DNA from: Flavobacterium frigoris PS1
Lineage (GTDB): Bacteria > Bacteroidota > Bacteroidia > Flavobacteriales > Flavobacteriaceae
Length of the DNA stretch: 64,000 bases
Direction of reading: 5' to 3'
Assembly (NCBI RefSeq): GCF_000252125.1
Contig: NZ_AHKF01000019.1
Location: 1 to 64,000 of the forward strand
Each line of letters starts with the position of its first letter. The first letter of the stretch is position 1. The notes beneath the pieces are model-generated. The model was not told where the DNA came from. It was given only the letters and a program-made list of their open reading frames with translations, and did no database searches. The position numbers and the translations under genes were made by a program. Below, in pieces: positions 1 to 64,000 of the stretch.

Positions 1-1
1 G

Positions 2-493
2 CTATTTTATCCTAAAAACGGGGTTACACATCTAGTACTTATCGTACGCAATTCTTATGAAGGTGTGCATTCAGGACAAATAGCATTCCCTGGAGGGAAA
101 TTTGAAATTGGTGATGCAGATTTTTCCTGGACGGCTTTGCGGGAAACACAGGAAGAAGTAGGTGTGAATCCTGCGATAATTGATGTAGTCAAATCTTTTA
201 CAGAAGTGTATATTCCTCCCAGTAATTTTATGGTCCATCCTTATTTAGGAATCTGTAAGGAGGAAATTTGCTTCGTTCTTGATCCTACGGAGGTATCGAG
301 TATTATTGAGTTGCCGCTGTCCGTTTTTTTGAATGATGAAATACTCATTGAAGCGAAAATAGCCACTTCTTATACAAAGGAGGCCAATGTTCCGGCATTT
401 AATATTGATGGACATGTTGTTTGGGGTGCTACTGCGATGATGTTGAGTGAGTTGAAAGATGTTCTGAAAGGGGTTCTGAATTCAAGCCTTTGA
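2..493 (+). CDS. Nudix hydrolase, CoA pyrophosphatase-like (5' end missing)
   Basis: The reading frame is open from base 2 and has no start in the window, so the N-terminus lies to the left; an in-frame GTG at 65 is only an internal codon. The visible 163 residues contain HSGQIAFPGGK followed by a Nudix box with RETQEEVG, in which the glutamates bind the catalytic Mg. The SGQ..FPGGK lead-in is typical of the NudL/YeaB CoA-pyrophosphatase branch, which cleaves CoA into 3',5'-ADP and phosphopantetheine. Substrate is inferred from this signature only. It is followed by 131 bases before the next gene, with no clear terminator. Family is secure, substrate less so. Confidence 0.85.
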   Translation, partial: LFYPKNGVTHLVLIVRNSYEGVHSGQIAFPGGKFEIGDADFSWTALRETQEEVGVNPAIIDVVKSFTEVYIPPSNFMVHPYLGICKEEICFVLDPTEVSSIIELPLSVFLNDEILIEAKIATSYTKEANVPAFNIDGHVVWGATAMMLSELKDVLKGVLNSSL

Positions 494-583
494 TATTGTA
501 GGGCTAATAAATAGTTTTGAATTTATTACAGTAGTCATTGGCTCTGCAGCATTTTCAGGAAGAAACTTAAAAAATAAATTTCG

Positions 584-591
584 TAAGTTTG
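584..591 (+). promoter_or_regulatory. -7 promoter element (TAAGTTTG)
   Basis: Exact match to the Bacteroidota -7 consensus TAnnTTTG, 33 bases before the ATG of the acyltransferase gene. No clean TTG -33 box is visible at the usual distance. Confidence 0.55.
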
Positions 592-624
592 TAATTCAAG
601 TTTACATAAATTAAACACAATTTT

Positions 625-1434
625 ATGGGGTTATTTAAGAGAAATCCTTTTGGTCATATATTGTTTCTGAAGAAATTCTTAATCCGAATTTTTGGAGGCA
701 TGACTCATAGACGATATAGAGGATTCAATGAATTACAGATTGAAGGCTCAGAAATTATCCGAAATTTACCAGAAACGAATGTGCTTTTCATATCCAATCA
801 TCAAACGTATTTTGCCGATGTTGTGGCTATGTTTCACGTTTTTAATGCCAGTCTTAAAGGGAGAGAAAACAATATAAAAGACGTACTATATTTATGGAAT
901 CCTAAACTAAATATCTATTATGTAGCTGCCAAAGAGACCATGCAATCAGGACTTTTACCCAGAATTATGGCTTATGCGGGTGCAATTACAGTTGAACGAA
1001 CCTGGCGTTCAAAAGGAGTAGATGTAACAGAGAAAAAAGAGGTAAACCCTAATGATACAGAAAATATTAAAATAGCACTTCAAGATGGTTGGGTGATTAC
1101 TTTCCCACAAGGTACAACCAAATCGTTCAAACCAGTACGAAAGGGAACGGCTCATATCATCAAGGAGCACCGACCTATTGTGGTGCCAATCGTCATAGAC
1201 GGTTTCCGACGCTCGTTTGACAAAAAAGGTTTGAGAATGAAAAAGAAAGGGATTTTACAATCCTTTATCATTAAGGAACCTTTAGATATTGATTATGATA
1301 ATGACACTATTGATGAGATTGTTGAAAAAGTAGAATATGCTATAGAGCAGCACAGTTCATTCCTTAAAGTAATCCCTTGCGAGGAGAGAGAAGAAGCAGA
1401 AAAATTAAACAAACTACGTCGATGGGAATATTGA
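625..1434 (+). CDS. 1-acyl-glycerol-3-phosphate acyltransferase family protein (PlsC-like)
   Basis: 269-residue lysophospholipid acyltransferase-family protein, expected to transfer a fatty acyl chain at the inner membrane. The acyl-acceptor block reads NHQTYFAD (H59, D65), so five residues separate His and Asp where the family norm is four (HX4D). The substrate-binding block, normally FPEGT, is FPQGT (F160-T164). It is followed by a basic stretch and VPIVIDGF, as expected in the fold. The ATG at 625 has a -7 promoter element 33 bases upstream. The altered motifs could mean a different acceptor lipid (for example an amino lipid) or a lineage-specific variant. Fold is secure; the precise reaction is not. 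Confidence 0.82.
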   Translation: MGLFKRNPFGHILFLKKFLIRIFGGMTHRRYRGFNELQIEGSEIIRNLPETNVLFISNHQTYFADVVAMFHVFNASLKGRENNIKDVLYLWNPKLNIYYVAAKETMQSGLLPRIMAYAGAITVERTWRSKGVDVTEKKEVNPNDTENIKIALQDGWVITFPQGTTKSFKPVRKGTAHIIKEHRPIVVPIVIDGFRRSFDKKGLRMKKKGILQSFIIKEPLDIDYDNDTIDEIVEKVEYAIEQHSSFLKVIPCEEREEAEKLNKLRRWEY

Positions 1435-1440
1435 TATAAA

Positions 1441-1472
1441 AGAAAAGAGTTCGCAGTAGCGAACTCTTTTCT
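1441..1472. terminator. Bidirectional terminator between convergent genes
   Basis: Perfect 14-bp stem (1441-1454 with 1459-1472) around a 4-base loop, A-rich on the left and T-rich on the right. It lies between the stop codons of the acyltransferase (+) and the sigma-associated membrane protein (-), and can serve both. Confidence 0.88.
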
Positions 1473-1473
1473 T

Positions 1474-2106
1474 TTATAAGTCAATTTTCTTCAATTCTTT
1501 ATAATTGGCATACAATCTTCGGAGTAGAATTCCGTATAAGAGTCTGTAAAAAAGCCAAAATAGTACAAAGAATACAACAGTGGTCAATAGTAAAACTCCT
1601 ATAGTGATTGCCATTATTTTTCCGCTATTTGCAATTTGGTCGTTCAGAATACTAGTTTCAGGATTGTAGGCTAAAGCTATTACAAAACCTAAAATCAAAC
1701 TCAAAACAGCCATTCCAAGATTATACCAGACGTAATACTGAACCGTTTTTCGGGTCTTTAGAATGTCTTTCATCAATTGTTTAGTCGATACTGTCGTAGT
1801 GATCCGAACATAGTTTTTGTAGAATAAATATATAAAAGCCAATATCACACCATAGTTAAAAATGGTTAGCGCCTCAAAATAAGACACTAATTCAAGATGA
1901 TTCATTTTCTTTAAATATTCATCAGTGTTAAAACACACGCTAATCAAAGTCCATAGCAAAACTTCCAAAATACTGATAATTAAAATCCACTTCACAATCG
2001 AAGAAGATTTTTTATGGATCATTTTGTAAATTTCTATTTCTGATATCTGCTCAAAAGAATTTTCGTTCTTTTTCCAGTCTTTTTTTAGTAAATCCAGCTC
2101 TTTCAT
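1474..2106 (-). CDS. Four-TM membrane protein paired with an ECF sigma factor
   Basis: 210 residues. A soluble N-terminal part of about 38 residues is followed by four hydrophobic segments (about 40-60, 85-105, 125-148 and 165-190). The gene starts 5 bases after the sigma factor stop, so the two are surely co-transcribed. I recognise no catalytic motif. By position it is the natural candidate for a membrane partner or anti-sigma factor; it lacks a visible ZAS zinc motif. Homologues in flavobacteria are often given unrelated enzyme names that nothing here supports. Function by context only. Confidence 0.75.
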   Translation of the reverse strand: MKELDLLKKDWKKNENSFEQISEIEIYKMIHKKSSSIVKWILIISILEVLLWTLISVCFNTDEYLKKMNHLELVSYFEALTIFNYGVILAFIYLFYKNYVRITTTVSTKQLMKDILKTRKTVQYYVWYNLGMAVLSLILGFVIALAYNPETSILNDQIANSGKIMAITIGVLLLTTVVFFVLFWLFYRLLYGILLRRLYANYKELKKIDL

Positions 2107-2111
2107 ATTCC

Positions 2112-2606
2112 TTACGGATTTAATATTTTTTTTAATTTGCCCTTAATTCTGTTCATTTTTACTCTGGCGTTGACTTCGCTAATACCTAAAGTTTCGGCTA
2201 TTTCTCGATAGTCTTTATCTTCGAGATACATAAAAACTAAGGCTTTCTCAATGTCGTTCAACTGATAAACGGCCTTGTACATAAGTTTTATTTGCTCCTC
2301 TTCCTCGTAATTGTAATCTATCTCCTTAATGAAGTGCTGCCGTCCCTCATACTCCACAGTAGCTACAGTTCGCTTGTTTTTTCGATATAAGGTAATGGCC
2401 GTGTTCAGTGCTACGCGATAGGCCCAAGTAGAAAATTTGCTATCGCCTCTAAATTTTGGAAAAGCCTTCCATAACTGAATCGTTATTTCTTGAAACAAAT
2501 CTTTGTGTGCATCTTCGCAATCAGTATACAACCTACAAATCTTGTGGATTATATTTTGATTGTCCGTTAATTGCTTTACAAAAGAATGTTCTAGATTTTC
2601 ACTCAT
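2112..2606 (-). CDS. RNA polymerase sigma factor, ECF type
   Basis: 164-residue group 4 sigma-70 factor. Region 2 spans about residues 15-75 and includes DLFQEITIQLWKAF and the -10 recognition block FSTWAYRVALNTAI. Region 4 (about 108-160) carries the helix-turn-helix IAETLGISEVNARVKMNRIK for -35 recognition. The start ATG at 2606 overlaps the TGA of a possible 58-codon upstream ORF. The next gene downstream encodes a four-TM protein 5 bases away, suggesting a sigma/membrane-partner pair. Regulon cannot be read from the sequence. Confidence 0.92.
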   Translation of the reverse strand: MSENLEHSFVKQLTDNQNIIHKICRLYTDCEDAHKDLFQEITIQLWKAFPKFRGDSKFSTWAYRVALNTAITLYRKNKRTVATVEYEGRQHFIKEIDYNYEEEEQIKLMYKAVYQLNDIEKALVFMYLEDKDYREIAETLGISEVNARVKMNRIKGKLKKILNP

Positions 2607-2779
2607 GATTCATTAGTACGACTCTGGTTAGATTTGTTACAAAGTACTGCTTTTTTATTTTGTAGCACAGCTTTTTTGAGGCGCAATAAACAGTCGTCCC
2701 GCTGTACATTACAATCTTTATTTTTCTCTAAAGAAAAGAAAAACAAAGGATTTTCATTTCCATCGTGGCTAATGGACAT
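2603..2779 (-). CDS. Possible 58-residue leader ORF upstream of the sigma factor
   Basis: An ATG at 2779 opens a 58-codon frame whose TGA overlaps the sigma-factor start as ATGA, an arrangement used for translational coupling. The peptide starts MSISHDGNEN, holds four cysteines and has a basic C-terminal half. I do not recognise it. It is the only sizable open frame in the 216-base gap, but a frame this short can arise by chance and base composition does not settle it. Confidence 0.25.
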   Translation of the reverse strand: MSISHDGNENPLFFFSLEKNKDCNVQRDDCLLRLKKAVLQNKKAVLCNKSNQSRTNES

Positions 2780-2822
2780 GTTTAATGTTCTTACAGGTTT
2801 TTTTTAGGGGTTTTACCAAAAT

Positions 2823-3890
2823 TTACAGCTGATGATTTTTTTTGCCATAATAATTTACTAGCAAATTGATAAATTTACTGTAGCTCTGCATTCCATCTGC
2901 TTGCTGATTTAGCTTTAGAAAATTATCATAAAAAAGATGAAAACCAGTTTGTATTGCGGTTTCATATTCTTCTCTAAAATCTTTGCTTTCCTGATAGTTT
3001 TTTATAATTCCAGGATGAACAGTTTTTAGCAGCTGGTTAAAAATGGGCTTATTACGCATTTCCCAGTTGCCTAGGCAGTATCGCAATGCAAAGCTATATC
3101 CTGAATATTGAAAGTACAAATTGTCATTTTTTACTGAGGCCAGGAAGCCAATGAAATTGCATTCAGTTTCGCTAGCAAATCCTAATTGGTGCGCCATTTC
3201 GTGGCAGGATGTGGTCGGGAAATTATACATTGGCCCTAAATAATTTACTTGCGCCTCATTAGTAAATGGGTTTAGATAACCGCCAAATCCCATATAGGTT
3301 AAAGGCAGGCTGATTAGTGATTTTTTTGCACTCAAATTCCTGTAAGAAAAGAAGGGGTGGGTGATGGCTAAATTTTCATAACCGTTCATGCTCATTTTGA
3401 ATGCTTGTTCCTGAGAGTAGGGGAATACCACTTTTACACTGTTGTTCTTTGTTATTTGATTTTGGATGGCATTGGTTTTTGCGATCAGTTTTTTTGTAAA
3501 TTGAAGTAGTTCCTCATCAGAATAATTTCTTTCGATTGCCATTTTTTCAAAAAGAGGTTGGCGATAATAATTCATGGCCCATAGCAGATGAAACATAAAG
3601 TAAAAAATAGAAACAAAACTTAAAACAGCTAAAGCATTATCCTTCCAGTCCAGTTTCCAAGTTTTTCTTTTAATCCAGAACCATCTCACTATAAAAAAGA
3701 TTAAAATAAAATAAATAAAATCACCTACCGAAAAAGGAATGCTTCCAAAAGTTGTTCTTGAAAATGACGTGATAACAGGGTAGAAGCCGTTGCTGTAATA
3801 GCGTTCCACATATTTCGGAAAGAAAGGAATAATTTGAAGAATAATTATTTGTACCAAAAGAAAGAGCGGAAGAATGTGTTTTTGTTTCAC
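2823..3890 (-). CDS. DUF3810 membrane protein with metallopeptidase-like HExxH-type site
   Basis: 355 residues. Three hydrophobic segments lie in the first ~115 residues, then a soluble domain with HEMAHQLGFASE. This reads as an HExxH-like zinc site (HEMAH) with a following acidic residue, as in DUF3810 proteins of Bacteroidota, so a membrane-anchored zinc protease is plausible but unproven. The start is GTG at 3890: an in-frame TAA lies just upstream and no ATG precedes the first membrane segment. It is divergent from pepD. The spacer holds the pepD promoter and a weaker TACCTTTA box for this gene. Confidence 0.85.
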   Translation of the reverse strand: MKQKHILPLFLLVQIIILQIIPFFPKYVERYYSNGFYPVITSFSRTTFGSIPFSVGDFIYFILIFFIVRWFWIKRKTWKLDWKDNALAVLSFVSIFYFMFHLLWAMNYYRQPLFEKMAIERNYSDEELLQFTKKLIAKTNAIQNQITKNNSVKVVFPYSQEQAFKMSMNGYENLAITHPFFSYRNLSAKKSLISLPLTYMGFGGYLNPFTNEAQVNYLGPMYNFPTTSCHEMAHQLGFASETECNFIGFLASVKNDNLYFQYSGYSFALRYCLGNWEMRNKPIFNQLLKTVHPGIIKNYQESKDFREEYETAIQTGFHLFYDNFLKLNQQADGMQSYSKFINLLVNYYGKKNHQL

Positions 3891-3958
3891 AGCAATGTTT
3901 TATAAAATGTAAAGGTAATTACAATATCTATTAGTGCCGAAAAAGAGTTTAAACTTTG

Positions 3959-3966
3959 TAACTTTG
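3959..3966 (+). promoter_or_regulatory. -7 promoter element for pepD (TAACTTTG)
   Basis: Exact TAnnTTTG match 34 bases before the pepD ATG, in the spacer between two divergent genes. Confidence 0.6.
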
Positions 3967-4000
3967 AATTTTAAAAACAATATAATTCAAATTTAAATAA

Positions 4001-5464
4001 ATGAGTCAAGAAATAAGAAATTTAGAGCCCAAAGTACTTTGGAATAAGTTTGCCGATTTAAATGCCGTGCCTCGCCCCTCTAAAAAGGAGGAACGAGTAA
4101 TTGAATTTATGAAAGACTTCGGGAAGAACCTTGGATTAGAAACTTTTGAAGATGATATCCGAAATGTAATTATTCGCAAGCCGGCCACTGCAGGAATGGA
4201 AAATCGTAAAGCGATTGTGATGCAAGGGCATTTAGATATGGTGCATCAAAAAAATTCAGATACTGTTTTTGATTTTGATACACAAGGAATCGACATGTAT
4301 GTTGATGGAGACTGGGTACGTGCCAAAGGAACAACCCTTGGTGCTGATAATGGTCTTGGAGTTGCCGCAATTATGGCAATATTAGAAAGTACAGATATTC
4401 CTCATCCTGCTATCGAAGCATTATTTACAATTGACGAAGAGACAGGAATGACTGGTGCTTTGAATCTAAAAGGCGGAATTCTTGAAGGTCAAATCCTGTT
4501 GAATTTAGATACAGAAGAAGATGATGAAATCGATATTGGTTGTGCTGGAGGTATTGACGTTACTGCAACAGCAGAATATGATGAAGAGGAAACTCCAGAA
4601 GGTTCAGTAGGTTATAAAATCACTGTAAAAGGATTAAAAGGCGGACATTCAGGAATGGATATTCACAAAGGTTTAGGTAATGCAAATAAAATTATGAACC
4701 GTTTGTTATTTGATGGTTTTGATAACTTTGGATTACAAATTTCTGAAATTTTAGGAGGAAGTTTACGTAATGCAATTCCAAGAGAAAGCGTTGCTAAAGT
4801 GATAATTGCTGAAGTGTATGATGAAGCGTTTGTGTATGATATGCAACAAATCGTAAACGACATCAAAACGGAGTTAAAAACTACAGAGCCAAATCTAGAG
4901 GTTGTTTTTGAAAAATTAGATTCAGTTCCAGCTAAAGTTATGCCTTCTATTGCTCAGTTTTATTTTGTTAGAGCAATGTACGCTGCTCATAATGGGGTTT
5001 ATGCTATGAGTGCTGATTTTGCTGATCTAGTAGAGACTTCTAACAATATTGCTAAAGTAGTATTAGGCCAAGGGAATCTTTCGGTTCAATGCTTAACACG
5101 TTCTTCTGTAGAAACAGCTAAATTTGATTTAGCAAATAGTTTACGTTCTGCTTTTGAATTGATGGGATGCGAAGTGGAACTTTCAGGATCTTATCCGGGC
5201 TGGACACCCAATGCTGAATCAGAAATTTTGGATGTTTTAGTTCCTCTTTACGAAAAGCAAGGTGGAGAAAAACCGAGAGTGGTTGCATGTCATGCAGGAT
5301 TGGAATGCGGTATTTTGGGAACTAATTATCCGGAAATGGATATGATTTCTTTTGGGCCTACTATTCATGGAGCGCATTCTCCTGATGAAAGAGCTAGTAT
5401 CTCTTCTTCTCAGAAATTCTGGAAGTTTTTAGTGGAAATTTTAGCTAATATTCCAATGAAATAA
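4001..5464 (+). CDS. pepD: Aminoacyl-histidine dipeptidase (M20C peptidase)
   Basis: 487 residues, full length for PepD. This cytosolic two-zinc peptidase splits Xaa-His and other dipeptides. Zinc and catalytic motifs are in place: GHLDMVH near residue 77, GADNGLG near 114, the DEETGMTGA glutamate pair near 148, DTEEDDEIDIG near 170, and the lid-domain motif GGHSGMDIH near 217. The C-terminal zinc histidine lies in FGPTIHGAHSPDE. Monocistronic, with its own promoter and a strong terminator. I see nothing unusual in it. Confidence 0.95.
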   Translation: MSQEIRNLEPKVLWNKFADLNAVPRPSKKEERVIEFMKDFGKNLGLETFEDDIRNVIIRKPATAGMENRKAIVMQGHLDMVHQKNSDTVFDFDTQGIDMYVDGDWVRAKGTTLGADNGLGVAAIMAILESTDIPHPAIEALFTIDEETGMTGALNLKGGILEGQILLNLDTEEDDEIDIGCAGGIDVTATAEYDEEETPEGSVGYKITVKGLKGGHSGMDIHKGLGNANKIMNRLLFDGFDNFGLQISEILGGSLRNAIPRESVAKVIIAEVYDEAFVYDMQQIVNDIKTELKTTEPNLEVVFEKLDSVPAKVMPSIAQFYFVRAMYAAHNGVYAMSADFADLVETSNNIAKVVLGQGNLSVQCLTRSSVETAKFDLANSLRSAFELMGCEVELSGSYPGWTPNAESEILDVLVPLYEKQGGEKPRVVACHAGLECGILGTNYPEMDMISFGPTIHGAHSPDERASISSSQKFWKFLVEILANIPMK

Positions 5465-5492
5465 TAGGAAATCATTTCATATAAAAATAAGT

Positions 5493-5520
5493 AACCCTCG
5501 TTTATCACTAAACGAGGGTT
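5493..5520 (+). terminator. Terminator of pepD
   Basis: Perfect 12-bp stem (5493-5504 / 5509-5520) with a TCAC loop, followed by a T-rich tail. It sits between convergent pepD and the small basic protein gene and may serve both. Confidence 0.88.
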
Positions 5521-5536
5521 TGTTATTTTAAAGAAA

Positions 5537-5647
5537 TTAGTCTCTTTTAGGAGCGTTTTTCTTTTCTCTTTTTTCGTCTTTTTTTTCTTTAGCCGTTTTA
5601 AGAGGCTCTTTTTTTGCGGTTTTCTTCGCGTCTTGACTTTTTGCCAT
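5537..5647 (-). CDS. Small lysine-rich protein, 36 residues
   Basis: Short frame starting at ATG 5647 and ending TAA at 5537. The peptide begins MAKSQDAKKTAKKEP and ends KNAPKRD. About two fifths of its residues are lysine or arginine, with several glutamates and no hydrophobic core, so it should be disordered and could bind nucleic acid. It occupies its own intergenic slot facing the pepD terminator, and the codons look like genuine flavobacterial usage. From memory, similar MAKSQDAKK proteins occur across flavobacteria; no function is known to me. Confidence 0.7.
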   Translation of the reverse strand: MAKSQDAKKTAKKEPLKTAKEKKDEKREKKNAPKRD

Positions 5648-5715
5648 GATATAAGTATTAGGGTTTTCTATTGTACTGTAAGTAAATGTATATAATATTT
5701 TGATTGTTTTAAATA

Positions 5716-6054
5716 TTATTGCAAGAAATCACCATCTATGATTAATAATTCGGCTCCATTTACTGAAATGGAACGATGCGAGCTTTCATTATCGGATACT
5801 ACATAGCTCATTCCTTCTGAAACATATGTTTCTTCCCCTGATTCCATTTCGCTTATTAGATGTCCTTTAAGGCAGTGTACAACGTGCCCTTTTTGGCACC
5901 AATGGTCAGCCTGATAATTTTCTGAATAAGTAACTTTTCGAATTCTAAGTCCGCCTATTTGTATAGTTTGAGATATGACGGCTCCGGTTTCTCCGGGATG
6001 TTCTGTTTTTTCTATGTTGTCCCAATTAATAGCTTGGAAAGGTATGTTCGGCAT
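5716..6054 (-). CDS. Small cupin-fold protein of the DHCW-motif type
   Basis: 112 residues forming a single cupin-like barrel. The motif ADHWCQKGHVVH near residues 49-60 supplies His/Cys ligands where classical cupins have GxxxxHxH, followed by GHLISEMESGEE and a second strand block with SSHRSI. This fits the family named DHCW motif cupin fold protein, although the order read here is D-H-W-C. Enzyme activity and ligand are unknown. The gene is monocistronic and lies downstream of a 12-bp hairpin. Confidence 0.78.
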   Translation of the reverse strand: MPNIPFQAINWDNIEKTEHPGETGAVISQTIQIGGLRIRKVTYSENYQADHWCQKGHVVHCLKGHLISEMESGEETYVSEGMSYVVSDNESSHRSISVNGAELLIIDGDFLQ

Positions 6055-6099
6055 AATTTGAGTAGTTTAATTAAAACTTAAATTCGTTTTTAAAATGAA

Positions 6100-6127
6100 A
6101 TCCTCAATTATAACGATAATTGAGGAT
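6100..6127 (-). terminator. Terminator of the carboxypeptidase-like domain gene
   Basis: Perfect 12-bp inverted repeat (6100-6111 / 6116-6127), 48 bases past the stop of the minus-strand gene ending at 6175. On the minus strand it is followed by a T-rich stretch. It also lies about 45 bases upstream of the cupin gene, so some role in that leader cannot be excluded. Confidence 0.7.
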
Positions 6128-6174
6128 CATATATTTTTATGTGTTTAAACACATAATTTGCTGTTGCCGAATAT

Positions 6175-6942
6175 TTATCTTTTTTTCAAAATCTTATATT
6201 CTTCATAGCAGCCACTTATGGCATCCATAATTTGCAGATCATTTGCTGTTTTTATGAAAGATTCCGAGTAATTGCAGCGTTGTAATATTTCGGCAATTTC
6301 TCTTTTATCTACACCAAGTAGTACGGCTATGGTTTCTCTATCAAACTTAGATTCTAAAAGGTTTCGAACGGTATCGTCCTTCTTCATCTCTTTAAGCTTT
6401 TTGAGCTCCTTAGGGTTGTTTCCAAAGAAATTATACAGCATGTCCGCTGGATTGAATATAGAGCCTAGAACTCTTCCAAACGCATTTGGGGAGTATTCGC
6501 CAGCTTCATAGCCGTGCGTTAATCCTGAAATACTATAACGATAGTTTTCGTTTGTTGGAATTGTCTTCGAATCAACCTCCAGATAGCCCGTTAGGTTAAA
6601 AGGTCTGATCACCACTTCCTCTAATGCTATGGCTTTCTCGGTAAGGAATATTTTGGCAACTTTATTTTTTATCCAGTCATTGGTGACTTTAACCCTTAGG
6701 GATTGAAAGCCTAGAAAAGAAAGATGTAACGTATCCGTCGGCTGGACATCGATTTCAAAGTAACCTTGTGAGTCGGTTCTTGCTCCTCTGACTTTATTAA
6801 TGTTGATAATATTGACATTAATTAGGGGTGACTTAGTGTTATCGTTGTAGATATAACCGGATACTTTTTGGGAGTGAACTATATCCTGTGCTGAAGCGGC
6901 TGTGGATAGTATTAAAAAAAAGAAGACTACAAAATATTTCAT
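6175..6942 (-). CDS. Secreted protein with carboxypeptidase-regulatory-like (CarboxypepD_reg) domain
   Basis: 255 residues. A signal peptide ends near ASAQD (residue 19). Residues ~25-105 form a CarboxypepD_reg-like beta-sandwich: VSGYIYNDNTKSPLINVNI, then GYFEIDVQPTDTLHLSFLGF. This is the same module found at the N-terminus of SusC proteins. The remaining ~150 residues are mostly helical and match nothing I know. It is probably periplasmic or outer-membrane associated. Monocistronic between two terminator or promoter regions. Role unknown. Confidence 0.78.
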   Translation of the reverse strand: MKYFVVFFFLILSTAASAQDIVHSQKVSGYIYNDNTKSPLINVNIININKVRGARTDSQGYFEIDVQPTDTLHLSFLGFQSLRVKVTNDWIKNKVAKIFLTEKAIALEEVVIRPFNLTGYLEVDSKTIPTNENYRYSISGLTHGYEAGEYSPNAFGRVLGSIFNPADMLYNFFGNNPKELKKLKEMKKDDTVRNLLESKFDRETIAVLLGVDKREIAEILQRCNYSESFIKTANDLQIMDAISGCYEEYKILKKR

Positions 6943-7029
6943 AAACTGGTTTAAAACTTTAAAAGTAATAAAACAGGATTGAATATTTTGTAGTCCCTTA
7001 TTTTATTATAAGAAAATTAACAATAAATG

Positions 7030-8955
7030 TTAGTCTTTTCTTGGTCTTCTTGGTCTAGACGAGTCACCGAAACTTTCAGAACGTCTTGGAGCTCTATCAG
7101 AAGAGCCTTCTCCTCTTGGAGCAGAGCTTCTTCCACCAAAGCCACCTTCTCTTGGAGCTGAACTTCTTCCACCAAAGCCACCTTCTCTTGGAGCTGAGTT
7201 TCTGTCGCCTCTGAATCCGCCACCTGAGCCTTCTCTTCTTGGAGCAAAGCTACCTTCTCTTCTTGGAGCAGAACTTCTTTGTCCTCCACCAAAACCACCA
7301 GAACTTCTTCCGTTATGGTCACGTCTTCCGCCACCATCATTTTTAGAAATTTCAACATTGATACGACGTCCTTCTAATTGTACGTTGTTCAATACTTCCA
7401 TTACTTTATCTGTGTGTTCTGGATCTGTGTTAAAGAAAGAGAAACCTTCTTTTACGTCTACTTTGAAAACGTCATCACGACCTAGGTCTAATGTTTCTTT
7501 CAAGTAATCTTTTAATGACATCCAATCAAAGTTATCTCTAGAACCTATGTTCACAAAATATCTTGTTGCACCACCATTGTTATTTTCTCTTGGAGCACCA
7601 TCTCTATCATCACGTCTTTCAGAACCTGAAGCTTGATTAGAGATATCTCTAGTTTTCTTGTAATAGTTGATAAAACGATTAAATTCTACAGAAACCATTT
7701 TCTTGATTAACTCTTCTTTCGATAAAGCTTCAAGAACATTGTTTATTGCTGGAAGATAGTTGTCAATTTCGTGATCAACTTCTACATCTTTAATCTTATT
7801 AGCTAAGTGTAATAATTGTATTTCGCAGATTTCGATTCCAGAAGGAATTGTTTTTTCTTCAAATTTTTGTTTGATGATTCTCTCGATAGAAGAAATCTTA
7901 CGTAATTCACTTTTAGTTACAATAACGATAGAAGTACCTAATTTACCAGCACGACCAGTACGACCTGAACGGTGATTGTAAGTTTCTATTTCGTCAGGAA
8001 GTTGGTAGTTTACTACGTGAGTAATGTTATCAACATCAATTCCACGTGCAGCAACGTCAGTAGCTACAAGCATTTGTATTTGTCTTCCTCTAAAAGATTT
8101 CATTACACCATCACGTTGCGCTTGAGATAAATCTCCGTGCAATGCAGCAGCGCTGTATCCGTCTTCTACTAATTTTTCAGCAACTGCTTGTGTGTCCCTT
8201 TTGGTACGACAAAAAACTACAGAAAAGATATCAGGATTAGCATCAGCTAAACGTTTCAAAGCTTCGTAACGGTCACGAGCATTTACAAGGTAAAACTCAT
8301 GAGAAACTGTTGCAGAACCTGAATTTTTAGCACCTACAGTAATCTCAATAGGGTCTTTCATGAATTGTTTACCAATTCTAGCAACCTCTGCTGGCATTGT
8401 AGCCGAGAATAACCATGTGTTTTTTTCGTCTGGAGTAGTTGATAGGATGTTTACGATGTCTTCGTAGAAACCCATGTTCAACATTTCGTCAGCTTCATCT
8501 AGAATACAAAAGTTAATTTGAGAAATGTTTACTAATCCTCTATTAATCATGTCCTGCATTCTTCCTGGAGTTGCCACAATAATTTGTGCACCTCTCTTAA
8601 TGTCTCTTGCTTGGTCTGTTATGCTAGCCCCACCGTAAACTGCTACCACATTAATACCTTTTTCGTATTTAGAGTAGTTTTTAATTTCGTTGGTAATCTG
8701 CAAACAAAGTTCGCGTGTTGGAGATAAAATTAATGCTTGAGTATTCCTATTGTTAGCATCAATTTTTTGGATAACTGGAAAACCAAATGCTGCCGTTTTC
8801 CCTGTCCCTGTCTGAGCCAACGCAACCATATCTGTGTCTTTTTCCAATAATAGGGGAATCGCTTTCTCCTGTACTTCGGTCGGATTCTCAAATCCTAGAT
8901 CTAAAATCGCCTTCAGTAACGATTCACTCAATCCTAATTGTTCAAATTTGTTCAT
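7030..8955 (-). CDS. DEAD-box RNA helicase with DbpA-type RNA-binding domain and RGG-like tail
   Basis: 641 residues from the ATG at 8955. A TTG eight codons upstream would give a longer frame, but it lies inside the -7 promoter element, so it is not the start. The core (~1-370) has AQTGTGKT, PTRELC, ATPGR, DEAD, SAT and HRSGRTGR. Residues ~465-540 match the DbpA RNA-binding domain (YFVNIGSRDNFDW ... EGFSFF). The last ~95 residues are a Gly/Arg/Ser tail with a 12-residue tandem repeat (GGFGGRSSAPRE). It probably acts in ribosome assembly or cold adaptation. Tails of this kind bind RNA loosely and can drive condensation. Confidence 0.93.
   Translation of the reverse strand: MNKFEQLGLSESLLKAILDLGFENPTEVQEKAIPLLLEKDTDMVALAQTGTGKTAAFGFPVIQKIDANNRNTQALILSPTRELCLQITNEIKNYSKYEKGINVVAVYGGASITDQARDIKRGAQIIVATPGRMQDMINRGLVNISQINFCILDEADEMLNMGFYEDIVNILSTTPDEKNTWLFSATMPAEVARIGKQFMKDPIEITVGAKNSGSATVSHEFYLVNARDRYEALKRLADANPDIFSVVFCRTKRDTQAVAEKLVEDGYSAAALHGDLSQAQRDGVMKSFRGRQIQMLVATDVAARGIDVDNITHVVNYQLPDEIETYNHRSGRTGRAGKLGTSIVIVTKSELRKISSIERIIKQKFEEKTIPSGIEICEIQLLHLANKIKDVEVDHEIDNYLPAINNVLEALSKEELIKKMVSVEFNRFINYYKKTRDISNQASGSERRDDRDGAPRENNNGGATRYFVNIGSRDNFDWMSLKDYLKETLDLGRDDVFKVDVKEGFSFFNTDPEHTDKVMEVLNNVQLEGRRINVEISKNDGGGRRDHNGRSSGGFGGGQRSSAPRREGSFAPRREGSGGGFRGDRNSAPREGGFGGRSSAPREGGFGGRSSAPRGEGSSDRAPRRSESFGDSSRPRRPRKD
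7126..7205. repeat. 36-bp tandem repeat in the helicase tail
   Basis: Just over two near-identical copies of a 36-bp unit encode 12 residues (GGFGGRSSAPRE). More degenerate units extend on both sides (7095-7280). Being in frame, copy-number change would alter only tail length. Confidence 0.75.
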
Positions 8956-8976
8956 ATGTATTTTTAAAATAGGGTG

Positions 8977-8984
8977 CAAAAGTA
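8977..8984 (-). promoter_or_regulatory. -7 promoter element for the helicase (TACTTTTG)
   Basis: Exact TAnnTTTG match on the minus strand, 21 bases before the ATG at 8955. It decides the start codon, because the upstream TTG at 8979 is part of this element. Confidence 0.65.
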
Positions 8985-9159
8985 CTCTAAATTATCGAGA
9001 TAAACTAATGCTGTTTCAAGTTTCGTTGTTTTAATACTATTTGATTATCAGAAAGTTATATTTTTTATTGAATACTTTAGGTACTATTTTTAGATTTAGC
9101 TATGGAAAAGTTGGCGTCTCTCTGAAAAATTTAATCAAAAACTATTGAAATTTAAAAGA

Positions 9160-9738
9160 TTATTTTTGGTTTTCAAAAAAGGAAATCAATTGTTGGGTCG
9201 CAATAGCTCTATGGCTTATTTTATTCTTAAGATCTGATGCCATTTGGGCAAAAGTTTCCTGATAGCCTTCTGGTTGGAAGATGGGGTCATAGCCAAAGCC
9301 TTCATGTCCAGATTTTTCCATCGTAATTCTCCCGGGAGCAATTCCAGTAAAAAGATATTGTTTACCGCTAGTGTTTAAAGCAATTACTGTTGTGAAATGT
9401 GCTTTCCTATTGGTTTTGCCAATTAAAGCGGCTAGAAGTTTATTTAGATTATCTTCAGAATTGCGTTGTTCGCCCGCATATCTAGCAGAGTAAACACCAG
9501 GCTCCCCATTCAATTCGTCTACTTCCAGTCCAGTGTCATCAGCAAAGCAATCATAACCGTATTTTTGAGTTACATAATTCGCTTTCAGAATCGCATTTCC
9601 TTCTATGGTGTCTGAAGTTTCGGGGATCTCTTCATGGCAACCAATGTCTTCAAGGCTTAGTATTGTTATTGATAGAGGAAGAATTTGCTGGATTTCTTTT
9701 ATTTTATTTTTATTGTTGGAAGCGAAAACTAGTTGCAT
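9160..9738 (-). CDS. rdgB: XTP/dITP diphosphatase (non-canonical purine NTP pyrophosphatase)
   Basis: 192 residues from ATG 9738. The frame is open further upstream, but that part crosses the promoter and lacks homology. This HAM1/RdgB-family enzyme hydrolyses ITP, dITP and XTP to monophosphates, keeping deaminated purines out of nucleic acids. It shows the substrate motif FASNNKNK at the N-terminus, ADDTGLEVD near residue 68, GYDPIF near 150 and SHRAIA near 177, all in the canonical order. Length is normal. A -7 element sits 25 bases upstream. Confidence 0.94.
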   Translation of the reverse strand: MQLVFASNNKNKIKEIQQILPLSITILSLEDIGCHEEIPETSDTIEGNAILKANYVTQKYGYDCFADDTGLEVDELNGEPGVYSARYAGEQRNSEDNLNKLLAALIGKTNRKAHFTTVIALNTSGKQYLFTGIAPGRITMEKSGHEGFGYDPIFQPEGYQETFAQMASDLKNKISHRAIATQQLISFFENQK

Positions 9739-9762
9739 TTTTTTGGGTTTAAGTAAAGCTAA

Positions 9763-9770
9763 CAAATATA
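9763..9770 (-). promoter_or_regulatory. -7 promoter element for rdgB (TATATTTG)
   Basis: Exact TAnnTTTG match 25 bases upstream of the chosen rdgB start at 9738, supporting that start over the longer open frame. Confidence 0.6.
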
Positions 9771-9961
9771 CATTTTTTTTTATTGTCCTAAAAAGGCAGA
9801 TCGATCGAAGTTTGAATTGCAGAATTGTCATGAAAATCAACTGATTTGGGTAATATCAACTTGTTTAAAGCAAATAATTTCATTAATCTTTATAGGCTGT
9901 ATATATCAGTTAAAAATTAGTTAATCAATTGTTATACATTATTTTAAGTAATAATTAATTG

Positions 9962-9969
9962 TATCTTTG
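9962..9969 (+). promoter_or_regulatory. -7 element of small RNA gene 1 (TATCTTTG)
   Basis: Exact TAnnTTTG match, identical in the second RNA gene (10292-10299). Both are preceded by an A/T-rich TTTAAG block at the -33 position and by a shared ATATCAGTTAAAA block further upstream. Confidence 0.75.
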
Positions 9970-9974
9970 AGTAT

Positions 9975-10109
9975 GGTTTTGGTTTGTTTTCGAATATGGC
10001 CATCTGCAAAGAGAAGCATATTTGATAGTTAATTGTATCGTAAGGTATAAGTTGAAAATGATAAACCAAAGTCAATAATTGGAGGCCTGTAAAAAGGCCT
10101 CCTTTTTTT
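9975..10109 (+). ncRNA. Small RNA 1, candidate 6S-like RNA
   Basis: No protein frame. The inferred transcript starts 6-7 bases after a TATCTTTG promoter element and ends at a strong terminator, about 135 nt. Its 5' end (9975-9985) pairs over 11 positions with 10063-10073, closing a long imperfect hairpin. An inner stem AATATG/CATATT is also possible. Closed ends around an open interior, followed by a separate terminator, is the architecture of 6S RNA, which mimics an open promoter to bind RNA polymerase. The closing stem is supported by a compensatory change in the paralogue 330 bases away. Identity as 6S (the 6S-Flavo type of Bacteroidota) is an inference. Confidence 0.7.
10081..10109 (+). 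terminator. Terminator of small RNA 1
   Basis: 8-bp GC-rich stem (10081-10088 / 10095-10102), loop GTAAAA, then seven T residues. Confidence 0.93.
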
Positions 10110-10269
10110 GCAGTAAACAATAGATTTTAATATTCTTGAATACTTATAAGATTTTTTTAATAAAAGTAAGCTGATTTTGATAAATGATGCGCTTTTAAAA
10201 GCACTATTAAAATAGTTTTAGTCGCTGTATGTTAGTGAGTTAAATATCAGTTAAAATTCTATTGTTGAG

Positions 10270-10299
10270 TTGTTTAAGATGTTTTAATTTGTATCTTTG
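10270..10299 (+). promoter_or_regulatory. Full -33/-7 promoter of small RNA gene 2
   Basis: TTG at 10270-10272, a 19-base spacer, then TATCTTTG at 10292-10299: the complete Bacteroidota promoter layout. Confidence 0.82.
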
Positions 10300-10304
10300 A
10301 GTGT

Positions 10305-10443
10305 GGTTTTGATTAATTACTTGTGTATGTCAATCTTCACATAAGATCGATAACGCAATAGTCAGCTATACAATTTCAGTATGAGTTGATAATGGTAAAT
10401 CAGAACTTACAACTGGAGGGCTTTTAAAAGCCCTCCTTTTTTT
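10305..10443 (+). ncRNA. Small RNA 2, paralogue of small RNA 1 (candidate 6S-like RNA)
   Basis: Inferred transcript of about 139 nt. It opens with the same GGTTTTG as RNA 1, pairs 10305-10314 with 10398-10407, and ends at a GC-rich terminator. Compared with RNA 1, the closing stem has G-C replaced by A-U (10312/10400) and one U-A replaced by U-G (10309/10403), so pairing is kept while sequence drifts. The interior differs: a CTTGTG/CACA-AAG stem replaces the inner stem of RNA 1. It lies convergent to the glutamate-synthase-family gene ending at 10462. Confidence 0.7.
10415..10443 (+). terminator. Terminator of small RNA 2
   Basis: 11-bp palindromic stem (10415-10425 / 10426-10436, the central bases forming the loop) followed by seven T residues. 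Confidence 0.92.
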
Positions 10444-10461
10444 GTGGGCATTATATTCCTT

Positions 10462-11970
10462 TTAGTACTTTGTTACATTTGTGAGGTTATCTGGAAAATA
10501 TAAATCGGCTAAATGAGCGAATTCATCACCACGCATAAAAATTGATCCGTCGATTTCGTTGTAACTAGATTTTCCAGCCGCAGCAAGAAGTTCATTGGCA
10601 GCATGCAGGGTGTTTTTATGGTAGTAGAAAACTCTTTCCGATTTATCGGTCACAACAAGGCCTTTCATCAGCATTTTATCTTGAGTTGCAACTCCTGTTG
10701 GGCAGTTATTGGTGTTGCAACGTAAAGCTTGAATGCATCCTAATGAAAACATAAAGCCTCTGGCGCTATTACACATGTCAGCTCCCATTGCTATTGCTCG
10801 GAGGATAGAGTAACCTGAAATTATTTTACCACTGCCTATTACTCTTATTTTGTCGCGAATATTTAATCTTATTAATATCTTATTTGCAAATATTAGTGCG
10901 GGTTCAAATGGCATACCCACACCATCAGAGAACTCTAATGGGGCTGCTCCAGTTCCTCCTTCGGCACCGTCAATTGTTACAAAATCAGGGAAACAATTTT
11001 GCAAAATCATTTCTTGACAAATCAATTCAAATTCGTTCGTCTGACCGATACATAACTTAAAGCCAACGGGTTTTCCATTTGATAGTTCGCGTAGCTGAGC
11101 TACAAATTTGATTAGGCCTTCCGCATTGTTAAAAGCGGTATGGCTTGGTGGAGAAAGGATGGTTGTGTGTGGTTTTACCCCTCTTATTTTAGCAATTTGT
11201 TCCGTATTTTTGGATGCGGGCAATACTCCGCCATGTCCTGGTTTTGCACCTTGGGATAATTTTATTTCAATCATTTTTACAGAAGGAAGATTAGATTTTT
11301 CCGTAAATTTTTCGGCGTCGAAATTTCCCTCATCAGTGCGACAACCAAAATACCCTGTACCTATCTGCCAGGTAACATCACCACCTTGTAAGTGAAACTC
11401 CGTCAATCCACCTTCTCCAGTATTGTGGTAGAAATTACCTTTCTGGGCCCCTTTGTTCAGTGCTATAATCGCGTTTTCGCTCAATGAGCCAAAGCTCATC
11501 GCGGAAATATTCAATAATGAAGCAGAATACGGCTGTTTGCAATCAGGCCCCCCAACCACGATACGTGGTAATTCATGGTTTACCTTGGCCGGAAATACAG
11601 AGTGTCTAATTCCTTCGTAATTGGATTGGTTAATGTCTAATTGTGTCCCAAAAGGGGTTGTGGCATCAATATTCTTTGCTCTTTGATAAGCAAGGGAGCG
11701 CTCGTTTCGAGAAAAGGGTTTGCCGTCAGTCGTTCTTTCGATAAAATATTGTTGGATTTCGGGAGCAATACCTTCAAAAATATACCTGAAATATCCTAAA
11801 ACAGGGAAGTTTCTAAGAATGGCGTGCCTTTGCTGCAGACTATTCATAAGTCCAATAACCAGTAATACCGCTATTACTAATGGGATAATACTACTGATCT
11901 TAAAAAAGAAATGGAATGCTAAGGTCATAAGGAATGCTGCAATACCAAAAGTAAAAAATTGTTTTCTCAT
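10462..11970 (-). CDS. FMN-binding glutamate synthase family protein, membrane-anchored
   Basis: 502 residues from ATG 11970; a TTG start 21 bases upstream is less likely. Two hydrophobic segments (about 5-20 and 25-42) anchor the N-terminus. The rest matches the FMN/synthase domain of glutamate synthase: MSFGSLSENAI, GEGG, PGHGGVLP, GAEGGTGAAP and GSGKI. The cysteine block GCIQALRCNTNNC matches the 3Fe-4S site. There is no glutaminase domain, so it is not a complete GltB. Such stand-alone proteins may accept ammonia or act on another substrate; the role is unknown. Confidence 0.88.
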   Translation of the reverse strand: MRKQFFTFGIAAFLMTLAFHFFFKISSIIPLVIAVLLVIGLMNSLQQRHAILRNFPVLGYFRYIFEGIAPEIQQYFIERTTDGKPFSRNERSLAYQRAKNIDATTPFGTQLDINQSNYEGIRHSVFPAKVNHELPRIVVGGPDCKQPYSASLLNISAMSFGSLSENAIIALNKGAQKGNFYHNTGEGGLTEFHLQGGDVTWQIGTGYFGCRTDEGNFDAEKFTEKSNLPSVKMIEIKLSQGAKPGHGGVLPASKNTEQIAKIRGVKPHTTILSPPSHTAFNNAEGLIKFVAQLRELSNGKPVGFKLCIGQTNEFELICQEMILQNCFPDFVTIDGAEGGTGAAPLEFSDGVGMPFEPALIFANKILIRLNIRDKIRVIGSGKIISGYSILRAIAMGADMCNSARGFMFSLGCIQALRCNTNNCPTGVATQDKMLMKGLVVTDKSERVFYYHKNTLHAANELLAAAGKSSYNEIDGSIFMRGDEFAHLADLYFPDNLTNVTKY

Positions 11971-12136
11971 GTCGAAAATATTAATTTTCAACTAAATTAT
12001 AAAGAATATGGTGTCATTAGCATTTAAAATCTAAAAAAATGAAAAAATTAACTTTATATTTCGGACAAAAAAATGGACTTTTGTTGAAACCAAAGAGTTG
12101 TTTTTAACGTATGTAGTTATATATTAAAGAATAAAC

Positions 12137-14518
12137 ATGAAAATTAATAAGCGCCTTCCATACTCTAATTTCCTAAAGATTTTATTTTTCATGTTGGTTT
12201 TTACGAATTCGTATTCGCAATATGTTTTTCAACGCAATACCTTGCCTGAAAAGATTTCTCTGCACAACTATACTAGAGTGGCAGATGTAGGGCTGAGTGA
12301 TTTAGAAATCCAATATGTAATGGCTAATTTTGAATCCTTGAATCCTAGGTCACTAAAAACAGAGAATGATGATTTGGGTTTTAACCAAAATAATTTTTGG
12401 GCAAAATTAGAACTTCAAAATGCAACAGATAGAGATTTACATTATTATATTGAAACGGCTCGTCCTATTACTGACTTGGTTGAACTTTATACAATAGATG
12501 AAACTTCAGGGAAGATCACTAAAGCTATAAGTGGTGATAACTTGCCCTTTTCAGATCGAACATATGATAATCGTAAAACTCTTTTTAAAATTGATATTGA
12601 GCCAAATTCAAAGCTAAAATTGTTTTTGCATTTAAGAAGCGATGGTGAAAATATAAAGCTGCCGGTAAATTTATACTCTGCAGATAGCCTTATAGCGACA
12701 CTTTCTTTTGAACAGCTGGTTTTTGGATTATTTTACGGGATTTTAGTAATTGTAGCAATTATCTACTTTTTTTTCTTTTTCGCCCTTAGGGAAATTACTT
12801 TTTTATATTATAGTTTATACGTTGTTTTTGTTGGCTTATTGCAATTTGCCTTAGATGGTTTCTTTTATGAGTTCGTAACTCCATATGCGGGTTGGTTTTC
12901 AAATAATTCAGTATTGATAATCGCAATAGTAGCAGTTTTTCTTTCGGGAAAATATAGCGAAGTGTTTTTGAATATAAAGAAGCACAGCAGAAGTATTTAC
13001 CGCTTGTTCAATATCGCTTATGTATTACTGTTCTTATTGCTGTTGTGTGTGATTTTTTTTCCTTCCATATTGTTGATGAGTTATATTGCTATAAATGTAC
13101 TTACGCTAGTATTCTTGATTCTAATCGTATATTCGATAATCTACCTCTATTACAAAAGAAAACCAGTAGACTCCTTTTTTACCGTTGGATTTTTGTTTTT
13201 GATCTTGGGTTTCGGTGACTTTATATTGTATAATTTTGGATTGTTGCCTCACAATTTTTTAACGCAAAACAGCTCTAAGCTTGGGACAGGATTAGAAATT
13301 ATTTTTCTTTCGCTCTCCATGTCTAATCTAATCAGGAATCTTAAAAACGAAAAGAATGAACTGAATCGCATCGCTTTGGTTCGTTCAGAAGAAATGAATG
13401 ACTTAAAAACATACTTTTTATCTAATATCAGTCATGAATTGCGAACTCCATTGAATGCTATCATGAATTTGATAGATTCGATTTCCAATGAAGTAGAAGA
13501 CGAAAAAATCAAGAAAAATTGTCAGGTTATCAAATATTCGTCCCATGGTTTGTTGAGTTCCGTTAATGATATTTTGGATTTTTCAAAAATTGAGAAAAAG
13601 GAATTGAAATTAGAGCACGCGGCTTTTAGTCCGCTGCAACTTTTGGATAGAATAGGTAGGAATGCAAAAATTAGGGCTCAAGATAAAGGGCTGGAATTCC
13701 ATTTTTCAAAACGGGACAGTTTTCCTCATTTATTGATGGGGGATGAAAATAGATTGAGTCAGGTAGTAAACAACGTGTTGAGCAATGCCATTAAATTTAC
13801 TTCGGAAGGATTTGTGAAATTTGAAATAGAAACTCAACTGAAAGAGGATAATCGGGCTAGTTTAATAATTTCTGTAACTGATTCCGGTGTGGGTATCCCA
13901 AAAGAGAAATTGGATAGCATTTTCGGTTCTTTTTCTCAAAATAGTATCGATAATAAGAGAAAGTTTGGAGGGTTGGGATTAGGACTTTACATTGTAAAAA
14001 CCATTGTAGAAATGCAAAATGGAACTATTTCAATGAATAGTTATGTAGGAAAAGGGACAAGTTGTAAAATCACGATTGATTTTGATGTTGTCGAGCAGAA
14101 AAAGCTTGAAACCGTTTCTTTAGAGCCAGTGGTGTATGATTTAGGAGGAAAAATGATTCTGGTTGTTGAAGATAATTCGATGAATCAGATGGTCATCAAA
14201 ATGATAACTAAAAAATGGTTGAATACCACTGTTATCTATGCGAATAATGGTCAAGAGGGCTTAGATGCTTTTAAAACGAATGTAATAGATCTCGTTTTAA
14301 TGGACCTTCAAATGCCAGTTATGGATGGATACGAGGCTACCATTGCAATTAGAAATGGTGAAGTGGGTCAGGATAACGCAAACATTCCTATTATTGCTCT
14401 AACGGCTGATGTTATGGAAAGCACCAAGTTAAGAGTAGCAGAAATAGGAATGAATCATTATTTAACAAAACCAATTAATAAAGAAACTTTGTTTCAGGTA
14501 ATAAAAAACTTAGTTTAG
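12137..14518 (+). CDS. Hybrid sensor histidine kinase/response regulator with 7TM-DISM sensor
   Basis: 793 residues. A signal peptide (~1-27) is followed by an extracytoplasmic 7TMR-DISMED2-type domain (~35-180), seven membrane segments (~185-400), HisKA with H433 in ISHELRTP, and HATPase (~540-660) with an N box NNVLSNAIKF, DSGVGIP and GGLGLGLYI. A receiver domain (~673-793) has D723 in LMDLQMPVMDG and K in YLTKPI. DISM domains often sense carbohydrates or other small ligands. No DNA-binding output is present, so signal must pass to another protein; no partner lies next to it. Its stop overlaps the convergent NYN gene by 4 bases. Confidence 0.94.
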   Translation: MKINKRLPYSNFLKILFFMLVFTNSYSQYVFQRNTLPEKISLHNYTRVADVGLSDLEIQYVMANFESLNPRSLKTENDDLGFNQNNFWAKLELQNATDRDLHYYIETARPITDLVELYTIDETSGKITKAISGDNLPFSDRTYDNRKTLFKIDIEPNSKLKLFLHLRSDGENIKLPVNLYSADSLIATLSFEQLVFGLFYGILVIVAIIYFFFFFALREITFLYYSLYVVFVGLLQFALDGFFYEFVTPYAGWFSNNSVLIIAIVAVFLSGKYSEVFLNIKKHSRSIYRLFNIAYVLLFLLLLCVIFFPSILLMSYIAINVLTLVFLILIVYSIIYLYYKRKPVDSFFTVGFLFLILGFGDFILYNFGLLPHNFLTQNSSKLGTGLEIIFLSLSMSNLIRNLKNEKNELNRIALVRSEEMNDLKTYFLSNISHELRTPLNAIMNLIDSISNEVEDEKIKKNCQVIKYSSHGLLSSVNDILDFSKIEKKELKLEHAAFSPLQLLDRIGRNAKIRAQDKGLEFHFSKRDSFPHLLMGDENRLSQVVNNVLSNAIKFTSEGFVKFEIETQLKEDNRASLIISVTDSGVGIPKEKLDSIFGSFSQNSIDNKRKFGGLGLGLYIVKTIVEMQNGTISMNSYVGKGTSCKITIDFDVVEQKKLETVSLEPVVYDLGGKMILVVEDNSMNQMVIKMITKKWLNTTVIYANNGQEGLDAFKTNVIDLVLMDLQMPVMDGYEATIAIRNGEVGQDNANIPIIALTADVMESTKLRVAEIGMNHYLTKPINKETLFQVIKNLV

Positions 14519-15318
14519 GTATAACGCAAGCGTACATAAACATGCTTAATTCCTTTCTTGTCAGAATCCCTTTCGTCTATTTCAAGAATGTCAGTCAAGG
14601 ACTTTAGCATGGGGGTCAGTTTTGCAAAACCATAGTTTCTTGGGTCGAATTCCGGTTTTTTCTTTACGATAAGGTTTCCAACATCGCCAAGAAAAGCCCA
14701 TCCACTATCATCAGAAATATCGTCTATCGAGTCCTCAATAAGGTCAATAGTTGGTTCGTCAATTTTATTTAGTGGTTTCGGTGTCGGTTTTTCAATAACT
14801 TTAGGAGTGTTCTTGCCAACTACTTTTTTAGTTTCGGCTGTAGAGGTTCTTTTTGGCTTCTTTTTCTTAATGGCACCGTCTAAAACTTCAATATAAACAA
14901 ATCGGTCACAGGCTACTATAAACGAGTTGGGTGTTTTTTGCTCGCCTATTCCTATGACCTTCATTCCAGATTCCCGAAGACGTATTGCTAAACGGGTAAA
15001 GTCACTATCACTAGATACGATGCAAAATCCATCTACCTTATCAGAGTATAATAAATCCATGGCATCAATGATCATCGCTGAGTCGGAAGAGTTTTTGCCT
15101 ACTGTATAACTGTATTGTTGTATTGGGGTAATGGCATGTTCTAATAAAACACCTTTCCAACCGCCAGCATTTGGTTTGGTCCAATCAGCATAAATACGTT
15201 TTGTTGTGGGCGTTCCATACTTAGTGATTTCTTCCATCATTCCTTTTACATTGCTATAAGGAACATTGTCTGCATCTATTAGAACGGCAAGTTTTAATTC
15301 TTTTGAGTTTTCAGCCAT
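14515..15318 (-). CDS. NYN-domain (LabA-like) protein with C-terminal OST-HTH/LOTUS domain
   Basis: 267 residues. The N-terminal PIN-like NYN nuclease fold (~8-150) keeps the acidic residues: LIDADNVP near 14, NSSDSAMIIDA near 78 and SSDSDFTRLA near 102. A Lys/Pro-rich linker (~150-190) leads to a LOTUS-type winged helix (~200-267), which in other proteins binds RNA or G-rich nucleic acids. It is expected to be an RNA-processing or RNA-binding protein. It is co-directional with, and 32 bases behind, the cytochrome b gene, and overlaps the kinase gene tail to tail. Target unknown. Confidence 0.88.
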   Translation of the reverse strand: MAENSKELKLAVLIDADNVPYSNVKGMMEEITKYGTPTTKRIYADWTKPNAGGWKGVLLEHAITPIQQYSYTVGKNSSDSAMIIDAMDLLYSDKVDGFCIVSSDSDFTRLAIRLRESGMKVIGIGEQKTPNSFIVACDRFVYIEVLDGAIKKKKPKRTSTAETKKVVGKNTPKVIEKPTPKPLNKIDEPTIDLIEDSIDDISDDSGWAFLGDVGNLIVKKKPEFDPRNYGFAKLTPMLKSLTDILEIDERDSDKKGIKHVYVRLRYT

Positions 15319-15350
15319 ATTATTAAAGTTGAATGTTTAAAATCGAATTC

Positions 15351-15926
15351 TTATTGTTTTCCATGAATCATTTTTGAAACGATTCCTTTATCATCTGTTA
15401 CTTCAGCTATAATTATTCCCGCAACGTGTAGGATGATAAATAGTATAACAAAATAAAGCGATTGCACATGAATGGTTTCTAATATATCTTTATAACTTGA
15501 AGGGCCGTTTACGATAAAGAATCCTGTTACTAGAGTAATTGACATTAAAAAATAAAAGATAAGATAAGTCCAACCTTGTAATTTTTGTTTTAAAGAAGAG
15601 TCTTTTTTTAAAGGATTTGGAAAAGCCATACCTTTAAAATAGAAGTAGACCATTCTTAGTATATATGTTCCAATTAAAAAATACCCAACATAAATGTGCC
15701 AATCCCACATGGGCTTGCGTATTCTTTTTGCTATTTTCATGGCCTCATCTTGACTTAAAGAAATATTTAATAATTTTAAATTTTCTTGAAGTATTGCGGC
15801 TACATTATTTTTTTCGAGCCAAGTTAATCTTAAAAAAACAGTAAACATCATAAATAATACCGAAAAAGCGATAAGCCAATGTAAAATTCGATGACTAAGA
15901 TCAAATGTTCTATTTTTTGTGGACAT
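15351..15926 (-). CDS. Cytochrome b561-type membrane protein
   Basis: 191 residues with four membrane helices (about 13-33, 75-95, 113-133 and 148-170). Candidate b-heme ligands are the paired histidines in SHRILHW (helix 1), DWHIYVGY (helix 2) and the C-terminal ILHVAG and IHVQ positions. This fits the cytochrome b/b6-domain family that passes electrons across the inner membrane. No dedicated partner cytochrome is adjacent. A -7 element is present 54 bases upstream. It probably forms an operon with the NYN gene. Confidence 0.88.
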   Translation of the reverse strand: MSTKNRTFDLSHRILHWLIAFSVLFMMFTVFLRLTWLEKNNVAAILQENLKLLNISLSQDEAMKIAKRIRKPMWDWHIYVGYFLIGTYILRMVYFYFKGMAFPNPLKKDSSLKQKLQGWTYLIFYFLMSITLVTGFFIVNGPSSYKDILETIHVQSLYFVILFIILHVAGIIIAEVTDDKGIVSKMIHGKQ

Positions 15927-15979
15927 AATAGTTGATTTTAAATGATTGCTACTATTTTAAAAGCGCTCAAATACTCATT

Positions 15980-15987
15980 CAAATGTA
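15980..15987 (-). promoter_or_regulatory. -7 promoter element for the cytochrome b gene (TACATTTG)
   Basis: Exact TAnnTTTG match on the minus strand, leaving a leader of about 47 bases. Confidence 0.5.
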
Positions 15988-16138
15988 CGATGTTTATTGT
16001 GTATTTTCACGCGCTAGCCCAGATAGAATAGATGGTCTCATGTTGTTTTTATTTAAAATAAATTAGATTTGGTTTAATTGCTAGAAACTGCTGCTAAAAA
16101 TAAATTTACTTTAAATACTTTTATAAAATATAAATAAT

Positions 16139-16146
16139 TATTTTTG
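16139..16146 (+). promoter_or_regulatory. -7 promoter element for the oxoamine synthase gene (TATTTTTG)
   Basis: Exact TAnnTTTG match 38 bases before the ATG at 16184, in the divergent spacer. Confidence 0.55.
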
Positions 16147-16183
16147 CAGCTTCTTAAAATTAAAATTATTACTTAAATATATT

Positions 16184-17446
16184 ATGGTAAAAGATTTATT
16201 CGAAAGAATTCAAAACAATAAAGGGCCATTAGGAAAATGGGCTTCGCAAGCTGAAGGTTACTTTGTTTTTCCTAAATTAGAAGGTGAGTTAGGTCCTAGA
16301 ATGCAGTTTGGTGGTAAGAATATTTTGAACTGGAGTCTAAATGACTATTTAGGTTTGGCAAATCACCCTGAGGTGAGGCAAGCGGATTCTGATGCAGCAA
16401 TTCAATTTGGTGCAGCATATCCTATGGGAGCGAGAATGATGAGTGGTCACACTAAATACCATGAGCAATTAGAACAGGAATTGGCTGCTTTTGTAATGAA
16501 AGAATCGGCTTATTTATTGAATTTTGGTTACCAAGGAATTATGTCAACAATTGACGCTTTGGTTGGTAGAAATGATGTTATTGTTTATGATGTAGATGCA
16601 CATGCCTGTATCATTGATGGTGTTCGTTTGCATAGTGGAAAACGTTTTACATACAAGCATAATGACTTAGAAAGTATGGAAAAAAACCTGCAACGTGCTA
16701 CAAAAATAGCTACTGAAACAGGTGGAGGGATCTTGTTTATTACCGAAGGAGTTTTTGGTATGCGCGGACAACAAGGTAAATTGAAAGAGATTGTTGCTAT
16801 GAAGCAAAAATACAACTTTCGTTTACTTGTAGATGATGCACACGGTTTTGGAACTCTTGGTAAAACAGGAGCTGGAGCAGGTGAGGAGCAAGGTATACAA
16901 GATGATATTGATGTTTATTTCTCTACGTTTGCAAAATCAATGGCTAACATTGGTGCATTTGTAGCAGCAGACAAAGAAATTATTGATTATTTGAAATACA
17001 ATTTGCGTTCGCAAATGTTCGCTAAGGCATTGCCAATGATCCAAACAATAGGTTCATTGAAGCGTTTAGAATTGTTACGTAATCATCCAGAATTAAAAGA
17101 GAAACTTTGGGATAATGTAAATGCATTACAAACAGGATTACGTTCAAGAAATTTCAATATTGGAGATACAAATACATGTATTACACCAGTATATCTTGAA
17201 GGAAGTGTACCTGAAGCAATGGTTATGGTGAATGACTTGAGAGAGAACTACGGTATTTTCCTTTCAATTGTTATTTATCCAGTGATTCCAAAAGGGATTA
17301 TCTTGTTAAGAATGATACCTACGGCTTCTCATACATTATCAGATATTGATGAAACACTTGTAGCATTTGAAGCAATACGTGAAAAATTAGAAAACGGTAC
17401 TTATAAAGAAATTGCCTCAAGAACAAAAGTAGATTTAGACGCTTAA
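16184..17446 (+). CDS. Alpha-oxoamine synthase: serine palmitoyltransferase or cysteate acyltransferase type
   Basis: 420-residue PLP enzyme that condenses an acyl thioester with an amino acid, with loss of CO2. Visible motifs are the SLNDYLGLANHP start, DAHACIIDG, LLVDDAHGFGTLG, and the Schiff-base lysine K251 in STFAKSMAN. It is longer at the N-terminus than KBL or BioF, and no biotin or threonine genes are nearby. In Bacteroidota this branch makes 3-ketosphinganine from serine, or the capnine precursor from cysteate; Flavobacterium is known for the latter (sulfonolipids linked to gliding). Which of the two cannot be decided by eye. A GNAT-like protein that could act on the same pathway lies 0.7 kb away. 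Own promoter and terminator. Confidence 0.85.
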   Translation: MVKDLFERIQNNKGPLGKWASQAEGYFVFPKLEGELGPRMQFGGKNILNWSLNDYLGLANHPEVRQADSDAAIQFGAAYPMGARMMSGHTKYHEQLEQELAAFVMKESAYLLNFGYQGIMSTIDALVGRNDVIVYDVDAHACIIDGVRLHSGKRFTYKHNDLESMEKNLQRATKIATETGGGILFITEGVFGMRGQQGKLKEIVAMKQKYNFRLLVDDAHGFGTLGKTGAGAGEEQGIQDDIDVYFSTFAKSMANIGAFVAADKEIIDYLKYNLRSQMFAKALPMIQTIGSLKRLELLRNHPELKEKLWDNVNALQTGLRSRNFNIGDTNTCITPVYLEGSVPEAMVMVNDLRENYGIFLSIVIYPVIPKGIILLRMIPTASHTLSDIDETLVAFEAIREKLENGTYKEIASRTKVDLDA

Positions 17447-17488
17447 TTCTATAAATTCATAAATTCTCCATGTGGGAATTACATAACA

Positions 17489-17519
17489 AAATCCATTCAT
17501 TGTATGAATGGATTTTTTT
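17489..17519 (+). terminator. Terminator of the oxoamine synthase gene
   Basis: 10-bp stem (17491-17500 / 17504-17513), extended by A-T pairs, loop TGT, then T-rich tail. Confidence 0.9.
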
Positions 17520-17566
17520 GTTTTTAGGTAACTTTACCAATGTATTAACCATAACCATAAACAATT

Positions 17567-18043
17567 ATGAAAAATGTAAATTTATTTTCAGCTGTTATAT
17601 TAATAGCTATATTAAGCTCTTGCATCAATAATAAAAAAGAAGTGGAGGGTGTGCCTAAATTACAAGTTGAAGCACCGCTGGAAACAAAGGTTAAAGAATG
17701 CTACCGGGCCATAATTGAAAAAGATACTATCACGTTAACTGTTGATGTAAATAATATAAACCAATTTGAGGGGCAGTTAAATTATTCTTACTATCAAAAA
17801 GACAAAAGCTTTGGAACCCTTTTGGGGAATGTTAAAGGCGATACTATTTTTGCGGATTACACATTTCAGTCCGAAGGAAAAACATCAATAAGGGAATTGG
17901 TTTTTCTAAAGAAAGATGTGAATACTTATGTGGAAGGTTATGGCGAGGTTATAGAAACGAATGGAAAAATGGTACTGAAAGATAAAAGTAAAATCAAATT
18001 TGACGGAAATATAATTTACAAGAAAATTGATTGTAAAGAGTAA
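17567..18043 (+). CDS. Small lipoprotein of unknown function
   Basis: 158 residues. A signal peptide with lipobox LSSC puts the lipidated cysteine near residue 19. The rest is polar and strand-rich (VNNINQFEGQLNYSYYQKDKSFG..), and it resembles small Bacteroidota lipoproteins whose beta-sandwich reports on metabolite or ion dose; I cannot assign a family. It has terminators on both sides, so it is transcribed alone. Confidence 0.75.
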   Translation: MKNVNLFSAVILIAILSSCINNKKEVEGVPKLQVEAPLETKVKECYRAIIEKDTITLTVDVNNINQFEGQLNYSYYQKDKSFGTLLGNVKGDTIFADYTFQSEGKTSIRELVFLKKDVNTYVEGYGEVIETNGKMVLKDKSKIKFDGNIIYKKIDCKE

Positions 18044-18065
18044 CGTCAATAAATACAAAACAGAA

Positions 18066-18097
18066 AAATCCATTAGCATAAACTAATGGATTTTTTT
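18066..18097 (+). terminator. Terminator of the lipoprotein gene
   Basis: 11-bp stem (18066-18076 / 18083-18093) with a T tail. The stem shares AAATCCATT with the terminator at 17489. The convergent gene ends at 18127. Confidence 0.88.
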
Positions 18098-18126
18098 GTT
18101 TGTAAGAATTTTAAAAAAACGGTATT

Positions 18127-19245
18127 TTAAAGTTCTTTTCTAAAAGTCTTTCTTCTGCAGTGTACTTCAGGTTTAAAGTGTTTCCACAAATTATGAACGG
18201 CAATATTATCAGCTAGTTCAGGCGTTCTAAAACAGTTAATAACTCCTTTTTCAGTGAATGTGTTGTAGTATTCATTAAAAATGATTGCGGTAACCGCTTT
18301 GTTTTGAAAATCAGGATGTACACCAATGAGGTAGAAAATCATATCCTTACTTTGGTTCTTTGCTTTCAACAAATGAATAAAGCCAAAAGGGAATAATTTT
18401 CCTTTTGCTTTTTGTAATGCTTTGGAAAAAGATGGCATAACGATGCTAAAAGCAACGATGTTATGGTCTTTATCCTCCACAAATTTGATGTATTCCGGAT
18501 TGATTAAGCTAATATATTTTTTCTTAAAATATTCTTTTTGAGTATCTGATATGGCAACAAAAGAAGATAGGGATGCATAAGACGCATTAAATAAATCAAA
18601 CATTTTATCTACATGTGGCATGACCTCTTTAGTAGTCTTGAAATTAAGCGGACTTAACTGGTATCTTCTCTTTACTAAATCATTGGCTTTTTCGAAAAAT
18701 TCTGGCTTTACATTTTCAAAAGGAAATTTACTTTCTATGTATTCTTTTTCAGTAACGTAATCCAATTGCTCAAAATGTTTGGCGTAATAAGGGTGATTGT
18801 ACCAGGTAATCATAGTTCCCAATTGATCGAAGCCCTCAGTAAGAACTCCTACTTTATCTAGATTAGAAAATCCCATCGGACCTTCAACGTGTTCTAAATT
18901 GTTTTTTCGGCCTAATTCATACACTTTTTCAAGTAATGCTTTGGTAACCTCAATGTCATCAATTACGTCAAACCAGCCAAAACGTACTTTCTTTTTTTGT
19001 TGATTGTTTACTTCGCTCCAGTTGATGATAGCAGCAATTCTTCCCACGATATCTTTGCCTTTGTAGGCAATGTAAAAATAAGCTTCGGCATTTTCGAATG
19101 CAGGATTTTTTGTTTTATCAAAGGATTCTAGTTCGTCTGCAATGATTGGTGGTACCCAGAATTCGTTGTCTTTGTAGAGATAAAAAGGGAATTTTATGTA
19201 ATCAGTTAATTCGCTTTTAGTAGTAGCTTCTTTAATTGTAATCAT
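18127..19245 (-). CDS. GNAT-like acyltransferase-family protein, 372 residues
   Basis: The N-terminal block (FPFYLYKDNEFWVPP, NPAFENAEAYFYIAYKGKDIVGRIAAI) is the hallmark of a GNAT-related family that from memory includes the bacterial ceramide synthase of Caulobacter. A second GNAT-like half is near residues 240-340 (FSIVMPSFSKALQ, FYLIGVHPDFQNKAV). Homologues in Bacteroidota often carry unhelpful names. Position near the oxoamine synthase suggests N-acylation of a sphingoid base or capnine, but this is inference. It runs in an operon behind the outer-membrane barrel gene (9-base gap). Confidence 0.75.
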   Translation of the reverse strand: MITIKEATTKSELTDYIKFPFYLYKDNEFWVPPIIADELESFDKTKNPAFENAEAYFYIAYKGKDIVGRIAAIINWSEVNNQQKKKVRFGWFDVIDDIEVTKALLEKVYELGRKNNLEHVEGPMGFSNLDKVGVLTEGFDQLGTMITWYNHPYYAKHFEQLDYVTEKEYIESKFPFENVKPEFFEKANDLVKRRYQLSPLNFKTTKEVMPHVDKMFDLFNASYASLSSFVAISDTQKEYFKKKYISLINPEYIKFVEDKDHNIVAFSIVMPSFSKALQKAKGKLFPFGFIHLLKAKNQSKDMIFYLIGVHPDFQNKAVTAIIFNEYYNTFTEKGVINCFRTPELADNIAVHNLWKHFKPEVHCRRKTFRKEL

Positions 19246-19254
19246 TGTGGAATT

Positions 19255-20220
19255 TTATAGTGTATTTTCTAACGCTTCTTTGCGTTTTTTATTTTTCTTT
19301 TCTGCCTTTTTTTGAGACTTTGATTTTTTGTTGCCTGTATTGTCAAGACTCATTCTCACTTCTTTATAATTAGCATCATAACGCCAAGAGAAACCAACTC
19401 CACCATAAAGAACTGTTGGAGTATCCTTAAAATTGGTGCTTATAGATGCGTCAATTTGCATGTCGTTATTTAATAAATAAGCGGCACCACCACGAACAAT
19501 AGCATCGCTGTAAAAATCACTTTTAAACCCCTGGTTCTCTACAAATCCAGACCATTTGTCTGAAAAGCCCTTTGTTAAAGTTAATACGTAACCGTAACTT
19601 GGATAATCAGTTGTAACATAATCAGCAATAATATTAGTTACAAATACCCAGCTACCGTCGCCCAAATGGTTTTGTGTGATTAACATGATTTTTGGTGAGA
19701 TATCAGCATACGGAGAGAAAGAGTACGGATTGTCTGCCATTGTAAAATTAGCACCCGCAAATACAGAAACGGCAGGGATTAATTGGTGCCAATTGAAAGC
19801 TTGATTTGCTTTCCAACTATAAATGTTTACTTTTTTTTCATAATTTTTAAAAGGGTCGTAGATCAAATATTTAGCTCCCAAAACGGTCTGCTTTAGTGCT
19901 GATTTCTTAATGCTGCTGTAGGGTGTGGTGAAATCTTCGTTTTGATATTGGATATCAGCTATTAATTCCAGTTTTTCCATAAACAATCCCCATCGTAGGG
20001 TAAAGTCTAATCCGTAACCACTAGCATCATATTCTAATAGTCTGTGATTTTCTTTGATTCCGTAAATACCTGTTTCCACTTGAATCACATTTTTTCCCAC
20101 TGCAAATGCGGACATCGTTTCTCCGGGTCTATTCGAGTTAATTTGATCTGTATGTTGCCCGTAATGAACGCTCGGCAGAATAATTAGGGCAAAAAGAAAG
20201 ACGATTTTAAGTTTTGACAT
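19255..20220 (-). CDS. Outer-membrane beta-barrel protein, phenol-degradation MetA/transporter-like
   Basis: 321 residues. A signal peptide (~1-21) is followed by DQINSNRPGETMSAFAVGKNVIQVETG, the typical opening of transporter-like barrels annotated as Phenol_MetA_deg. Alternating strand pattern continues to about 290. The C-terminal ~30 residues are a strongly basic tail (KKSKSQKKAEKKNKKR), unusual after a barrel. Substrate unknown. First gene of a two-gene unit with the GNAT-like protein; a -7 element sits 36 bases upstream. Confidence 0.8.
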   Translation of the reverse strand: MSKLKIVFLFALIILPSVHYGQHTDQINSNRPGETMSAFAVGKNVIQVETGIYGIKENHRLLEYDASGYGLDFTLRWGLFMEKLELIADIQYQNEDFTTPYSSIKKSALKQTVLGAKYLIYDPFKNYEKKVNIYSWKANQAFNWHQLIPAVSVFAGANFTMADNPYSFSPYADISPKIMLITQNHLGDGSWVFVTNIIADYVTTDYPSYGYVLTLTKGFSDKWSGFVENQGFKSDFYSDAIVRGGAAYLLNNDMQIDASISTNFKDTPTVLYGGVGFSWRYDANYKEVRMSLDNTGNKKSKSQKKAEKKNKKRKEALENTL

Positions 20221-20255
20221 ATTATTTTTTTGAGTTTAAAAGTAATAACGCTTTT

Positions 20256-20263
20256 CAAATGTA
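20256..20263 (-). promoter_or_regulatory. -7 promoter element for the barrel/GNAT unit (TACATTTG)
   Basis: Exact TAnnTTTG match on the minus strand in the divergent spacer. Confidence 0.55.
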
Positions 20264-20318
20264 CTATAATTTATTATTTATTTAAGAATGATAGTTTAAT
20301 TTTGACCGCAGGATTTAT

Positions 20319-20326
20319 TAATTTTG
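20319..20326 (+). promoter_or_regulatory. -7 promoter element for the DUF4834 gene (TAATTTTG)
   Basis: Exact TAnnTTTG match 18 bases before the ATG at 20344. A second identical element lies at 20297-20304, and either or both may be used. Confidence 0.5.
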
Positions 20327-20343
20327 AAAAAAATTATTAAATT

Positions 20344-20625
20344 ATGCAAACTGCCTCTTTTACGGGTTTTATAAGAATAGTATTTTATATACTTGCTTTC
20401 TATTATATTTTTAAGTTTTTGGCTAAATTGTTTTTGCCATTAATAGTTAAAAAAGTAGTTCAAAAAGCAGGGGAAAATTTTCAGCAACAGCAACAACGTT
20501 CGCAAGGTTCCTCTTGGGACAATACGCAAGCGAAAGATGAAGTGATTTACGATACAAAAAACAATAAAAATCCTCGAGAAACTAAAAAAGTAGGAGAATA
20601 TGTTGATTACGAAGAAATAGATTAG
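20344..20625 (+). CDS. DUF4834 family protein
   Basis: 93 residues. One hydrophobic helix (~10-36: IRIVFYILAFYYIFKFLAKLFLPLIV) is followed by a short amphipathic stretch, a Gln-rich linker (FQQQQQ) and an acidic end (VGEYVDYEEID). This is the pattern of DUF4834, small membrane proteins found upstream of YfhO-type genes in flavobacteria. Co-directional with the YfhO gene, 48 bases ahead. Function unknown. Confidence 0.85.
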   Translation: MQTASFTGFIRIVFYILAFYYIFKFLAKLFLPLIVKKVVQKAGENFQQQQQRSQGSSWDNTQAKDEVIYDTKNNKNPRETKKVGEYVDYEEID

Positions 20626-20673
20626 ATTTGTCGAAGTTTACAGTCTTATATTCAAAAAAAAACTCTCGAAAAA

Positions 20674-23094
20674 TTGAAAATAATAAATAAGTTTTACCCG
20701 CACGCGCTTGCCATTTTTGGTTTTGTATTCATTTCCCTCCTTTATTTTTATCCTGTTTTGCAGGGCAAACAGATCTTTCAATCTGATATTGCTCAGTATA
20801 CTGGTATGGCTAAAGAGCAAAACGACTTTAGAGCTTCGGAGCATGTAGAGCCTTATTGGACCAACTCAGCATTTGGAGGAATGCCAACCTACCAGTTGGG
20901 TGCTAAATATCCACACGATTATATAGGTGCTATTGATGATGCATTACGATTTTTACCGCGTCCGGCAGATTATTTATTTTTGTACTTCTTAGGGTTTTAT
21001 GGTTTGCTACTGGTGTTGAAAGTGGACCCACTAAAAGCATTTTTTGGTGCTTTGGCCTTTGGTTTTTCGACATATTTGATAATTATACTGGGTGTTGGGC
21101 ATAATGCCAAGGCGCATGCCATTGCTTATATGCCTCTTGTTATTGCTGGTTTTATATTGGTTTTTAGGAGAAAATACGTTCTCGGGGGATTACTGACGAT
21201 GTTTGCTACGGCCTTGGAAATTAATGCCAACCACTTTCAAATGACCTATTATTTATTGATATTTTTATTGATACTTTCGGGTTATTTTATTTATCAAGAC
21301 ATAAAAAAGAAAGATCATAAATCACTTTTAAGAGCTTTTGGAGTATTAGCTATCGCAGGGATTTTAGCGATTGGTGCCAATGCTACAAATCTTTTGGCGA
21401 CGGCAGAATATGCCAGCTTTAGTACCAGGGGAAAAAGTGAATTGAGTTACAATCCAGATGGATCAAGTAATACTAACTCTACTGCGATGAGTCGTGAGTA
21501 CATTACGGAATACAGTTACGGTGTGGCAGAAAGTCTTAACTTGATTGCTCCTAGACTTTTTGGAGGGTCAAATCATGAAGCAGTAGGAACAGACAGTAAG
21601 ATGTATGAGTTCATGATTGGAAAAGGCGTGCCAGCAGATCAAGCCAGTGACTTTGTTAGCGGAATGCCTACTTATTGGGGAGATCAGCCTATTGTGGCTG
21701 CGCCAGCTTATATTGGCGTTGTGGTTTTCTTTTTGGCAATTTTAGCCCTGTTTATTGATGATCGAAAAATTAAATATGTTTTTCTTTCAGGAGCCATCAC
21801 GGCACTATTACTGTCATGGGGTAAAAACTTTCCTATACTGACAGACTTTTTTATCGATTACATTCCGATGTATAATAAATTTAGAGCTGTTTCATCCATA
21901 CAAGTGATACTAGAATTGTGTTTCCCTGTTTTAGCTGTTATGGGATTACAATCTTTTTTCAAATTGGAGAAAGAACTGCAGTGGAAAGCGCTCAAAAAAG
22001 CTGGATCTGTAGCACTAGGGCTTATTGTGGTTTTATTCTTAAGCAAAGGCTTGTTCAGTTTCTCAGGTGTTAATGACGGGTATTATTTAGATAGTTATGG
22101 GCCTGAATTCGTTGAGGCATTGAAAGGCGACAGAATGAGCTTGTATAGCGCTGATTTATTGCGTTCTGGATTTTTTATTCTGCTGGTGTCTGGGGTATTA
22201 TGGTTGTTTATAAAAAGTAGAATTGCCCAAAATACCGCTATTATTCTTGTAGGTTTATACATGGTTGCCGATTTATTCTTTGTCGATAAAAATTATGTTT
22301 CAGCTAAGGATTTTGTAAGTGGTAGGGAAATAGAAGTTCCTTTTCAGGAAACGCCTTCGGATATGGAGATTCTTAAGGATACCTCAATTTACCGTGTTTT
22401 TGAAGTGAGTGGAAATTTCTCTAGTGCCAGAGCCTCGTACTTCCATAAATCGATTGGTGGTTATCATGCTGCGAAACCAAGAAGAGTGCAGCAACTATTC
22501 GATTATCAGATTTCTAAAAATAACATGGAGGTTTTAAATATGTTGAATGTTAAATACATCATTCAAACGGATAAAGAAGGGAAAGAATTTCCGACTCAAA
22601 ATCCGAATGCCAATGGAAATGCTTGGTTTGTTAATGACGTCAAATTGGTAAATAAAGCCAATGACGAAATGAAAATGTTGAATAAATTTGATACTAAAAA
22701 AGCGGCGATTTTTAATATTCACCTGTATGGAGATAAATTTAAAAACGCACGTTTAAAAAGAAACTTGGATACAACAGGAACGATAAAAATTCGAGAGTAT
22801 AAGCCAAATTACATTAAATATATTTCAAATAATCCAACTGAAGGTTTGGCAGTTTTCTCTGAAATCTATTACGAAAATGGATGGAATGCTTACATTGATG
22901 GTGTTAAAACCGAGCATTTTCCAGTAGATTATGTACTGAGAGCATTAATTATACCAGGTGGAGAACATACCGTTGAATTCAGATTTGAACCGCAAGTTAT
23001 AAAAACAGGAAGTATTATAACACTGATTAGTGTTGCGGGAATGTTGTTGCTTTTGGTTGGTGGAATTTATTATGAAAGAAAAAGAAGTTCATAG
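20674..23094 (+). CDS. YfhO family multi-spanning membrane protein
   Basis: 806 residues with about 12-14 membrane helices and a C-terminal extracytoplasmic domain (~555-770) before a last helix. It has the YfhO signatures DIAQYTGMAKEQ and AFGGMPTYQ in the first loop. YfhO proteins are GT-C-like enzymes; in Gram-positives they help glycosylate teichoic acids. Here the neighbours (glycosyltransferase, flippase) suggest surface glycan assembly. The start is TTG at 20674: the first in-frame ATG lies at residue 45, past the first membrane helix. Confidence 0.9.
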   Translation: MKIINKFYPHALAIFGFVFISLLYFYPVLQGKQIFQSDIAQYTGMAKEQNDFRASEHVEPYWTNSAFGGMPTYQLGAKYPHDYIGAIDDALRFLPRPADYLFLYFLGFYGLLLVLKVDPLKAFFGALAFGFSTYLIIILGVGHNAKAHAIAYMPLVIAGFILVFRRKYVLGGLLTMFATALEINANHFQMTYYLLIFLLILSGYFIYQDIKKKDHKSLLRAFGVLAIAGILAIGANATNLLATAEYASFSTRGKSELSYNPDGSSNTNSTAMSREYITEYSYGVAESLNLIAPRLFGGSNHEAVGTDSKMYEFMIGKGVPADQASDFVSGMPTYWGDQPIVAAPAYIGVVVFFLAILALFIDDRKIKYVFLSGAITALLLSWGKNFPILTDFFIDYIPMYNKFRAVSSIQVILELCFPVLAVMGLQSFFKLEKELQWKALKKAGSVALGLIVVLFLSKGLFSFSGVNDGYYLDSYGPEFVEALKGDRMSLYSADLLRSGFFILLVSGVLWLFIKSRIAQNTAIILVGLYMVADLFFVDKNYVSAKDFVSGREIEVPFQETPSDMEILKDTSIYRVFEVSGNFSSARASYFHKSIGGYHAAKPRRVQQLFDYQISKNNMEVLNMLNVKYIIQTDKEGKEFPTQNPNANGNAWFVNDVKLVNKANDEMKMLNKFDTKKAAIFNIHLYGDKFKNARLKRNLDTTGTIKIREYKPNYIKYISNNPTEGLAVFSEIYYENGWNAYIDGVKTEHFPVDYVLRALIIPGGEHTVEFRFEPQVIKTGSIITLISVAGMLLLLVGGIYYERKRSS

Positions 23095-23120
23095 TAGAGG
23101 CGCACTGCAGTGCTTCTCTA
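23095..23120. repeat. REP-like palindrome
   Basis: Core GCACTGCAGTGC (23102-23113) is a perfect 12-base palindrome, flanked by TAGAG and CTCTA arms that also pair. It fills half of the spacer between yfhO and the glycosyltransferase and resembles scattered extragenic palindromes of Bacteroidota. Confidence 0.6.
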
Positions 23121-23148
23121 AGCGCATCTCTAGCATAAAACATATAAT

Positions 23149-24441
23149 TTGAAACCTGAAACTAAAAAAGTCCTGATCATCACCTATTATTGGCCACCTG
23201 CTGGAGGCCCAGGCGTGCAGCGTTGGTTGAAATTCGTTAAATATTTACCTGATTTCGGAGTTCAGCCCATTGTTTATATTCCTGAAAATCCAACTTACCC
23301 AATTATTGATGATAATTTAGTAAAGGAAGTATCGGATAAGGTAATTATTTTAAAGCATAAAATTTTCGAACCCTATCAACTGGCTTCTTTTTTTTCGAAA
23401 AACAAAACAAGGAAGATAAGCTCGGGTATTATTCCAAACCAAAAAAAGCAATCTTTTTTAGATAAGCTGCTTCTGCTGATTCGCGGGAATCTATTTATTC
23501 CAGATGCACGTGTTTTTTGGGTAAAACCCTCAGTTCGTTTCTTGGAAAAGTATATTATCGAAAATAATATTGATACCATCGTCACATCAGGCCCACCCCA
23601 CAGTTTACACCTTATTGGACTTGAATTAAAACATAAACTAAGGATTAAATGGGTAGCTGATTTTAGAGATCCTTGGACAACAATAGGCTATCATAAATCT
23701 TTGAGGTTGTCAAACTATGCTGCTAAAAAGCATCTGTTTTTAGAACATAAAGTGCTAAATTCTGCTGATACTATTATTGTGACTAGTAAAACTACAAAAA
23801 CTGAATTTGAAGCGATAACGAGCAGGCCAATTGAGGTAATAACTAATGGTTACGACAATGAGGTTGTAGAGAAGCAAGTTTTGGACGTAAAGTTTAGTTT
23901 AGCGCACATAGGATCTTTCCTTTCCGATAGGAACCCCGGCATTTTATGGGAAAGTCTAGTGGAATTATTATCTGAAATTCTAGATTTTAAAAAGAACTTG
24001 GAAATTAAATTGATAGGTGCGGTGAGCCAAGAAGTTCTGGAGACCATTACGCAATATGGACTAGACCCTTATTTGAATAATCTGGGGTATGTTTCGCATG
24101 GAGAAGCAATTGCCCATCAAAAGAAATCGCAGCTTTTATTGTTGATTGAAATTAATTCTAAGGAAACACGAAGTATTATTCCAGGTAAATTGTTTGAATA
24201 TATGGTCTCTAATAGACCAATTATAGCTATCGGACCTAATGGTTCTGACTTTGCCGAAATAATTACTAATACTAATACAGGAGTGTTTTTTGATTATTCT
24301 GAGAAGGAGAAGCTTAAAAAAGTAATCTTGGATAGTTATAATCAATATTTGGATGGTAAACTTCAGTCGAATGGCGTAGGTTTGCAAAAATATTCAAGAA
24401 GAAGTTTAACAAAACAATTAGTTGAACTCCTTAATAAATAA
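23149..24441 (+). CDS. Glycosyltransferase, GT4-like (GT-B fold)
   Basis: 430 residues. The N-terminal Rossmann half opens with VLIITYYWPPAGGPGVQRWLKF, a classic GT4 opening with donor/acceptor loop. VADFRDPW marks the middle. The C-terminal nucleotide-sugar half has HIGSFLSDRNP, the acidic-loop region KLFEYMVSNRPIIA and a C-terminal helix. It transfers a sugar to a lipid-linked or surface glycan. The start is TTG at 23149, since no ATG occurs before the conserved N-terminal motif. It lies between yfhO and a flippase. Confidence 0.88.
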   Translation: MKPETKKVLIITYYWPPAGGPGVQRWLKFVKYLPDFGVQPIVYIPENPTYPIIDDNLVKEVSDKVIILKHKIFEPYQLASFFSKNKTRKISSGIIPNQKKQSFLDKLLLLIRGNLFIPDARVFWVKPSVRFLEKYIIENNIDTIVTSGPPHSLHLIGLELKHKLRIKWVADFRDPWTTIGYHKSLRLSNYAAKKHLFLEHKVLNSADTIIVTSKTTKTEFEAITSRPIEVITNGYDNEVVEKQVLDVKFSLAHIGSFLSDRNPGILWESLVELLSEILDFKKNLEIKLIGAVSQEVLETITQYGLDPYLNNLGYVSHGEAIAHQKKSQLLLLIEINSKETRSIIPGKLFEYMVSNRPIIAIGPNGSDFAEIITNTNTGVFFDYSEKEKLKKVILDSYNQYLDGKLQSNGVGLQKYSRRSLTKQLVELLNK

Positions 24442-24447
24442 TATAAA

Positions 24448-24470
24448 GAGATTGCTTCGTGCCTCGCAAT
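24448..24470. repeat. Degenerate dispersed repeat (ATTGC...GCAAT type)
   Basis: Matches the form GAGATTGCTTCGTGCCTCGCAAT, the reverse complement of a short palindromic element scattered in many bacterial genomes. Arms ATTGC/GCAAT at 24451-24455 and 24466-24470. It fills the spacer in front of the flippase start. Confidence 0.55.
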
Positions 24471-24478
24471 AATAAAGG

Positions 24479-25948
24479 ATGGGAATAGTTTTAAATCAGT
24501 CTTTAAAAAACACAATAATAACCTATATCGGTTTTGGTATTGGTGCAATCAATACAATATATTTATATCCTTTTTTTCTTGGTGCAACTTATTATGCGCT
24601 AACTAATTATATTCTATCTGCGGCTAGTATTGTTATGCCATTATTTGCTTTTGGAATGCAGAATTCTTTGGTGAAGTTCTACTCCCAATGTAAGACAGAG
24701 CAGGAAGAGTCGCAGTTTTTATCTTTTACAGTTTTATTACCTCTTTTATTATCAATTCCTTTATTTTTAATTGGGCTCTACTTTTTTGATGATATTTCGG
24801 CATATTTGTCTAAGAAAAATCCAATAGTAAAGGATTATTTGTGGTTGATTCCGTTTACGGGATTGTGTATGGCTTACTTCGAAATATTCTATGCTTGGGC
24901 TAGAGTGCATATGCATTCTGTTTTTGGTAATTTTATTAAAGAAGTTGCTTTGCGTAGCCTCTCTCTACTGGCTTTGGTTGGTGTGTATTTTAAATGGATT
25001 ACAGTTATTGAATTTGTTTATGTAACTGCAGGTATTTATTTCTTGGCGTTTACTGTAACGATGTTTTACGCTTTTCATTTAAAGAAGCCAGAATTTCAAT
25101 TCTCTATTCCTCATAATGCAAAAGATATTATGGTCTATACTTTTTTTATTATTTTATCAGGAAGTGTTGCTACTTTACTTCTAGACATTGATAAAATAAT
25201 GCTAAACCAATATATCAAAATTGAGAATATAGCTTATTATTCTGTAGCTACATATATTGCCTTAGTTATCTCGGTACCAAGTCGTGCAATGCATCAAATT
25301 GTTTACCCCATAACAGCAAAATTAATGCATGATAACAAGTATGGCGAGTTAAATGATTTATATAAGAAAACCTCTATCAATTTACAAGTAGTGGGAGGTT
25401 TCGTGATGCTATGTATTTTTGTTAATATCAGTCAATTATATGAAATGGTTCCAAAGGAATATGGGGGAGGAATTTTAGTTGTTTTTATGATAGGTTTGTC
25501 AAAGTATTTTGATTTGATTTTAGGGAATAATAATGCGATAATTTTCAATACAAAATACTATCGAGCGGTATTGTTTTTGGGTGTGGTTTTAGTTTTTTTG
25601 ACGGTAGGATTGAACATGATTTTTATTCCAATTTTCGGGATTTTAGGTTCTGCCTTTGCCACTTTATTGTCAATAACATTGTATAGCTTGGCTAAATTAA
25701 TGTTTGTTGTAAAGAGGTTACAATTGTATCCTTTTTCAAAACAAACATTATATTCCATGGCATTAACATTTGTGTTGTTTTTGATGTTTTATTTTTGGCA
25801 ATTTCCCCTTAGCCCAATTATTGCCATAGGACTAAAGTCAATTCTGGTAACTATTTCATATGTTTATCTTAATTATAAATTTATGATTTCTATAGAAATA
25901 AATCAGGTTATTGACACTGTTTTAAAAAGGCTAAAAATTAAATTATAG
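24479..25948 (+). CDS. Polysaccharide flippase (Wzx/MOP superfamily)
   Basis: 489 residues with 12-14 hydrophobic helices across the whole length and no soluble domain. It has the MOP-family opening (TYIGFGIGAINTIYLYPFFLG) and the mid-protein block LDIDKIMLNQY. Such proteins flip lipid-linked oligosaccharides across the inner membrane. It is the third gene after yfhO and the glycosyltransferase, and its transcript ends at the 20-bp hairpin at 26031. Confidence 0.9.
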   Translation: MGIVLNQSLKNTIITYIGFGIGAINTIYLYPFFLGATYYALTNYILSAASIVMPLFAFGMQNSLVKFYSQCKTEQEESQFLSFTVLLPLLLSIPLFLIGLYFFDDISAYLSKKNPIVKDYLWLIPFTGLCMAYFEIFYAWARVHMHSVFGNFIKEVALRSLSLLALVGVYFKWITVIEFVYVTAGIYFLAFTVTMFYAFHLKKPEFQFSIPHNAKDIMVYTFFIILSGSVATLLLDIDKIMLNQYIKIENIAYYSVATYIALVISVPSRAMHQIVYPITAKLMHDNKYGELNDLYKKTSINLQVVGGFVMLCIFVNISQLYEMVPKEYGGGILVVFMIGLSKYFDLILGNNNAIIFNTKYYRAVLFLGVVLVFLTVGLNMIFIPIFGILGSAFATLLSITLYSLAKLMFVVKRLQLYPFSKQTLYSMALTFVLFLMFYFWQFPLSPIIAIGLKSILVTISYVYLNYKFMISIEINQVIDTVLKRLKIKL

Positions 25949-25952
25949 TTGT

Positions 25953-25975
25953 GCTCTCACTCTACTAGCGAGACA
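25953..25975. repeat. Imperfect palindrome after the flippase gene
   Basis: GTGCTCTC on one side and GAGACAC on the other can form an imperfect stem with a CTAG centre. It may be another decayed extragenic palindrome; weaker than the ones at 23095 and 24448. Confidence 0.35.
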
Positions 25976-26030
25976 CTTTAAACATAAAAAACTGCCTTTA
26001 GGAAGGTTTATTCGTATCTTTTCTGGAAAT

Positions 26031-26079
26031 AAACGAAGAAACTACCTCAAACAAAATTGAGGTAGTTTCTTCGTTTTAT
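26031..26079 (+). terminator. Terminator of the glycan operon (20-bp perfect stem)
   Basis: 26031-26050 pairs with 26057-26076 without mismatch around a 6-base loop, then a short T/A tail. Unusually long for a terminator. Confidence 0.85.
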
Positions 26080-26188
26080 AGAAAATCAATTGCTATTTTT
26101 TTGAATCTAGTTTTTGTAAATTGTAATGGTGTGAATTATATAAAGTAATAAAAATATAGTGTAACAACTTATTTTGACTTAACAAATA

Positions 26189-26196
26189 TATTTGCA
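26189..26196 (+). promoter_or_regulatory. -7 promoter element (TATATTTG) for the 95-residue protein gene
   Basis: Exact TAnnTTTG match, which would give a leader of ~135 bases before the ATG at 26340. The rest of the 25949-26339 gap holds only the palindrome and terminator above and AT-rich sequence with no frame. Confidence 0.45.
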
Positions 26197-26339
26197 ATAG
26201 CTATATTTTTAATCAAATTTATAGTCGCGGAAAGATTTATCAAATATCACTAAAAGTGGGTATTGTGTGGAACAGATCATCTGCTTAATTTTATAAAATA
26301 TTCTTGAATTAAATTAATCAAGATAAAAAGATAAAAAGG

Positions 26340-26627
26340 ATGAAAATTACCAATGAAGAGAACCTACTCAAATTTACAAAAGCCTTAAAGGATAAAATGA
26401 GCAAAGGATTTGAAATAGAGGAAAGAAATGATAAATTGCCTTTTGCGGTTTTATCCAAAAAGGGGAAAAAAGTAAATCATGATTTTAATTTAGTGTTGTC
26501 TTGCATTACACTGGGCGTATGGTCTTTCGCATGGATTTATCAGTGCTGCGTTTCTTCAAAAGAGGAAAGGGTTTTGATTGCAATTGATGAAGATGGAAAT
26601 ACTTTTGAAGATAAGTGTTATAATTAA
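26340..26627 (+). CDS. Small membrane protein of unknown function
   Basis: 95 residues. A charged N-terminal half (MKITNEENLLKFTKALKDK) leads to one hydrophobic segment (~49-67: NLVLSCITLGVWSFAWIYQCC) and an acidic C-terminus. I do not recognise it. It stands alone between two terminators, with a long leader. Codon use looks normal for the window, supporting a real gene. Confidence 0.65.
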   Translation: MKITNEENLLKFTKALKDKMSKGFEIEERNDKLPFAVLSKKGKKVNHDFNLVLSCITLGVWSFAWIYQCCVSSKEERVLIAIDEDGNTFEDKCYN

Positions 26628-26679
26628 TTCACCCAATTACATTTTATACAGGCTTAAAAATGTTTGTATATAATCAATA

Positions 26680-26717
26680 AAAACGGCTCATTTACCTGCG
26701 TAAATGAGCCGTTTTTT
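26680..26717. terminator. Bidirectional terminator between the small membrane protein gene and uvrA
   Basis: 15-bp perfect stem (26680-26694 / 26701-26715), loop CCTGCG, A tract on the left and T tract on the right. Confidence 0.93.
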
Positions 26718-26743
26718 ATCCAGTTTAGTCAGATAGATTTTTT

Positions 26744-29530
26744 TTAAATTTTGTCTTTTAAGTATTTTCCGGTAACGGATTCTTTTATTTTAACAATCTG
26801 TTCAGGAGTTCCCACTGCCAAAAGTTTCCCTCCATTTTCGCCACCTTCGGGGCCCAAATCAATAATCCAGTCGGCACATTTTATCAAATCAAGGTTATGC
26901 TCTATGACAAGTATAGATTGTCCTTTTTCTATTAGGGCGTTAAAGGAAGCCAAGAGCTTTTTGATGTCATGAAAATGTAGTCCCGTGGTAGGTTCGTCAA
27001 ATACAAAGAGTGCTTTGTCTTTTGTAGCTCCTTTTACAAGAAAAGAAGCTAGTTTTATTCTTTGCGCTTCTCCTCCAGATAAAGTGGAAGAAGATTGGCC
27101 TAGTTGTACATATCCCAGTCCCACATCTTGTAGCGGTTTTAGTTTCTGTGTTATTTTATGTTGGTGATTTATTTCAAAGAAAGCCACAGCATCATCAATA
27201 GTCATTGTTAGAATATCATGTATATTTTTGCCAGCAAATGCTACTTCAAGCACTTCTTTTTTGAATCGTTTTCCATGACAAGTTTCGCATGGTAATTGAA
27301 CATCTGCCATAAAAACCATTTCTACATTTATAGAACCTTCACCTTTACAGCTTTCGCAACGGCCTCCATCCACATTAAAAGAAAAATGCTTGGGCTGATA
27401 ACCTCTAATTTTGGATAGTTTTTCTTTGGCAAATAAATCTCTGATATCATCATAAGCCTTTATATAGGTTACGGGATTAGAACGGGAACTTCTACCTATT
27501 GGGTTTTGATCCACATATTCGATGTGTTTTATTTGGGAAAATGAACCGCTGATTTCAGTAAACTGCCCTGCTTTTTCACCTACATTATCGAGTTTTTTTT
27601 GCATTGCCGGAAACAAAATTTTCTTAACTAACGTACTTTTACCACTTCCAGACACACCAGTAATAACCGTTAGTACGTCTAGAGGAAAGAGGACATCGAT
27701 ATTTTGTAAGTTGTTTTCTCTCGCCCCTTTTATCTCTATGAAATTTTTGAAAGCACGTCGTTTTTTTGGAACTGATATTTCAAGGTCACCATTTAAATAT
27801 TTAGCGGTAAGGGAGGTTGATTTAAGGATTTCCTCAAATGTACCTTGGGCCACTAACTCTCCACCAAAAGATCCCGCTTCAGGCCCAATATCAATAATCA
27901 TATCGGCAGCCTTCATGATGTCTTCATCGTGTTCCACCACAATTACGGTGTTGCCTAAATCACGTAAAGATAGCAGTACTTTAATCAATCGCTCTGTATC
28001 TTTTGGATGCAAGCCAATACTAGGTTCATCTAATATATACATAGAACCCACCAAGCTGCTTCCAAGCGAGGTAGCCAAGTTGATGCGTTGTGACTCACCA
28101 CCAGAAAGGGTAGAAGAGTTCCTGTTTAAAGTCAGGTAGTCTAAACCTACTTCAGTCAAGAAAGATAATCTGTTATTGATTTCTAGTAATAAGCGTCGGG
28201 CAATTTGCTTTTCGTAAACATCTAGCTCTAGAGCTTCAAAAAACGTCACCAAGTGTTTGATTGGTAAATCTACTAAATCAGATACGGTTTTTGAGTTGAT
28301 CTTTACATATGAAGCCTCAATGCGCAAACGCTTTCCTTTACAGGAATAGCATTTGGTTTTACCACGGTAGCGGGAAAGCATTACGCGATTTTGTATTTTA
28401 TAATTTTTTTCTTCTAGTTCTTTGAAAAATTCATTTAGACCTTGAAAATATTTATTTCCTGTCCATAGTAACTCTTTCTGGTCCTCATTCAGTTGATAAA
28501 AAGGTTTGTGGATAGGGAAATCAAATTTGTACGCATTATTGACTAATTCGTCTCTAAACCAACTCATACTTTCCCCACGCCATGGGAAAAGGGCATTTTC
28601 ATATATAGACAAGGTGGTGTTAGGGACAACCAGCTCGGCGTCAATTCCTATAATATTTCCGTACCCTTCACAAATCGGGCAGGCACCATAGGGGTTGTTG
28701 AAACTGAATAGATGAACGTTTGGCTCTAGAAAAGTGATCCCGTCCAACTCAAAATTATTAGAGTATGAAAATCTTTTTTCCGAATTCAATTCCTGCAAGT
28801 GGCAGATTCCCTTTCCTTCATAAAAGGCAGTCTGTACAGCATCTGCTAGACGGTTGAAAAAATCCTCTTCCTCCTTGACTACAATTCGGTCAATGATGAG
28901 GAAAATATCTTTATTTTCGAGGGGATGTTCGTCGATTTCGTTTAACCGTATCATTTGATTATTAACTAGAATTCGAGCAAACCCTTGCTGTAATAATACT
29001 TTTAGTTTATCTTCTAGTTTTCTTCCCTCTTCTAAGTGGACTGGGGCGAGGAGAAGCCATTTGCTGTCAATTTCAAAACCTTTCACATCTGTGACAACAT
29101 CGGTAACCGTATTTTTTTTCACTTCTTGTCCAGAAACGGGTGAAAATGTCCTCCCAATTCGTGCAAACAATAATTTCATGTAATCGTAAATCTCAGTAGA
29201 AGTTCCTACTGTTGATCGGGCATTGGTGGTGTTTACTTTTTGCTCAATGGCAATAGCGGGCGCAATCCCTTTAATGTACTCTACCTTTGGCTTGTCTAAT
29301 CGTCCAAGGAATTGTCTCGCATAAGAGGATAAGCTTTCTACATAACGGCGCTGTCCTTCGGCATACAAGGTGTCGAATGCTAAACTGGATTTTCCTGAAC
29401 CAGAAAGTCCAGTAATTACAACCAGTTTGTTTCTAGGAATCACAACGTCTACACTCTTTAAATTGTGTACTTCTGCTCCTTTAATTATGATGTTTTTCTT
29501 TGGATCTATCTTGGAAAAGTCAACTTGCAT
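26744..29530 (-). CDS. uvrA: Excinuclease ABC subunit A
   Basis: 928-residue damage-recognition ATPase of nucleotide excision repair. ABC half 1 has Walker [10 protein letters not shown] (~41-49), a first zinc site (CPIC near 280 and CYSC near 395) and signature LSGGESQR. Half 2 has GVSGSGKST, a second zinc finger (CESCKGEG ... CETCHGKRF) and LSGGEAQR. Both halves and both zinc fingers are intact. Bacteroidota often carry more than one UvrA, so this may be one of two paralogues. A -7 element lies 19 bases before the start. No LexA-type box was recognised. Confidence 0.96.
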
Positions 29531-29548
29531 AAAAATTTTATATTTCTA

Positions 29549-29556
29549 CAAAAGTA
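29549..29556 (-). promoter_or_regulatory. -7 promoter element for uvrA (TACTTTTG)
   Basis: Exact TAnnTTTG match on the minus strand, with a leader of about 12 bases, in the divergent spacer between uvrA and the PUL regulator. Confidence 0.6.
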
Positions 29557-29738
29557 ATGAATTTTCATCGGAGAAATGGGGTAGAACAAGTCACAAATTT
29601 ATGTTCTTAAAAAACGGTGGAATTAGAAAAGCCTTATACAATCTTGAGTTTTACCGGTGTTGAGTTAAAATATTTTCTTTTAATAAAGATATTGTCTTTT
29701 AATTTTTAGTTTTACGATAAATTAATATCAGGTCCCGG

Positions 29739-32540
29739 ATGAAAACCAAATTCCTTATAGCATTCTTTTTAATATGTTCTTGTGTTTTTTCACAGGTGTT
29801 ACCTCCAATTGTAAAGTATGCTCCCATAACGTATGGAGCAGGAAATCAAAACTGGATGATTTCTCAAGATAATAATCAATTTGTTTTTTTTGCCAATAAC
29901 GAAGGTCTATTGGAATTCAACGGTTCAAATTGGCAATTGTATCCTTCCCCAAATGAAACTATCATTCGTTCTGTAAAAGTTATAGGAGATAAAATTTTTA
30001 CGGGTAGTTATATGGAATTTGGTTTTTGGAAACGACAAGCAAACGGAATGCTTAAATACCAATCGCTTAGCAAATCCATAAAAAACAAAATTCTTGACGA
30101 TGAACAATTTTGGAATATTTTAAATTACGATCAATGGGTAGTTTTTCAATCCTTGAGTAGGATTTATATTTATGATACAAAGTCAGGAAATTTTAAAATT
30201 ATAGCACCTAATAATGATGTTATTAAGTCTTTTAGAACATTAAATGCTATTTATTTTCAAATAAATAATGAAGGCTTATTTGAAATAGAAGCAGGCAAGA
30301 GCCGATTAATTTCGAATAATCCAATTTTGAAGGCTAATAGAATTGTCAATGTGTTTTCCATTGACGAGGGACTTTTGATCTCAACCCAGAAGAACGGGTT
30401 TTATAAATTAGTAGGGACAGTACTCTCCAAGCTTCACATGGAAATTGATCCTGCACTAACTGAAGGAAGTATTTATAGTTGCGAATTACTTTCTGATGGG
30501 GATTTAGCTATTGGAACTGTATCAAATGGAGTTTTTATTGTATCGAAAGAAGGGGTAGTTAGATATCATATTTCGCAAAGTAAAGGGTTGAGTAATAATA
30601 CTGCTTTGTCATTATTTGAGGATGCCGAAAAAAACCTTTGGGTAGGTCTGGATAATGGGATTAACTGCATTAATTTACAATCTAATATTCAAAGCTATGT
30701 AGATGATACAGGCGCTTTAGGGACAGTTTATAGTTCAAAGCTGCATAAAGGTAAATTATATGTTGGTACTAATCATGGATTGTTTTACAAGACCTATAAA
30801 AGCAATGAAGAGTTTCAGTTTGTTAATGGTACCAAAGGACAAGTTTGGTCCTTGTTTTCGTACGATGGAACGCTGTTTTGTGGGCATGATGTGGGAACAT
30901 TTGTAGTTGAAAATGGAAATGTTCGAAGCATTTTTTCTAAATCGGGTACTTGGAAGTTTGAGGGAGTTCCTGGACAAAAACAGCTTTTATTACAAGGGAA
31001 TTATTATGGGGTTTCAATATTAGAAAAAGTTAACGGCCAGTGGCGCTTCAGAAATAAATTAGAAGGATTTGACTATTCTTCTAAATATTTTGAATTAACC
31101 GATGCTTTTGAAATTTATGTAAGTCACGAATACAAAGGAGTTTTTAGATTAGTAAGTGATGCTAAACTGCTTAAAATTAAAAAATATACGACTTATAAGC
31201 AACCCAAAAAGGGAAAGAATGCGAGTTTGATAAAATTCAACAATTCGATCTATTATGCGTACAAGGAAGGTGTTTTTAAATTGAACAATAAAACCAAGCA
31301 ATTCAGCAAGGATACATTGTTGAGTTCTGTTTTTGAGAAAGATGAGTATACTTCAGGTAAAATGATTGTGGATAATACCAGAAAATTATGGTTATTTTCT
31401 AAAAACTACATCAATTATTATTCATTTACGAAGTTGAGTGATGAGCTTAAGCAAAATAGTATTCCGATTCCTGCTTCCTTAACGAATTCTATGTTGGGAT
31501 ATGAAAATATTTCTCAATTGTCAAATTCCGATTATTTTTTTGGAACTACTGATGGGTATTATACCATGAATATTAATGATTTGGCATTAAAAAACTATAA
31601 AGTTTCATTTTCAAGTATTTCAACCAATATATTAGACGAACCAGCACATAATAATATTCTACAGGAAGAGGGTCTTTTTAATTATAAAGAAAATAATATT
31701 AATTTTAATTATACAGTTCCAGAATATAATAAATATATTAATCCAGAATACCAATATATTTTAGAGGGATTTCAGGACAATTGGAGTGAATGGAGTTCAA
31801 AACCAACTATAAATTTTAAGAATTTACCTTCTGGGGATTACGTATTTAAATTAAAGGCCAAATTTGCCAATTCTTCGTTGGGAAACACTGCGAGCTACTC
31901 ATTCACAATTCGAGAGCCTTGGTATAGCTCTAATATAGCCTTGTTCTTTTATTTAATAATTGGTGTTGTCTTGGCACGATTTATCCATAAAGCGTACAAG
32001 AGTTATTACAAAAAGAAGGAAGATAAGTTAATTGAGGAAAACAATCTTTTGCTTGAGATTAAAGAATTGGAGAACGAGCAGCAAATGATGAGAGTAAGGA
32101 ACGAACAGTTATTGGGTGATGTCGATTTGAAAAGCAGGGAGCTCGCTGCCTCTACAATGAATTTGCATAATAAAAATGAATTGCTAGCCATTATTAAGGA
32201 AGACTTAAAAAAAACGAATAAGGATGATAATAGGGGGGTTAAATCCGTTATATCTATAATTAACAATAACATTACTGAAAAAGACTCATGGAATGTTTTT
32301 AAAGAGGCATTTGAGAATACCGATAAAGAATTTTTGAAAAAGATAAAAACAGCACATCCATCTTTAACGCCAAGTGACTTGAGACTTTGCGCTTACCTTA
32401 GATTAAACCTTTCTTCTAAAGAAGTAGCTCCTTTATTAAATATTTCAGTACGGAGTCTAGAAATAAAAAGATATCGTTTGCGTAAAAAAATGGATTTATC
32501 GCATGAACAAGGTCTTGTTGAGTATATATTGGCGATATAG
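29739..32540 (+). CDS. SusR-like membrane-spanning regulator (beta-propeller, Y_Y_Y, LuxR-type HTH)
   Basis: 933 residues. A signal peptide (1-19) precedes a periplasmic beta-propeller sensor (~25-640, with WVGLDNGINCI-type Reg_prop repeats) and a Y_Y_Y domain (~655-728). One membrane helix (~731-753), a coiled coil (~760-840) and a C-terminal LuxR-type helix-turn-helix (~870-930: LTPSDLRLCAYLRLNLSSKEVA) follow. There is no histidine kinase domain, so it resembles SusR and not a hybrid two-component system. It should sense glucan oligosaccharides in the periplasm and switch on the adjacent susCD operon. It has its own terminator. Confidence 0.9.
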   Translation: MKTKFLIAFFLICSCVFSQVLPPIVKYAPITYGAGNQNWMISQDNNQFVFFANNEGLLEFNGSNWQLYPSPNETIIRSVKVIGDKIFTGSYMEFGFWKRQANGMLKYQSLSKSIKNKILDDEQFWNILNYDQWVVFQSLSRIYIYDTKSGNFKIIAPNNDVIKSFRTLNAIYFQINNEGLFEIEAGKSRLISNNPILKANRIVNVFSIDEGLLISTQKNGFYKLVGTVLSKLHMEIDPALTEGSIYSCELLSDGDLAIGTVSNGVFIVSKEGVVRYHISQSKGLSNNTALSLFEDAEKNLWVGLDNGINCINLQSNIQSYVDDTGALGTVYSSKLHKGKLYVGTNHGLFYKTYKSNEEFQFVNGTKGQVWSLFSYDGTLFCGHDVGTFVVENGNVRSIFSKSGTWKFEGVPGQKQLLLQGNYYGVSILEKVNGQWRFRNKLEGFDYSSKYFELTDAFEIYVSHEYKGVFRLVSDAKLLKIKKYTTYKQPKKGKNASLIKFNNSIYYAYKEGVFKLNNKTKQFSKDTLLSSVFEKDEYTSGKMIVDNTRKLWLFSKNYINYYSFTKLSDELKQNSIPIPASLTNSMLGYENISQLSNSDYFFGTTDGYYTMNINDLALKNYKVSFSSISTNILDEPAHNNILQEEGLFNYKENNINFNYTVPEYNKYINPEYQYILEGFQDNWSEWSSKPTINFKNLPSGDYVFKLKAKFANSSLGNTASYSFTIREPWYSSNIALFFYLIIGVVLARFIHKAYKSYYKKKEDKLIEENNLLLEIKELENEQQMMRVRNEQLLGDVDLKSRELAASTMNLHNKNELLAIIKEDLKKTNKDDNRGVKSVISIINNNITEKDSWNVFKEAFENTDKEFLKKIKTAHPSLTPSDLRLCAYLRLNLSSKEVAPLLNISVRSLEIKRYRLRKKMDLSHEQGLVEYILAI

Positions 32541-32573
32541 TCCCAGACTTATTTTAGGAGAGACCTATACATT

Positions 32574-32608
32574 ACCACAACATTAACGTTATTGTTGTGG
32601 TTTTTTTT
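32574..32608 (+). terminator. Terminator of the PUL regulator gene
   Basis: 9-bp stem (32574-32582 / 32593-32601) with an inner TAACGTTA palindrome, then an 8-base T run. Confidence 0.9.
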
Positions 32609-32718
32609 GTTTTAAGTTTTTTTTAAGAAAGTTTTTAGAATAGCTCTGCCCTTATTTTTATTGTGTTATTAATATATAATTAGTCTTTTTTTTGCATTGT
32701 ATGTTTTTTGTAAAGGTT

Positions 32719-32756
32719 GTTTTTGAATATTTAACAGTGCGACCGTTGTAGTTTTA
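32719..32756 (+). promoter_or_regulatory. Possible promoter of the susC operon
   Basis: A TTG near 32722 is spaced ~23 bases from TAGTTTTA near 32748, one mismatch from TAnnTTTG, about 25 bases before the susC ATG. A poor -7 element fits a promoter that needs the upstream activator. Exact boxes are uncertain. Confidence 0.35.
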
Positions 32757-32778
32757 TAATTCACAAAAAACATAAATT

Positions 32779-35700
32779 ATGAAGTCAAACTATCTATTAA
32801 TTTTATTTCTTTTTATCTCCACTTTAGGATTTTCCCAAGGTTATGATATAGGTGGAATTGTAAAAGAGAAGGGAACTGGTTTACCTATCCCGGGAGTAAA
32901 TATTCAAATTAGGAATACTGCAAAAGGAGTTGCAAGTGATCTTGATGGAGGCTTTATTTTAAAAGGAATTCCTGCTGGTTCAAGTGTTGTCTTCTCTTAC
33001 ATTGGCTATAAAAATTTTGAATATAAAGTCAACAGTTCTAATGTAAAACTCTCCATTGCTTTAGAAGAAGACGCAAAGAGCTTGAACGAAGTAGTTGTGA
33101 TAGGTTACGGAAGTCAGAAAAAAAGAGAAGTTACCGGAGCGGTTTCGGTTATTGATAGTAAAGCACTTGAAATTTTAAAACCTGTAAAAATTGAACAAGC
33201 ATTACAGGGAACTGTTTCAGGGGTTAATGTTACGTCTCAATCAGGTTCGCCGGGTGCTGCTTTAGATATTCGTATTAGAGGTATAGCGACAAATGGGACT
33301 AATGGACCAACGACAATTATTGACGGTTACGTAGGAGAATTAGGATTGCTAAATCCAAATGACATTGAGTCCATTACGGTTTTAAAAGATGCTCAGGCTG
33401 CTATCTATGGAACGATTGGTGCCAATGGAGTAATTTTGATAACTACCAAATCAGGGAAGAAAAATTCTAAATCAAAAATTGTTTATAATACGTACACTGG
33501 ATTTCAGGAAACTTCAAACAAGTTAAACTTATTAAATGCTACTGAATATGCTTTATTGTTAAACGAAAGTTATGCTAATGGTGGAAAAACACTTCCTTAT
33601 ACTAACGTAACTGGTTTGGGTAAAGGTACTAACTGGCAAAATGAAGTTTTTGATGGTGGTGTTCCTATTATTAATCATGATTTATCTATATCTGGTGGAT
33701 CAGACAAAGTTACTTATGCGGTAAGTGGGTCACATTTAGATCAAGAAGGTATTATTGGAGGAAATAAATCTGGATTTTTAAGGAATACTGCGAGAGTATC
33801 TTTAACTGCTGATGTGTCAGAAAAGTTAAAGCTTAAAACGAATGTTATTTACACCTATTTTAATAGAAAAACTTTAAATGAGAATGGATTAGGTTCTGTT
33901 TTATTCAATGCTTTAAATACACCAGCAACTTTAAGTCCATATGATGCTAACGGAGAGTATACTTTAGTGCCAAGCACAGCTGGTTTAGGAACAGAAATTA
34001 TTAATCCATTAGCACAAATTGAAAACACATACAACGATTATAATTTCAAAAAGTTAAATGGGAATTTTGGTTTAGAATATAAATTATTTGATGGTTTTGT
34101 TTTGTCTAGTTCAATGGGTTTTAATACTTCAAACAGTAAGTCTAGAGATTTTGCAAAACAAATAAGCTACGGAGGAAAAGTTTTTGATGTTACTAGGAGT
34201 ACTGTGAATCAAGGTGCCGTGAATGATAATAATTATTCGTTTGATGTTTTTGGAACGTACACAAAGACCGTTGCAAATGATCATAATTTTGTTGCTACAG
34301 TGGGTAACACCATTTTTAAGGAATGGGGTAATGGTTTGTACGCAACTGGTTTTGATGTTCCTAACAATTCATGGGATTATGCAGATATCAGTTTGACGAC
34401 TGGGATATCTGATGCAAAGTCAAATAGTTCGTATTCTTATGATGAAAGAAGGCTATCTTATTTTGGAAGATTGCAATATGACTTTAAAGGGAAATATCTT
34501 TTTTCAGCAATGTTAAGACGCGATGCTTCGACAAAATTTGGTCCTGGGAACAAAGTAGGATATTTTCCTTCTTTTACTACAGGTTGGATAATTTCGGATG
34601 AAGGTTTTTATGGCGAAAAACTAGTTAATTTCATGAAATTGAGAGCTAGTTATGGAACTTTAGGAAATGATCAAATACCTAATAATGGTTATATTTCTCA
34701 ACTTGGAGGGGAAGCGACTTATGTTTTTGATGGTACTTTAGTTAATGGTACTGCAACTGGGCAAATTCCTAATCCAGATTTAAAATGGGAGGAGGCTCGT
34801 AAATTTGATATTGGATTAGATTTAAAGTTATTCGATAGCAAAGTTTCGATTGTTACTGATTATTTTTCTGACACGAGAAAGGATTTATTAATTCCAAACA
34901 TCCCGGTTTCGGGAATAACAGGAGTATACGCACCGGGTGCATCTGCACCTACAGTTAATGCAGGAACAGTAAAAAACTCAGGTATTGAGTTTGCAATTGA
35001 TTACAAAAACAAATTCTCGGAGAATTTCTCTCTTAGTCTTGGTTACAATGTTACGTTTCTTGAAAATAAAGTATTAGAAGTTAATAATGGAACAGGATTT
35101 ATCGAGGGTGGTTCATTTGGAGTAGGTCAACCAGCACCTTCGAGAATGGAAGTTGGAATGCCAATAGGATATTTCTATGGTTACAAAACAGATGGTGTTT
35201 TTCAGAACCAAACAGAAATTAACGCACATCCTTCACAAATTGCTTTAGGAGCTAATGCTGCGCCTGGTGATATTCGCTATGCAGATGTCAATGGAGATGG
35301 TGTTATAGATACAAAAGACAGAACAAATTTAGGTAATCCAATACCTAAAGCTACTATGGGTTTTAATCTGCAATTGAGTTATAAAAACTTAGATTTTGCT
35401 GTCTATACTTTTGCTTCTGTTGGAAATGATATGGTAAGAAACTATGAAAGAACATTATCAGATGCCAATCGTTTAAATTACGTTTTGGGTAGATGGACTG
35501 GTGAAGGAACTAGTTTTTCAACACCAAGAGTGACTACAGGTGCTTCAACAAACAATGTTTTTTCTGATTATTATGTTGAAGATGCTTCTTATTTAAGAAT
35601 TCAAAACATACAATTAGGATATACCTTAAATTCTACAGTTACTGAAAAAGCCGGAATAACTAAGTTACGACTTTACACTGGAGTAAATAATCTATACACT

Positions 35701-35823
35701 TTTACAAAGTACAGAGGTTTTGACCCAGGAGCTTCAAATGGTGCGCCTATTGGTGGGGGAATTGATTATGGTTTTTACCCTACGCCAAGAACCTATTTGT
35801 TAGGACTAAACATTAATTTTTAA
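32779..35823 (+). CDS. SusC/RagA family TonB-dependent outer-membrane transporter
   Basis: 1014 residues. Signal peptide (1-19) and CarboxypepD_reg domain (~22-95: GIVKEKGTGLPIPGVNI), then the linker LNEVVVIGYGSQKKREVTGAVS (TonB-box region into the plug, ~105-230) and a 22-strand barrel to the C-terminal aromatic end LLGLNINF. It imports oligosaccharides across the outer membrane using TonB energy, in complex with the SusD lipoprotein encoded 11 bases downstream. First gene of the operon. The neighbouring enzymes point to beta-1,3-glucan as cargo. Confidence 0.96.
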   Translation: MKSNYLLILFLFISTLGFSQGYDIGGIVKEKGTGLPIPGVNIQIRNTAKGVASDLDGGFILKGIPAGSSVVFSYIGYKNFEYKVNSSNVKLSIALEEDAKSLNEVVVIGYGSQKKREVTGAVSVIDSKALEILKPVKIEQALQGTVSGVNVTSQSGSPGAALDIRIRGIATNGTNGPTTIIDGYVGELGLLNPNDIESITVLKDAQAAIYGTIGANGVILITTKSGKKNSKSKIVYNTYTGFQETSNKLNLLNATEYALLLNESYANGGKTLPYTNVTGLGKGTNWQNEVFDGGVPIINHDLSISGGSDKVTYAVSGSHLDQEGIIGGNKSGFLRNTARVSLTADVSEKLKLKTNVIYTYFNRKTLNENGLGSVLFNALNTPATLSPYDANGEYTLVPSTAGLGTEIINPLAQIENTYNDYNFKKLNGNFGLEYKLFDGFVLSSSMGFNTSNSKSRDFAKQISYGGKVFDVTRSTVNQGAVNDNNYSFDVFGTYTKTVANDHNFVATVGNTIFKEWGNGLYATGFDVPNNSWDYADISLTTGISDAKSNSSYSYDERRLSYFGRLQYDFKGKYLFSAMLRRDASTKFGPGNKVGYFPSFTTGWIISDEGFYGEKLVNFMKLRASYGTLGNDQIPNNGYISQLGGEATYVFDGTLVNGTATGQIPNPDLKWEEARKFDIGLDLKLFDSKVSIVTDYFSDTRKDLLIPNIPVSGITGVYAPGASAPTVNAGTVKNSGIEFAIDYKNKFSENFSLSLGYNVTFLENKVLEVNNGTGFIEGGSFGVGQPAPSRMEVGMPIGYFYGYKTDGVFQNQTEINAHPSQIALGANAAPGDIRYADVNGDGVIDTKDRTNLGNPIPKATMGFNLQLSYKNLDFAVYTFASVGNDMVRNYERTLSDANRLNYVLGRWTGEGTSFSTPRVTTGASTNNVFSDYYVEDASYLRIQNIQLGYTLNSTVTEKAGITKLRLYTGVNNLYTFTKYRGFDPGASNGAPIGGGIDYGFYPTPRTYLLGLNINF

Positions 35824-35834
35824 TTTATATTAAA

Positions 35835-37313
35835 ATGAAAAAACATATATTTTTTACAATAGTATTTGTAGCAGCAATCTCAACTTTAACTATTTCTTGT
35901 AGTGATGAGTTTGTTAATAGAGATGCTGCCTATTCAATCGATTCAGAGAATTATTTTAATTCTAAATCGGATTATGATAACGCGCTTGTGGCTGCGTATG
36001 ATTTACTTCAATCTTCTTATGTAAACGTTTTATTGGGAGAAATTGCTTCGGATAACACATTAGCCGGTGGTGAAAGTCAATCTGATGTAGTAGGTTTTCA
36101 ACAAATTGATGATATGATTCATACTCCGGTTAATAGTAATTTGAGAGACATTTGGAACTGGATGTTTGCTGGAGTGAACAGAGCTAATTACATTCTGGAA
36201 TTCAAAGACAAAACTGAATTTGAAGGAAAAAACCAAATTATAGCAGAAGCTCGTTTTTTAAGAGCCTATTATCATTTTGAATTAGTTAAATGGTTTGGAG
36301 GGATTCCATTAAAGGGGGATGTACGTTTTAATGTAGGTGATGAGAAAACAGTTCCTCGTTCTACAGTGAAAGAAGTATATGCCTCTATTGAAGCCGATTT
36401 AATTTATGCTTCAGAAAACTTAGCTGCAGTTCCTTCTCAAAAAGGAAGAGTGACAAAAGGCGCTGCTTTAGCTCTTTTAGGAAAGGCTTATTTATATGAA
36501 GAAAATTTCACGAAAGCTGCAGCTACTTTTCAAACTTTAATTACTGCCAATAATTATTCACTTGTAAGTGATTATAATTCCATTTTTGAAGCAGAAGGAG
36601 AAAATGGAAGCGAATCTGTTTTTGAAGTTCAATATACTGATGTAGAGGGTGCTGGTTTTACTTGTTTGCAATGTAGTGAAGGTAATGTAGCAGTTGGTTT
36701 TAGCGGACCTAGAAATTATACGGGGCCATTATTTACTTCTGGTTTTAGTTTCAATATTCCAACTCAAAAAATTGTGAGTGCATTCGAAGGAGGAGATTCA
36801 AGAAAAGCAGTTGCGATTTTAGATATGAGTGCTTGGAATACAGAAACAGGAGCCACTTATGGTGAAGGATACGAAAATACAGGATACTTCAATAGAAAAT
36901 ATATTCCGAGAAAAAGAAGTGCAACTGCAGTAGGAGACTTAAACTTAACAAACCCTAGTAATTATAGAGCTATTCGTTATGCTGATGTATTGTTGATGGC
37001 AGCTGAGGCATATAATAGAGGCGCAATCGATGATAGTAAAGCAAGATTGTTTTTAAATGAAGTAAGGCGACGTGCTTTTGGAGATACAAATCATGATATT
37101 TCAGCTTCTGGAGCGGCATTAACTGATTTTATTTGGGCTGAAAGAAGAGTGGAGTTAGCAGGAGAAGGGCATCGTTTCTTTGACTTAGTGAGAACTAAAA
37201 AAGCGGCTCAAGAAATAACTGGATTTACCGCTGGAAAAAATGAATTGTTTCCTATTCCTATCGAGGAAATTCAATTTGCAAATGGAAATTGGTCACAAAA
37301 CCCTGGATATTAA
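35835..37313 (+). CDS. RagB/SusD family surface lipoprotein
   Basis: 492 residues. The lipobox ISCS puts the acylated cysteine near residue 22. The SusD fold follows, with TPR-like helices (AEARFLRAYYHFELVKWFGGIP near 140, RVTKGAALALLGKAYLYEE near 210) and the C-terminal family block RYADVLLMAAEAYNRG .. FLNEVRRRAFGD .. FIWAERRVELAGEGHRFFDLVR. It acts as the lid on the SusC barrel and binds the glycan. Lies 11 bases after susC and 12 before the next gene. Confidence 0.96.
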   Translation: MKKHIFFTIVFVAAISTLTISCSDEFVNRDAAYSIDSENYFNSKSDYDNALVAAYDLLQSSYVNVLLGEIASDNTLAGGESQSDVVGFQQIDDMIHTPVNSNLRDIWNWMFAGVNRANYILEFKDKTEFEGKNQIIAEARFLRAYYHFELVKWFGGIPLKGDVRFNVGDEKTVPRSTVKEVYASIEADLIYASENLAAVPSQKGRVTKGAALALLGKAYLYEENFTKAAATFQTLITANNYSLVSDYNSIFEAEGENGSESVFEVQYTDVEGAGFTCLQCSEGNVAVGFSGPRNYTGPLFTSGFSFNIPTQKIVSAFEGGDSRKAVAILDMSAWNTETGATYGEGYENTGYFNRKYIPRKRSATAVGDLNLTNPSNYRAIRYADVLLMAAEAYNRGAIDDSKARLFLNEVRRRAFGDTNHDISASGAALTDFIWAERRVELAGEGHRFFDLVRTKKAAQEITGFTAGKNELFPIPIEEIQFANGNWSQNPGY

Positions 37314-37325
37314 AAACAAACTAGT

Positions 37326-39422
37326 ATGAAAAATATAAAATTTATTATAGGCCTTATTGTTTTAACAATATTTATCGGTTGTACGGCAGACACTAATGAT
37401 GTAGATTTAGATTCATTAGACGCTCCAACAAATGTTTCTGCGCTAGCAACCGTATCTCAAGATAATTCAGGAAATGTAACCCTGACACCACGTGGTGAAG
37501 GCGCTACTCAATATGAAATTTACTTTGGTGATGGAAGTGCTGAAGGAGCTACTTTGAAGCCAGGAGAAACAGTTTTACATAAATATGCTGAAGGAATTTA
37601 CCAAGTTAAAATAATAGGTAGTACACTTAATGGTAAGAAAACTGAAGTGAGCCAAGAATTAACAGTTTCATTCAAAGCTCCTGAAAATTTAGTAGTTAAT
37701 ATTTCAAATGACTCATCTATTTCGAAACAAGTAAATGTAACCGCAAATGCAGATTTTGCAATGTTCTTTGAAGTTTATTTTGGAGAACCAGGCAATGATG
37801 ATCCTGTAGTTGCAAATATTGGAGAAACGGCTTCTTGTGTATACAAACAAGCAGGAAAATATACAATAAGAGTAGTGGCTAAAAGTGCTGCGATTAAAAC
37901 TACGGAATACACACAGGAGTTTGAGGCGAAGACAATTAATGGTCCTACAGTTGCGGCACCAACACCAGCTAATAATGCAGCTGATGTAATTGCTATTTAC
38001 AGTAATAAATATACACCTATTGCAATATCCGAATGGAATCCTGGTTGGGGACAAACCACTGTACTAACAGATGTTTTAATTGCAGGAAATAATACTCTTA
38101 AATATAGCGCATTAAACTATACGGGTATTGTTACAGATTATGGAAACCCAACGAATCTTTCAGCAATGAAATATGTACACTTTGATTATTGGACGAGTGA
38201 TGCAAAAACATTGAGTTTAAAATTAGTTAATACTAATGTAGGAAAAGAGGATATTAAAGCTGTTTCCACCATTACTATAGGTGCATGGACAGGAGTTGAT
38301 ATTTTACTTTCAAGTTATAACACCGATTTATCGGCCATTAGCCAAATAATATTTGAATCTTCAGGAGCAACGGTTTATATAGATAACCTTTACTTTTATA
38401 AAAACTCTACGCTAGCTTCAGCACCTATTACTGCAGCGCCAACACCTACAGTAGATTCTAAAAATGTAATTTCAATATACAGTAATGCGTATACTCCTTT
38501 GGCAATTTCAGAGTGGAATCCAGGTTGGGGGCAAACTACTGTTTTGACAGATCAATTAATAGCGGGGAATAATACACTTAAATATACTAATTTAAATTAT
38601 ACCGGAATTGTAACAAATTATGATAATCCAACAAATCTTTCAGGGATGACTCATGTACATTTTGATTATTGGTCTAATGACGCTAAGAGTTTAAGTTTAA
38701 AATTAGTTAACACTAAACTTGGAAAAGAAGATATTAAATCTGTTTCTACCGTAACCTTAGGAGCTTGGACAGGAGTTGATATTTTACTATCAAATTACAA
38801 TACAGACCTCTCAGCTATAAGTCAAATAATCTTTGAATCTTCAGATGCTACAGTATATATTGATAATTTGTATTTTTATAAAAGTAGTACTTCAGGAGGT
38901 GGAGCTTCAGGAGTGGCTCCTTTCTCACCTATTAATTTTGAAAGTGGTGGTTACGGAGCGAATTGGACTTGGGCAGTATTTGAAAATGGTTCAAATGCAC
39001 TAATAGAATTTGTTTCAAATCCCAATACGAGCGGTATCAATAGTTCTTCAAAAGTAGCTAAAATTACAGCACTAAAAGCGGGACAGCCTTGGGTTGGATG
39101 TGAGTCTAAGCATGGTACTGATATAGGTTCATTTAAATTTGATTCAACAAATAAAATCGTTAGAATCATGGTTTACAAAACAGTAATAAGTTATGTAGGA
39201 ATTAAGTTTGCTGAAGCAAATGGAGATGCACAACCTGAGGTTAAAGTGGCAAATACTAAAATTAATCAATGGGAAGAATTGACATTCGATCTATCGGGAA
39301 GTATTGGTAAAGGAGCTACTGGAGTTATAGACCAAATAATTATTTTTCCAGATTTTAATTTGAATGGAAGAGCCCAAGATAATGTTGTTTATTTTGATAA
39401 TATTACTTTCAGTAGTAACTAA
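37326..39422 (+). CDS. Surface glycan-binding lipoprotein with duplicated carbohydrate-binding domain
   Basis: 698 residues. Lipobox FIGC gives a lipidated cysteine near 19. Two PKD/Ig-like domains (~33-200) are followed by two nearly identical ~145-residue beta-sandwich domains (~209-357 and ~368-517, each with ISEWNPGWGQTTVLTD and YIDNLYFYK) and a divergent third domain (~535-698, GGYGANWTWAVFENG). Location just after SusD matches SusE/SGBP proteins. The exposed Trp-rich repeats probably bind glucan chains. Family of the binding modules cannot be named by eye. Confidence 0.88.
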   Translation: MKNIKFIIGLIVLTIFIGCTADTNDVDLDSLDAPTNVSALATVSQDNSGNVTLTPRGEGATQYEIYFGDGSAEGATLKPGETVLHKYAEGIYQVKIIGSTLNGKKTEVSQELTVSFKAPENLVVNISNDSSISKQVNVTANADFAMFFEVYFGEPGNDDPVVANIGETASCVYKQAGKYTIRVVAKSAAIKTTEYTQEFEAKTINGPTVAAPTPANNAADVIAIYSNKYTPIAISEWNPGWGQTTVLTDVLIAGNNTLKYSALNYTGIVTDYGNPTNLSAMKYVHFDYWTSDAKTLSLKLVNTNVGKEDIKAVSTITIGAWTGVDILLSSYNTDLSAISQIIFESSGATVYIDNLYFYKNSTLASAPITAAPTPTVDSKNVISIYSNAYTPLAISEWNPGWGQTTVLTDQLIAGNNTLKYTNLNYTGIVTNYDNPTNLSGMTHVHFDYWSNDAKSLSLKLVNTKLGKEDIKSVSTVTLGAWTGVDILLSNYNTDLSAISQIIFESSDATVYIDNLYFYKSSTSGGGASGVAPFSPINFESGGYGANWTWAVFENGSNALIEFVSNPNTSGINSSSKVAKITALKAGQPWVGCESKHGTDIGSFKFDSTNKIVRIMVYKTVISYVGIKFAEANGDAQPEVKVANTKINQWEELTFDLSGSIGKGATGVIDQIIIFPDFNLNGRAQDNVVYFDNITFSSN
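37951..38890. repeat. Internal tandem duplication (~465 bp per copy)
   Basis: The blocks at about 37951-38410 and 38428-38890 encode near-identical domains and share long runs of DNA identity, with most differences at third codon positions. This indicates a recent in-frame duplication within the binding protein. Confidence 0.88.
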
Positions 39423-39442
39423 AAATTTAAAAAATTATAAAA

Positions 39443-41074
39443 ATGAAAAAGATAATTATAAATATATTTAGCATTTTTACCTTATTGCTAATGGTAAATT
39501 GCCAAGAAGATAATTTTGCTTTTGGTTCTTTAAGTACGCCTACAGGGTTGAAAGTGAGTTATGAAATTAAAGGAAAAACCGTCGATGCTCCAAATGGGGA
39601 TGGTTCTGGAAAAGTTACATTTAATGTAACGGCAGATAATGCTATTTCTTATAGATTTGTTTTTCCTGATGGAACGACTGAAAATGCACCTAGCGGCAGT
39701 TTTACAAAAACTTTTACAAAAACTGGGGTAAATACCTATACCGTTGTTATTTTGGCTTCAGGAAAAGCAGGAGTCACTACGACTACAACGGTAGATGTTG
39801 AGGTGCTAAGTAACTTTAAAGATGATGAAGCTATCCAGTTTTTAACTGGCGGTGCGTCAAAAAAATGGTATTGGGCGAAAGATGAAATTGCACATCTAGG
39901 AGTGGGGCAAAATACTGCAGAGCAGATTGATGGTAATGGGAATTTAAATTATTATCCAACGTATTATGCTACACAAGCCAACGAAAAATCGACTACTTGT
40001 TTATACAATAGTGTAATGACCTTTTCTCTAGTTCAAGGACAAATAAAATTTAATTTAGATAATAAAGGCGAAACCTATTACAACGGAGCTATCAAAGGAG
40101 GCGATGACAATTGTTATCCGCTAGACACCAAAGGAGACAAGGTAGTTACCTTAAGTCCATCTGAGTCTTTTGTGACAATGAATCCAGATCATGCTACGCA
40201 AACTAGAGGGACTCAGTTGAATTTTTCTAATGATGGATTTATGGGGTATTTTTTCGGAGCTAGTGCGTATGAAATACTTTCTATCACTGAGAATAGAATG
40301 GTGGTTAGAGGGGTTATGCCAGGGAATACTTCCTTAGCATGGTATCATATATTTACAACAACTCCGCCGTCTCAAGCTACACCAGTAGCAGATTATACAA
40401 AATTGGTTTTTTCTGATGAGTTTAATACAAATGGTGCGCCTGACCCAACAAAATGGGGTTATGATTTAGGTGCAGGTGGTTGGGGTAACTCTGAAGAACA
40501 AACGTATACCAATAGTGCTAATAATGTGGTAGTGCAAGATGGAAGTCTGAAAATAACTGCCAAAAAGGAAGGCGCTACTTATACTTCTGCTAGGTTGAAA
40601 TCTGAAGACAAATTTGAGTTTACGTATGGTAAAGTAGAGATAAAAGCAAAGTTAACAACTGGTGCGGGTACTTGGCCTGCGATTTGGATGTTAGGTCAAG
40701 ATTATGCAACAAATACTTGGCCAGGTTGTGGAGAAATAGATATCATGGAGTATAAAGGGAGTCAACCAACGACTATTTATGGTACGTTACATTATCCTGG
40801 ACGTTCTGGTGGTAATGGAAACGGGAATTCAACTTCTATTTCTAACGCAGCATCTGAGTTTCATGTTTACAAAACTATTTGGAGTCCTAGTTCAGTTAAA
40901 ATTTATGTTGATGATAAACTATTTCATTCTGTAACTAATGACAGTTCTTTACCTTTTAATAAAGATCTCTTTTTAATTTTAAACGTGGCGATGGGAGGAA
41001 CTTTTGGAGGTGCAATTGATTCCGCTTTTAGTCAATCTTCTATGGAAATTGATTACGTAAGAGTGTATCAATAA
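39443..41074 (+). CDS. GH16 family endo-beta-glucanase (laminarinase type), surface lipoprotein
   Basis: 543 residues. Signal peptide and lipobox MVNC (~20) are followed by a PKD-like domain (~33-125) and a linker domain with KKWYWAKDE (~130-310). The catalytic GH16 jelly roll (~325-543) carries E431 (nucleophile), D433 and E436 (acid/base) in GEIDIMEY. The bulged EIDIME form is the one seen in laminarinases. TWPAIWMLG and a C-terminal EIDYVRVYQ are typical. It should cut beta-1,3-glucan on the cell surface. It ends 29 bases before a hairpin that separates it from the GH3 gene. Confidence 0.93.
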   Translation: MKKIIINIFSIFTLLLMVNCQEDNFAFGSLSTPTGLKVSYEIKGKTVDAPNGDGSGKVTFNVTADNAISYRFVFPDGTTENAPSGSFTKTFTKTGVNTYTVVILASGKAGVTTTTTVDVEVLSNFKDDEAIQFLTGGASKKWYWAKDEIAHLGVGQNTAEQIDGNGNLNYYPTYYATQANEKSTTCLYNSVMTFSLVQGQIKFNLDNKGETYYNGAIKGGDDNCYPLDTKGDKVVTLSPSESFVTMNPDHATQTRGTQLNFSNDGFMGYFFGASAYEILSITENRMVVRGVMPGNTSLAWYHIFTTTPPSQATPVADYTKLVFSDEFNTNGAPDPTKWGYDLGAGGWGNSEEQTYTNSANNVVVQDGSLKITAKKEGATYTSARLKSEDKFEFTYGKVEIKAKLTTGAGTWPAIWMLGQDYATNTWPGCGEIDIMEYKGSQPTTIYGTLHYPGRSGGNGNGNSTSISNAASEFHVYKTIWSPSSVKIYVDDKLFHSVTNDSSLPFNKDLFLILNVAMGGTFGGAIDSAFSQSSMEIDYVRVYQ

Positions 41075-41102
41075 TCATATTATTGATTGTAATAATATAA
41101 GT

Positions 41103-41137
41103 AAAAGGTAGGTTTTTTTGCCTACCTTTTTATTTTA
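41103..41137 (+). terminator. Hairpin inside the PUL, between GH16 and GH3
   Basis: 10-bp stem (41103-41112 / 41121-41130) with a T-rich loop and tail. It may be a partial terminator that lowers expression of the last two genes, or mark the end of the susCD transcript. Confidence 0.7.
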
Positions 41138-41154
41138 ATAAAAAAAGGAAATAA

Positions 41155-43455
41155 ATGAAGAAATCATTTTTATTAATATCATCCAGCATATTAGTTGTAG
41201 TCTTGGCTGGCTGTAGTAAAAAAATCACACAACCCTTGACTGTTTTCTCTAATGAGAATCCATTGGAAAGAAAAGTAGACTCCGTTTTAAAGTTGATGAC
41301 TTTGGAAGAAAAAGTGGGGCAGCTGAATCAATACAATGGTTTTTGGGAAATAACTGGGCCAACGCCTAAAGAAGGTCAAGCGGCTAAAAAATACGCAGAC
41401 CTTAAAAAAGGGTTGGTAGGATCAATGCTAAATGTCAAAGGAGTCAAAGATGTAAGAGCCTTACAGAAAATTGCTGTCGAAGAAACCCGATTAGGGATTC
41501 CGCTCATTTTTGGATTTGATGTCATCCATGGTTATAAAACAATTAGTCCAATTCCATTAGCTGAATCAGCAAGTTGGGATATGGAAGCGATAAAAAATTC
41601 AGCTGCTATTGCTGCAGAAGAAGCTGCCGCTGTAGGTCTAAATTGGACTTTTGCGCCAATGGTCGACGTTGCCAGAGATGCACGATGGGGAAGAGTAATG
41701 GAAGGAGCTGGTGAAGACCCATATCTAGGAAGTAAAATTGCTGTAGCTCGTATTCAGGGTTTTCAAGGTGATAATTTAGGGGCAACGAATACTATTTTGG
41801 CTTGTGCTAAACATTTTGCCGGATATGCATTTGCTGAGGCTGGAAGAGATTACAATACAGTAGATGTTAGTGAAACTGTTTTGCAAAATACTATTTTTCC
41901 ACCATTTAAGGCAGCTGTCGATGCAGGTGTAAGAACTTTTATGAACTCTTTTAATGAGTTAAATGGAATTCCTGCGACTGGAAACGCTTATCTGCAAAGA
42001 AAAATTTTGAAGGAGGACTGGAAATTTGAAGGTTTTGTAGTTTCTGACTGGGGTTCAATTAATGAAATGATCAATCATGGGTATGCAAAAGACAGCAAGC
42101 AAGCTGCAGAAATTGCTATTAATGCAGGATCTGATATGGACATGGAATCTAGTGCTTATGTAGATCATTTGGTTGCATTAGTAAATGAGGGAAAAGTAAA
42201 AGAAGCCATTGTTGATGATGCAGTAAAAAGAATTTTAAAAGTAAAATTTGAATTGGGTTTATTTGATGATCCGTACAAATATTGTGATGAAAATCGCGAA
42301 ACCACAACCGTAGGAAAAGCCGAATTTCAAGCCGGAGTTTTGGATATGGCTAAAAAATCAATTGTGCTGTTGAAAAACGAAAAAGAATTGTTACCACTTA
42401 AAAAATCGGGTCAAAAAATTGTAGTAATTGGAGCATTAGCGAATGATAAAACAAGCCCGTTAGGAAGTTGGAGAATTGCTGCTGATGATGAGACTGCAGT
42501 ATCAGTTTTGGAAGGAATGCAAAAGTATCCAGAAAATCAAATTGTATATAAAAAAGGAGCCGATGTTGCTGTGGGTAGAACGCAATTTATTTGGGAAACA
42601 AAAATCAACATGACAGATAAAAGTGAATTTGCCGATGCTATTGCTGCTGCAAAAGGAGCTGATGTTGTGGTAATGGTTTTAGGAGAGCATGGCTTGCAAT
42701 CAGGTGAAGGTAGAAGTAGAGCTGATATTGGTTTGCCTGGAGTTCAGCAAGAGTTATTGGAGGAGGTTTACAAAGTGAATCCTAATATAGTTTTGGTTCT
42801 AAACAATGGTCGTCCGCTGGCAATTCCTTGGGCTGCTGAGAATATTCCTGCAATTGTTGAGGCTTGGCAATTGGGAACACAAAGTGGAAATGCTATAGCG
42901 CAGGTTTTATATGGAGATTATAATCCAAGCGGTAAATTACCAATGACTTTTCCAAGAAATGTAGGGCAACTACCATTATATTATAATCATAAAAATACGG
43001 GTAGACCTGCTATGAACGAGCCTGAAAGTGTATTTTGGTCCCACTATATTGACGAAAAGACAACCCCTTTATATCCATTTGGTTACGGTTTGAGTTATTC
43101 AAAATTTGAATATTCTGACTTAAAACTTTCGGGTGCTTCATTCGCACAAGCGGGTAGTATTAAAGTCTCTGTGAAAATTAAAAATACAGGAAAAATAGCA
43201 GGTAAAGAAGTGGTTCAACTTTATATTAGAGATCTAATAGGAAGTGTAACAAGACCAGTTAGAGAACTAAAAGGCTTTGAAATGATTGAGTTAAATCCAA
43301 ATGAAACCAAAATAGTGTCGTTTGTAATTGATGAAAATACGATTCAATATTATACCGCGAATTCTAAATGGGAAGCAGAAGTAGGTGATTTTAATGTTTT
43401 TATTGGAGGAAGCTCAGCAAAAACATTAGAGGCTAATTTTCAATATACTAATTAA
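41155..43455 (+). CDS. GH3 family beta-glucosidase (BglX-like), lipoprotein
   Basis: 766 residues. Lipobox LAGC (~20) is followed by a GH3 N-terminal barrel with GRVMEGAGEDPYLG and KHFAGYAFAEAGRDYNTVD and the nucleophile D298 in VVSDWGS. The C-terminal alpha/beta sandwich (~395-600) has GEHGLQSGEGRSRADI. An Fn3-like domain (~665-760) ends the protein. It releases glucose from the non-reducing end of oligosaccharides, probably in the periplasm. Only 6 bases separate it from the next GH16 gene. Confidence 0.94.
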   Translation: MKKSFLLISSSILVVVLAGCSKKITQPLTVFSNENPLERKVDSVLKLMTLEEKVGQLNQYNGFWEITGPTPKEGQAAKKYADLKKGLVGSMLNVKGVKDVRALQKIAVEETRLGIPLIFGFDVIHGYKTISPIPLAESASWDMEAIKNSAAIAAEEAAAVGLNWTFAPMVDVARDARWGRVMEGAGEDPYLGSKIAVARIQGFQGDNLGATNTILACAKHFAGYAFAEAGRDYNTVDVSETVLQNTIFPPFKAAVDAGVRTFMNSFNELNGIPATGNAYLQRKILKEDWKFEGFVVSDWGSINEMINHGYAKDSKQAAEIAINAGSDMDMESSAYVDHLVALVNEGKVKEAIVDDAVKRILKVKFELGLFDDPYKYCDENRETTTVGKAEFQAGVLDMAKKSIVLLKNEKELLPLKKSGQKIVVIGALANDKTSPLGSWRIAADDETAVSVLEGMQKYPENQIVYKKGADVAVGRTQFIWETKINMTDKSEFADAIAAAKGADVVVMVLGEHGLQSGEGRSRADIGLPGVQQELLEEVYKVNPNIVLVLNNGRPLAIPWAAENIPAIVEAWQLGTQSGNAIAQVLYGDYNPSGKLPMTFPRNVGQLPLYYNHKNTGRPAMNEPESVFWSHYIDEKTTPLYPFGYGLSYSKFEYSDLKLSGASFAQAGSIKVSVKIKNTGKIAGKEVVQLYIRDLIGSVTRPVRELKGFEMIELNPNETKIVSFVIDENTIQYYTANSKWEAEVGDFNVFIGGSSAKTLEANFQYTN

Positions 43456-43461
43456 TAATAA

Positions 43462-44217
43462 ATGAAGAAATTTTTAATACTATTGATTCTTGCGCAGGTA
43501 GGTCTAGCGCAGCAAGGGGACCGCAAATTAGTTTGGGAGGAAAGTTTTTCAGGAAAATCATTAAATAAAAAAGTTTGGAACATCGAGTTAGGGGACGGTT
43601 GTCCTAATTGCGGTTGGGGTAATAATGAAAGGCAATTATATACCAATGAAAACCATGAATTTCTACAAGGGAATTTAGTAATTACGGCTAAAAAAGAAGG
43701 AGATAAGTATACTTCTACTAGAATAACAACAAAAGGAAAAAAGGAGTTTCAGTATGGTTATTTTGAAACTAGAGCAAAATTACCTCTTGGTCAAGGTATT
43801 TGGCCAGCCTTTTGGATGCTTGGGTCAAATATTGGTACTGTTGGCTGGCCAAAATCGGGGGAAATTGATATTCTTGAGTATGTAGGAAAAGAACCAAACA
43901 CGGTCTTTACCTCTTTGCATACACAAGATAGCCATGGGAATACTATCAATACTAAGAAAACTAAAATAGAGGGTATAGAAGATGGGTTTCATCTTTATGC
44001 AATAGATTGGACAAAGGATAAAATTGATTTTTTTGTTGATGACGCATTGGTTTATACATTTCAACCCGCTATTAAAAATGAAAATACATGGCCATTTAGC
44101 CAACCATTTTATTTTATAGTCAATATGGCTATTGGTGGTAATTTTGGAGGACCTGCAGTTGATGATAATATCCTGCCCCAAAAATTTGTCGTCGATTATA
44201 TAAAAGTCTATCAGTAA
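43462..44217 (+). CDS. GH16 family endo-beta-glucanase, secreted, single domain
   Basis: 251 residues. A signal peptide (1-16, ending AQVGLAQ) without a lipobox is followed directly by the GH16 jelly roll: GWGNNERQLYTN, GIWPAFWMLG, and E134/D136/E139 in GEIDILEY. It is a second laminarinase-type enzyme, smaller than the lipoprotein one and probably periplasmic. A pair of one anchored multidomain and one compact GH16 with GH3 is the usual toolkit of flavobacterial laminarin loci. Last gene of the locus. Confidence 0.93.
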   Translation: MKKFLILLILAQVGLAQQGDRKLVWEESFSGKSLNKKVWNIELGDGCPNCGWGNNERQLYTNENHEFLQGNLVITAKKEGDKYTSTRITTKGKKEFQYGYFETRAKLPLGQGIWPAFWMLGSNIGTVGWPKSGEIDILEYVGKEPNTVFTSLHTQDSHGNTINTKKTKIEGIEDGFHLYAIDWTKDKIDFFVDDALVYTFQPAIKNENTWPFSQPFYFIVNMAIGGNFGGPAVDDNILPQKFVVDYIKVYQ

Positions 44218-44245
44218 TGTTTAGTTTGTAGTCGTTTTTTTTGAA

Positions 44246-44288
44246 GGAGAGAAGATATTGTTTAAACAATACTCTTCTCTCTTTTTTT
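44246..44288 (+). terminator. Terminator of the PUL
   Basis: Stem 44247-44254 / 44274-44281 with a nested perfect palindrome ATTGTTTAAACAAT (44257-44270), followed by seven T residues. Confidence 0.9.
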
Positions 44289-44735
44289 AAGTAGTAAAGT
44301 TTATTTTTCTAATATATAAGAAATCGATTTTTAATCATGAAATGTCACAGCACAACGTACTAAGGTATATGCCGCTAAAAGAATTACGTAGGAAAAACAG
44401 CATGCATAATTGCAGCACAAAATACATTTAAATGACTGAATACTAAATGTTTATTTGTTTATATTCATTTTGTATTTTTTACGATCGAGGATGGAGAACT
44501 CACCATATTCAGCTGTTTTATAAGCTCATTAAACGAATCAAGCTGTGTGAAAGAACTATTTTTTAAGATTTTGAAGCTTTGTTTGTTAATTTTTCTTAAT
44601 TTTATTAGTAATTACAAGTAATTAATTATTAAATTTGAAAATTAAGTTAACCCAAAAATACAATTAGCCTATAACATAAAACTACTTTTTTAGAAAATTT
44701 TTTACAAATTTTAACCAAAACTAAAAGGTAAGACT
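44289..44735. other. Gene-free, AT-rich stretch
   Basis: About 450 bases between the PUL terminator and the second sigma-factor gene. I see no convincing frame, repeat or exact TAnnTTTG box. It presumably holds the promoter and long leader of the sigma-factor gene. Confidence 0.5.
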
Positions 44736-45320
44736 ATGGCTAATATACAAACCCCAGATGCTTTATTGGTACAAAATTATGTGGCAGGAGATGAAAATGC
44801 TTTAGCTACATTGATCAAAAGACATGAATCCCGAATTTTCGGCTTTATATACTCCAAAATTGCAGATAGAGATATATCAAATGATATTTTTCAAGATACT
44901 TTTATAAAAGTAATTAAAACTTTAAAGTCAAATTCCTATAACGAGGAAGGTAAATTTCTTCCATGGGTAATGAGAATTTCTCATAATTTAATAATTGACC
45001 ATTTTAGAAAAACTAAAAAAATGCCTCTATTCAGGGAAACAGAGGAGTTTTCTATTTTCTCGGTTATGTCTGACGATTCCCCTACAATAGAAAGTCAGTT
45101 AATTACTGCCCAAGTAGAACACGACATAAAGAAATTAATAGAGGAATTACCGGTAGATCAAAAAGAAGTTTTGGTAATGCGAATGTACCAAGACATGAGT
45201 TTTAAAGAAATTTCGGAGATTACAGGGGTTAGTATTAATACATCCTTAGGCAGAATGCGTTACGCTTTAATGAATTTAAGAAAAGTTATCGACAAGCACC
45301 AAATTGTTTTAACGAATTGA
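44736..45320 (+). CDS. RNA polymerase sigma factor, ECF type
   Basis: 194 residues. Region 2 (~20-95) has NDIFQDTFIKVIKTLKS and the promoter-melting block FLPWVMRISHNLIIDHFRK. Region 4 (~130-185) has VDQKEVLVMRMYQDMSFKEISEITGVSINTSLGRMRYAL. It lacks an adjacent anti-sigma gene, unlike the factor at 2112. A 47-residue basic protein is encoded 51 bases downstream on the same strand. A close relative is common in Flavobacterium, but its regulon is not known to me. Confidence 0.92.
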   Translation: MANIQTPDALLVQNYVAGDENALATLIKRHESRIFGFIYSKIADRDISNDIFQDTFIKVIKTLKSNSYNEEGKFLPWVMRISHNLIIDHFRKTKKMPLFRETEEFSIFSVMSDDSPTIESQLITAQVEHDIKKLIEELPVDQKEVLVMRMYQDMSFKEISEITGVSINTSLGRMRYALMNLRKVIDKHQIVLTN

Positions 45321-45371
45321 CAATATATCAATATTTTGCACGTTGTAGTATGATAACAAAATTCATACAAC

Positions 45372-45515
45372 ATGGCAAAAATTTACTCTAAAGATTCATT
45401 GAAAACCAAGGCAATGAAGCCAAAAAAGGAAATCGTTTCTTTTTTATTAAATTATTCAAAAGCGTTGAGCATTGTGAAAATTAATAACAAGAGCTTCGAA
45501 ATAATATCAAATTAG
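45372..45515 (+). CDS. Small basic protein, 47 residues, behind the sigma-factor gene
   Basis: ATG 45372 to TAG 45513-45515. The peptide starts MAKIYSKDSLKTK, is Lys-rich through residue 20, then turns into a hydrophobic amphipathic stretch (VSFLLNYSKALSIVKI) and ends SFEIISN. It lies 51 bases after the sigma-factor stop and 53 bases before a terminator, so it is almost certainly in the same transcript. I do not recognise a domain. Good codon pattern and tight packing support a real gene. Confidence 0.7.
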   Translation: MAKIYSKDSLKTKAMKPKKEIVSFLLNYSKALSIVKINNKSFEIISN

Positions 45516-45568
45516 ATTTTTATCGAAAATTAAATAATACAAGATTTGGTTAAGAGGTCCTGTATTGA

Positions 45569-45609
45569 TAAGATTCACTTATTTTTTAAATAAGTGAATC
45601 TTATTTTTT
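45569..45609. terminator. Terminator of the sigma-factor unit, shared with nth
   Basis: 16-bp stem (45569-45584 / 45588-45603) and T tail. The stop codon of convergent nth lies inside its right arm. Confidence 0.9.
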
Positions 45610-46251
45610 GCGGTATTCATCCAATACTGATTTTCTTCCTATAGTATTCGTAATTATATCTTTTTCTAAATTCCAACCGCGAGCAGGTGAATATTCCCTT
45701 CCGTACCAGATAATCTGTAAATGCAAATCGTTCCATATCTCTTCTGGGAAAATACGTTTCGCATCTTTTTCCGTTTGCACAACGTTTTTTCCATTGGTCA
45801 GATTCCATCTATACATCAGTCGGTGAATATGCGTATCCACGGGAAAAGCGGGAACTCCAAAAGCTTGTGACATGACCACACTGGCCGTTTTATGTCCCAC
45901 GGCAGGTAGCTCTTCCAAATATTCAAAACTTTGCGGTACTTCGCCACCATGCTTGTCAATTAGAATATGGGACAATCCGTGTATTCCTTTAGATTTCATT
46001 GGTGATAAACCACAAGGCCTTATGATTTCCTTAATTTCCTCGACAGACATTTTTATCATATCATAAGGGTTGTCAGCTTTTGCAAAAAGGAAAGGCGTGA
46101 TTTTATTGACGCGTACATCGGTGCATTGCGCCGAAAGCAAAACGGCAATCAATAAAGTATAAGGATCTTTATGGTCTAACGGAATTGGAATCGTAGGATA
46201 TAATTCTTTTAACGTATTTATAACAAATGTTACCCGTTCTTGCTTGGTCAT
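45601..46251 (-). CDS. nth: Endonuclease III family DNA glycosylase lacking the Fe-S cluster
   Basis: 216 residues. A helix-hairpin-helix (LEELPAVGHKTA) with catalytic K121 and the catalytic D139 in FPVDTHIHRL are intact, so it should excise oxidised pyrimidines and nick abasic sites. The C-terminus, where most endonuclease III proteins have C-x6-C-x2-C-x5-C for a 4Fe-4S cluster, reads GREYSPARGWNLEKDI and contains no cysteine. The only cysteines are C43 and C80. The protein is therefore a cluster-less form, as reported for some lineages. Start ATG 46251. Confidence 0.93.
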   Translation of the reverse strand: MTKQERVTFVINTLKELYPTIPIPLDHKDPYTLLIAVLLSAQCTDVRVNKITPFLFAKADNPYDMIKMSVEEIKEIIRPCGLSPMKSKGIHGLSHILIDKHGGEVPQSFEYLEELPAVGHKTASVVMSQAFGVPAFPVDTHIHRLMYRWNLTNGKNVVQTEKDAKRIFPEEIWNDLHLQIIWYGREYSPARGWNLEKDIITNTIGRKSVLDEYRKK

Positions 46252-46466
46252 TTTCGTAATTTTATATCTTGTAAAAATAGAATAAATTTCAGGATGTGCC
46301 TAATCCAGCTTTCCGTTACAACTCCTCATCCAGTTAGCGCAATTTTTAAGCGTTTTCAAGAGCTTCCTTTGGTCGCTTTGTAAACACATAAAATTGAAAC
46401 TAACTGTATTCCGGGGTTTTTACTTCAATCTGGGGCAAATCATAAATAATACATAAACATATAACT

Positions 46467-46919
46467 ATGACAACATTAAAAAAAGGCGACAAAGCACCAA
46501 GTTTTTCGGGACTAGATCAAGATGGCAAAGAACATAAATTAGAAGATTACAAAGGAAAAAAGCTTGTGGTTTTCTTTTATCCAAAAGCAAGTACCCCGGG
46601 ATGTACTGCTGAAGCCTGTGATCTTAGGGATAATTTTGAGCGCTTTCAAGCTAATAATTATGAACTTTTAGGAGTAAGTGCCGATGCAGCTGCAAAGCAG
46701 GCTAAATTCAAAGAAAAATATGATTTTCAATTTCCGTTACTAGCTGATGAAGACAGATCAGTGATTGAGGCGTTTGGTGTTTGGGGACCTAAGAAATTCA
46801 TGGGAAAAGAGTACGATGGAATTCACAGAACCACTTTTGTAATCGATGAAAACGGAATTATAGATGAGGTTATAGAAAAAGTAAAGACTAAAGCACATGC
46901 TGATCAGATACTGAAATAA
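46467..46919 (+). CDS. bcp: Thioredoxin-dependent thiol peroxidase (Bcp/PrxQ type)
   Basis: 150 residues, a standard length. The peroxidatic cysteine lies in ASTPGCTAEAC, with the resolving cysteine five residues on, as in the atypical 2-Cys PrxQ group. It reduces hydrogen and organic peroxides in the cytosol using thioredoxin. The C-terminal FGVWGPKKFMGKEYDGIHRTTFVID is family-typical. Divergent from nth across ~215 bases, a pairing of oxidative-damage genes that may be coincidence. Own terminator. Confidence 0.95.
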   Translation: MTTLKKGDKAPSFSGLDQDGKEHKLEDYKGKKLVVFFYPKASTPGCTAEACDLRDNFERFQANNYELLGVSADAAAKQAKFKEKYDFQFPLLADEDRSVIEAFGVWGPKKFMGKEYDGIHRTTFVIDENGIIDEVIEKVKTKAHADQILK

Positions 46920-46972
46920 GTATACTGCTACTATTCGCAACTAGTTAGTTATAAAATCAATTGCAAATAAAA

Positions 46973-47022
46973 AAAAGTCCATAATCAAGGTTGTAAAATA
47001 CCTTAATTATGGACTTTTCTAT
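46973..47022 (+). terminator. Terminator of bcp
   Basis: 18-bp stem with one mismatch (46973-46991 / 47000-47018), then T-rich tail. Confidence 0.88.
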
Positions 47023-47084
47023 TATATGTAGTTTGTCAGTGTGTTATTACGTACAGTAACGGAACACTATTAAATTAGTTGCTT

Positions 47085-48548
47085 TTATTGGTCACTCTCT
47101 TTCAAAAGTTTATTTGGCTCATATCCGAAAAGGTAATGCTCCTTTATGATCTCAGCAATACCGGAAGGAAGCATAGGTTCCCAACCAGGTTTTCCATCAC
47201 TAATCATTTTCAATACTTCACGAGAGAAAACTTCTAGAATTTCTGGATCATAATTACCTATGTCAACTACTTTACCATTGAACTTAAAGAATTTGTAAAG
47301 CTCTTTCATTCGTGGGTGAACTTTTAAGTTTTCTGAGGTGGTGATGTCGCCATTTTCGTCTAGCATTGGGTACAAGAACACTTTCATGTCGCGGAAGAAT
47401 AATTTTCCAAAAGCTTCAAGGATTCCACCACTTAGATGACGGTAGTATTTCTCATCAAAAATATCAACTAGGTTATTTACACCCATGGCTAGTCCCATTC
47501 TCGCTTTGGTATAATTAGCAAAATACTCAACTACCTTATAATATTCCTGGAAATTCGAAATCATTACCGTTTGCCCTAATGAACATAGTAATTCTGCCCG
47601 ATCCATGAAATCACGTTCGTCGATTTCTCCGTCTGAACGTAAGTTAGATAAGGTAATTTCAAATACGACTAATGTGTTTTCTTTTTCAACTTTGTTTTCT
47701 TGAAGGAACATTTTTAATGATTTCTCATACATGTCCATATTAACCTTTGTTACAGGTCGGAAACTACCTCTTAAGGCAAGAATGTTCTTTTTGTATAGAA
47801 TTGCTGCCGGAAGGATGTTTTTACCGTTAGGGTCAAACATTACGGCATCAGTCATTCCGTTTTTTACTAATTGTAAACTCATCAGACGATTGTCTACATC
47901 TGCAAAACGGGGACCAGAAAAATTAATGGTGTCAATTTCAAGTTGGTCTTTGTCTAAATGATCGTATAAATAACGCAGCAATCGCTTTGGGTCATTGTAT
48001 TTATAGTAAGCACCATAAATTAAATTCACACCCAGGGTACCAAGGGTTTCTTGTTGTAAACGAGCATCCGTTTCTTTGAATCGAATGTGAAGGATAATCT
48101 CATTGTAGTCTTCGTCAGGCTCGATTTGATATCGAATTCCAACCCAACCATGTCCTTTAAATTGTTTTGCAAAATCAATCGTAGCTACAGTGTTGGCATA
48201 ACTAAAAAACATTTTGTTAGGATGCTTTTCTCTGCTCAAACGCTCTTCAATCAATTGGCCTTCAAATGTTAGCATTTTTTTAAGTCGGCTTTCTGTAACA
48301 TAGCGGCCGTCTTCTTCAATGCCATATATGGCATCACTAAAATCTTTGTCATAAGCTGACATTGCTTTTGCAATAGTTCCGGAAGAACCTCCGGATCTAA
48401 AAAAATGTCGTACCGTTTCTTGTCCAGCGCCAATTTCAGCAAAGGTTCCGTATATATTTTCATTCAAATTGATACGAAGTGCCTTGTCCTTTATTGAAGG
48501 TATTTGTGCGATGACTTTATCACCTTTGAGTTTTATTTCAGTATCCAT
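47085..48548 (-). CDS. Large conserved protein of unknown function
   Basis: 487 residues, soluble, no signal peptide or membrane segment. It starts KLKGDKVIAQIPSIKDKALRINLNENIYGTFAEIGAGQETVRHFFRSGG, a very characteristic opening. From memory, homologues in flavobacteria are labelled nicotinate-nucleotide adenylyltransferase, but I see no HxGH nucleotidyltransferase motif or ISSTxxR, so I do not adopt that name. Conserved-looking blocks include GHGWVGIRYQ, HIRFKETDARLQQE and INFSGPRF. Monocistronic with a -7 element; divergent from a metallo-hydrolase. Confidence 0.85.
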   Translation of the reverse strand: MDTEIKLKGDKVIAQIPSIKDKALRINLNENIYGTFAEIGAGQETVRHFFRSGGSSGTIAKAMSAYDKDFSDAIYGIEEDGRYVTESRLKKMLTFEGQLIEERLSREKHPNKMFFSYANTVATIDFAKQFKGHGWVGIRYQIEPDEDYNEIILHIRFKETDARLQQETLGTLGVNLIYGAYYKYNDPKRLLRYLYDHLDKDQLEIDTINFSGPRFADVDNRLMSLQLVKNGMTDAVMFDPNGKNILPAAILYKKNILALRGSFRPVTKVNMDMYEKSLKMFLQENKVEKENTLVVFEITLSNLRSDGEIDERDFMDRAELLCSLGQTVMISNFQEYYKVVEYFANYTKARMGLAMGVNNLVDIFDEKYYRHLSGGILEAFGKLFFRDMKVFLYPMLDENGDITTSENLKVHPRMKELYKFFKFNGKVVDIGNYDPEILEVFSREVLKMISDGKPGWEPMLPSGIAEIIKEHYLFGYEPNKLLKESDQ

Positions 48549-48576
48549 TTTTATTTTAAATATGGCTAATATGTTA

Positions 48577-48584
48577 CAAAGTTA
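48577..48584 (-). promoter_or_regulatory. -7 element for the unknown 487-residue protein (TAACTTTG)
   Basis: Exact TAnnTTTG on the minus strand, 28 bases before the ATG at 48548. Confidence 0.6.
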
Positions 48585-48618
48585 ATTAAATAGGGTTCTA
48601 ATGAAAGAGATTTAATCC

Positions 48619-48626
48619 TATTTTTG
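48619..48626 (+). promoter_or_regulatory. -7 element for the metallo-hydrolase gene (TATTTTTG)
   Basis: Exact TAnnTTTG 18 bases before the TTG start at 48645. The short leader leaves no room for an upstream start. Confidence 0.6.
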
Positions 48627-48644
48627 TAAAAAAATTAAACGCAA

Positions 48645-49409
48645 TTGAAGGTATATTTTTTAGGCACTGGTACATCACAAGGAATCCCAGTTATAGGAAG
48701 CGATCATCCGGTTTGTAAAAGCACTGATAATAAAGACAAAAGACTCAGGGTTTCCGTATGGATATCATGGGAAGAGCACTCTTATGTAATCGACTGTGGG
48801 CCTGATTTTAGGCAGCAAATGCTTGCTTCAAACTGTCAACATGTAGATGGAATCCTTTTTACTCATGAACATTCAGATCATACGGCGGGTATTGATGACA
48901 TTCGTCCATTCAATTTTAAACAAGGAAAAATTCCTATTTATGCGCATCAAAGGGTAATTGATAATCTGAAAAGCCGATTTGATTACGTCTTTGCTACCGT
49001 AGACAGATATCCAGGTGCTCCTTCGGTAAAAACGATAGAAGTGGTTAACAATGAGCTTTTTACTCTAGGGGATAAAAAAATAATTCCTGTGAATGTGATG
49101 CATGGCGACCTACAGGTTTTTGGATATAGAATTGATGATTTTGCCTATGTGACCGATGCGAAAACGGTGGCCGAAAATGAAATTTCAAAACTGAAAAACC
49201 TGAAGGTATTGGTTATAAATGCGTTGCGAGAAGAACAGCACATTTCCCATTTCAATTTACAGGAAGCATTAGATTTTATAGCCTTGGTTAAGCCAGAAAA
49301 AGCATACCTTACTCACGTTAGCCATATGTTGGGCTTTCATGAAGAAGTCCAAAAAAGGCTACCTGAAAATGTTTACCTTGCTTATGATAATCTAGAAATC
49401 ACACTATAA
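48645..49409 (+). CDS. Metallo-beta-lactamase fold hydrolase, PhnP-like
   Basis: 254 residues. The family opening FLGTGTSQGIPVIG is followed by the metal motif HEHSDHTAGIDDIR (HxHxDH) near residue 76, and further metal ligands in VMHGDLQ, VTDAKT and the C-terminal LTHVSHMLG. This is the PhnP-like branch of phosphodiesterases (cyclic ribose phosphate or nucleotide esters); substrate not certain. TTG start: it directly precedes the conserved strand, and no in-frame ATG is usable. Followed 11 bases later by a small anchored protein gene. Confidence 0.9.
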   Translation: MKVYFLGTGTSQGIPVIGSDHPVCKSTDNKDKRLRVSVWISWEEHSYVIDCGPDFRQQMLASNCQHVDGILFTHEHSDHTAGIDDIRPFNFKQGKIPIYAHQRVIDNLKSRFDYVFATVDRYPGAPSVKTIEVVNNELFTLGDKKIIPVNVMHGDLQVFGYRIDDFAYVTDAKTVAENEISKLKNLKVLVINALREEQHISHFNLQEALDFIALVKPEKAYLTHVSHMLGFHEEVQKRLPENVYLAYDNLEITL

Positions 49410-49420
49410 TTTAACTTAAA

Positions 49421-49924
49421 ATGAAAAAATCGTTATTACTCTATGCCTTTATTATACTCGTACTTATGAACGTATTTACGTATATGTTTTATAGTAAAGA
49501 AGTTGCATTCGAACAGGGGAGATATGAAAAAGTAACCAAGAAATTAAAAGACAGCTTGGTGTCTGTTAATGCTAAATTGAAGAATGCCAACTATTTTTCC
49601 TTGGAAAAAAACGAAAATGCGCAAAATTATTTTGATTCCGGAAGTTCAGAAAAAACGATTCAATATGAAAAACTAATTCCCTATGTCACTGAGAAATTAT
49701 TGGATTATAATTCAAATCCTAAAGGAAACCCTTATGTCGGACAGGATAAAATAGGAGAAAACAAATTTATAATCAACAAAGTGAAAATTCTAAATCACAG
49801 ATGGATTATTGCTGATTTTAGCGATGGAAATATCTGGGGTGAAGTCTTACTTAAATACTTTGTCAATGGGGATGAAAGTATCTCTTTTGAAGTCAACCAA
49901 TCGTTGCTTTATCCAAAAGACTAA
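49421..49924 (+). CDS. Membrane-anchored protein of unknown function
   Basis: 167 residues. One N-terminal hydrophobic segment (~4-25) without a clear cleavage site is followed by a short coiled-coil (~30-58) and a mixed domain (~85-165) with a strand-rich end (HRWIIADFSDGNIWGEVLLKYF). Probably a periplasmic domain tethered to the inner membrane. Same operon as the PhnP-like hydrolase. From memory it is conserved among flavobacteria, without known function. Confidence 0.78.
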   Translation: MKKSLLLYAFIILVLMNVFTYMFYSKEVAFEQGRYEKVTKKLKDSLVSVNAKLKNANYFSLEKNENAQNYFDSGSSEKTIQYEKLIPYVTEKLLDYNSNPKGNPYVGQDKIGENKFIINKVKILNHRWIIADFSDGNIWGEVLLKYFVNGDESISFEVNQSLLYPKD

Positions 49925-49959
49925 AAAAAAGGTTCCAATTTAAATTGGAACCTTTTTTT
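49924..49959. terminator. Bidirectional terminator
   Basis: 18-bp perfect palindrome (49924-49941 / 49942-49959) with A and T tracts at its ends, between two convergent genes. The stop of the esterase gene lies at its edge. Confidence 0.92.
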
Positions 49960-50602
49960 ATGCTAATAACCAATTCTTAAAGTCATTAAATATTTGTGGG
50001 GAAATCCCATGACCAATAGGGTATTCTTTATAAACAGATGCTATGTTTAGTTTATCTAAGAAAGGCTTCGTTTTACGAGCCCAATCAATAGGAATCACTT
50101 GGTCAACAGTTCCGTGAGATTGGAATATTCGCAATTGACTAAAATCGTTATTTTGGTAATTCGGCTCCATGATGTCTTCATTAGCATAACCACTTAAGGC
50201 TATTACATTTTTGATTTTTTCAGGATGTGAAAGTGCAATTGCATAGCTCAAAATAGCACCTTGGCTAAAGCCCAATAAGCTAATATTGTTGGTGTCAATG
50301 GGATAAGTGTCAATCAATTCTTCTATAAAACCAGCAATTAAATTTCTAGATGCTTTGGCCTGTTCTAAGTCTGAAAATTTATTTTCATCAGCGTCAAAAT
50401 TAATAGCGTACCAAGCATAACTCCCGTATTGTAAATCATAAGGAGCACGAGCTGAGATGACGTAACTGTCGTCTGGAAGTTCTGATGCAAACGAGAATAA
50501 ATCAGCTTCGTTACTGCCGTATCCGTGAAGTAAAAGTATAAGTGGGTTTTTGTCTAATTTGATTTTTGGTTCTCTAATGAGATAGTCCAGTGATAATTTC
50601 AT
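49958..50602 (-). CDS. Phospholipase/carboxylesterase family alpha/beta hydrolase
   Basis: 214 residues from ATG 50602, four bases after the stop of the preceding gene; an upstream TTG at 50623 would overlap that gene and is less likely. Nucleophile Ser in GFSQG, Asp in HGTVDQVIP and His in YPIGHGIS form the triad, and LLHGYGSNEAD supplies the oxyanion region. It belongs to the YpfH/carboxylesterase group; substrate unknown. Last gene of a four-gene operon with a BatA-like protein and a dihydroorotase-like protein. Confidence 0.9.
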   Translation of the reverse strand: MKLSLDYLIREPKIKLDKNPLILLLHGYGSNEADLFSFASELPDDSYVISARAPYDLQYGSYAWYAINFDADENKFSDLEQAKASRNLIAGFIEELIDTYPIDTNNISLLGFSQGAILSYAIALSHPEKIKNVIALSGYANEDIMEPNYQNNDFSQLRIFQSHGTVDQVIPIDWARKTKPFLDKLNIASVYKEYPIGHGISPQIFNDFKNWLLA

Positions 50603-50606
50603 TTGT

Positions 50607-50933
50607 TTAAGATATATTTGCAAACCATTTTTGAAAAAGATTCCCTAATAATGGAACCGGTTTTGTTTCTCCTTTTATAGCAGTGAAAATTCCATATGAC
50701 CATAGAACAGAAACGAAAATCCACATTGGTGCAGAAATCATTAAGCTGTCAAAATTGCTTATAATTAATCCCAATGAGATAAAAGTCAGTGTTAATCCCA
50801 GTCCTTGGCGTATGTGAAATGAGGCAAAAGTATTCTTATCGTCGGAATTCATTGACATGGCAATAAATACCCCAATGCCTAAAATATAGCTTGTAATTGC
50901 CGCCGTTTTACCTGTTTCAATAGTGTTATTCAT
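50607..50933 (-). CDS. DUF4870-like small membrane protein
   Basis: 108 residues with three hydrophobic segments (~12-27, 45-63, 68-87) and the block FHIRQGLGLTLT seen in DUF4870/Tic20-like proteins. Its start overlaps the end of the dihydroorotase-like gene by 8 bases and its stop is four bases from the esterase start, so translation may be coupled. Function unknown. Confidence 0.82.
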   Translation of the reverse strand: MNNTIETGKTAAITSYILGIGVFIAMSMNSDDKNTFASFHIRQGLGLTLTFISLGLIISNFDSLMISAPMWIFVSVLWSYGIFTAIKGETKPVPLLGNLFQKWFANIS

Positions 50934-52191
50934 GTTGTTCTGCTAAAATTAATTTTCCTTGATTTAAAATCCCGTAAACCTGACCTTTGGTTTCCATTCC
51001 TAGAAATGCGGAGTTTTTTGACTTGGACAGTATGGATGATTTTGTAAAAACGCTATTTCCTTCGGGATTGAATAAAGTGATGTTTGCTGGCGCACCTTCT
51101 TTGATCGACTGACTTTCAATTCCGAAAACAGCTTTTCCAGAAGTCAGTTTTTCAATTACTTTTTCGATAGGTAATACGGTCATCAAAGCACCATAAGCAC
51201 TTTCAAGTCCGATTGTTCCATTTTTAGCCGTATCAAACTCCATTTTTTTATGTTCAATGTCCATCGGATTGTGGTCTGATGTAATCATATCGATTGTGTT
51301 GTCCAATATCCCAGCTACTAATGCTTTTCGGTCTGATTCAGTTCTAAGAGGCGGTGATACTTTAAATCTAGTGTCAAATCCTTCTAGCTTTTCGTCAGTC
51401 ATTACTAAATGATGCACAGCAACGCTGCAGCTTACATTTAAGCCTTTTGCCTTGGCTTCTTTTATTAATTGTACTGCTTTTGCTGTAGAAACTGTTGGGA
51501 TGTGTAATTTGCCTCCTGTGTATTCCAGTAAAAATAAATTTCTCGAGATTTGTAGTTCTTCGGCTAGATTTGGAATACCTTTTAATCCCAAACGTGTTGA
51601 AACAATTCCTTCGTTGACAACTCCGTTTCCTTTTATTTTTTCATCTTGAGGAAATGCAATCACTAATCCATCAAAATCTTGTACATATTGTAAGGCTATT
51701 TTTAGCAAATTTGCATTTGGCTGGCTTTTGTTGTAGTCTCCAAAAGCAATGGCTCCTACTTTTTTCATGTCAAACAATTCTGCCATGTCATTTCCGTCAC
51801 TGCCTTTTGTTAAGGCAGCTATTGGGTAAAGCTGTGTGGCACTGCCATTGGCTTTGTTTTGTACAAAGAGAACCTGTGATTGGTTATCAATGATAGGGAA
51901 GGAGTTCGGTTGAAGAGCAATTGCCGTAAAACCACTTTTTGCAGCTACATTTAACCCATTTAAAATGGTCTCTCTATCTTCAAAACCGGGTTCGCCTAGC
52001 GAAACACTACTGTCAAACCAACCTTGGGAAATATGTAGGTTATCTCGTTTTACTTCTTCTATGTTTTCTGAATTGGGAAGGGAAACGCCAATTTTTTCAA
52101 TTAAACCATCTACAATTAAAATATCTATTGTCTTGTTGTGAAAAGGACTTTTCGAATCGATAATTTTTGCGTCTCGGATGATTACTTTCAT
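50926..52191 (-). CDS. Dihydroorotase-like protein without the metal-binding HxH (probable pseudoenzyme)
   Basis: 421 residues with the amidohydrolase fold of PyrC/PyrX. The first metal motif, normally DxHxHxR, reads D60-S-S-V-S-L-G, so both histidines are serine and the arginine is glycine. The later CHVST-type position is H230-I-P-T-V-S-T, keeping only one of two histidines; TSDHNP with D306 is intact. Without HxH it should not bind the alpha metal or hydrolyse dihydroorotate. Non-catalytic dihydroorotases in other bacteria scaffold aspartate transcarbamoylase; pyrB is not in the window. It follows the BatA-like gene by 45 bases. Confidence 0.88.
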   Translation of the reverse strand: MKVIIRDAKIIDSKSPFHNKTIDILIVDGLIEKIGVSLPNSENIEEVKRDNLHISQGWFDSSVSLGEPGFEDRETILNGLNVAAKSGFTAIALQPNSFPIIDNQSQVLFVQNKANGSATQLYPIAALTKGSDGNDMAELFDMKKVGAIAFGDYNKSQPNANLLKIALQYVQDFDGLVIAFPQDEKIKGNGVVNEGIVSTRLGLKGIPNLAEELQISRNLFLLEYTGGKLHIPTVSTAKAVQLIKEAKAKGLNVSCSVAVHHLVMTDEKLEGFDTRFKVSPPLRTESDRKALVAGILDNTIDMITSDHNPMDIEHKKMEFDTAKNGTIGLESAYGALMTVLPIEKVIEKLTSGKAVFGIESQSIKEGAPANITLFNPEGNSVFTKSSILSKSKNSAFLGMETKGQVYGILNQGKLILAEQHE

Positions 52192-52236
52192 ATACGGGTA
52201 TTATTTTTTAATTCTGAATTCCAGAAACGAATTCGT

Positions 52237-54165
52237 TTATTTCACGAATCGTGTGATTGCTGTTTCAATTGACAGAAAGAGCAGTGCAAAGATAACAAAC
52301 CATTTCCAAATTTGATTGTCCATTCTGTTCGTTTGTAAAGTATCGAAAAAAGACGCTATAGAATCAGTCGATTTATAGTCAGAAAGTGTTTTTTCATTGG
52401 CTGCTGCCAAATCACTTTCTGTTCTACCGTAATTGAAACTGATGTTTTCTAATTTTTCATCTTGGTTGAAAATTTCAAAATTTCCTGCTTGCTCCGGATA
52501 ATCATTAAAAACTAATTTGACCTTATTGTTGAGGATCTGTTGAATGGGAATGAATTGTTCTGTTGCGTTTTTGACGGTTAGCACAGCATCTTTAGACAGT
52601 AATACGTCCACAAGAAAAGGATTTGAATTCCCTATCGTTAAGTTGTTTATACCGTTATTATGATTGCTTATTGCCATTTTATAAAAAACGGGAACGATTA
52701 ATGGCGACTGCTGGAAATTTGAATTTGATGTATTTATTGGTGCCGAGAACACATAAACTGTAGAAATGGAATTTGATACGGAGCTCAAGAAAGTGCTTTG
52801 GTCATCATTAGACAAAGCAGCCGGACTTGAACTAGATAGTCTAAAGGAACCATTTGTTCTTGGATATTGGAAATTGTTGATTTTATTTTCGAATACGGAA
52901 GTAAATAAAGGATGGTTGAAATTGATTTTAGTAATGAGTTTCTCTACATTTTCAAAGTTCTTAAATTGAATAGCTCCAAAATTCATCAGGAATGTATTCA
53001 TGTTCGCAATTGAATTTTTTGCTGAAGGGATTACAATCAGGTTTCCTCCCTTTTGCACAAAAGATTTTAAAGTGCTTTGTAAGGCTTGCGGAATTTCATC
53101 AAGTTCGTTCAATACGATTGCGTCTTGTTTCTCAATAGCATTGTAGTCTAATGAACTAATTGTTGAATTGTTGAAATTAAACTCATCACTGGTGTAAATC
53201 CGACTCAGGAAGTTGCTCTTTTCTGCTTCGCCAATGCTGATGATATTTGCCTTTTTTATTTCGGAAATACTGAAATATAAAGTATTGTCATAAGGTAATC
53301 TGTTGTCTGTTATTGAAACATAGCCATGAAAAGCTTGTTTTGGAATAGTGAAATTGATGCTCTTTTTCTTGGTTTCAAAGTCAACAATCGTTTTTGCGAT
53401 AAGCTTGTTTTGATTGTAGATGGCAATAGGTATAGGCTTAATACCAGATCCATAAGCAGACAAATCAACAGTGATTTCATAGAAATTATCGAGTGTTTCA
53501 TGAATGAAAACACTATCAATGGCAACGTTATTTTTTTGTTCTGCTTTTGGTGTGATGAAATGTATTAGCTCATTTTGATCACTTTTTTTGAGCTTTTTCG
53601 TTTCAATACCAACTGCATCGGTGATAATCACAATATCTTTTTTAAATGCTGATTTGTGCGAGTTTATTTTGGCTAGCGCATAGTCTAGTTGAAATGGGAT
53701 GGCACTATATTTTATATTTTGTAAGGTATTGCGAATTGATTTAATGTCAGTATTCCAGTAATTTTCGGAATTAGTAAGCAAAGAAAAAGTAGTGTTTTCC
53801 GGAGTATCTTCGAGTAATTCTTGCACAGCTCTTTTTAGTAATTCTCCCTTTTTTCCTTTCGCCTGCATACTGAATGAATTGTCTAATATAATGTACAGTT
53901 CATTAGTTGTGTTTTCATTGTCTTTAGCTTTGAAGTTGGGTTGTGCAAATGCAAAAATAATACAGCTTAACAATAATAAACGGGTGCTAAGGAGCAGCCA
54001 TTTCTTAATTTTAGAGCTTTTTCTGGTTTGTACGGTAAGTGCTTTTAGGAAACGAACATTGGTGAAATATTCTTTTTTGAAACGGCGAAATTGAAATAAG
54101 TGAACCAAAATTGGTACGATCAACAGGAAGAGAAAGTATAGAATTTCGGGATGTCTAAATTGCAT
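52237..54165 (-). CDS. BatA-domain protein with von Willebrand A-like domain
   Basis: 642 residues from ATG 54165. The longer frame upstream crosses the promoter and is not credible. It has an N-terminal BatA motif MQFRHPEILYFLFLLIVPILVHLFQFRRFKK with a membrane segment, a second segment (~57-75), then a vWA-like domain opening ELYIILDNSFSMQAKGKKGELL (DxSxS-type metal site) to ~250. A large periplasmic part and a C-terminal helix (~618-638) follow. Such proteins accompany Bat/MoxR systems, though no MoxR gene is adjacent here. First gene of the operon. Confidence 0.87.
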   Translation of the reverse strand: MQFRHPEILYFLFLLIVPILVHLFQFRRFKKEYFTNVRFLKALTVQTRKSSKIKKWLLLSTRLLLLSCIIFAFAQPNFKAKDNENTTNELYIILDNSFSMQAKGKKGELLKRAVQELLEDTPENTTFSLLTNSENYWNTDIKSIRNTLQNIKYSAIPFQLDYALAKINSHKSAFKKDIVIITDAVGIETKKLKKSDQNELIHFITPKAEQKNNVAIDSVFIHETLDNFYEITVDLSAYGSGIKPIPIAIYNQNKLIAKTIVDFETKKKSINFTIPKQAFHGYVSITDNRLPYDNTLYFSISEIKKANIISIGEAEKSNFLSRIYTSDEFNFNNSTISSLDYNAIEKQDAIVLNELDEIPQALQSTLKSFVQKGGNLIVIPSAKNSIANMNTFLMNFGAIQFKNFENVEKLITKINFNHPLFTSVFENKINNFQYPRTNGSFRLSSSSPAALSNDDQSTFLSSVSNSISTVYVFSAPINTSNSNFQQSPLIVPVFYKMAISNHNNGINNLTIGNSNPFLVDVLLSKDAVLTVKNATEQFIPIQQILNNKVKLVFNDYPEQAGNFEIFNQDEKLENISFNYGRTESDLAAANEKTLSDYKSTDSIASFFDTLQTNRMDNQIWKWFVIFALLFLSIETAITRFVK

Positions 54166-54182
54166 TCTAATATTTAGTTTAT

Positions 54183-54190
54183 CAAAAATA
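54183..54190 (-). promoter_or_regulatory. -7 element for the BatA-like operon (TATTTTTG)
   Basis: Exact TAnnTTTG match, 17 bases before the chosen start at 54165. It lies inside the longer open frame, supporting the shorter protein. Confidence 0.6.
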
Positions 54191-54358
54191 CATATTTGTT
54201 TGCAGTTGTAAGACGCTATTGTTTGATTTTTTGTTAGAGGAATCAATTTTATCTCTTTTTTTACCAAATCAGTTTTCAATTCACTTTATATTTTTAAAGG
54301 AATAGGATTTGGGTTCTGTATATTGTGTATTTTAGCTTTTCTAATAAAACTTCAAAAA

Positions 54359-55471
54359 ATGAAAAAACAATATTTCACTCTTTTTTTACTTTTAATTTGT
54401 GCAATTGGTCATGCACAAAAGGATAAATTTAATTTGTTGATTGGGACCTATACAACGGGATGTGATAGTAAAGGAATTTACGTGTATGAGTTTGATTCAA
54501 AAACAGCCGATTTTAATTTTAAAAATGCTTCTGAAAATGTGGTGAATCCAAGCTATTTGTCTATTTCAAAAGATAATGATTTTATTTATTCTGTAAATGA
54601 AAATGGAGTTCAAAGTAAAGTGAGTTCTTTTGGTTTTGATTCAACAACTGGAAAATTAGATTTTTTAAATTCTCAAGATTCAGAGGGAGCAGATCCGTGT
54701 TATATCATTAACGATGATAAAAACGTAATCGTTGCCAATTATTCTGGTGGGAATATCTCCGTTTTTGGAAAAAACAGTGATGGAAGTATTGCCGAAGCAA
54801 AACAAGTGATTCAGCATTACGGAAAAGGGCCTAACTCCAAAAGACAAGAAGGGCCACATGTACATATGGTGCATTTTTCCCCAGATAAAAAGTTTGTTTT
54901 GTCTAATGATTTAGGGAATGATAAGGTGTATTCGTATGAATATGATGCCAACTCAACTAACAAAACCTTAAAAGTAAAAGATAGCGTTTCAGTAGCTATG
55001 GGAAGTGGACCTAGACACTTGACTTTTAGCAAAGACGGAAAGTATGTTTATCTATTGCAAGAATTGGATGGCGCTTTAACTACTTTCTGTTACTCAAAAG
55101 GAAAATTAAAAAAAATAGGTGAAACCAGCATCTTGGCAAAAGATTTCAAAGGAAAATTTAGTTCTGCTGATATTCATATTTCACCAGACGGCAAATTTCT
55201 GTATGCGTCAAATAGAGGAGAGGCTAATGCTATTACTATCTTTAAAATAGCAAAGAATGGGAAATTAGAATTGAAAGGGCAAACGAGTACGTTGGGTAAG
55301 GGACCACGTAACTTCGCAATTGACCCAACAGGGAACTTTCTATTGGTAGCACATCAATACACTAACAACATCATGATTTTTAAAAGAAATCAATCAACTG
55401 GTGCGCTTACTGATACTGGCAAGAGAATTGACTTATGTTCTCCTGTGTGTTTAGTGTTTGCTGAAAATTAG
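54359..55471 (+). CDS. Lactonase family protein (6-phosphogluconolactonase-like beta-propeller), exported
   Basis: 370 residues from ATG 54359, where a clean signal peptide begins (MKKQYFTLFLLLICAIGHAQ). A start 36 bases upstream would spoil it. Seven-bladed propeller features are GTYTTGCDSKGIYVYEFD, SYLSISKDNDFIYSVNENG, GPHVHMVHFSPDKKFV, GSGPRHLTFSKDGKYVYL and a final GPRNFAIDPTGNFLLVAHQ. Related YbhE proteins hydrolyse 6-phosphogluconolactone, but the signal peptide places this one in the periplasm, so a different lactone is likely. Monocistronic. Confidence 0.9.
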   Translation: MKKQYFTLFLLLICAIGHAQKDKFNLLIGTYTTGCDSKGIYVYEFDSKTADFNFKNASENVVNPSYLSISKDNDFIYSVNENGVQSKVSSFGFDSTTGKLDFLNSQDSEGADPCYIINDDKNVIVANYSGGNISVFGKNSDGSIAEAKQVIQHYGKGPNSKRQEGPHVHMVHFSPDKKFVLSNDLGNDKVYSYEYDANSTNKTLKVKDSVSVAMGSGPRHLTFSKDGKYVYLLQELDGALTTFCYSKGKLKKIGETSILAKDFKGKFSSADIHISPDGKFLYASNRGEANAITIFKIAKNGKLELKGQTSTLGKGPRNFAIDPTGNFLLVAHQYTNNIMIFKRNQSTGALTDTGKRIDLCSPVCLVFAEN

Positions 55472-55500
55472 AAAAGCCCTAATATTATTTGTGGAAAAGG

Positions 55501-55542
55501 AAAAAGGCTAAAAAATGAGATTCATTTTTTAGCCTTTTTTTT
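55501..55542. terminator. Bidirectional terminator
   Basis: 18-bp perfect stem (55501-55518 / 55522-55539), A tract left and T tract right, between the convergent lactonase and helicase genes. Confidence 0.92.
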
Positions 55543-55545
55543 ATG

Positions 55546-56898
55546 CTATTTGTTTTTATCTTTTCTCTTTTTGTCTCTCGTTTTTAACATATTGCGATTG
55601 ACAGATCCATGAGTTTTTTTCTTGGTAACTCCAGGACCACCTAAATTGACTTTTTTATTCTTTTTACTTTTCTCTTGAAAAGCACCATCTCCTTCAAGCT
55701 TCTTCTTTTTCATTAAGAACTTAACTACTTGTCGCTCTTTCTCTGGCTCGATTAGTTTTGCAGAAATTTCTACCTCTTCAGGGAATGTTTCGATTGCTAA
55801 TTCCATATTCATCAAGACTTCGACCTCGACTTTATACTCTTCTTCACGTGGAGCAATAAAACTGATTGCAATACCGGTTTTATCCGCACGACCTGTTCTA
55901 CCAATCCTATGCATGTATAATTCAGGCATGTCAGGCATTTCAAAGTTGACAACATGTGTAATGTTAGAAATGTCCAATCCTCTAGCCATAATGTCCGTTG
56001 TTATAAGACCACGAAGATTTCCTTCTTGAAACGAAGCCATAGTGCTCAAACGGTAATTTTGAGATTTATTAGAGTGGATTACTCCAAATTGATCTTCAAA
56101 ATCTTCCTCGATACGCTCATGAAGCATATCAGAAATTTTCTTATTGTTGACAAACACTAAAACACGACTCATGTTTTCATTGTTTTGCAATAAGTGTTTT
56201 AATAGATTTACCTTAGTGTTAAAGTTGGGAGCATTATACGCGATTTGTTTAATGTTTTCTAACGGAGTTCCAGAAGCTGAAAGTGTAACCTCCTCAGAAT
56301 AGTCAAAATAGTCGTTCAAAATCGCATCCACTTCATCAGTCATGGTTGCTGAAAAGAGAATGTTCTGACGTTTTTTTGGCATCATAGCCAAAATAGCTGT
56401 TAACTGAGTACGGAAACCTAAATTTAACATTTCATCAAATTCATCGATAACTAGTTTCTGCATGTCCTCAAAACGGATTACATTGTCTAATGTTAAATCC
56501 ATGATTCTTCCGGGCGTTCCTACCAGTATGTCGCAACCTTTGTAAACAGTTGTTTTTTGTGTATTGATGTTCACTCCACCGAAAATAGCCACAGTACGAA
56601 CCGACATGTATTTCGTCAGTTTTTCTACTTCCTCTGCAACCTGAACTACAAGTTCACGAGTAGGGACTAGGATTACTATTTTTGGGGTATGGCCTTCAGT
56701 AAATTTGTATAATTTTAATAAGGGTAAAAGATAGGCAAATGTCTTACCAGTTCCCGTTTGTGCAATACCCATCATGTCGCGACCTGACATTATCACAGAG
56801 AAAGTTTTTTCCTGAATAGGAGTAGGTGTTGTGTATCCTAAATCATCAATTGCTTTTTGTACTGATTTAGGAAGGTTGAATTGCTCAAAAGTGGTCAT
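55546..56898 (-). CDS. DEAD-box-type RNA helicase with DEFD motif II
   Basis: 450 residues. Core motifs: AQTGTGKT, PTRELV, GTPGR, motif II reading VIDEFDEM (D-E-F-D in place of DEAD), SAT, MARGLD and HRIGRTGR. The two acidic residues that bind Mg-ATP are kept, so it should be active. A short Lys-rich tail (~395-450: KKKKLEGDG.., KTRDKKRKDKNK) replaces the RGG tail of the helicase at 7030. A role in RNA unwinding or ribosome assembly is inferred. A -7 element lies 17 bases upstream. Confidence 0.93.
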   Translation of the reverse strand: MTTFEQFNLPKSVQKAIDDLGYTTPTPIQEKTFSVIMSGRDMMGIAQTGTGKTFAYLLPLLKLYKFTEGHTPKIVILVPTRELVVQVAEEVEKLTKYMSVRTVAIFGGVNINTQKTTVYKGCDILVGTPGRIMDLTLDNVIRFEDMQKLVIDEFDEMLNLGFRTQLTAILAMMPKKRQNILFSATMTDEVDAILNDYFDYSEEVTLSASGTPLENIKQIAYNAPNFNTKVNLLKHLLQNNENMSRVLVFVNNKKISDMLHERIEEDFEDQFGVIHSNKSQNYRLSTMASFQEGNLRGLITTDIMARGLDISNITHVVNFEMPDMPELYMHRIGRTGRADKTGIAISFIAPREEEYKVEVEVLMNMELAIETFPEEVEISAKLIEPEKERQVVKFLMKKKKLEGDGAFQEKSKKNKKVNLGGPGVTKKKTHGSVNRNMLKTRDKKRKDKNK

Positions 56899-56914
56899 TT
56901 GCTTAAATTTTTTG

Positions 56915-56922
56915 CAAAGATA
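56915..56922 (-). promoter_or_regulatory. -7 element for the DEFD helicase (TATCTTTG)
   Basis: Exact TAnnTTTG on the minus strand, with a TTAG about 21 bases further up that may be the -33 box. Confidence 0.6.
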
Positions 56923-57005
56923 GTCTTTTTGAAAGTAAAGATACTAATTGCTTTTTTTTTGCCTTTAATCAATGAATTTAAAAGATATCTCTAACGATAA
57001 TATTT

Positions 57006-58271
57006 TTATTTAAAACGAAGATCCCATGACAAAGTAATATTGTAAATCCAAAAGTAATTGCCTTGATCGAAGGTGATTTCTTGGTGCGTAACACCAAATT
57101 GTGCTCCCCAGGCATTTTTTTTATTTGCGGTCGTAAAATAATAGCCCATATTTAGTTTTTGGGATTTTAGATTCACAATTGCGCTTTGATTTGCGCTGAA
57201 ATTAAATTGGTTAATTTCTGGAGAAAATCCCATTCCAAAAGTAAAACCTAGGTAATTATCAGCATCGCTTCGGTATTTTCTGTACGTAAAAGTTCCAGAA
57301 GAACTGGTGCCATTGTCGCCTGGTGTAAAATAAGGGCGGATAGACAAATAGCTGTTTCCAGTATACCATCCTATCGAACCGGTATATATATTAGTCGTTG
57401 TATCGTATTTTAGAGAACGGAATCCAAGTGAAACTTCGAAGCTTTTAGGTAATGATTTATAAAGCTCGGCGCCATATCTTAAATCTGGAAAAAGGAACGT
57501 ATTTGCTACACCCACATTCAGATAAGCATAGACTCCTTTTGCAATTTTTGGATACATATCCAATTCAAATTGAGTTCCATTTTCATTAAACCTTCTGTTG
57601 AAGTTAAATTTAGCTATTACGCTTCCGTATTTTGTTTGTCGGCCGTAAGCTAAAGTATAATATTGCATCGGATCAAAGACTTCTGAATACAAATCTACTG
57701 CCGTTATAATTCCAATTGTATTATTTCTAAGCGTTGTACTTAAATTAGCTTTATAGTCTTTAGCCTTTTGGTCTTCGGGGTTTTTGTCTAATATATATTC
57801 TACTGTACTGAAAGCTTCTAAAGGGTTCTTTGTATTTTCTTGTGCTGTTGCTTTCAAATATAATATCTCGGCATCATCTGGAAATTGTTTCAATGCTTCA
57901 GTGGTCATTTCTAAGGCAGTGTACGGTTTTTCTCCCCAGATTTCATTTTTTATTGCAGCAATCCATGTAGTTTTGTTCTGAGGATCTTTCTCTAATACAT
58001 AAGCAAATTCTTTTCGTGCATTTTTGTATTCACTATCCCAAGAATAGGTAGAGGCTAAAAAAGAACGAATATCATGATAGTCTGGGTATTTTGTCAAAAT
58101 AGACAATAGAGTATCTTGAGCTTGCTTCCTGTGGTCATTGAACGCCAATTGACGTGCAGTCTCAAAAGAAGTGTCTGGATTACCATTATAGGTTTTTCCT
58201 TGTCCATATGTTTGGAACACGCAAGCAAAGGCAACTATAAAACTGAGCTTAATTACTGTTTTTGAAATCAT
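57006..58271 (-). CDS. TPR protein with YaiO-type outer-membrane beta-barrel
   Basis: 421 residues. A signal peptide (1-23) is followed by helical TPR-like repeats (~30-175: ETARQLAFNDHRKQAQDTLLSILTKYPDYHD, YKNARKEFAYVLEKDPQNKTTW) and a YaiO-type barrel (~190-421) ending in an aromatic strand (YNITLSWDLRFK). TPR plus barrel in one chain is the design of the polysaccharide exporters PgaA and BcsC, though this barrel is smaller. Its start overlaps the stop of the LtaS-like gene by 4 bases (ATGA), indicating coupled translation. Last gene of the five-gene operon; export of a polymer is inferred. Confidence 0.87.
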   Translation of the reverse strand: MISKTVIKLSFIVAFACVFQTYGQGKTYNGNPDTSFETARQLAFNDHRKQAQDTLLSILTKYPDYHDIRSFLASTYSWDSEYKNARKEFAYVLEKDPQNKTTWIAAIKNEIWGEKPYTALEMTTEALKQFPDDAEILYLKATAQENTKNPLEAFSTVEYILDKNPEDQKAKDYKANLSTTLRNNTIGIITAVDLYSEVFDPMQYYTLAYGRQTKYGSVIAKFNFNRRFNENGTQFELDMYPKIAKGVYAYLNVGVANTFLFPDLRYGAELYKSLPKSFEVSLGFRSLKYDTTTNIYTGSIGWYTGNSYLSIRPYFTPGDNGTSSSGTFTYRKYRSDADNYLGFTFGMGFSPEINQFNFSANQSAIVNLKSQKLNMGYYFTTANKKNAWGAQFGVTHQEITFDQGNYFWIYNITLSWDLRFK

Positions 58272-60706
58272 TCTTTTAGGGATTTTTTGAAATTTAGGAA
58301 ATCATCATTTTTAGGATATTTTTTTATGATACTATCAATGATTTTATTTGATTTTGAAATGTTGTTTGTTCGTTTATAAGCCTGGGCTAATTTAAGTGCG
58401 AGTTCTGGTGTTTTTACATCATTTTTCATTGCTTTTTTAGCAATTGCAATTCCTTTTTCATTTTGGCCAGACCACCAATATACGTCCATTAAAGCGAGGT
58501 AGCTGTCATTGTAAAAGGGAGTTCTTTTTACTACGTTCAATAATTCGGATTCGGCATTTTTGTAATCGCCATCCCAAGCTAATGTTCGTGCTTTTAATGT
58601 TCTTACATCGCCATAATTAGGTAATTCATTTAAAATATAATTACAAAGTAATCGTGCTTTTTCTCGCTCTTTATTAAAAGCAAATTCTCTGGCTAACAAG
58701 AATGTCTCGTCAAAATTCAAATCTTTTGTCAATTTTTTAATAACAACTAGTTCTTTTGCTGAAAATTCAAAAGCAGGTTGTGTGTATATATTTAAAGAAT
58801 TCGGGATGATTTTGTTTTTCTGTGTTAAGTAGGCATTTAATCTTTTGAACTCTTGTAAAGAGTCGGTAACCGTTTTTAAAACAGCAGCGTCTTCAATTTT
58901 GCTAATGTTGAAATTGGAGTTTATTTTAAATAATTCTCCATCAGAATAGAGATAGTCCTTGTAAATATAATCGTTAATACTTCCCTTGTAGCGCATTAAA
59001 GGGATGTGGTGCATATTTCGAAATTGTTTTGTAGTGTCTAATCCTTGGCTCATCCAGGCAGTTTTCTCCATCTTGTTGAACTTGTAGTTATTCATTAAAA
59101 AAGAAAGTAAACTAGGGGTAACGTCCCAATGTGATGAAACGGATTTAAATGTTTCCGGTTTTTTTAGCATGGGACTATAAATGAAAAACGGAACATGGAA
59201 GCGGCTTAATTTATCTCTTTGGGGTATTGGAATCAGTCTGTGATCACCTGTAATAATGAAAATTGTATTTTTAAACTCGGGTCTTTTAGCATAGGATTCC
59301 ATAAAGTTTTTGATGGAATTATCCGTGTAAAGTAAACAAGCAAAAATATCTTTGTACGCTTTTATTTCGGATGCTGAAGCGCCTAGATTCTTGTTGGAAT
59401 TCACAATGCTGTCTACCTTTTTTAAATAAGCATTTTTTGAAGGGAAATCAAAAGGCTCGTGATTGGTAAGCGTCATAATAATATCCAATCTCGGCTCTTT
59501 TTTACCAACAATTTCTGACAATGTTTTTCTGAAGATTTCAGCATCTGGGTAGCCCCATGAAAATCCTCCAGAATTTTCTTTTGTTTTTACGTAACCAGGA
59601 CCAAATTTATTGATGTCGATAACATTATCGATTCCATTGTACTCTAAGAAATTAATTTTTCTATCAAAACTAGATTCGTCACCGCTGTAATACGAAGTAG
59701 TGTAATCATTGGCTTTTAAAACACTGATTAGTGAAACATGAGAGGGTAAGGGGGTTAATTCCAAAAAACCTTTTTCTCCATATGGTAATGATCCTATTAA
59801 GGAAGGGAGAGCGCCAAAAGTCCGACCAGCATTACTGACGAAATTTTCCCAATACAATGATTTTGGAATTAAGGAATCGAGATAAGGTGTAAATCCTCTG
59901 TAAGCATTTTTGCCTGTGAATTCACTTCCTAATCCTTCTACGATGATCATTACTATATTTGGCTTCTCTTCATGTATTTCAAAAAAAGGAGACAAGACAT
60001 CTTCAGATGATTTAAAAGACTGGACTAGAGGATAGTCCTTTTTATAAAATAGGCTTGCTGAATTGGTTAAGTTCTTATCATTTTGAAAGCGGATGATATC
60101 AGCAGTAAAGAAGGATAACTTGTTTTGATAAGGAGCATTTGAAACTTCAGGAATAATAAACTTTAAACTGCCCAGAGTGAGTATCGCTAAACCCGAAATA
60201 ATATAAATTTTTCGCTCATTCGGATCGCTCATCAAAACAGTGTTTACTCCTAAATTGATGCCCAAGTAAAGAACTGGAAATAGAATAAAAGGAAAGAAAT
60301 ACAGATAGGACAATGATTCTGAAGCGGTAACGGTTGTGTACATATCCCCCATAGAATATCCTAGGATATCAGCCCCAAGGTTTATTAGCGTGGTAAGACT
60401 GTATTTTACCAGGGCAAATTGACCTATTATAATTACACAAAATAGTATTTTAATAGCAATATCATTGTATGGCTTTTTGATAAAAAGAAAGGCTACATAC
60501 AGAGGTAAAAGCAATAAACCAATAATTAGTCCAGTCCAGAAATCATTAATTAATTTATATGCTAAAGTGGTCGCAACTTCTACTTCTATACCATTTGATG
60601 CAATAGAATATATTTCAAATAAAGTAATCAGCCAAAATGTAAAGATTAGCGAGAGTGTTAAATAAATATAATTTGAAGTAGTATTAAAAGATAATTTAAT
60701 TTTCAT
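58268..60706 (-). CDS. LtaS-like membrane transferase (alkaline phosphatase superfamily) with C-terminal TPRs
   Basis: 812 residues. Five membrane helices (~13-35, 58-78, 86-106, 133-153, 166-186) precede an extracytoplasmic catalytic domain (~245-560): metal E257 in IIVEGLGSE, probable nucleophile T296 in GRTFGAL, metal residues D488/H489 in TGDHRLIP, and HVPFFIYSP. No CxPxR sulfatase motif is present, so a phosphotransferase (phosphoglycerol or phosphoethanolamine type) is likelier than a sulfatase. TPR-like helices occupy ~680-812, an uncommon addition that mirrors the TPRs of the next protein. It could decorate the polymer made by the adjacent GT2. Confidence 0.88.
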   Translation of the reverse strand: MKIKLSFNTTSNYIYLTLSLIFTFWLITLFEIYSIASNGIEVEVATTLAYKLINDFWTGLIIGLLLLPLYVAFLFIKKPYNDIAIKILFCVIIIGQFALVKYSLTTLINLGADILGYSMGDMYTTVTASESLSYLYFFPFILFPVLYLGINLGVNTVLMSDPNERKIYIISGLAILTLGSLKFIIPEVSNAPYQNKLSFFTADIIRFQNDKNLTNSASLFYKKDYPLVQSFKSSEDVLSPFFEIHEEKPNIVMIIVEGLGSEFTGKNAYRGFTPYLDSLIPKSLYWENFVSNAGRTFGALPSLIGSLPYGEKGFLELTPLPSHVSLISVLKANDYTTSYYSGDESSFDRKINFLEYNGIDNVIDINKFGPGYVKTKENSGGFSWGYPDAEIFRKTLSEIVGKKEPRLDIIMTLTNHEPFDFPSKNAYLKKVDSIVNSNKNLGASASEIKAYKDIFACLLYTDNSIKNFMESYAKRPEFKNTIFIITGDHRLIPIPQRDKLSRFHVPFFIYSPMLKKPETFKSVSSHWDVTPSLLSFLMNNYKFNKMEKTAWMSQGLDTTKQFRNMHHIPLMRYKGSINDYIYKDYLYSDGELFKINSNFNISKIEDAAVLKTVTDSLQEFKRLNAYLTQKNKIIPNSLNIYTQPAFEFSAKELVVIKKLTKDLNFDETFLLAREFAFNKEREKARLLCNYILNELPNYGDVRTLKARTLAWDGDYKNAESELLNVVKRTPFYNDSYLALMDVYWWSGQNEKGIAIAKKAMKNDVKTPELALKLAQAYKRTNNISKSNKIIDSIIKKYPKNDDFLNFKKSLKE

Positions 60707-60731
60707 GGCATGGATATTTGTTTTCTTTCGT

Positions 60732-62168
60732 CTATTTTTTTTCGGTATTTGTCATTCCTTTTCTTGTCATCTCTCCCCATTTCTTCTTTTTGTTAAAATA
60801 GTAGTCTATGTTTCCTACAACAGCGGAATAGACAATAAAGGGATGAACAGCAAAAGGTTCTAAGAAAGCGATCTTTAATAAATTAAATCCTATTCCTTTC
60901 TTCTTATACTGATGGTAAGTGAGTTCTTCCGATAAAATGGCAACAATGGAAAATAAGACTGTAAACAAATAGGCCATAATGATAAACGCAGCCGTATAAT
61001 CCCACCTTACTTGTTTAAGTGCGACAAGAATCCCAAAATACAATAATCCTAGGACTTCGATTAACGGTGCTAATCTTTCAAAAAACAACCAATATGGATA
61101 ACTTAAAAGACCCATGGATCTATATTTACGATTAAACCCAATTTTTCGATGTTTTCTGAGTGTTTCAATTGTACCTCGGGTCCATCTGTTTCTTTGAGAA
61201 ATGAATATTTTATAATTATCGGGGGCTTCTGTCCAGCATAAGGGGTCAGGAATATATGCTACCTTATATTTCTCTTTTTGCTCCTCCATAAATCCTCTCA
61301 TTCGAACAATAATCTCCATGTCTTCTCCAACCGTCTTTGTATCGTAGCCTCCAACTTCAATGGCTATCTTTTTGTCAAACATGCCAAAGGCTCCTGAAAT
61401 AACTAGTAATCCATTAAGTCTACTCCATGCCATTCGGCCTAATAAAAAAGCGCGTATGTACTCCAGAATTTGGCCCTTTTCGAGCATTTTTTTTGGCAGA
61501 TTAACATCTATTAATTTACCATCTTTGATTATACAGGAATTTGCGATTCGGATTACTCCTCCCGCGGCAATTACCTTGGTATCTGTAGATTCTAAAAATG
61601 GTTTTACCATTTTTTGAAGTGCCTCTTCGAGCAATAAACAATCTACATCTATACAAGCGACATACTTATTATTACTTAAATTTAGGCCTGTGTTTAATGC
61701 ATCTGCTTTTCCACCATTCTCTTTATCTACGACAATCAATTTTTCAAATGCCGGATTCGTGGATTTAAAAATGCCTGCCCTAAGTGGTTTTGTTGGGATT
61801 TGTTCATTAACAAGAAAATCTACTTTTATCAAGTCATAAGCTTTGATTAGTTTTTCTAAGCTGTCATCTTTGCTTCCGTCATTTACTATAATTACATCAT
61901 AATTTACATAATGATTAGATAATAACGAACGTACGTTTTCAATAATATTCAAGCTTTCATTGTAAGCCGGCGCTATAATTGAGATGGAAGGTGCTATAGT
62001 AGAAGATAATATTTCTTTGTAGTTAACAAAGCTATTTTTTTTCATATATGCTATGGTTTCTGTCGCAGAAATTATTGCCAAAACAATGTACGAGCCTATT
62101 GTTGTAATGGCATAAACAAAAAATATATAACGAATTACAAGAAAAATTTCAATAGTATTGATTTCCAT
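60732..62168 (-). CDS. Processive-type family 2 glycosyltransferase (membrane synthase)
   Basis: 478 residues. An N-terminal helix (~8-35) is followed by a cytosolic GT-A domain with D97 in VNDGSKD, D174-V-D176, the catalytic acidic pair in VGEDME (E282/D283) and QRNRW (325-329, the Q-x-x-R-W acceptor-tunnel motif). At least four C-terminal helices follow (~365-455). This is the layout of PgaC and other processive synthases that polymerise and extrude a polysaccharide. No PilZ domain is attached, so c-di-GMP control is not evident. It starts one base after the HEAT gene stop. Sugar unknown. Confidence 0.91.
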   Translation of the reverse strand: MEINTIEIFLVIRYIFFVYAITTIGSYIVLAIISATETIAYMKKNSFVNYKEILSSTIAPSISIIAPAYNESLNIIENVRSLLSNHYVNYDVIIVNDGSKDDSLEKLIKAYDLIKVDFLVNEQIPTKPLRAGIFKSTNPAFEKLIVVDKENGGKADALNTGLNLSNNKYVACIDVDCLLLEEALQKMVKPFLESTDTKVIAAGGVIRIANSCIIKDGKLIDVNLPKKMLEKGQILEYIRAFLLGRMAWSRLNGLLVISGAFGMFDKKIAIEVGGYDTKTVGEDMEIIVRMRGFMEEQKEKYKVAYIPDPLCWTEAPDNYKIFISQRNRWTRGTIETLRKHRKIGFNRKYRSMGLLSYPYWLFFERLAPLIEVLGLLYFGILVALKQVRWDYTAAFIIMAYLFTVLFSIVAILSEELTYHQYKKKGIGFNLLKIAFLEPFAVHPFIVYSAVVGNIDYYFNKKKKWGEMTRKGMTNTEKK

Positions 62169-62169
62169 A

Positions 62170-63273
62170 TTAGTTGTGTTCTAAAAATTCAACAATTCTA
62201 ATAAAATCTGGATCTGTTCCTAAATGCTTGTGAATATTGAATGTACTTGAATTGATCATTTTCAAATTTTTTAAAGCGGACAGCTTAATTTCAAAATTTT
62301 CATGGTGAATATATTCAAGTAAAAATGGTTCATCATCACTTTCAGGCATTTTTTCCATCATTTTGAAAAAGGCGATTTGTTCTTCTTGACTACATTCGCT
62401 AAAATTGCTCATTACAATACTTTTTGCTACTATGATATTCAAATTCCCTAAAACATTAAGTAATTCGATTCTTATTTTTTCATTTTTGTGAGCTAATAGT
62501 TCAATAAGATCCTCTTTCGCTTGAAACTGGATGTAAATGTCAGCAAGCTTTAAGGCAAAAATGACTACTGTGTCGTTTGAAGATTTCAACCAAGGTTTAA
62601 TATCAAAAACTTGTTGGTCGTCAAAACGCTGGAGCACTTCAAGTAATTGAATTTGATCCCACTCAGATAATGGAGTTTGTAACAGATCTAAAAAATCAAG
62701 CCCTTTGAAACTAAATAAATTCACCAAATATAATTGCATTTCTTTACGAACTTCATTTTTGGGATGGTTAATCAAGGTAATAACTTCATCGTGAACTTCT
62801 TTTATATGAAATTGTGTTAGTTCTCTGACACCTTTGGCGACTACATACCATTTTTTACTTCTCAGTTTAGATATAGCAAAATTAATAAGTCCAGTTTGAA
62901 AATAAAGTTTTTGAATTGATTCGTCTAGTTCTCCAGATATTTCATTTTTTAATTTGAGTAGTGTTAAAACAATAATACTTCTTTTAAAGGGGTCAGAGAG
63001 GTCCTTTTTTAATTTATTAATAATGATTTGTTGCTGGGGACTGATTTCTTGGTCCTCATTCCCAGAATACAAATAGGTGATAAGGTTTAACTCATATTTC
63101 ATTTGATAAGTACCACGTATTCTTTCATTATTTCTCAAATGGCTTCTTAAATATTTTAAGTAAATGATTGAAATAAAAATAGACAAAAGAAAAATACTAA
63201 TCATCAACCAGACCAATTCAATGATAGGTGGAGAATTTTGTAGATATTCAAAAAATGATTGTTCGTTATTCAT
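62170..63273 (-). CDS. Membrane-anchored HEAT-repeat protein
   Basis: 367 residues. One N-terminal membrane helix (~14-38) is followed by a long cytosolic helical solenoid. HEAT-like repeats are visible at ~150-345: AKGVRELTQFHIKEVHDEVITLINHPKNEVRKEM, DTVVIFALKLADIY and KIRIELLNVLGNLN. Such solenoids are protein-protein docking surfaces. Set between a receiver-only protein and the synthase, with a 1-base gap to the latter, it is a good candidate for the link that carries the regulatory signal to the synthase. No enzyme motif. Confidence 0.83.
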   Translation of the reverse strand: MNNEQSFFEYLQNSPPIIELVWLMISIFLLSIFISIIYLKYLRSHLRNNERIRGTYQMKYELNLITYLYSGNEDQEISPQQQIIINKLKKDLSDPFKRSIIVLTLLKLKNEISGELDESIQKLYFQTGLINFAISKLRSKKWYVVAKGVRELTQFHIKEVHDEVITLINHPKNEVRKEMQLYLVNLFSFKGLDFLDLLQTPLSEWDQIQLLEVLQRFDDQQVFDIKPWLKSSNDTVVIFALKLADIYIQFQAKEDLIELLAHKNEKIRIELLNVLGNLNIIVAKSIVMSNFSECSQEEQIAFFKMMEKMPESDDEPFLLEYIHHENFEIKLSALKNLKMINSSTFNIHKHLGTDPDFIRIVEFLEHN

Positions 63274-63303
63274 CGAGTTTACTTCAGGTAGTTATTTGAG
63301 AGA

Positions 63304-63672
63304 TTACCTAAGTAGTCTTTTTATTCTAATAACCAATTCATTGGGGCTAAAGGGCTTACTCATAAAGTCAGTGGCACCCAAATTAAAAGCTTTTAAAACT
63401 ATTTCTTCTTGTCCGGCTGCAGAAAAAACAATTATAGGGGTTAGCATATTTAATTTGTATCTTACATGACTAATCACTTCCAATCCGCTAATAAAAGGCA
63501 TCATAATATCCGTCAAAATCAACTCGGGTTTATGTTCTTCAATTAGTTCAATAGCTTTTTTACCGTTGTCAGCTATTAACAATTTGTACCCTTCTTTTTC
63601 TAATCGGAATTTCAGTAAAGAAGAAAGTAATGAATTGTCTTCGGCCAAAACAATTTTTTGCAGTTCACTCAT
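63304..63672 (-). CDS. Single-domain response regulator
   Basis: 122 residues, a complete receiver domain and nothing else. Acidic pocket E11/D12 (VLAEDNS), phosphoacceptor D55 in LTDIMMP, S84 in FSAAG and K106 in MSKPFSP are all present. With no output domain it must act by binding another protein, most simply the HEAT-repeat product encoded 30 bases downstream. No kinase lies in the window near it. Probably the first gene of the operon; no clear TAnnTTTG box was found upstream. Confidence 0.92.
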   Translation of the reverse strand: MSELQKIVLAEDNSLLSSLLKFRLEKEGYKLLIADNGKKAIELIEEHKPELILTDIMMPFISGLEVISHVRYKLNMLTPIIVFSAAGQEEIVLKAFNLGATDFMSKPFSPNELVIRIKRLLR

Positions 63673-64000
63673 AATGTATTCTAGTTTGATCAGTTAACTC
63701 CCGATGTGTAATTATTTATTCTTATTTGTTCTATTGAATAGTAAATTTTAATCTTTATATTTTCTAGCTATTCGGTGTTCCCTAATCTACGTAATTTGAT
63801 TGATGCTGGTTTTTATTTATGACTAATGTTGCCTCAATGTTTTTTATTCTAAATTAATATTCGAAATTGACTATTTCAATATTAACAAGCATTAATTACT
63901 CCGGTTTGACTTCGTGTTAATGTATTGAAATACATTGTTTTATAATAAAAAAATCTTAATCGCCACATTTTTTTTTACTGATGAAAAAATTATGGCGGAT
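63673..64000. other. Right-end gene-free stretch
   Basis: AT-rich, upstream of the minus-strand operon. No frame of useful length lies within it. An ATG at 63981 (MKKLWR..) could begin a plus-strand gene that runs off the edge, but seven codons are too few to judge. CGCCA (63961) and TGGCG (63993) could pair across an A/T-rich arm. Confidence 0.4.

Follow-up and report, generated by a model that had tools for sequence, protein, structure and literature searches.

Five genes of Flavobacterium frigoris PS1 probably encode a synthase-dependent system for exopolysaccharide secretion, one of a class that extends across the phylum Bacteroidota, a reading to which we assign a probability of roughly two in three. 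In this system a response regulator (REC) and a HEAT-repeat protein would gate a family 2 glycosyltransferase (GT2), whose product would be decorated by an LtaS-like phosphotransferase and exported through a YaiO barrel. The genes lie in a window of 64,000 nucleotides, which is the whole stretch of DNA analysed. The case is built on directly observed gene content and order, co-occurrence, gene fusions, predicted folds and active-site residues, from which we infer the polymer, the added group, the gating and the docking.

Gene layout and distribution across the phylum

All five open reading frames are co-directional on the minus strand (Table 1), and both their positions and the gaps computed from their ends (30, 1, 25 and -4 bases) agree exactly with the initial annotation. 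Spacing and conservation together suggest that they form one unit. The Pfam domains of all five proteins score above their cut-offs: Response_reg in REC (94.2 bits, residues 7-117 of 122), HEAT_2 (32.9 against a cut-off of 27.7), Glycos_transf_2 in the GT2 (75.4), a Sulfatase-fold domain and TPR_19 in the transferase (97.3 and 33.6), and YaiO (PF19413, 220.8 against 23.9) in the last protein, which also matches TIGR04390 (190.9 against 32). A DEAD-box-helicase-like gene, named by eye, follows the operon after 107 bp, at positions 55546-56898 and likewise on the minus strand.

Table 1 Features of the five-gene operon, in window coordinates.
Feature	Position	Strand	Description or basis
REC	63304..63672	-	122 aa; single-domain response regulator without output domain; Pfam Response_reg
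HEAT-repeat protein	62170..63273	-	367 aa; Pfam HEAT_2
Predicted HEAT membrane anchor, residues 20-38	63160..63216	-	Kyte-Doolittle mean 2.59; K/R: 0 in the 12 residues before, 3 after
GT2 glycosyltransferase, processive type, with flanking hydrophobic segments	60732..62168	-	478 aa; Glycos_transf_2
LtaS-like membrane transferase with C-terminal TPRs	58268..60706	-	812 aa; Sulfatase and TPR_19
Transferase N-terminal membrane-helix region, residues 7-189	60140..60688	-	model helices; hydrophobic segments
Transferase alkaline-phosphatase-fold catalytic domain, residues ~246-640; E257, T296, D488, H489	58787..59971	-	fold Z scores; residue counts
Transferase C-terminal TPR region, residues 646-812	58271..58771	-	homology to YaiO TPRs
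TPR-YaiO outer-membrane protein, proposed exporter	57006..58271	-	421 aa; YaiO and TPR_19
YaiO protein TPR region, residues 29-182, taken as periplasmic	57726..58187	-	nine helices between 32 and 181 in model; Z ~18-20 to TPR proteins
YaiO protein 14-stranded beta-barrel, residues 183-421	57009..57725	-	14 strands in model

The initial annotation had made its reading depend on conservation of the gene order in other genomes, and the order REC-HEAT-GT2-transferase-YaiO is retained by 68 of the 74 loci that could be tested (80 loci in total; inserts between genes permitted). Within a set of 60 genomes, which includes F. frigoris PS1 and whose members are related and not independent, HEAT, GT2 and YaiO are all present in the same 25 and all absent from the other 35. 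The conserved order and this shared distribution go beyond coincidence. Every HEAT match in this set (27/27) adjoins a GT2, and YaiO lies near the GT2 in 22 of the 25 core-bearing genomes; in G010 over 1 Mb of a shared contig separates it from the GT2s, and in G003 and G059 the two are on separate contigs. A phylum survey based on 16 family handles found a GT2 in 51 of 56 YaiO regions and none in five, one of which is cut by a contig end. Beside these 51 GT2s a HEAT gene is adjacent in 50 and absent in one, and a small REC, scored within 7 kb, is present in 41 and absent from ten. Together these counts bear out the assignment of REC and HEAT to the system.

The fourth slot is variable, being filled by the LtaS-like transferase, by a DUF4838 protein, or by neither; the DUF4838 profile of the sister module matches a beta-hexosaminidase in its C-terminal part (6.5e-13). 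Since 14 of the 25 core genomes contain no transferase match better than LtaS-like paralogues, the transferase is not essential. Five hybrid loci combine HEAT and GT2 of another type with a YaiO still of the first type, and locus L078 retains transferase and YaiO without REC, HEAT and GT2. Across the phylum the core consists of HEAT, GT2 and YaiO; REC usually accompanies it, and the transferase belongs to a set of optional parts.

The predicted synthase and its putative control by REC and HEAT

The GT2 motifs of processive type noted in the initial annotation were confirmed: D97, D174/D176, E282-D283 and QRNRW (325-329) are invariant in ten aligned sequences. Hydrophobic segments flank the GT2 domain on both sides, and in combination with the motifs they point to a membrane GT2 of the kind used in synthase-dependent systems, with predicted processivity. 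No other match of this kind in the genome is full-length; three are partial. Judged by family and motifs, the enzyme would polymerise a sugar and thread the chain through the inner membrane, an N-acetylhexosamine (HexNAc) polymer being the best guess for its product.

A single hydrophobic segment occurs within the first 100 residues of 122 of 124 HEAT-family members (up to 420 aa), and lysine and arginine are commoner after the segment than before it in 121 of these 122. This pattern suggests one N-terminal membrane helix with the HEAT body in the cytoplasm, and the anchored protein may serve as a dedicated cytoplasmic-side partner of the GT2. In REC the phosphoacceptor site (E11, D12, D55, S84, K106) does not vary among the 77 aligned sequences, this REC included. 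Phosphorylated REC would switch the synthase via HEAT. No kinase lies beside REC in F. frigoris PS1; hybrid-kinase or Hpt genes adjoin the operon in some relatives, and in L137 REC domains are carried on a GGDEF protein directly upstream. A kinase/Hpt relay feeding REC would have to be encoded elsewhere in this genome. The 99.95% complete draft genome gave no GGDEF match, so that c-di-GMP is probably not the switch; across the 60 genomes a GGDEF match was found in one, versus 8 of 14 control genomes, and Pfam detected no PilZ domain in the five operon proteins. A phosphorelay seems to do the switching here, in place of c-di-GMP, the usual messenger.

The strongest alternative, which we consider possible though clearly the less probable, keeps the secretion system but denies REC and HEAT a gating role: HEAT would be a scaffold or assembly factor for the GT2, and REC would control other things, such as the place of the complex in the cell. 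It draws on the inferred nature of the gating, on the GT2 regions that have HEAT (50 of 51) more constantly than a small REC (missing near ten), and on large extra parts in some HEAT proteins, several of them N-terminal to the membrane helix. However, the complete phosphorylation site of REC, the genome without a GGDEF match, the kinase and Hpt neighbours in relatives and the arrangement in L137 all argue for a switch.

The candidate exporter and the LtaS-like transferase

The model of the YaiO protein (mean pLDDT 88.5, pTM only 0.69, loop 352-365 below 50) predicts TPRs followed by a 14-strand barrel, loosely resembling BcsC and PelB; with the Pfam TPR_19 and YaiO domains it agrees with the TPR-plus-barrel layout proposed at the outset. 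BcsC (2.4e-9 and 6.7e-9) and PelBC (3.5e-8) occupy the first three Foldseek rows; their TM-scores are low at 0.35-0.46 (on the model), their rmsd is high at 8-14 Å, and general porins come next in the list. Ranked by Z score, small-molecule channels come closest to the barrel (TodX, Omp33, OmpG, FadL and CymA; Z ~18-20). A published account gives barrels of 16 to 18 strands for known synthase-dependent exporters (PMC9601211), a range that the 14 predicted strands do not reach. The initial annotation was largely right in recognizing a synthase and exporter unit, but the barrel is smaller than those of the known exporters.

This small barrel would suit a different product, a short or lipid-linked surface glycan (osmoregulated periplasmic glucan- or teichoic-acid-like) that is kept in the envelope and receives head groups from the LtaS-like enzyme, with YaiO as a structural or receptor-like barrel instead of an exporter. 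An OpgB-type phosphoglycerol transferase model (NF009027, 35.2 bits) among the weak matches of the transferase, and an uncharacterised Vibrio protein (3lxq) as its nearest solved structure, lean the same way. We nevertheless regard such a glycan as unlikely: the 25 of 60 genomes that have YaiO are precisely those that have the GT2, and the combination of TPRs and barrel is that of BcsC and PelB, at the top of the Foldseek list.

The AlphaFold2 model of the transferase (pLDDT 86.7, pTM 0.83) gave Z scores of 35.5 to 3lxq, 34.5 to LtaS (4uor) and 33.6 to LtaP. The LtaS/LtaP rows span 33.2-34.5, and the best sulfatase row among the matches listed reaches 27.6, under the LtaS class. E257, D488 and H489 are present in 72 of 72 transferase rows, and position 296 is threonine in 57 and serine in 15. 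As the initial annotation had indicated for CxPxR, the sulfatase signature C/S-x-P-x-R is absent from the active site in all 72 rows; L094 has one match near residue 154, outside the active site. On the predicted fold and the E, T/S, D, H set, the enzyme is of the LtaS/OpgB type within the alkaline-phosphatase superfamily. No BcsG/EptA phosphoethanolamine transferase appears among the 50 rows listed for each of two fold comparisons, a result that is compatible with kinship to that class. That it hydrolyses a group, like a phosphatase or sulfatase, and adds none is likewise unlikely, given that superfamily membership and the Pfam label Sulfatase are opposed by the missing sulfatase signature, the Thr/Ser nucleophile position with E, D and H in every row, and the Z scores.

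Fusions of GT2 and transferase were found in eight genomes (read directly: the transferase part lacks TPRs, or the protein has the same length), and a second kind in five further loci; in family f5, the open frames that hold 27 of 28 matches are 1,144-1,175 aa long. Such natural fusions in several lineages support the proposal that the two enzymes act together. Beyond that proposal, sequence comparison indicates that the TPR regions of transferase and YaiO are homologous (28% identity over 147 residues; hhalign probability 97.9; pairwise E 5e-22 for a search space of one sequence with composition adjustment off). In the exopolysaccharide reading that we prefer, the LtaS-like enzyme, held at the synthase exit, would take a phospho-alcohol group off the head of a phospholipid and place it on the emerging chain; phosphoglycerol is no likelier as this group than phosphoethanolamine. 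The TPR regions of both transferase and YaiO may guide the chain to the barrel, where it would exit, as the BcsC/PelB-like layout suggests.

Comparison with known systems and implications

None of the operon proteins reaches the curated cut-off of the pga or bcs model that it resembles, in line with the earlier view that this is neither system. Like PgaABCD, the operon combines a candidate TPR-barrel exporter with a GT2 whose best NCBIfam model is PgaC_IcaA, but scores are low (PgaC 130.7 versus 422.3 bits; PgaA 27.5-32.5 versus 366.65), domain scans found no PgaB- or PgaD-like protein among the five, and the LtaS-like enzyme replaces the deacetylase. The bcs system shares the exporter likeness, and its BcsG, known from phosphoethanolamine cellulose, is a precedent for a phosphotransferase beside a GT2 synthase. 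In contrast, the GT2 here reaches only 38.3 bits to CelA (cut-off 699.1), the GGDEF and PilZ domains of c-di-GMP control were not found in the genome and the five proteins, respectively, and the BcsC barrel has 16 strands. Pel is likewise similar in its exporter, and its synthase is not known to be a GT2 of the kind seen here. The E. coli yaiS-yaiP-yaiX-yaiO cluster also joins a PgaC-like GT2 (YaiP, 100.5 bits to PgaC_IcaA) to a YaiO barrel (182.4 bits), but that YaiO (257 aa) is nearly all barrel, and the cluster has an annotated deacetylase and an IS2-split acyltransferase, with no REC, HEAT or LtaS-like gene annotated. With LtaS and LtaP the transferase shares the fold, the catalytic E/T/D/H set and N-terminal membrane helices; it differs in its C-terminal TPRs, in its fusion to GT2 in relatives and in scoring 48.5 bits against the LtaS equivalog cut-off of 970 (NF053595). 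The Listeria LtaS stretch hgnyksfwnr aligns to sgdessfdrk in the transferase, a difference suggesting that the donor may differ from that of LtaS.

Our literature searches turned up no description of this phylum-wide class, and it seems to be undescribed. A more specific proposal, for which we see an even chance, is that in this class a membrane-anchored HEAT subunit takes the place of a PilZ/c-di-GMP module as the regulator that the GT2 requires. The subunit would receive its signal from a single-domain response regulator on a phosphorelay. It would work with interchangeable periplasmic modules, either a hexosaminidase-like DUF4838 protein or an LtaS-like transferase that is fused or docked through TPRs, and with a TPR barrel of 14 strands.

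The synthase-dependent systems studied so far are mainly from Proteobacteria, and many are switched by c-di-GMP. Here a system of a whole phylum seems to rely on a HEAT protein and a phosphorelay, and the genome yielded no GGDEF match. If this is true, Flavobacteria and their relatives possess an overlooked matrix or surface polymer together with its control point, and HEAT and GT2 would be a clean partner pair in which to study how a synthase is controlled post-translationally. The natural GT2-transferase fusions offer a ready protein for structures of chain decoration on emergence, and the HEAT/phosphorelay class, if real, would explain post-translational matrix switching in bacteria without c-di-GMP.

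Operon layout, gene order and module exchange

The initial annotation had described five co-directional genes in this region, and we reproduced both the gaps between them (30, 1, 25 and -4 bases, in order) from the open reading frame ends and, by domain scan, the domain assignments of the five proteins. On the 5' side of the receiver gene (REC) the nearest convincing gene lies about 750 bases away and is unrelated in appearance, and no kinase adjoining REC was found in the window; a helicase-like gene follows 107 bp downstream of the YaiO gene. The nearest named locus is that of F. degerlachei, with a transferase 88% identical over the best segment.

Genes of the five-gene operon and their positions in the window
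Product	Position	Strand
REC, single-domain receiver	63304-63672	minus
HEAT-repeat protein	62170-63273	minus
GT2 glycosyltransferase	60732-62168	minus
LtaS-like transferase, TPRs C-terminal	58268-60706	minus
TPR-YaiO protein	57006-58271	minus

Gene order was assessed in the best 80 of 522 relatives obtained when named genomes of bacteria and archaea were scanned with the transferase alignment, including Flavobacterium, Lutibacter, Polaribacter, Aquimarina, Bizionia, Gelidibacter and other genera; the contig was long enough for the test at 74 loci. REC-HEAT-GT2-transferase-YaiO on a single strand was kept in 68 of these 74, so the order on which the earlier proposal depended is conserved elsewhere. 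This count tolerates extra open reading frames between members (as in loci L060, L070 and L102) and includes a locus with GT2 and transferase fused (L052). The order is broken in L077, L078, L081, L085, L088 and L091, and is fully visible in one of the six loci too short for the test. L078, from Flavobacterium pectinovorum strain 9, keeps the transferase, YaiO and a DUF4838 protein, while REC, HEAT and GT2 were not found at this locus.

GT2 and transferase form a single protein in eight genomes (G018, G040, G053, G297, G377, G381, G430 and G562); the three such fusions that were aligned are without TPRs, and the rest of the eight are of the same length. In family f5, 27 of 28 matches fall within frames of 1,144-1,175 aa, the GT2 half having been read in five, and the G389 member is marked with an internal stop. 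Fusions that retain the TPRs form a second kind, which occurs in L081, L085, L088, L091, L163 (genome G179, probably the same genome as L091) and the metagenome-assembled L052. We also observed a recurring protein family (383-396 aa, 25-90% mutual identity; L113, L153, L156, L160, L161, L166, L167 and L169); seven of the eight loci have a transferase that is either fused or, judged by its length, devoid of TPRs. The three members scanned against Pfam gave no match, nor did the single member scanned against NCBIfam.

A second module, HEAT-GT2-YaiO-DUF4838-REC, lies in tandem right after the five-gene operon in L032 (13380-19513), L056, L063 and L117, and five loci are hybrids of the two types. 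Their GT2 shares 66-69% identity with the second type versus 43-44% with the first, their HEAT protein 35-37% versus 24-25%, and their REC (three read) 63-66% versus 46-50%, whereas their YaiO belongs to the first type (60-62% versus 23-25% to the second), as does their transferase (59-62%), which the second type lacks. Judged by these identities, HEAT moves together with GT2, and the transferase with its own YaiO. Alternatively, a simple deletion between tandem modules could have given rise to the hybrid pattern.

Co-occurrence and breadth of the HEAT-GT2-YaiO core

Because the 80 loci had been chosen via the transferase, co-occurrence was tested independently in 60 genomes (G000-G059, including the window's own, G000), with thresholds of E<=1e-50 for GT2, E<=0.001 for the YaiO family and E<=1e-15 for the HEAT profile. 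GT2, YaiO and HEAT were each matched in 25 genomes, the same 25 in every case, and none of the three was matched at these thresholds in the remaining 35. The transferase (E<1e-90) was present in 11 of the 25 core-bearing genomes and in 0 of the 35 others. No p-value is attached to this pattern, since the 60 genomes are related.

All 27 HEAT matches in this set directly adjoin a GT2, and YaiO lies near GT2 in 22 of the 25 core-bearing genomes. The two are on separate contigs in G003 and G059; in G010 they share a contig at a distance of >1 Mb (about 2.1 Mb by coordinates, less if circular). G010 also has one YaiO for two HEAT-GT2 pairs, which lie about 6 kb from each other. As the window's own genome encodes a single YaiO and a single full-length GT2 of the operon kind, their adjacency is unlikely to be a chance neighbourhood.

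Across the phylum, YaiO is present in 69 of 296 genomes. The survey retrieved 56 regions representing 57 of the 73 YaiO places; four more regions, from the transferase search, were left out of the counts. GT2 was found in 51 of the 56 regions, and in 50 of these 51 (the exception being L140) a HEAT gene lies on the same strand within 600 bases of it, as detected with a HEAT profile extended with survey sequences, in the building of which gene position played no part. These 50 regions are spread over 16 families. A small REC lies within 7 kb in 41 of the 51 GT2 regions, and anywhere in the 56 regions we counted 20 with the transferase, 7 with DUF4838 and 12 with a kinase resembling one from Lutibacter. 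GT2 is missing from L115, L145, L146, L171 and L172; the L146 contig ends just past HEAT.

Predicted structures, polymer and added group

The YaiO model (pLDDT 88.5, pTM 0.69) starts with a helix resembling a signal peptide, continues with nine TPR-region helices and ends in 14 strands, whereas the synthase-dependent exporters known so far have 16-18 strands (PMC9601211). Foldseek placed BcsC in the first two rows and PelBC in the third, with porins next. The BcsC and PelBC matches reach TM-scores of only 0.35-0.46 on the YaiO model (rmsd 8-14 A), and these low values slightly reduce our confidence in the proposal as a whole. By Z-score, the barrel alone resembles TodX, Omp33, OmpG, FadL and CymA.

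The transferase model (pLDDT 86.7, pTM 0.83) matched LtaS, LtaP and 3lxq with Z-scores of 33-35.5, YejM/PbgA with 28-29 and sulfatases with at most 27.6. Residues E257, D488 and H489 are present in 72 of 72 sequences; position 296 is threonine in 57 and serine in 15. The TPRs of the transferase and of YaiO are 28% identical over 147 residues (pairwise E 5e-22), and in its own genome the transferase query has two matches besides itself, a second LtaS-like gene and the TPRs of YaiO (4.4e-14). This similarity is consistent with descent of both TPR regions from one ancestor, and it makes it plausible that the two proteins might share a path for the chain or dock with each other.

Both GT2 and YaiP of E. 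coli have PgaC_IcaA as their best-scoring model. In the sister module, the DUF4838 profile shows a beta-hexosaminidase match across its C-terminal part and a weak, short-stretch match to a beta-N-acetylhexosaminidase. Our best guess from sequence is a HexNAc polymer. As for the added group, a phospho-alcohol is probable. To choose between phosphoglycerol and phosphoethanolamine we searched for pgsA: 0 of 40 genomes reached the cut-off, but of 13 control genomes giving a match just 6 reached it, so pgsA may be present despite the negative result. Both G000 candidates score better as other synthases: one as phosphatidylserine synthase (91.6 versus 26.3 bits for pgsA; cut-off of the former 107), the other as the inositol-phosphate synthase type (58.4, under cut-off, versus 21.3 bits). 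G000 also encodes a phosphatidylserine decarboxylase. Together these results lean modestly towards phosphatidylethanolamine as the putative donor and phosphoethanolamine as the added group.

In E. coli K-12 (378000-386000), yaiS-yaiP-yaiX-yaiO places a PgaC-like GT2 beside a YaiO barrel; as the GT2 and barrel types are all that is shared with the window operon, we rejected this cluster as the same system and regard it as a related operon. E. coli yaiX is annotated as split by IS2A.

Proposed control of the synthase and probable place among secretion systems

REC is without an output domain, and its site is complete in 77 of 77 sequences. In 122 of 124 sequences HEAT carries a single membrane helix at its N-terminus, followed by the positive side in 121 of those 122, so that the repeats are expected in the cytoplasm, where they should lie on the same side as REC and the GT2 active site. 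In the proposed scheme, REC would act on GT2 through HEAT. Large extra parts were observed in the HEAT proteins of L119, L122, L142, L154, L159, L164, L166, L167 and L169, with 136-290 residues ahead of the main membrane helix in six; sub-threshold matches were to LysM (L119) and SPOR (L122).

A REC-containing open reading frame of 768-785 aa directly precedes REC in 14 of the 80 named loci, and the one scanned (L044) reads PAS-PAS-HisKA-HATPase-REC plus a weak Hpt. Genes for Hpt proteins lie close by at two loci, L075, where the match exceeds the cut-off, and L107, where it reaches 24.1 of 24.6 bits. GGDEF gave 0 matches in G000 and 1 positive among 60 genomes (G004), in a search that responds in 8 of 14 control genomes. 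Among distant members, a REC-REC-GGDEF protein precedes HEAT in L137 (4907-6529) and a GGDEF-EAL protein lies near the core in L139 (2683-6036), as if the same control slot were fed by c-di-GMP enzymes where such exist; a c-di-GMP-linked version of the same system is possible there.

Taken as a whole, the proposal of a synthase-dependent exopolysaccharide system has a probability of roughly two in three; the outline drawn in the initial annotation stands, and its chemistry and gating remain putative. No description of a HEAT-GT2-YaiO operon was found among the titles listed from open-licence PubMed Central, nor any paper there on the YaiO family. The operon is conserved and apparently undescribed, probably a secretion system that differs from the known synthase-dependent ones by its own putative regulator and its exchangeable parts.
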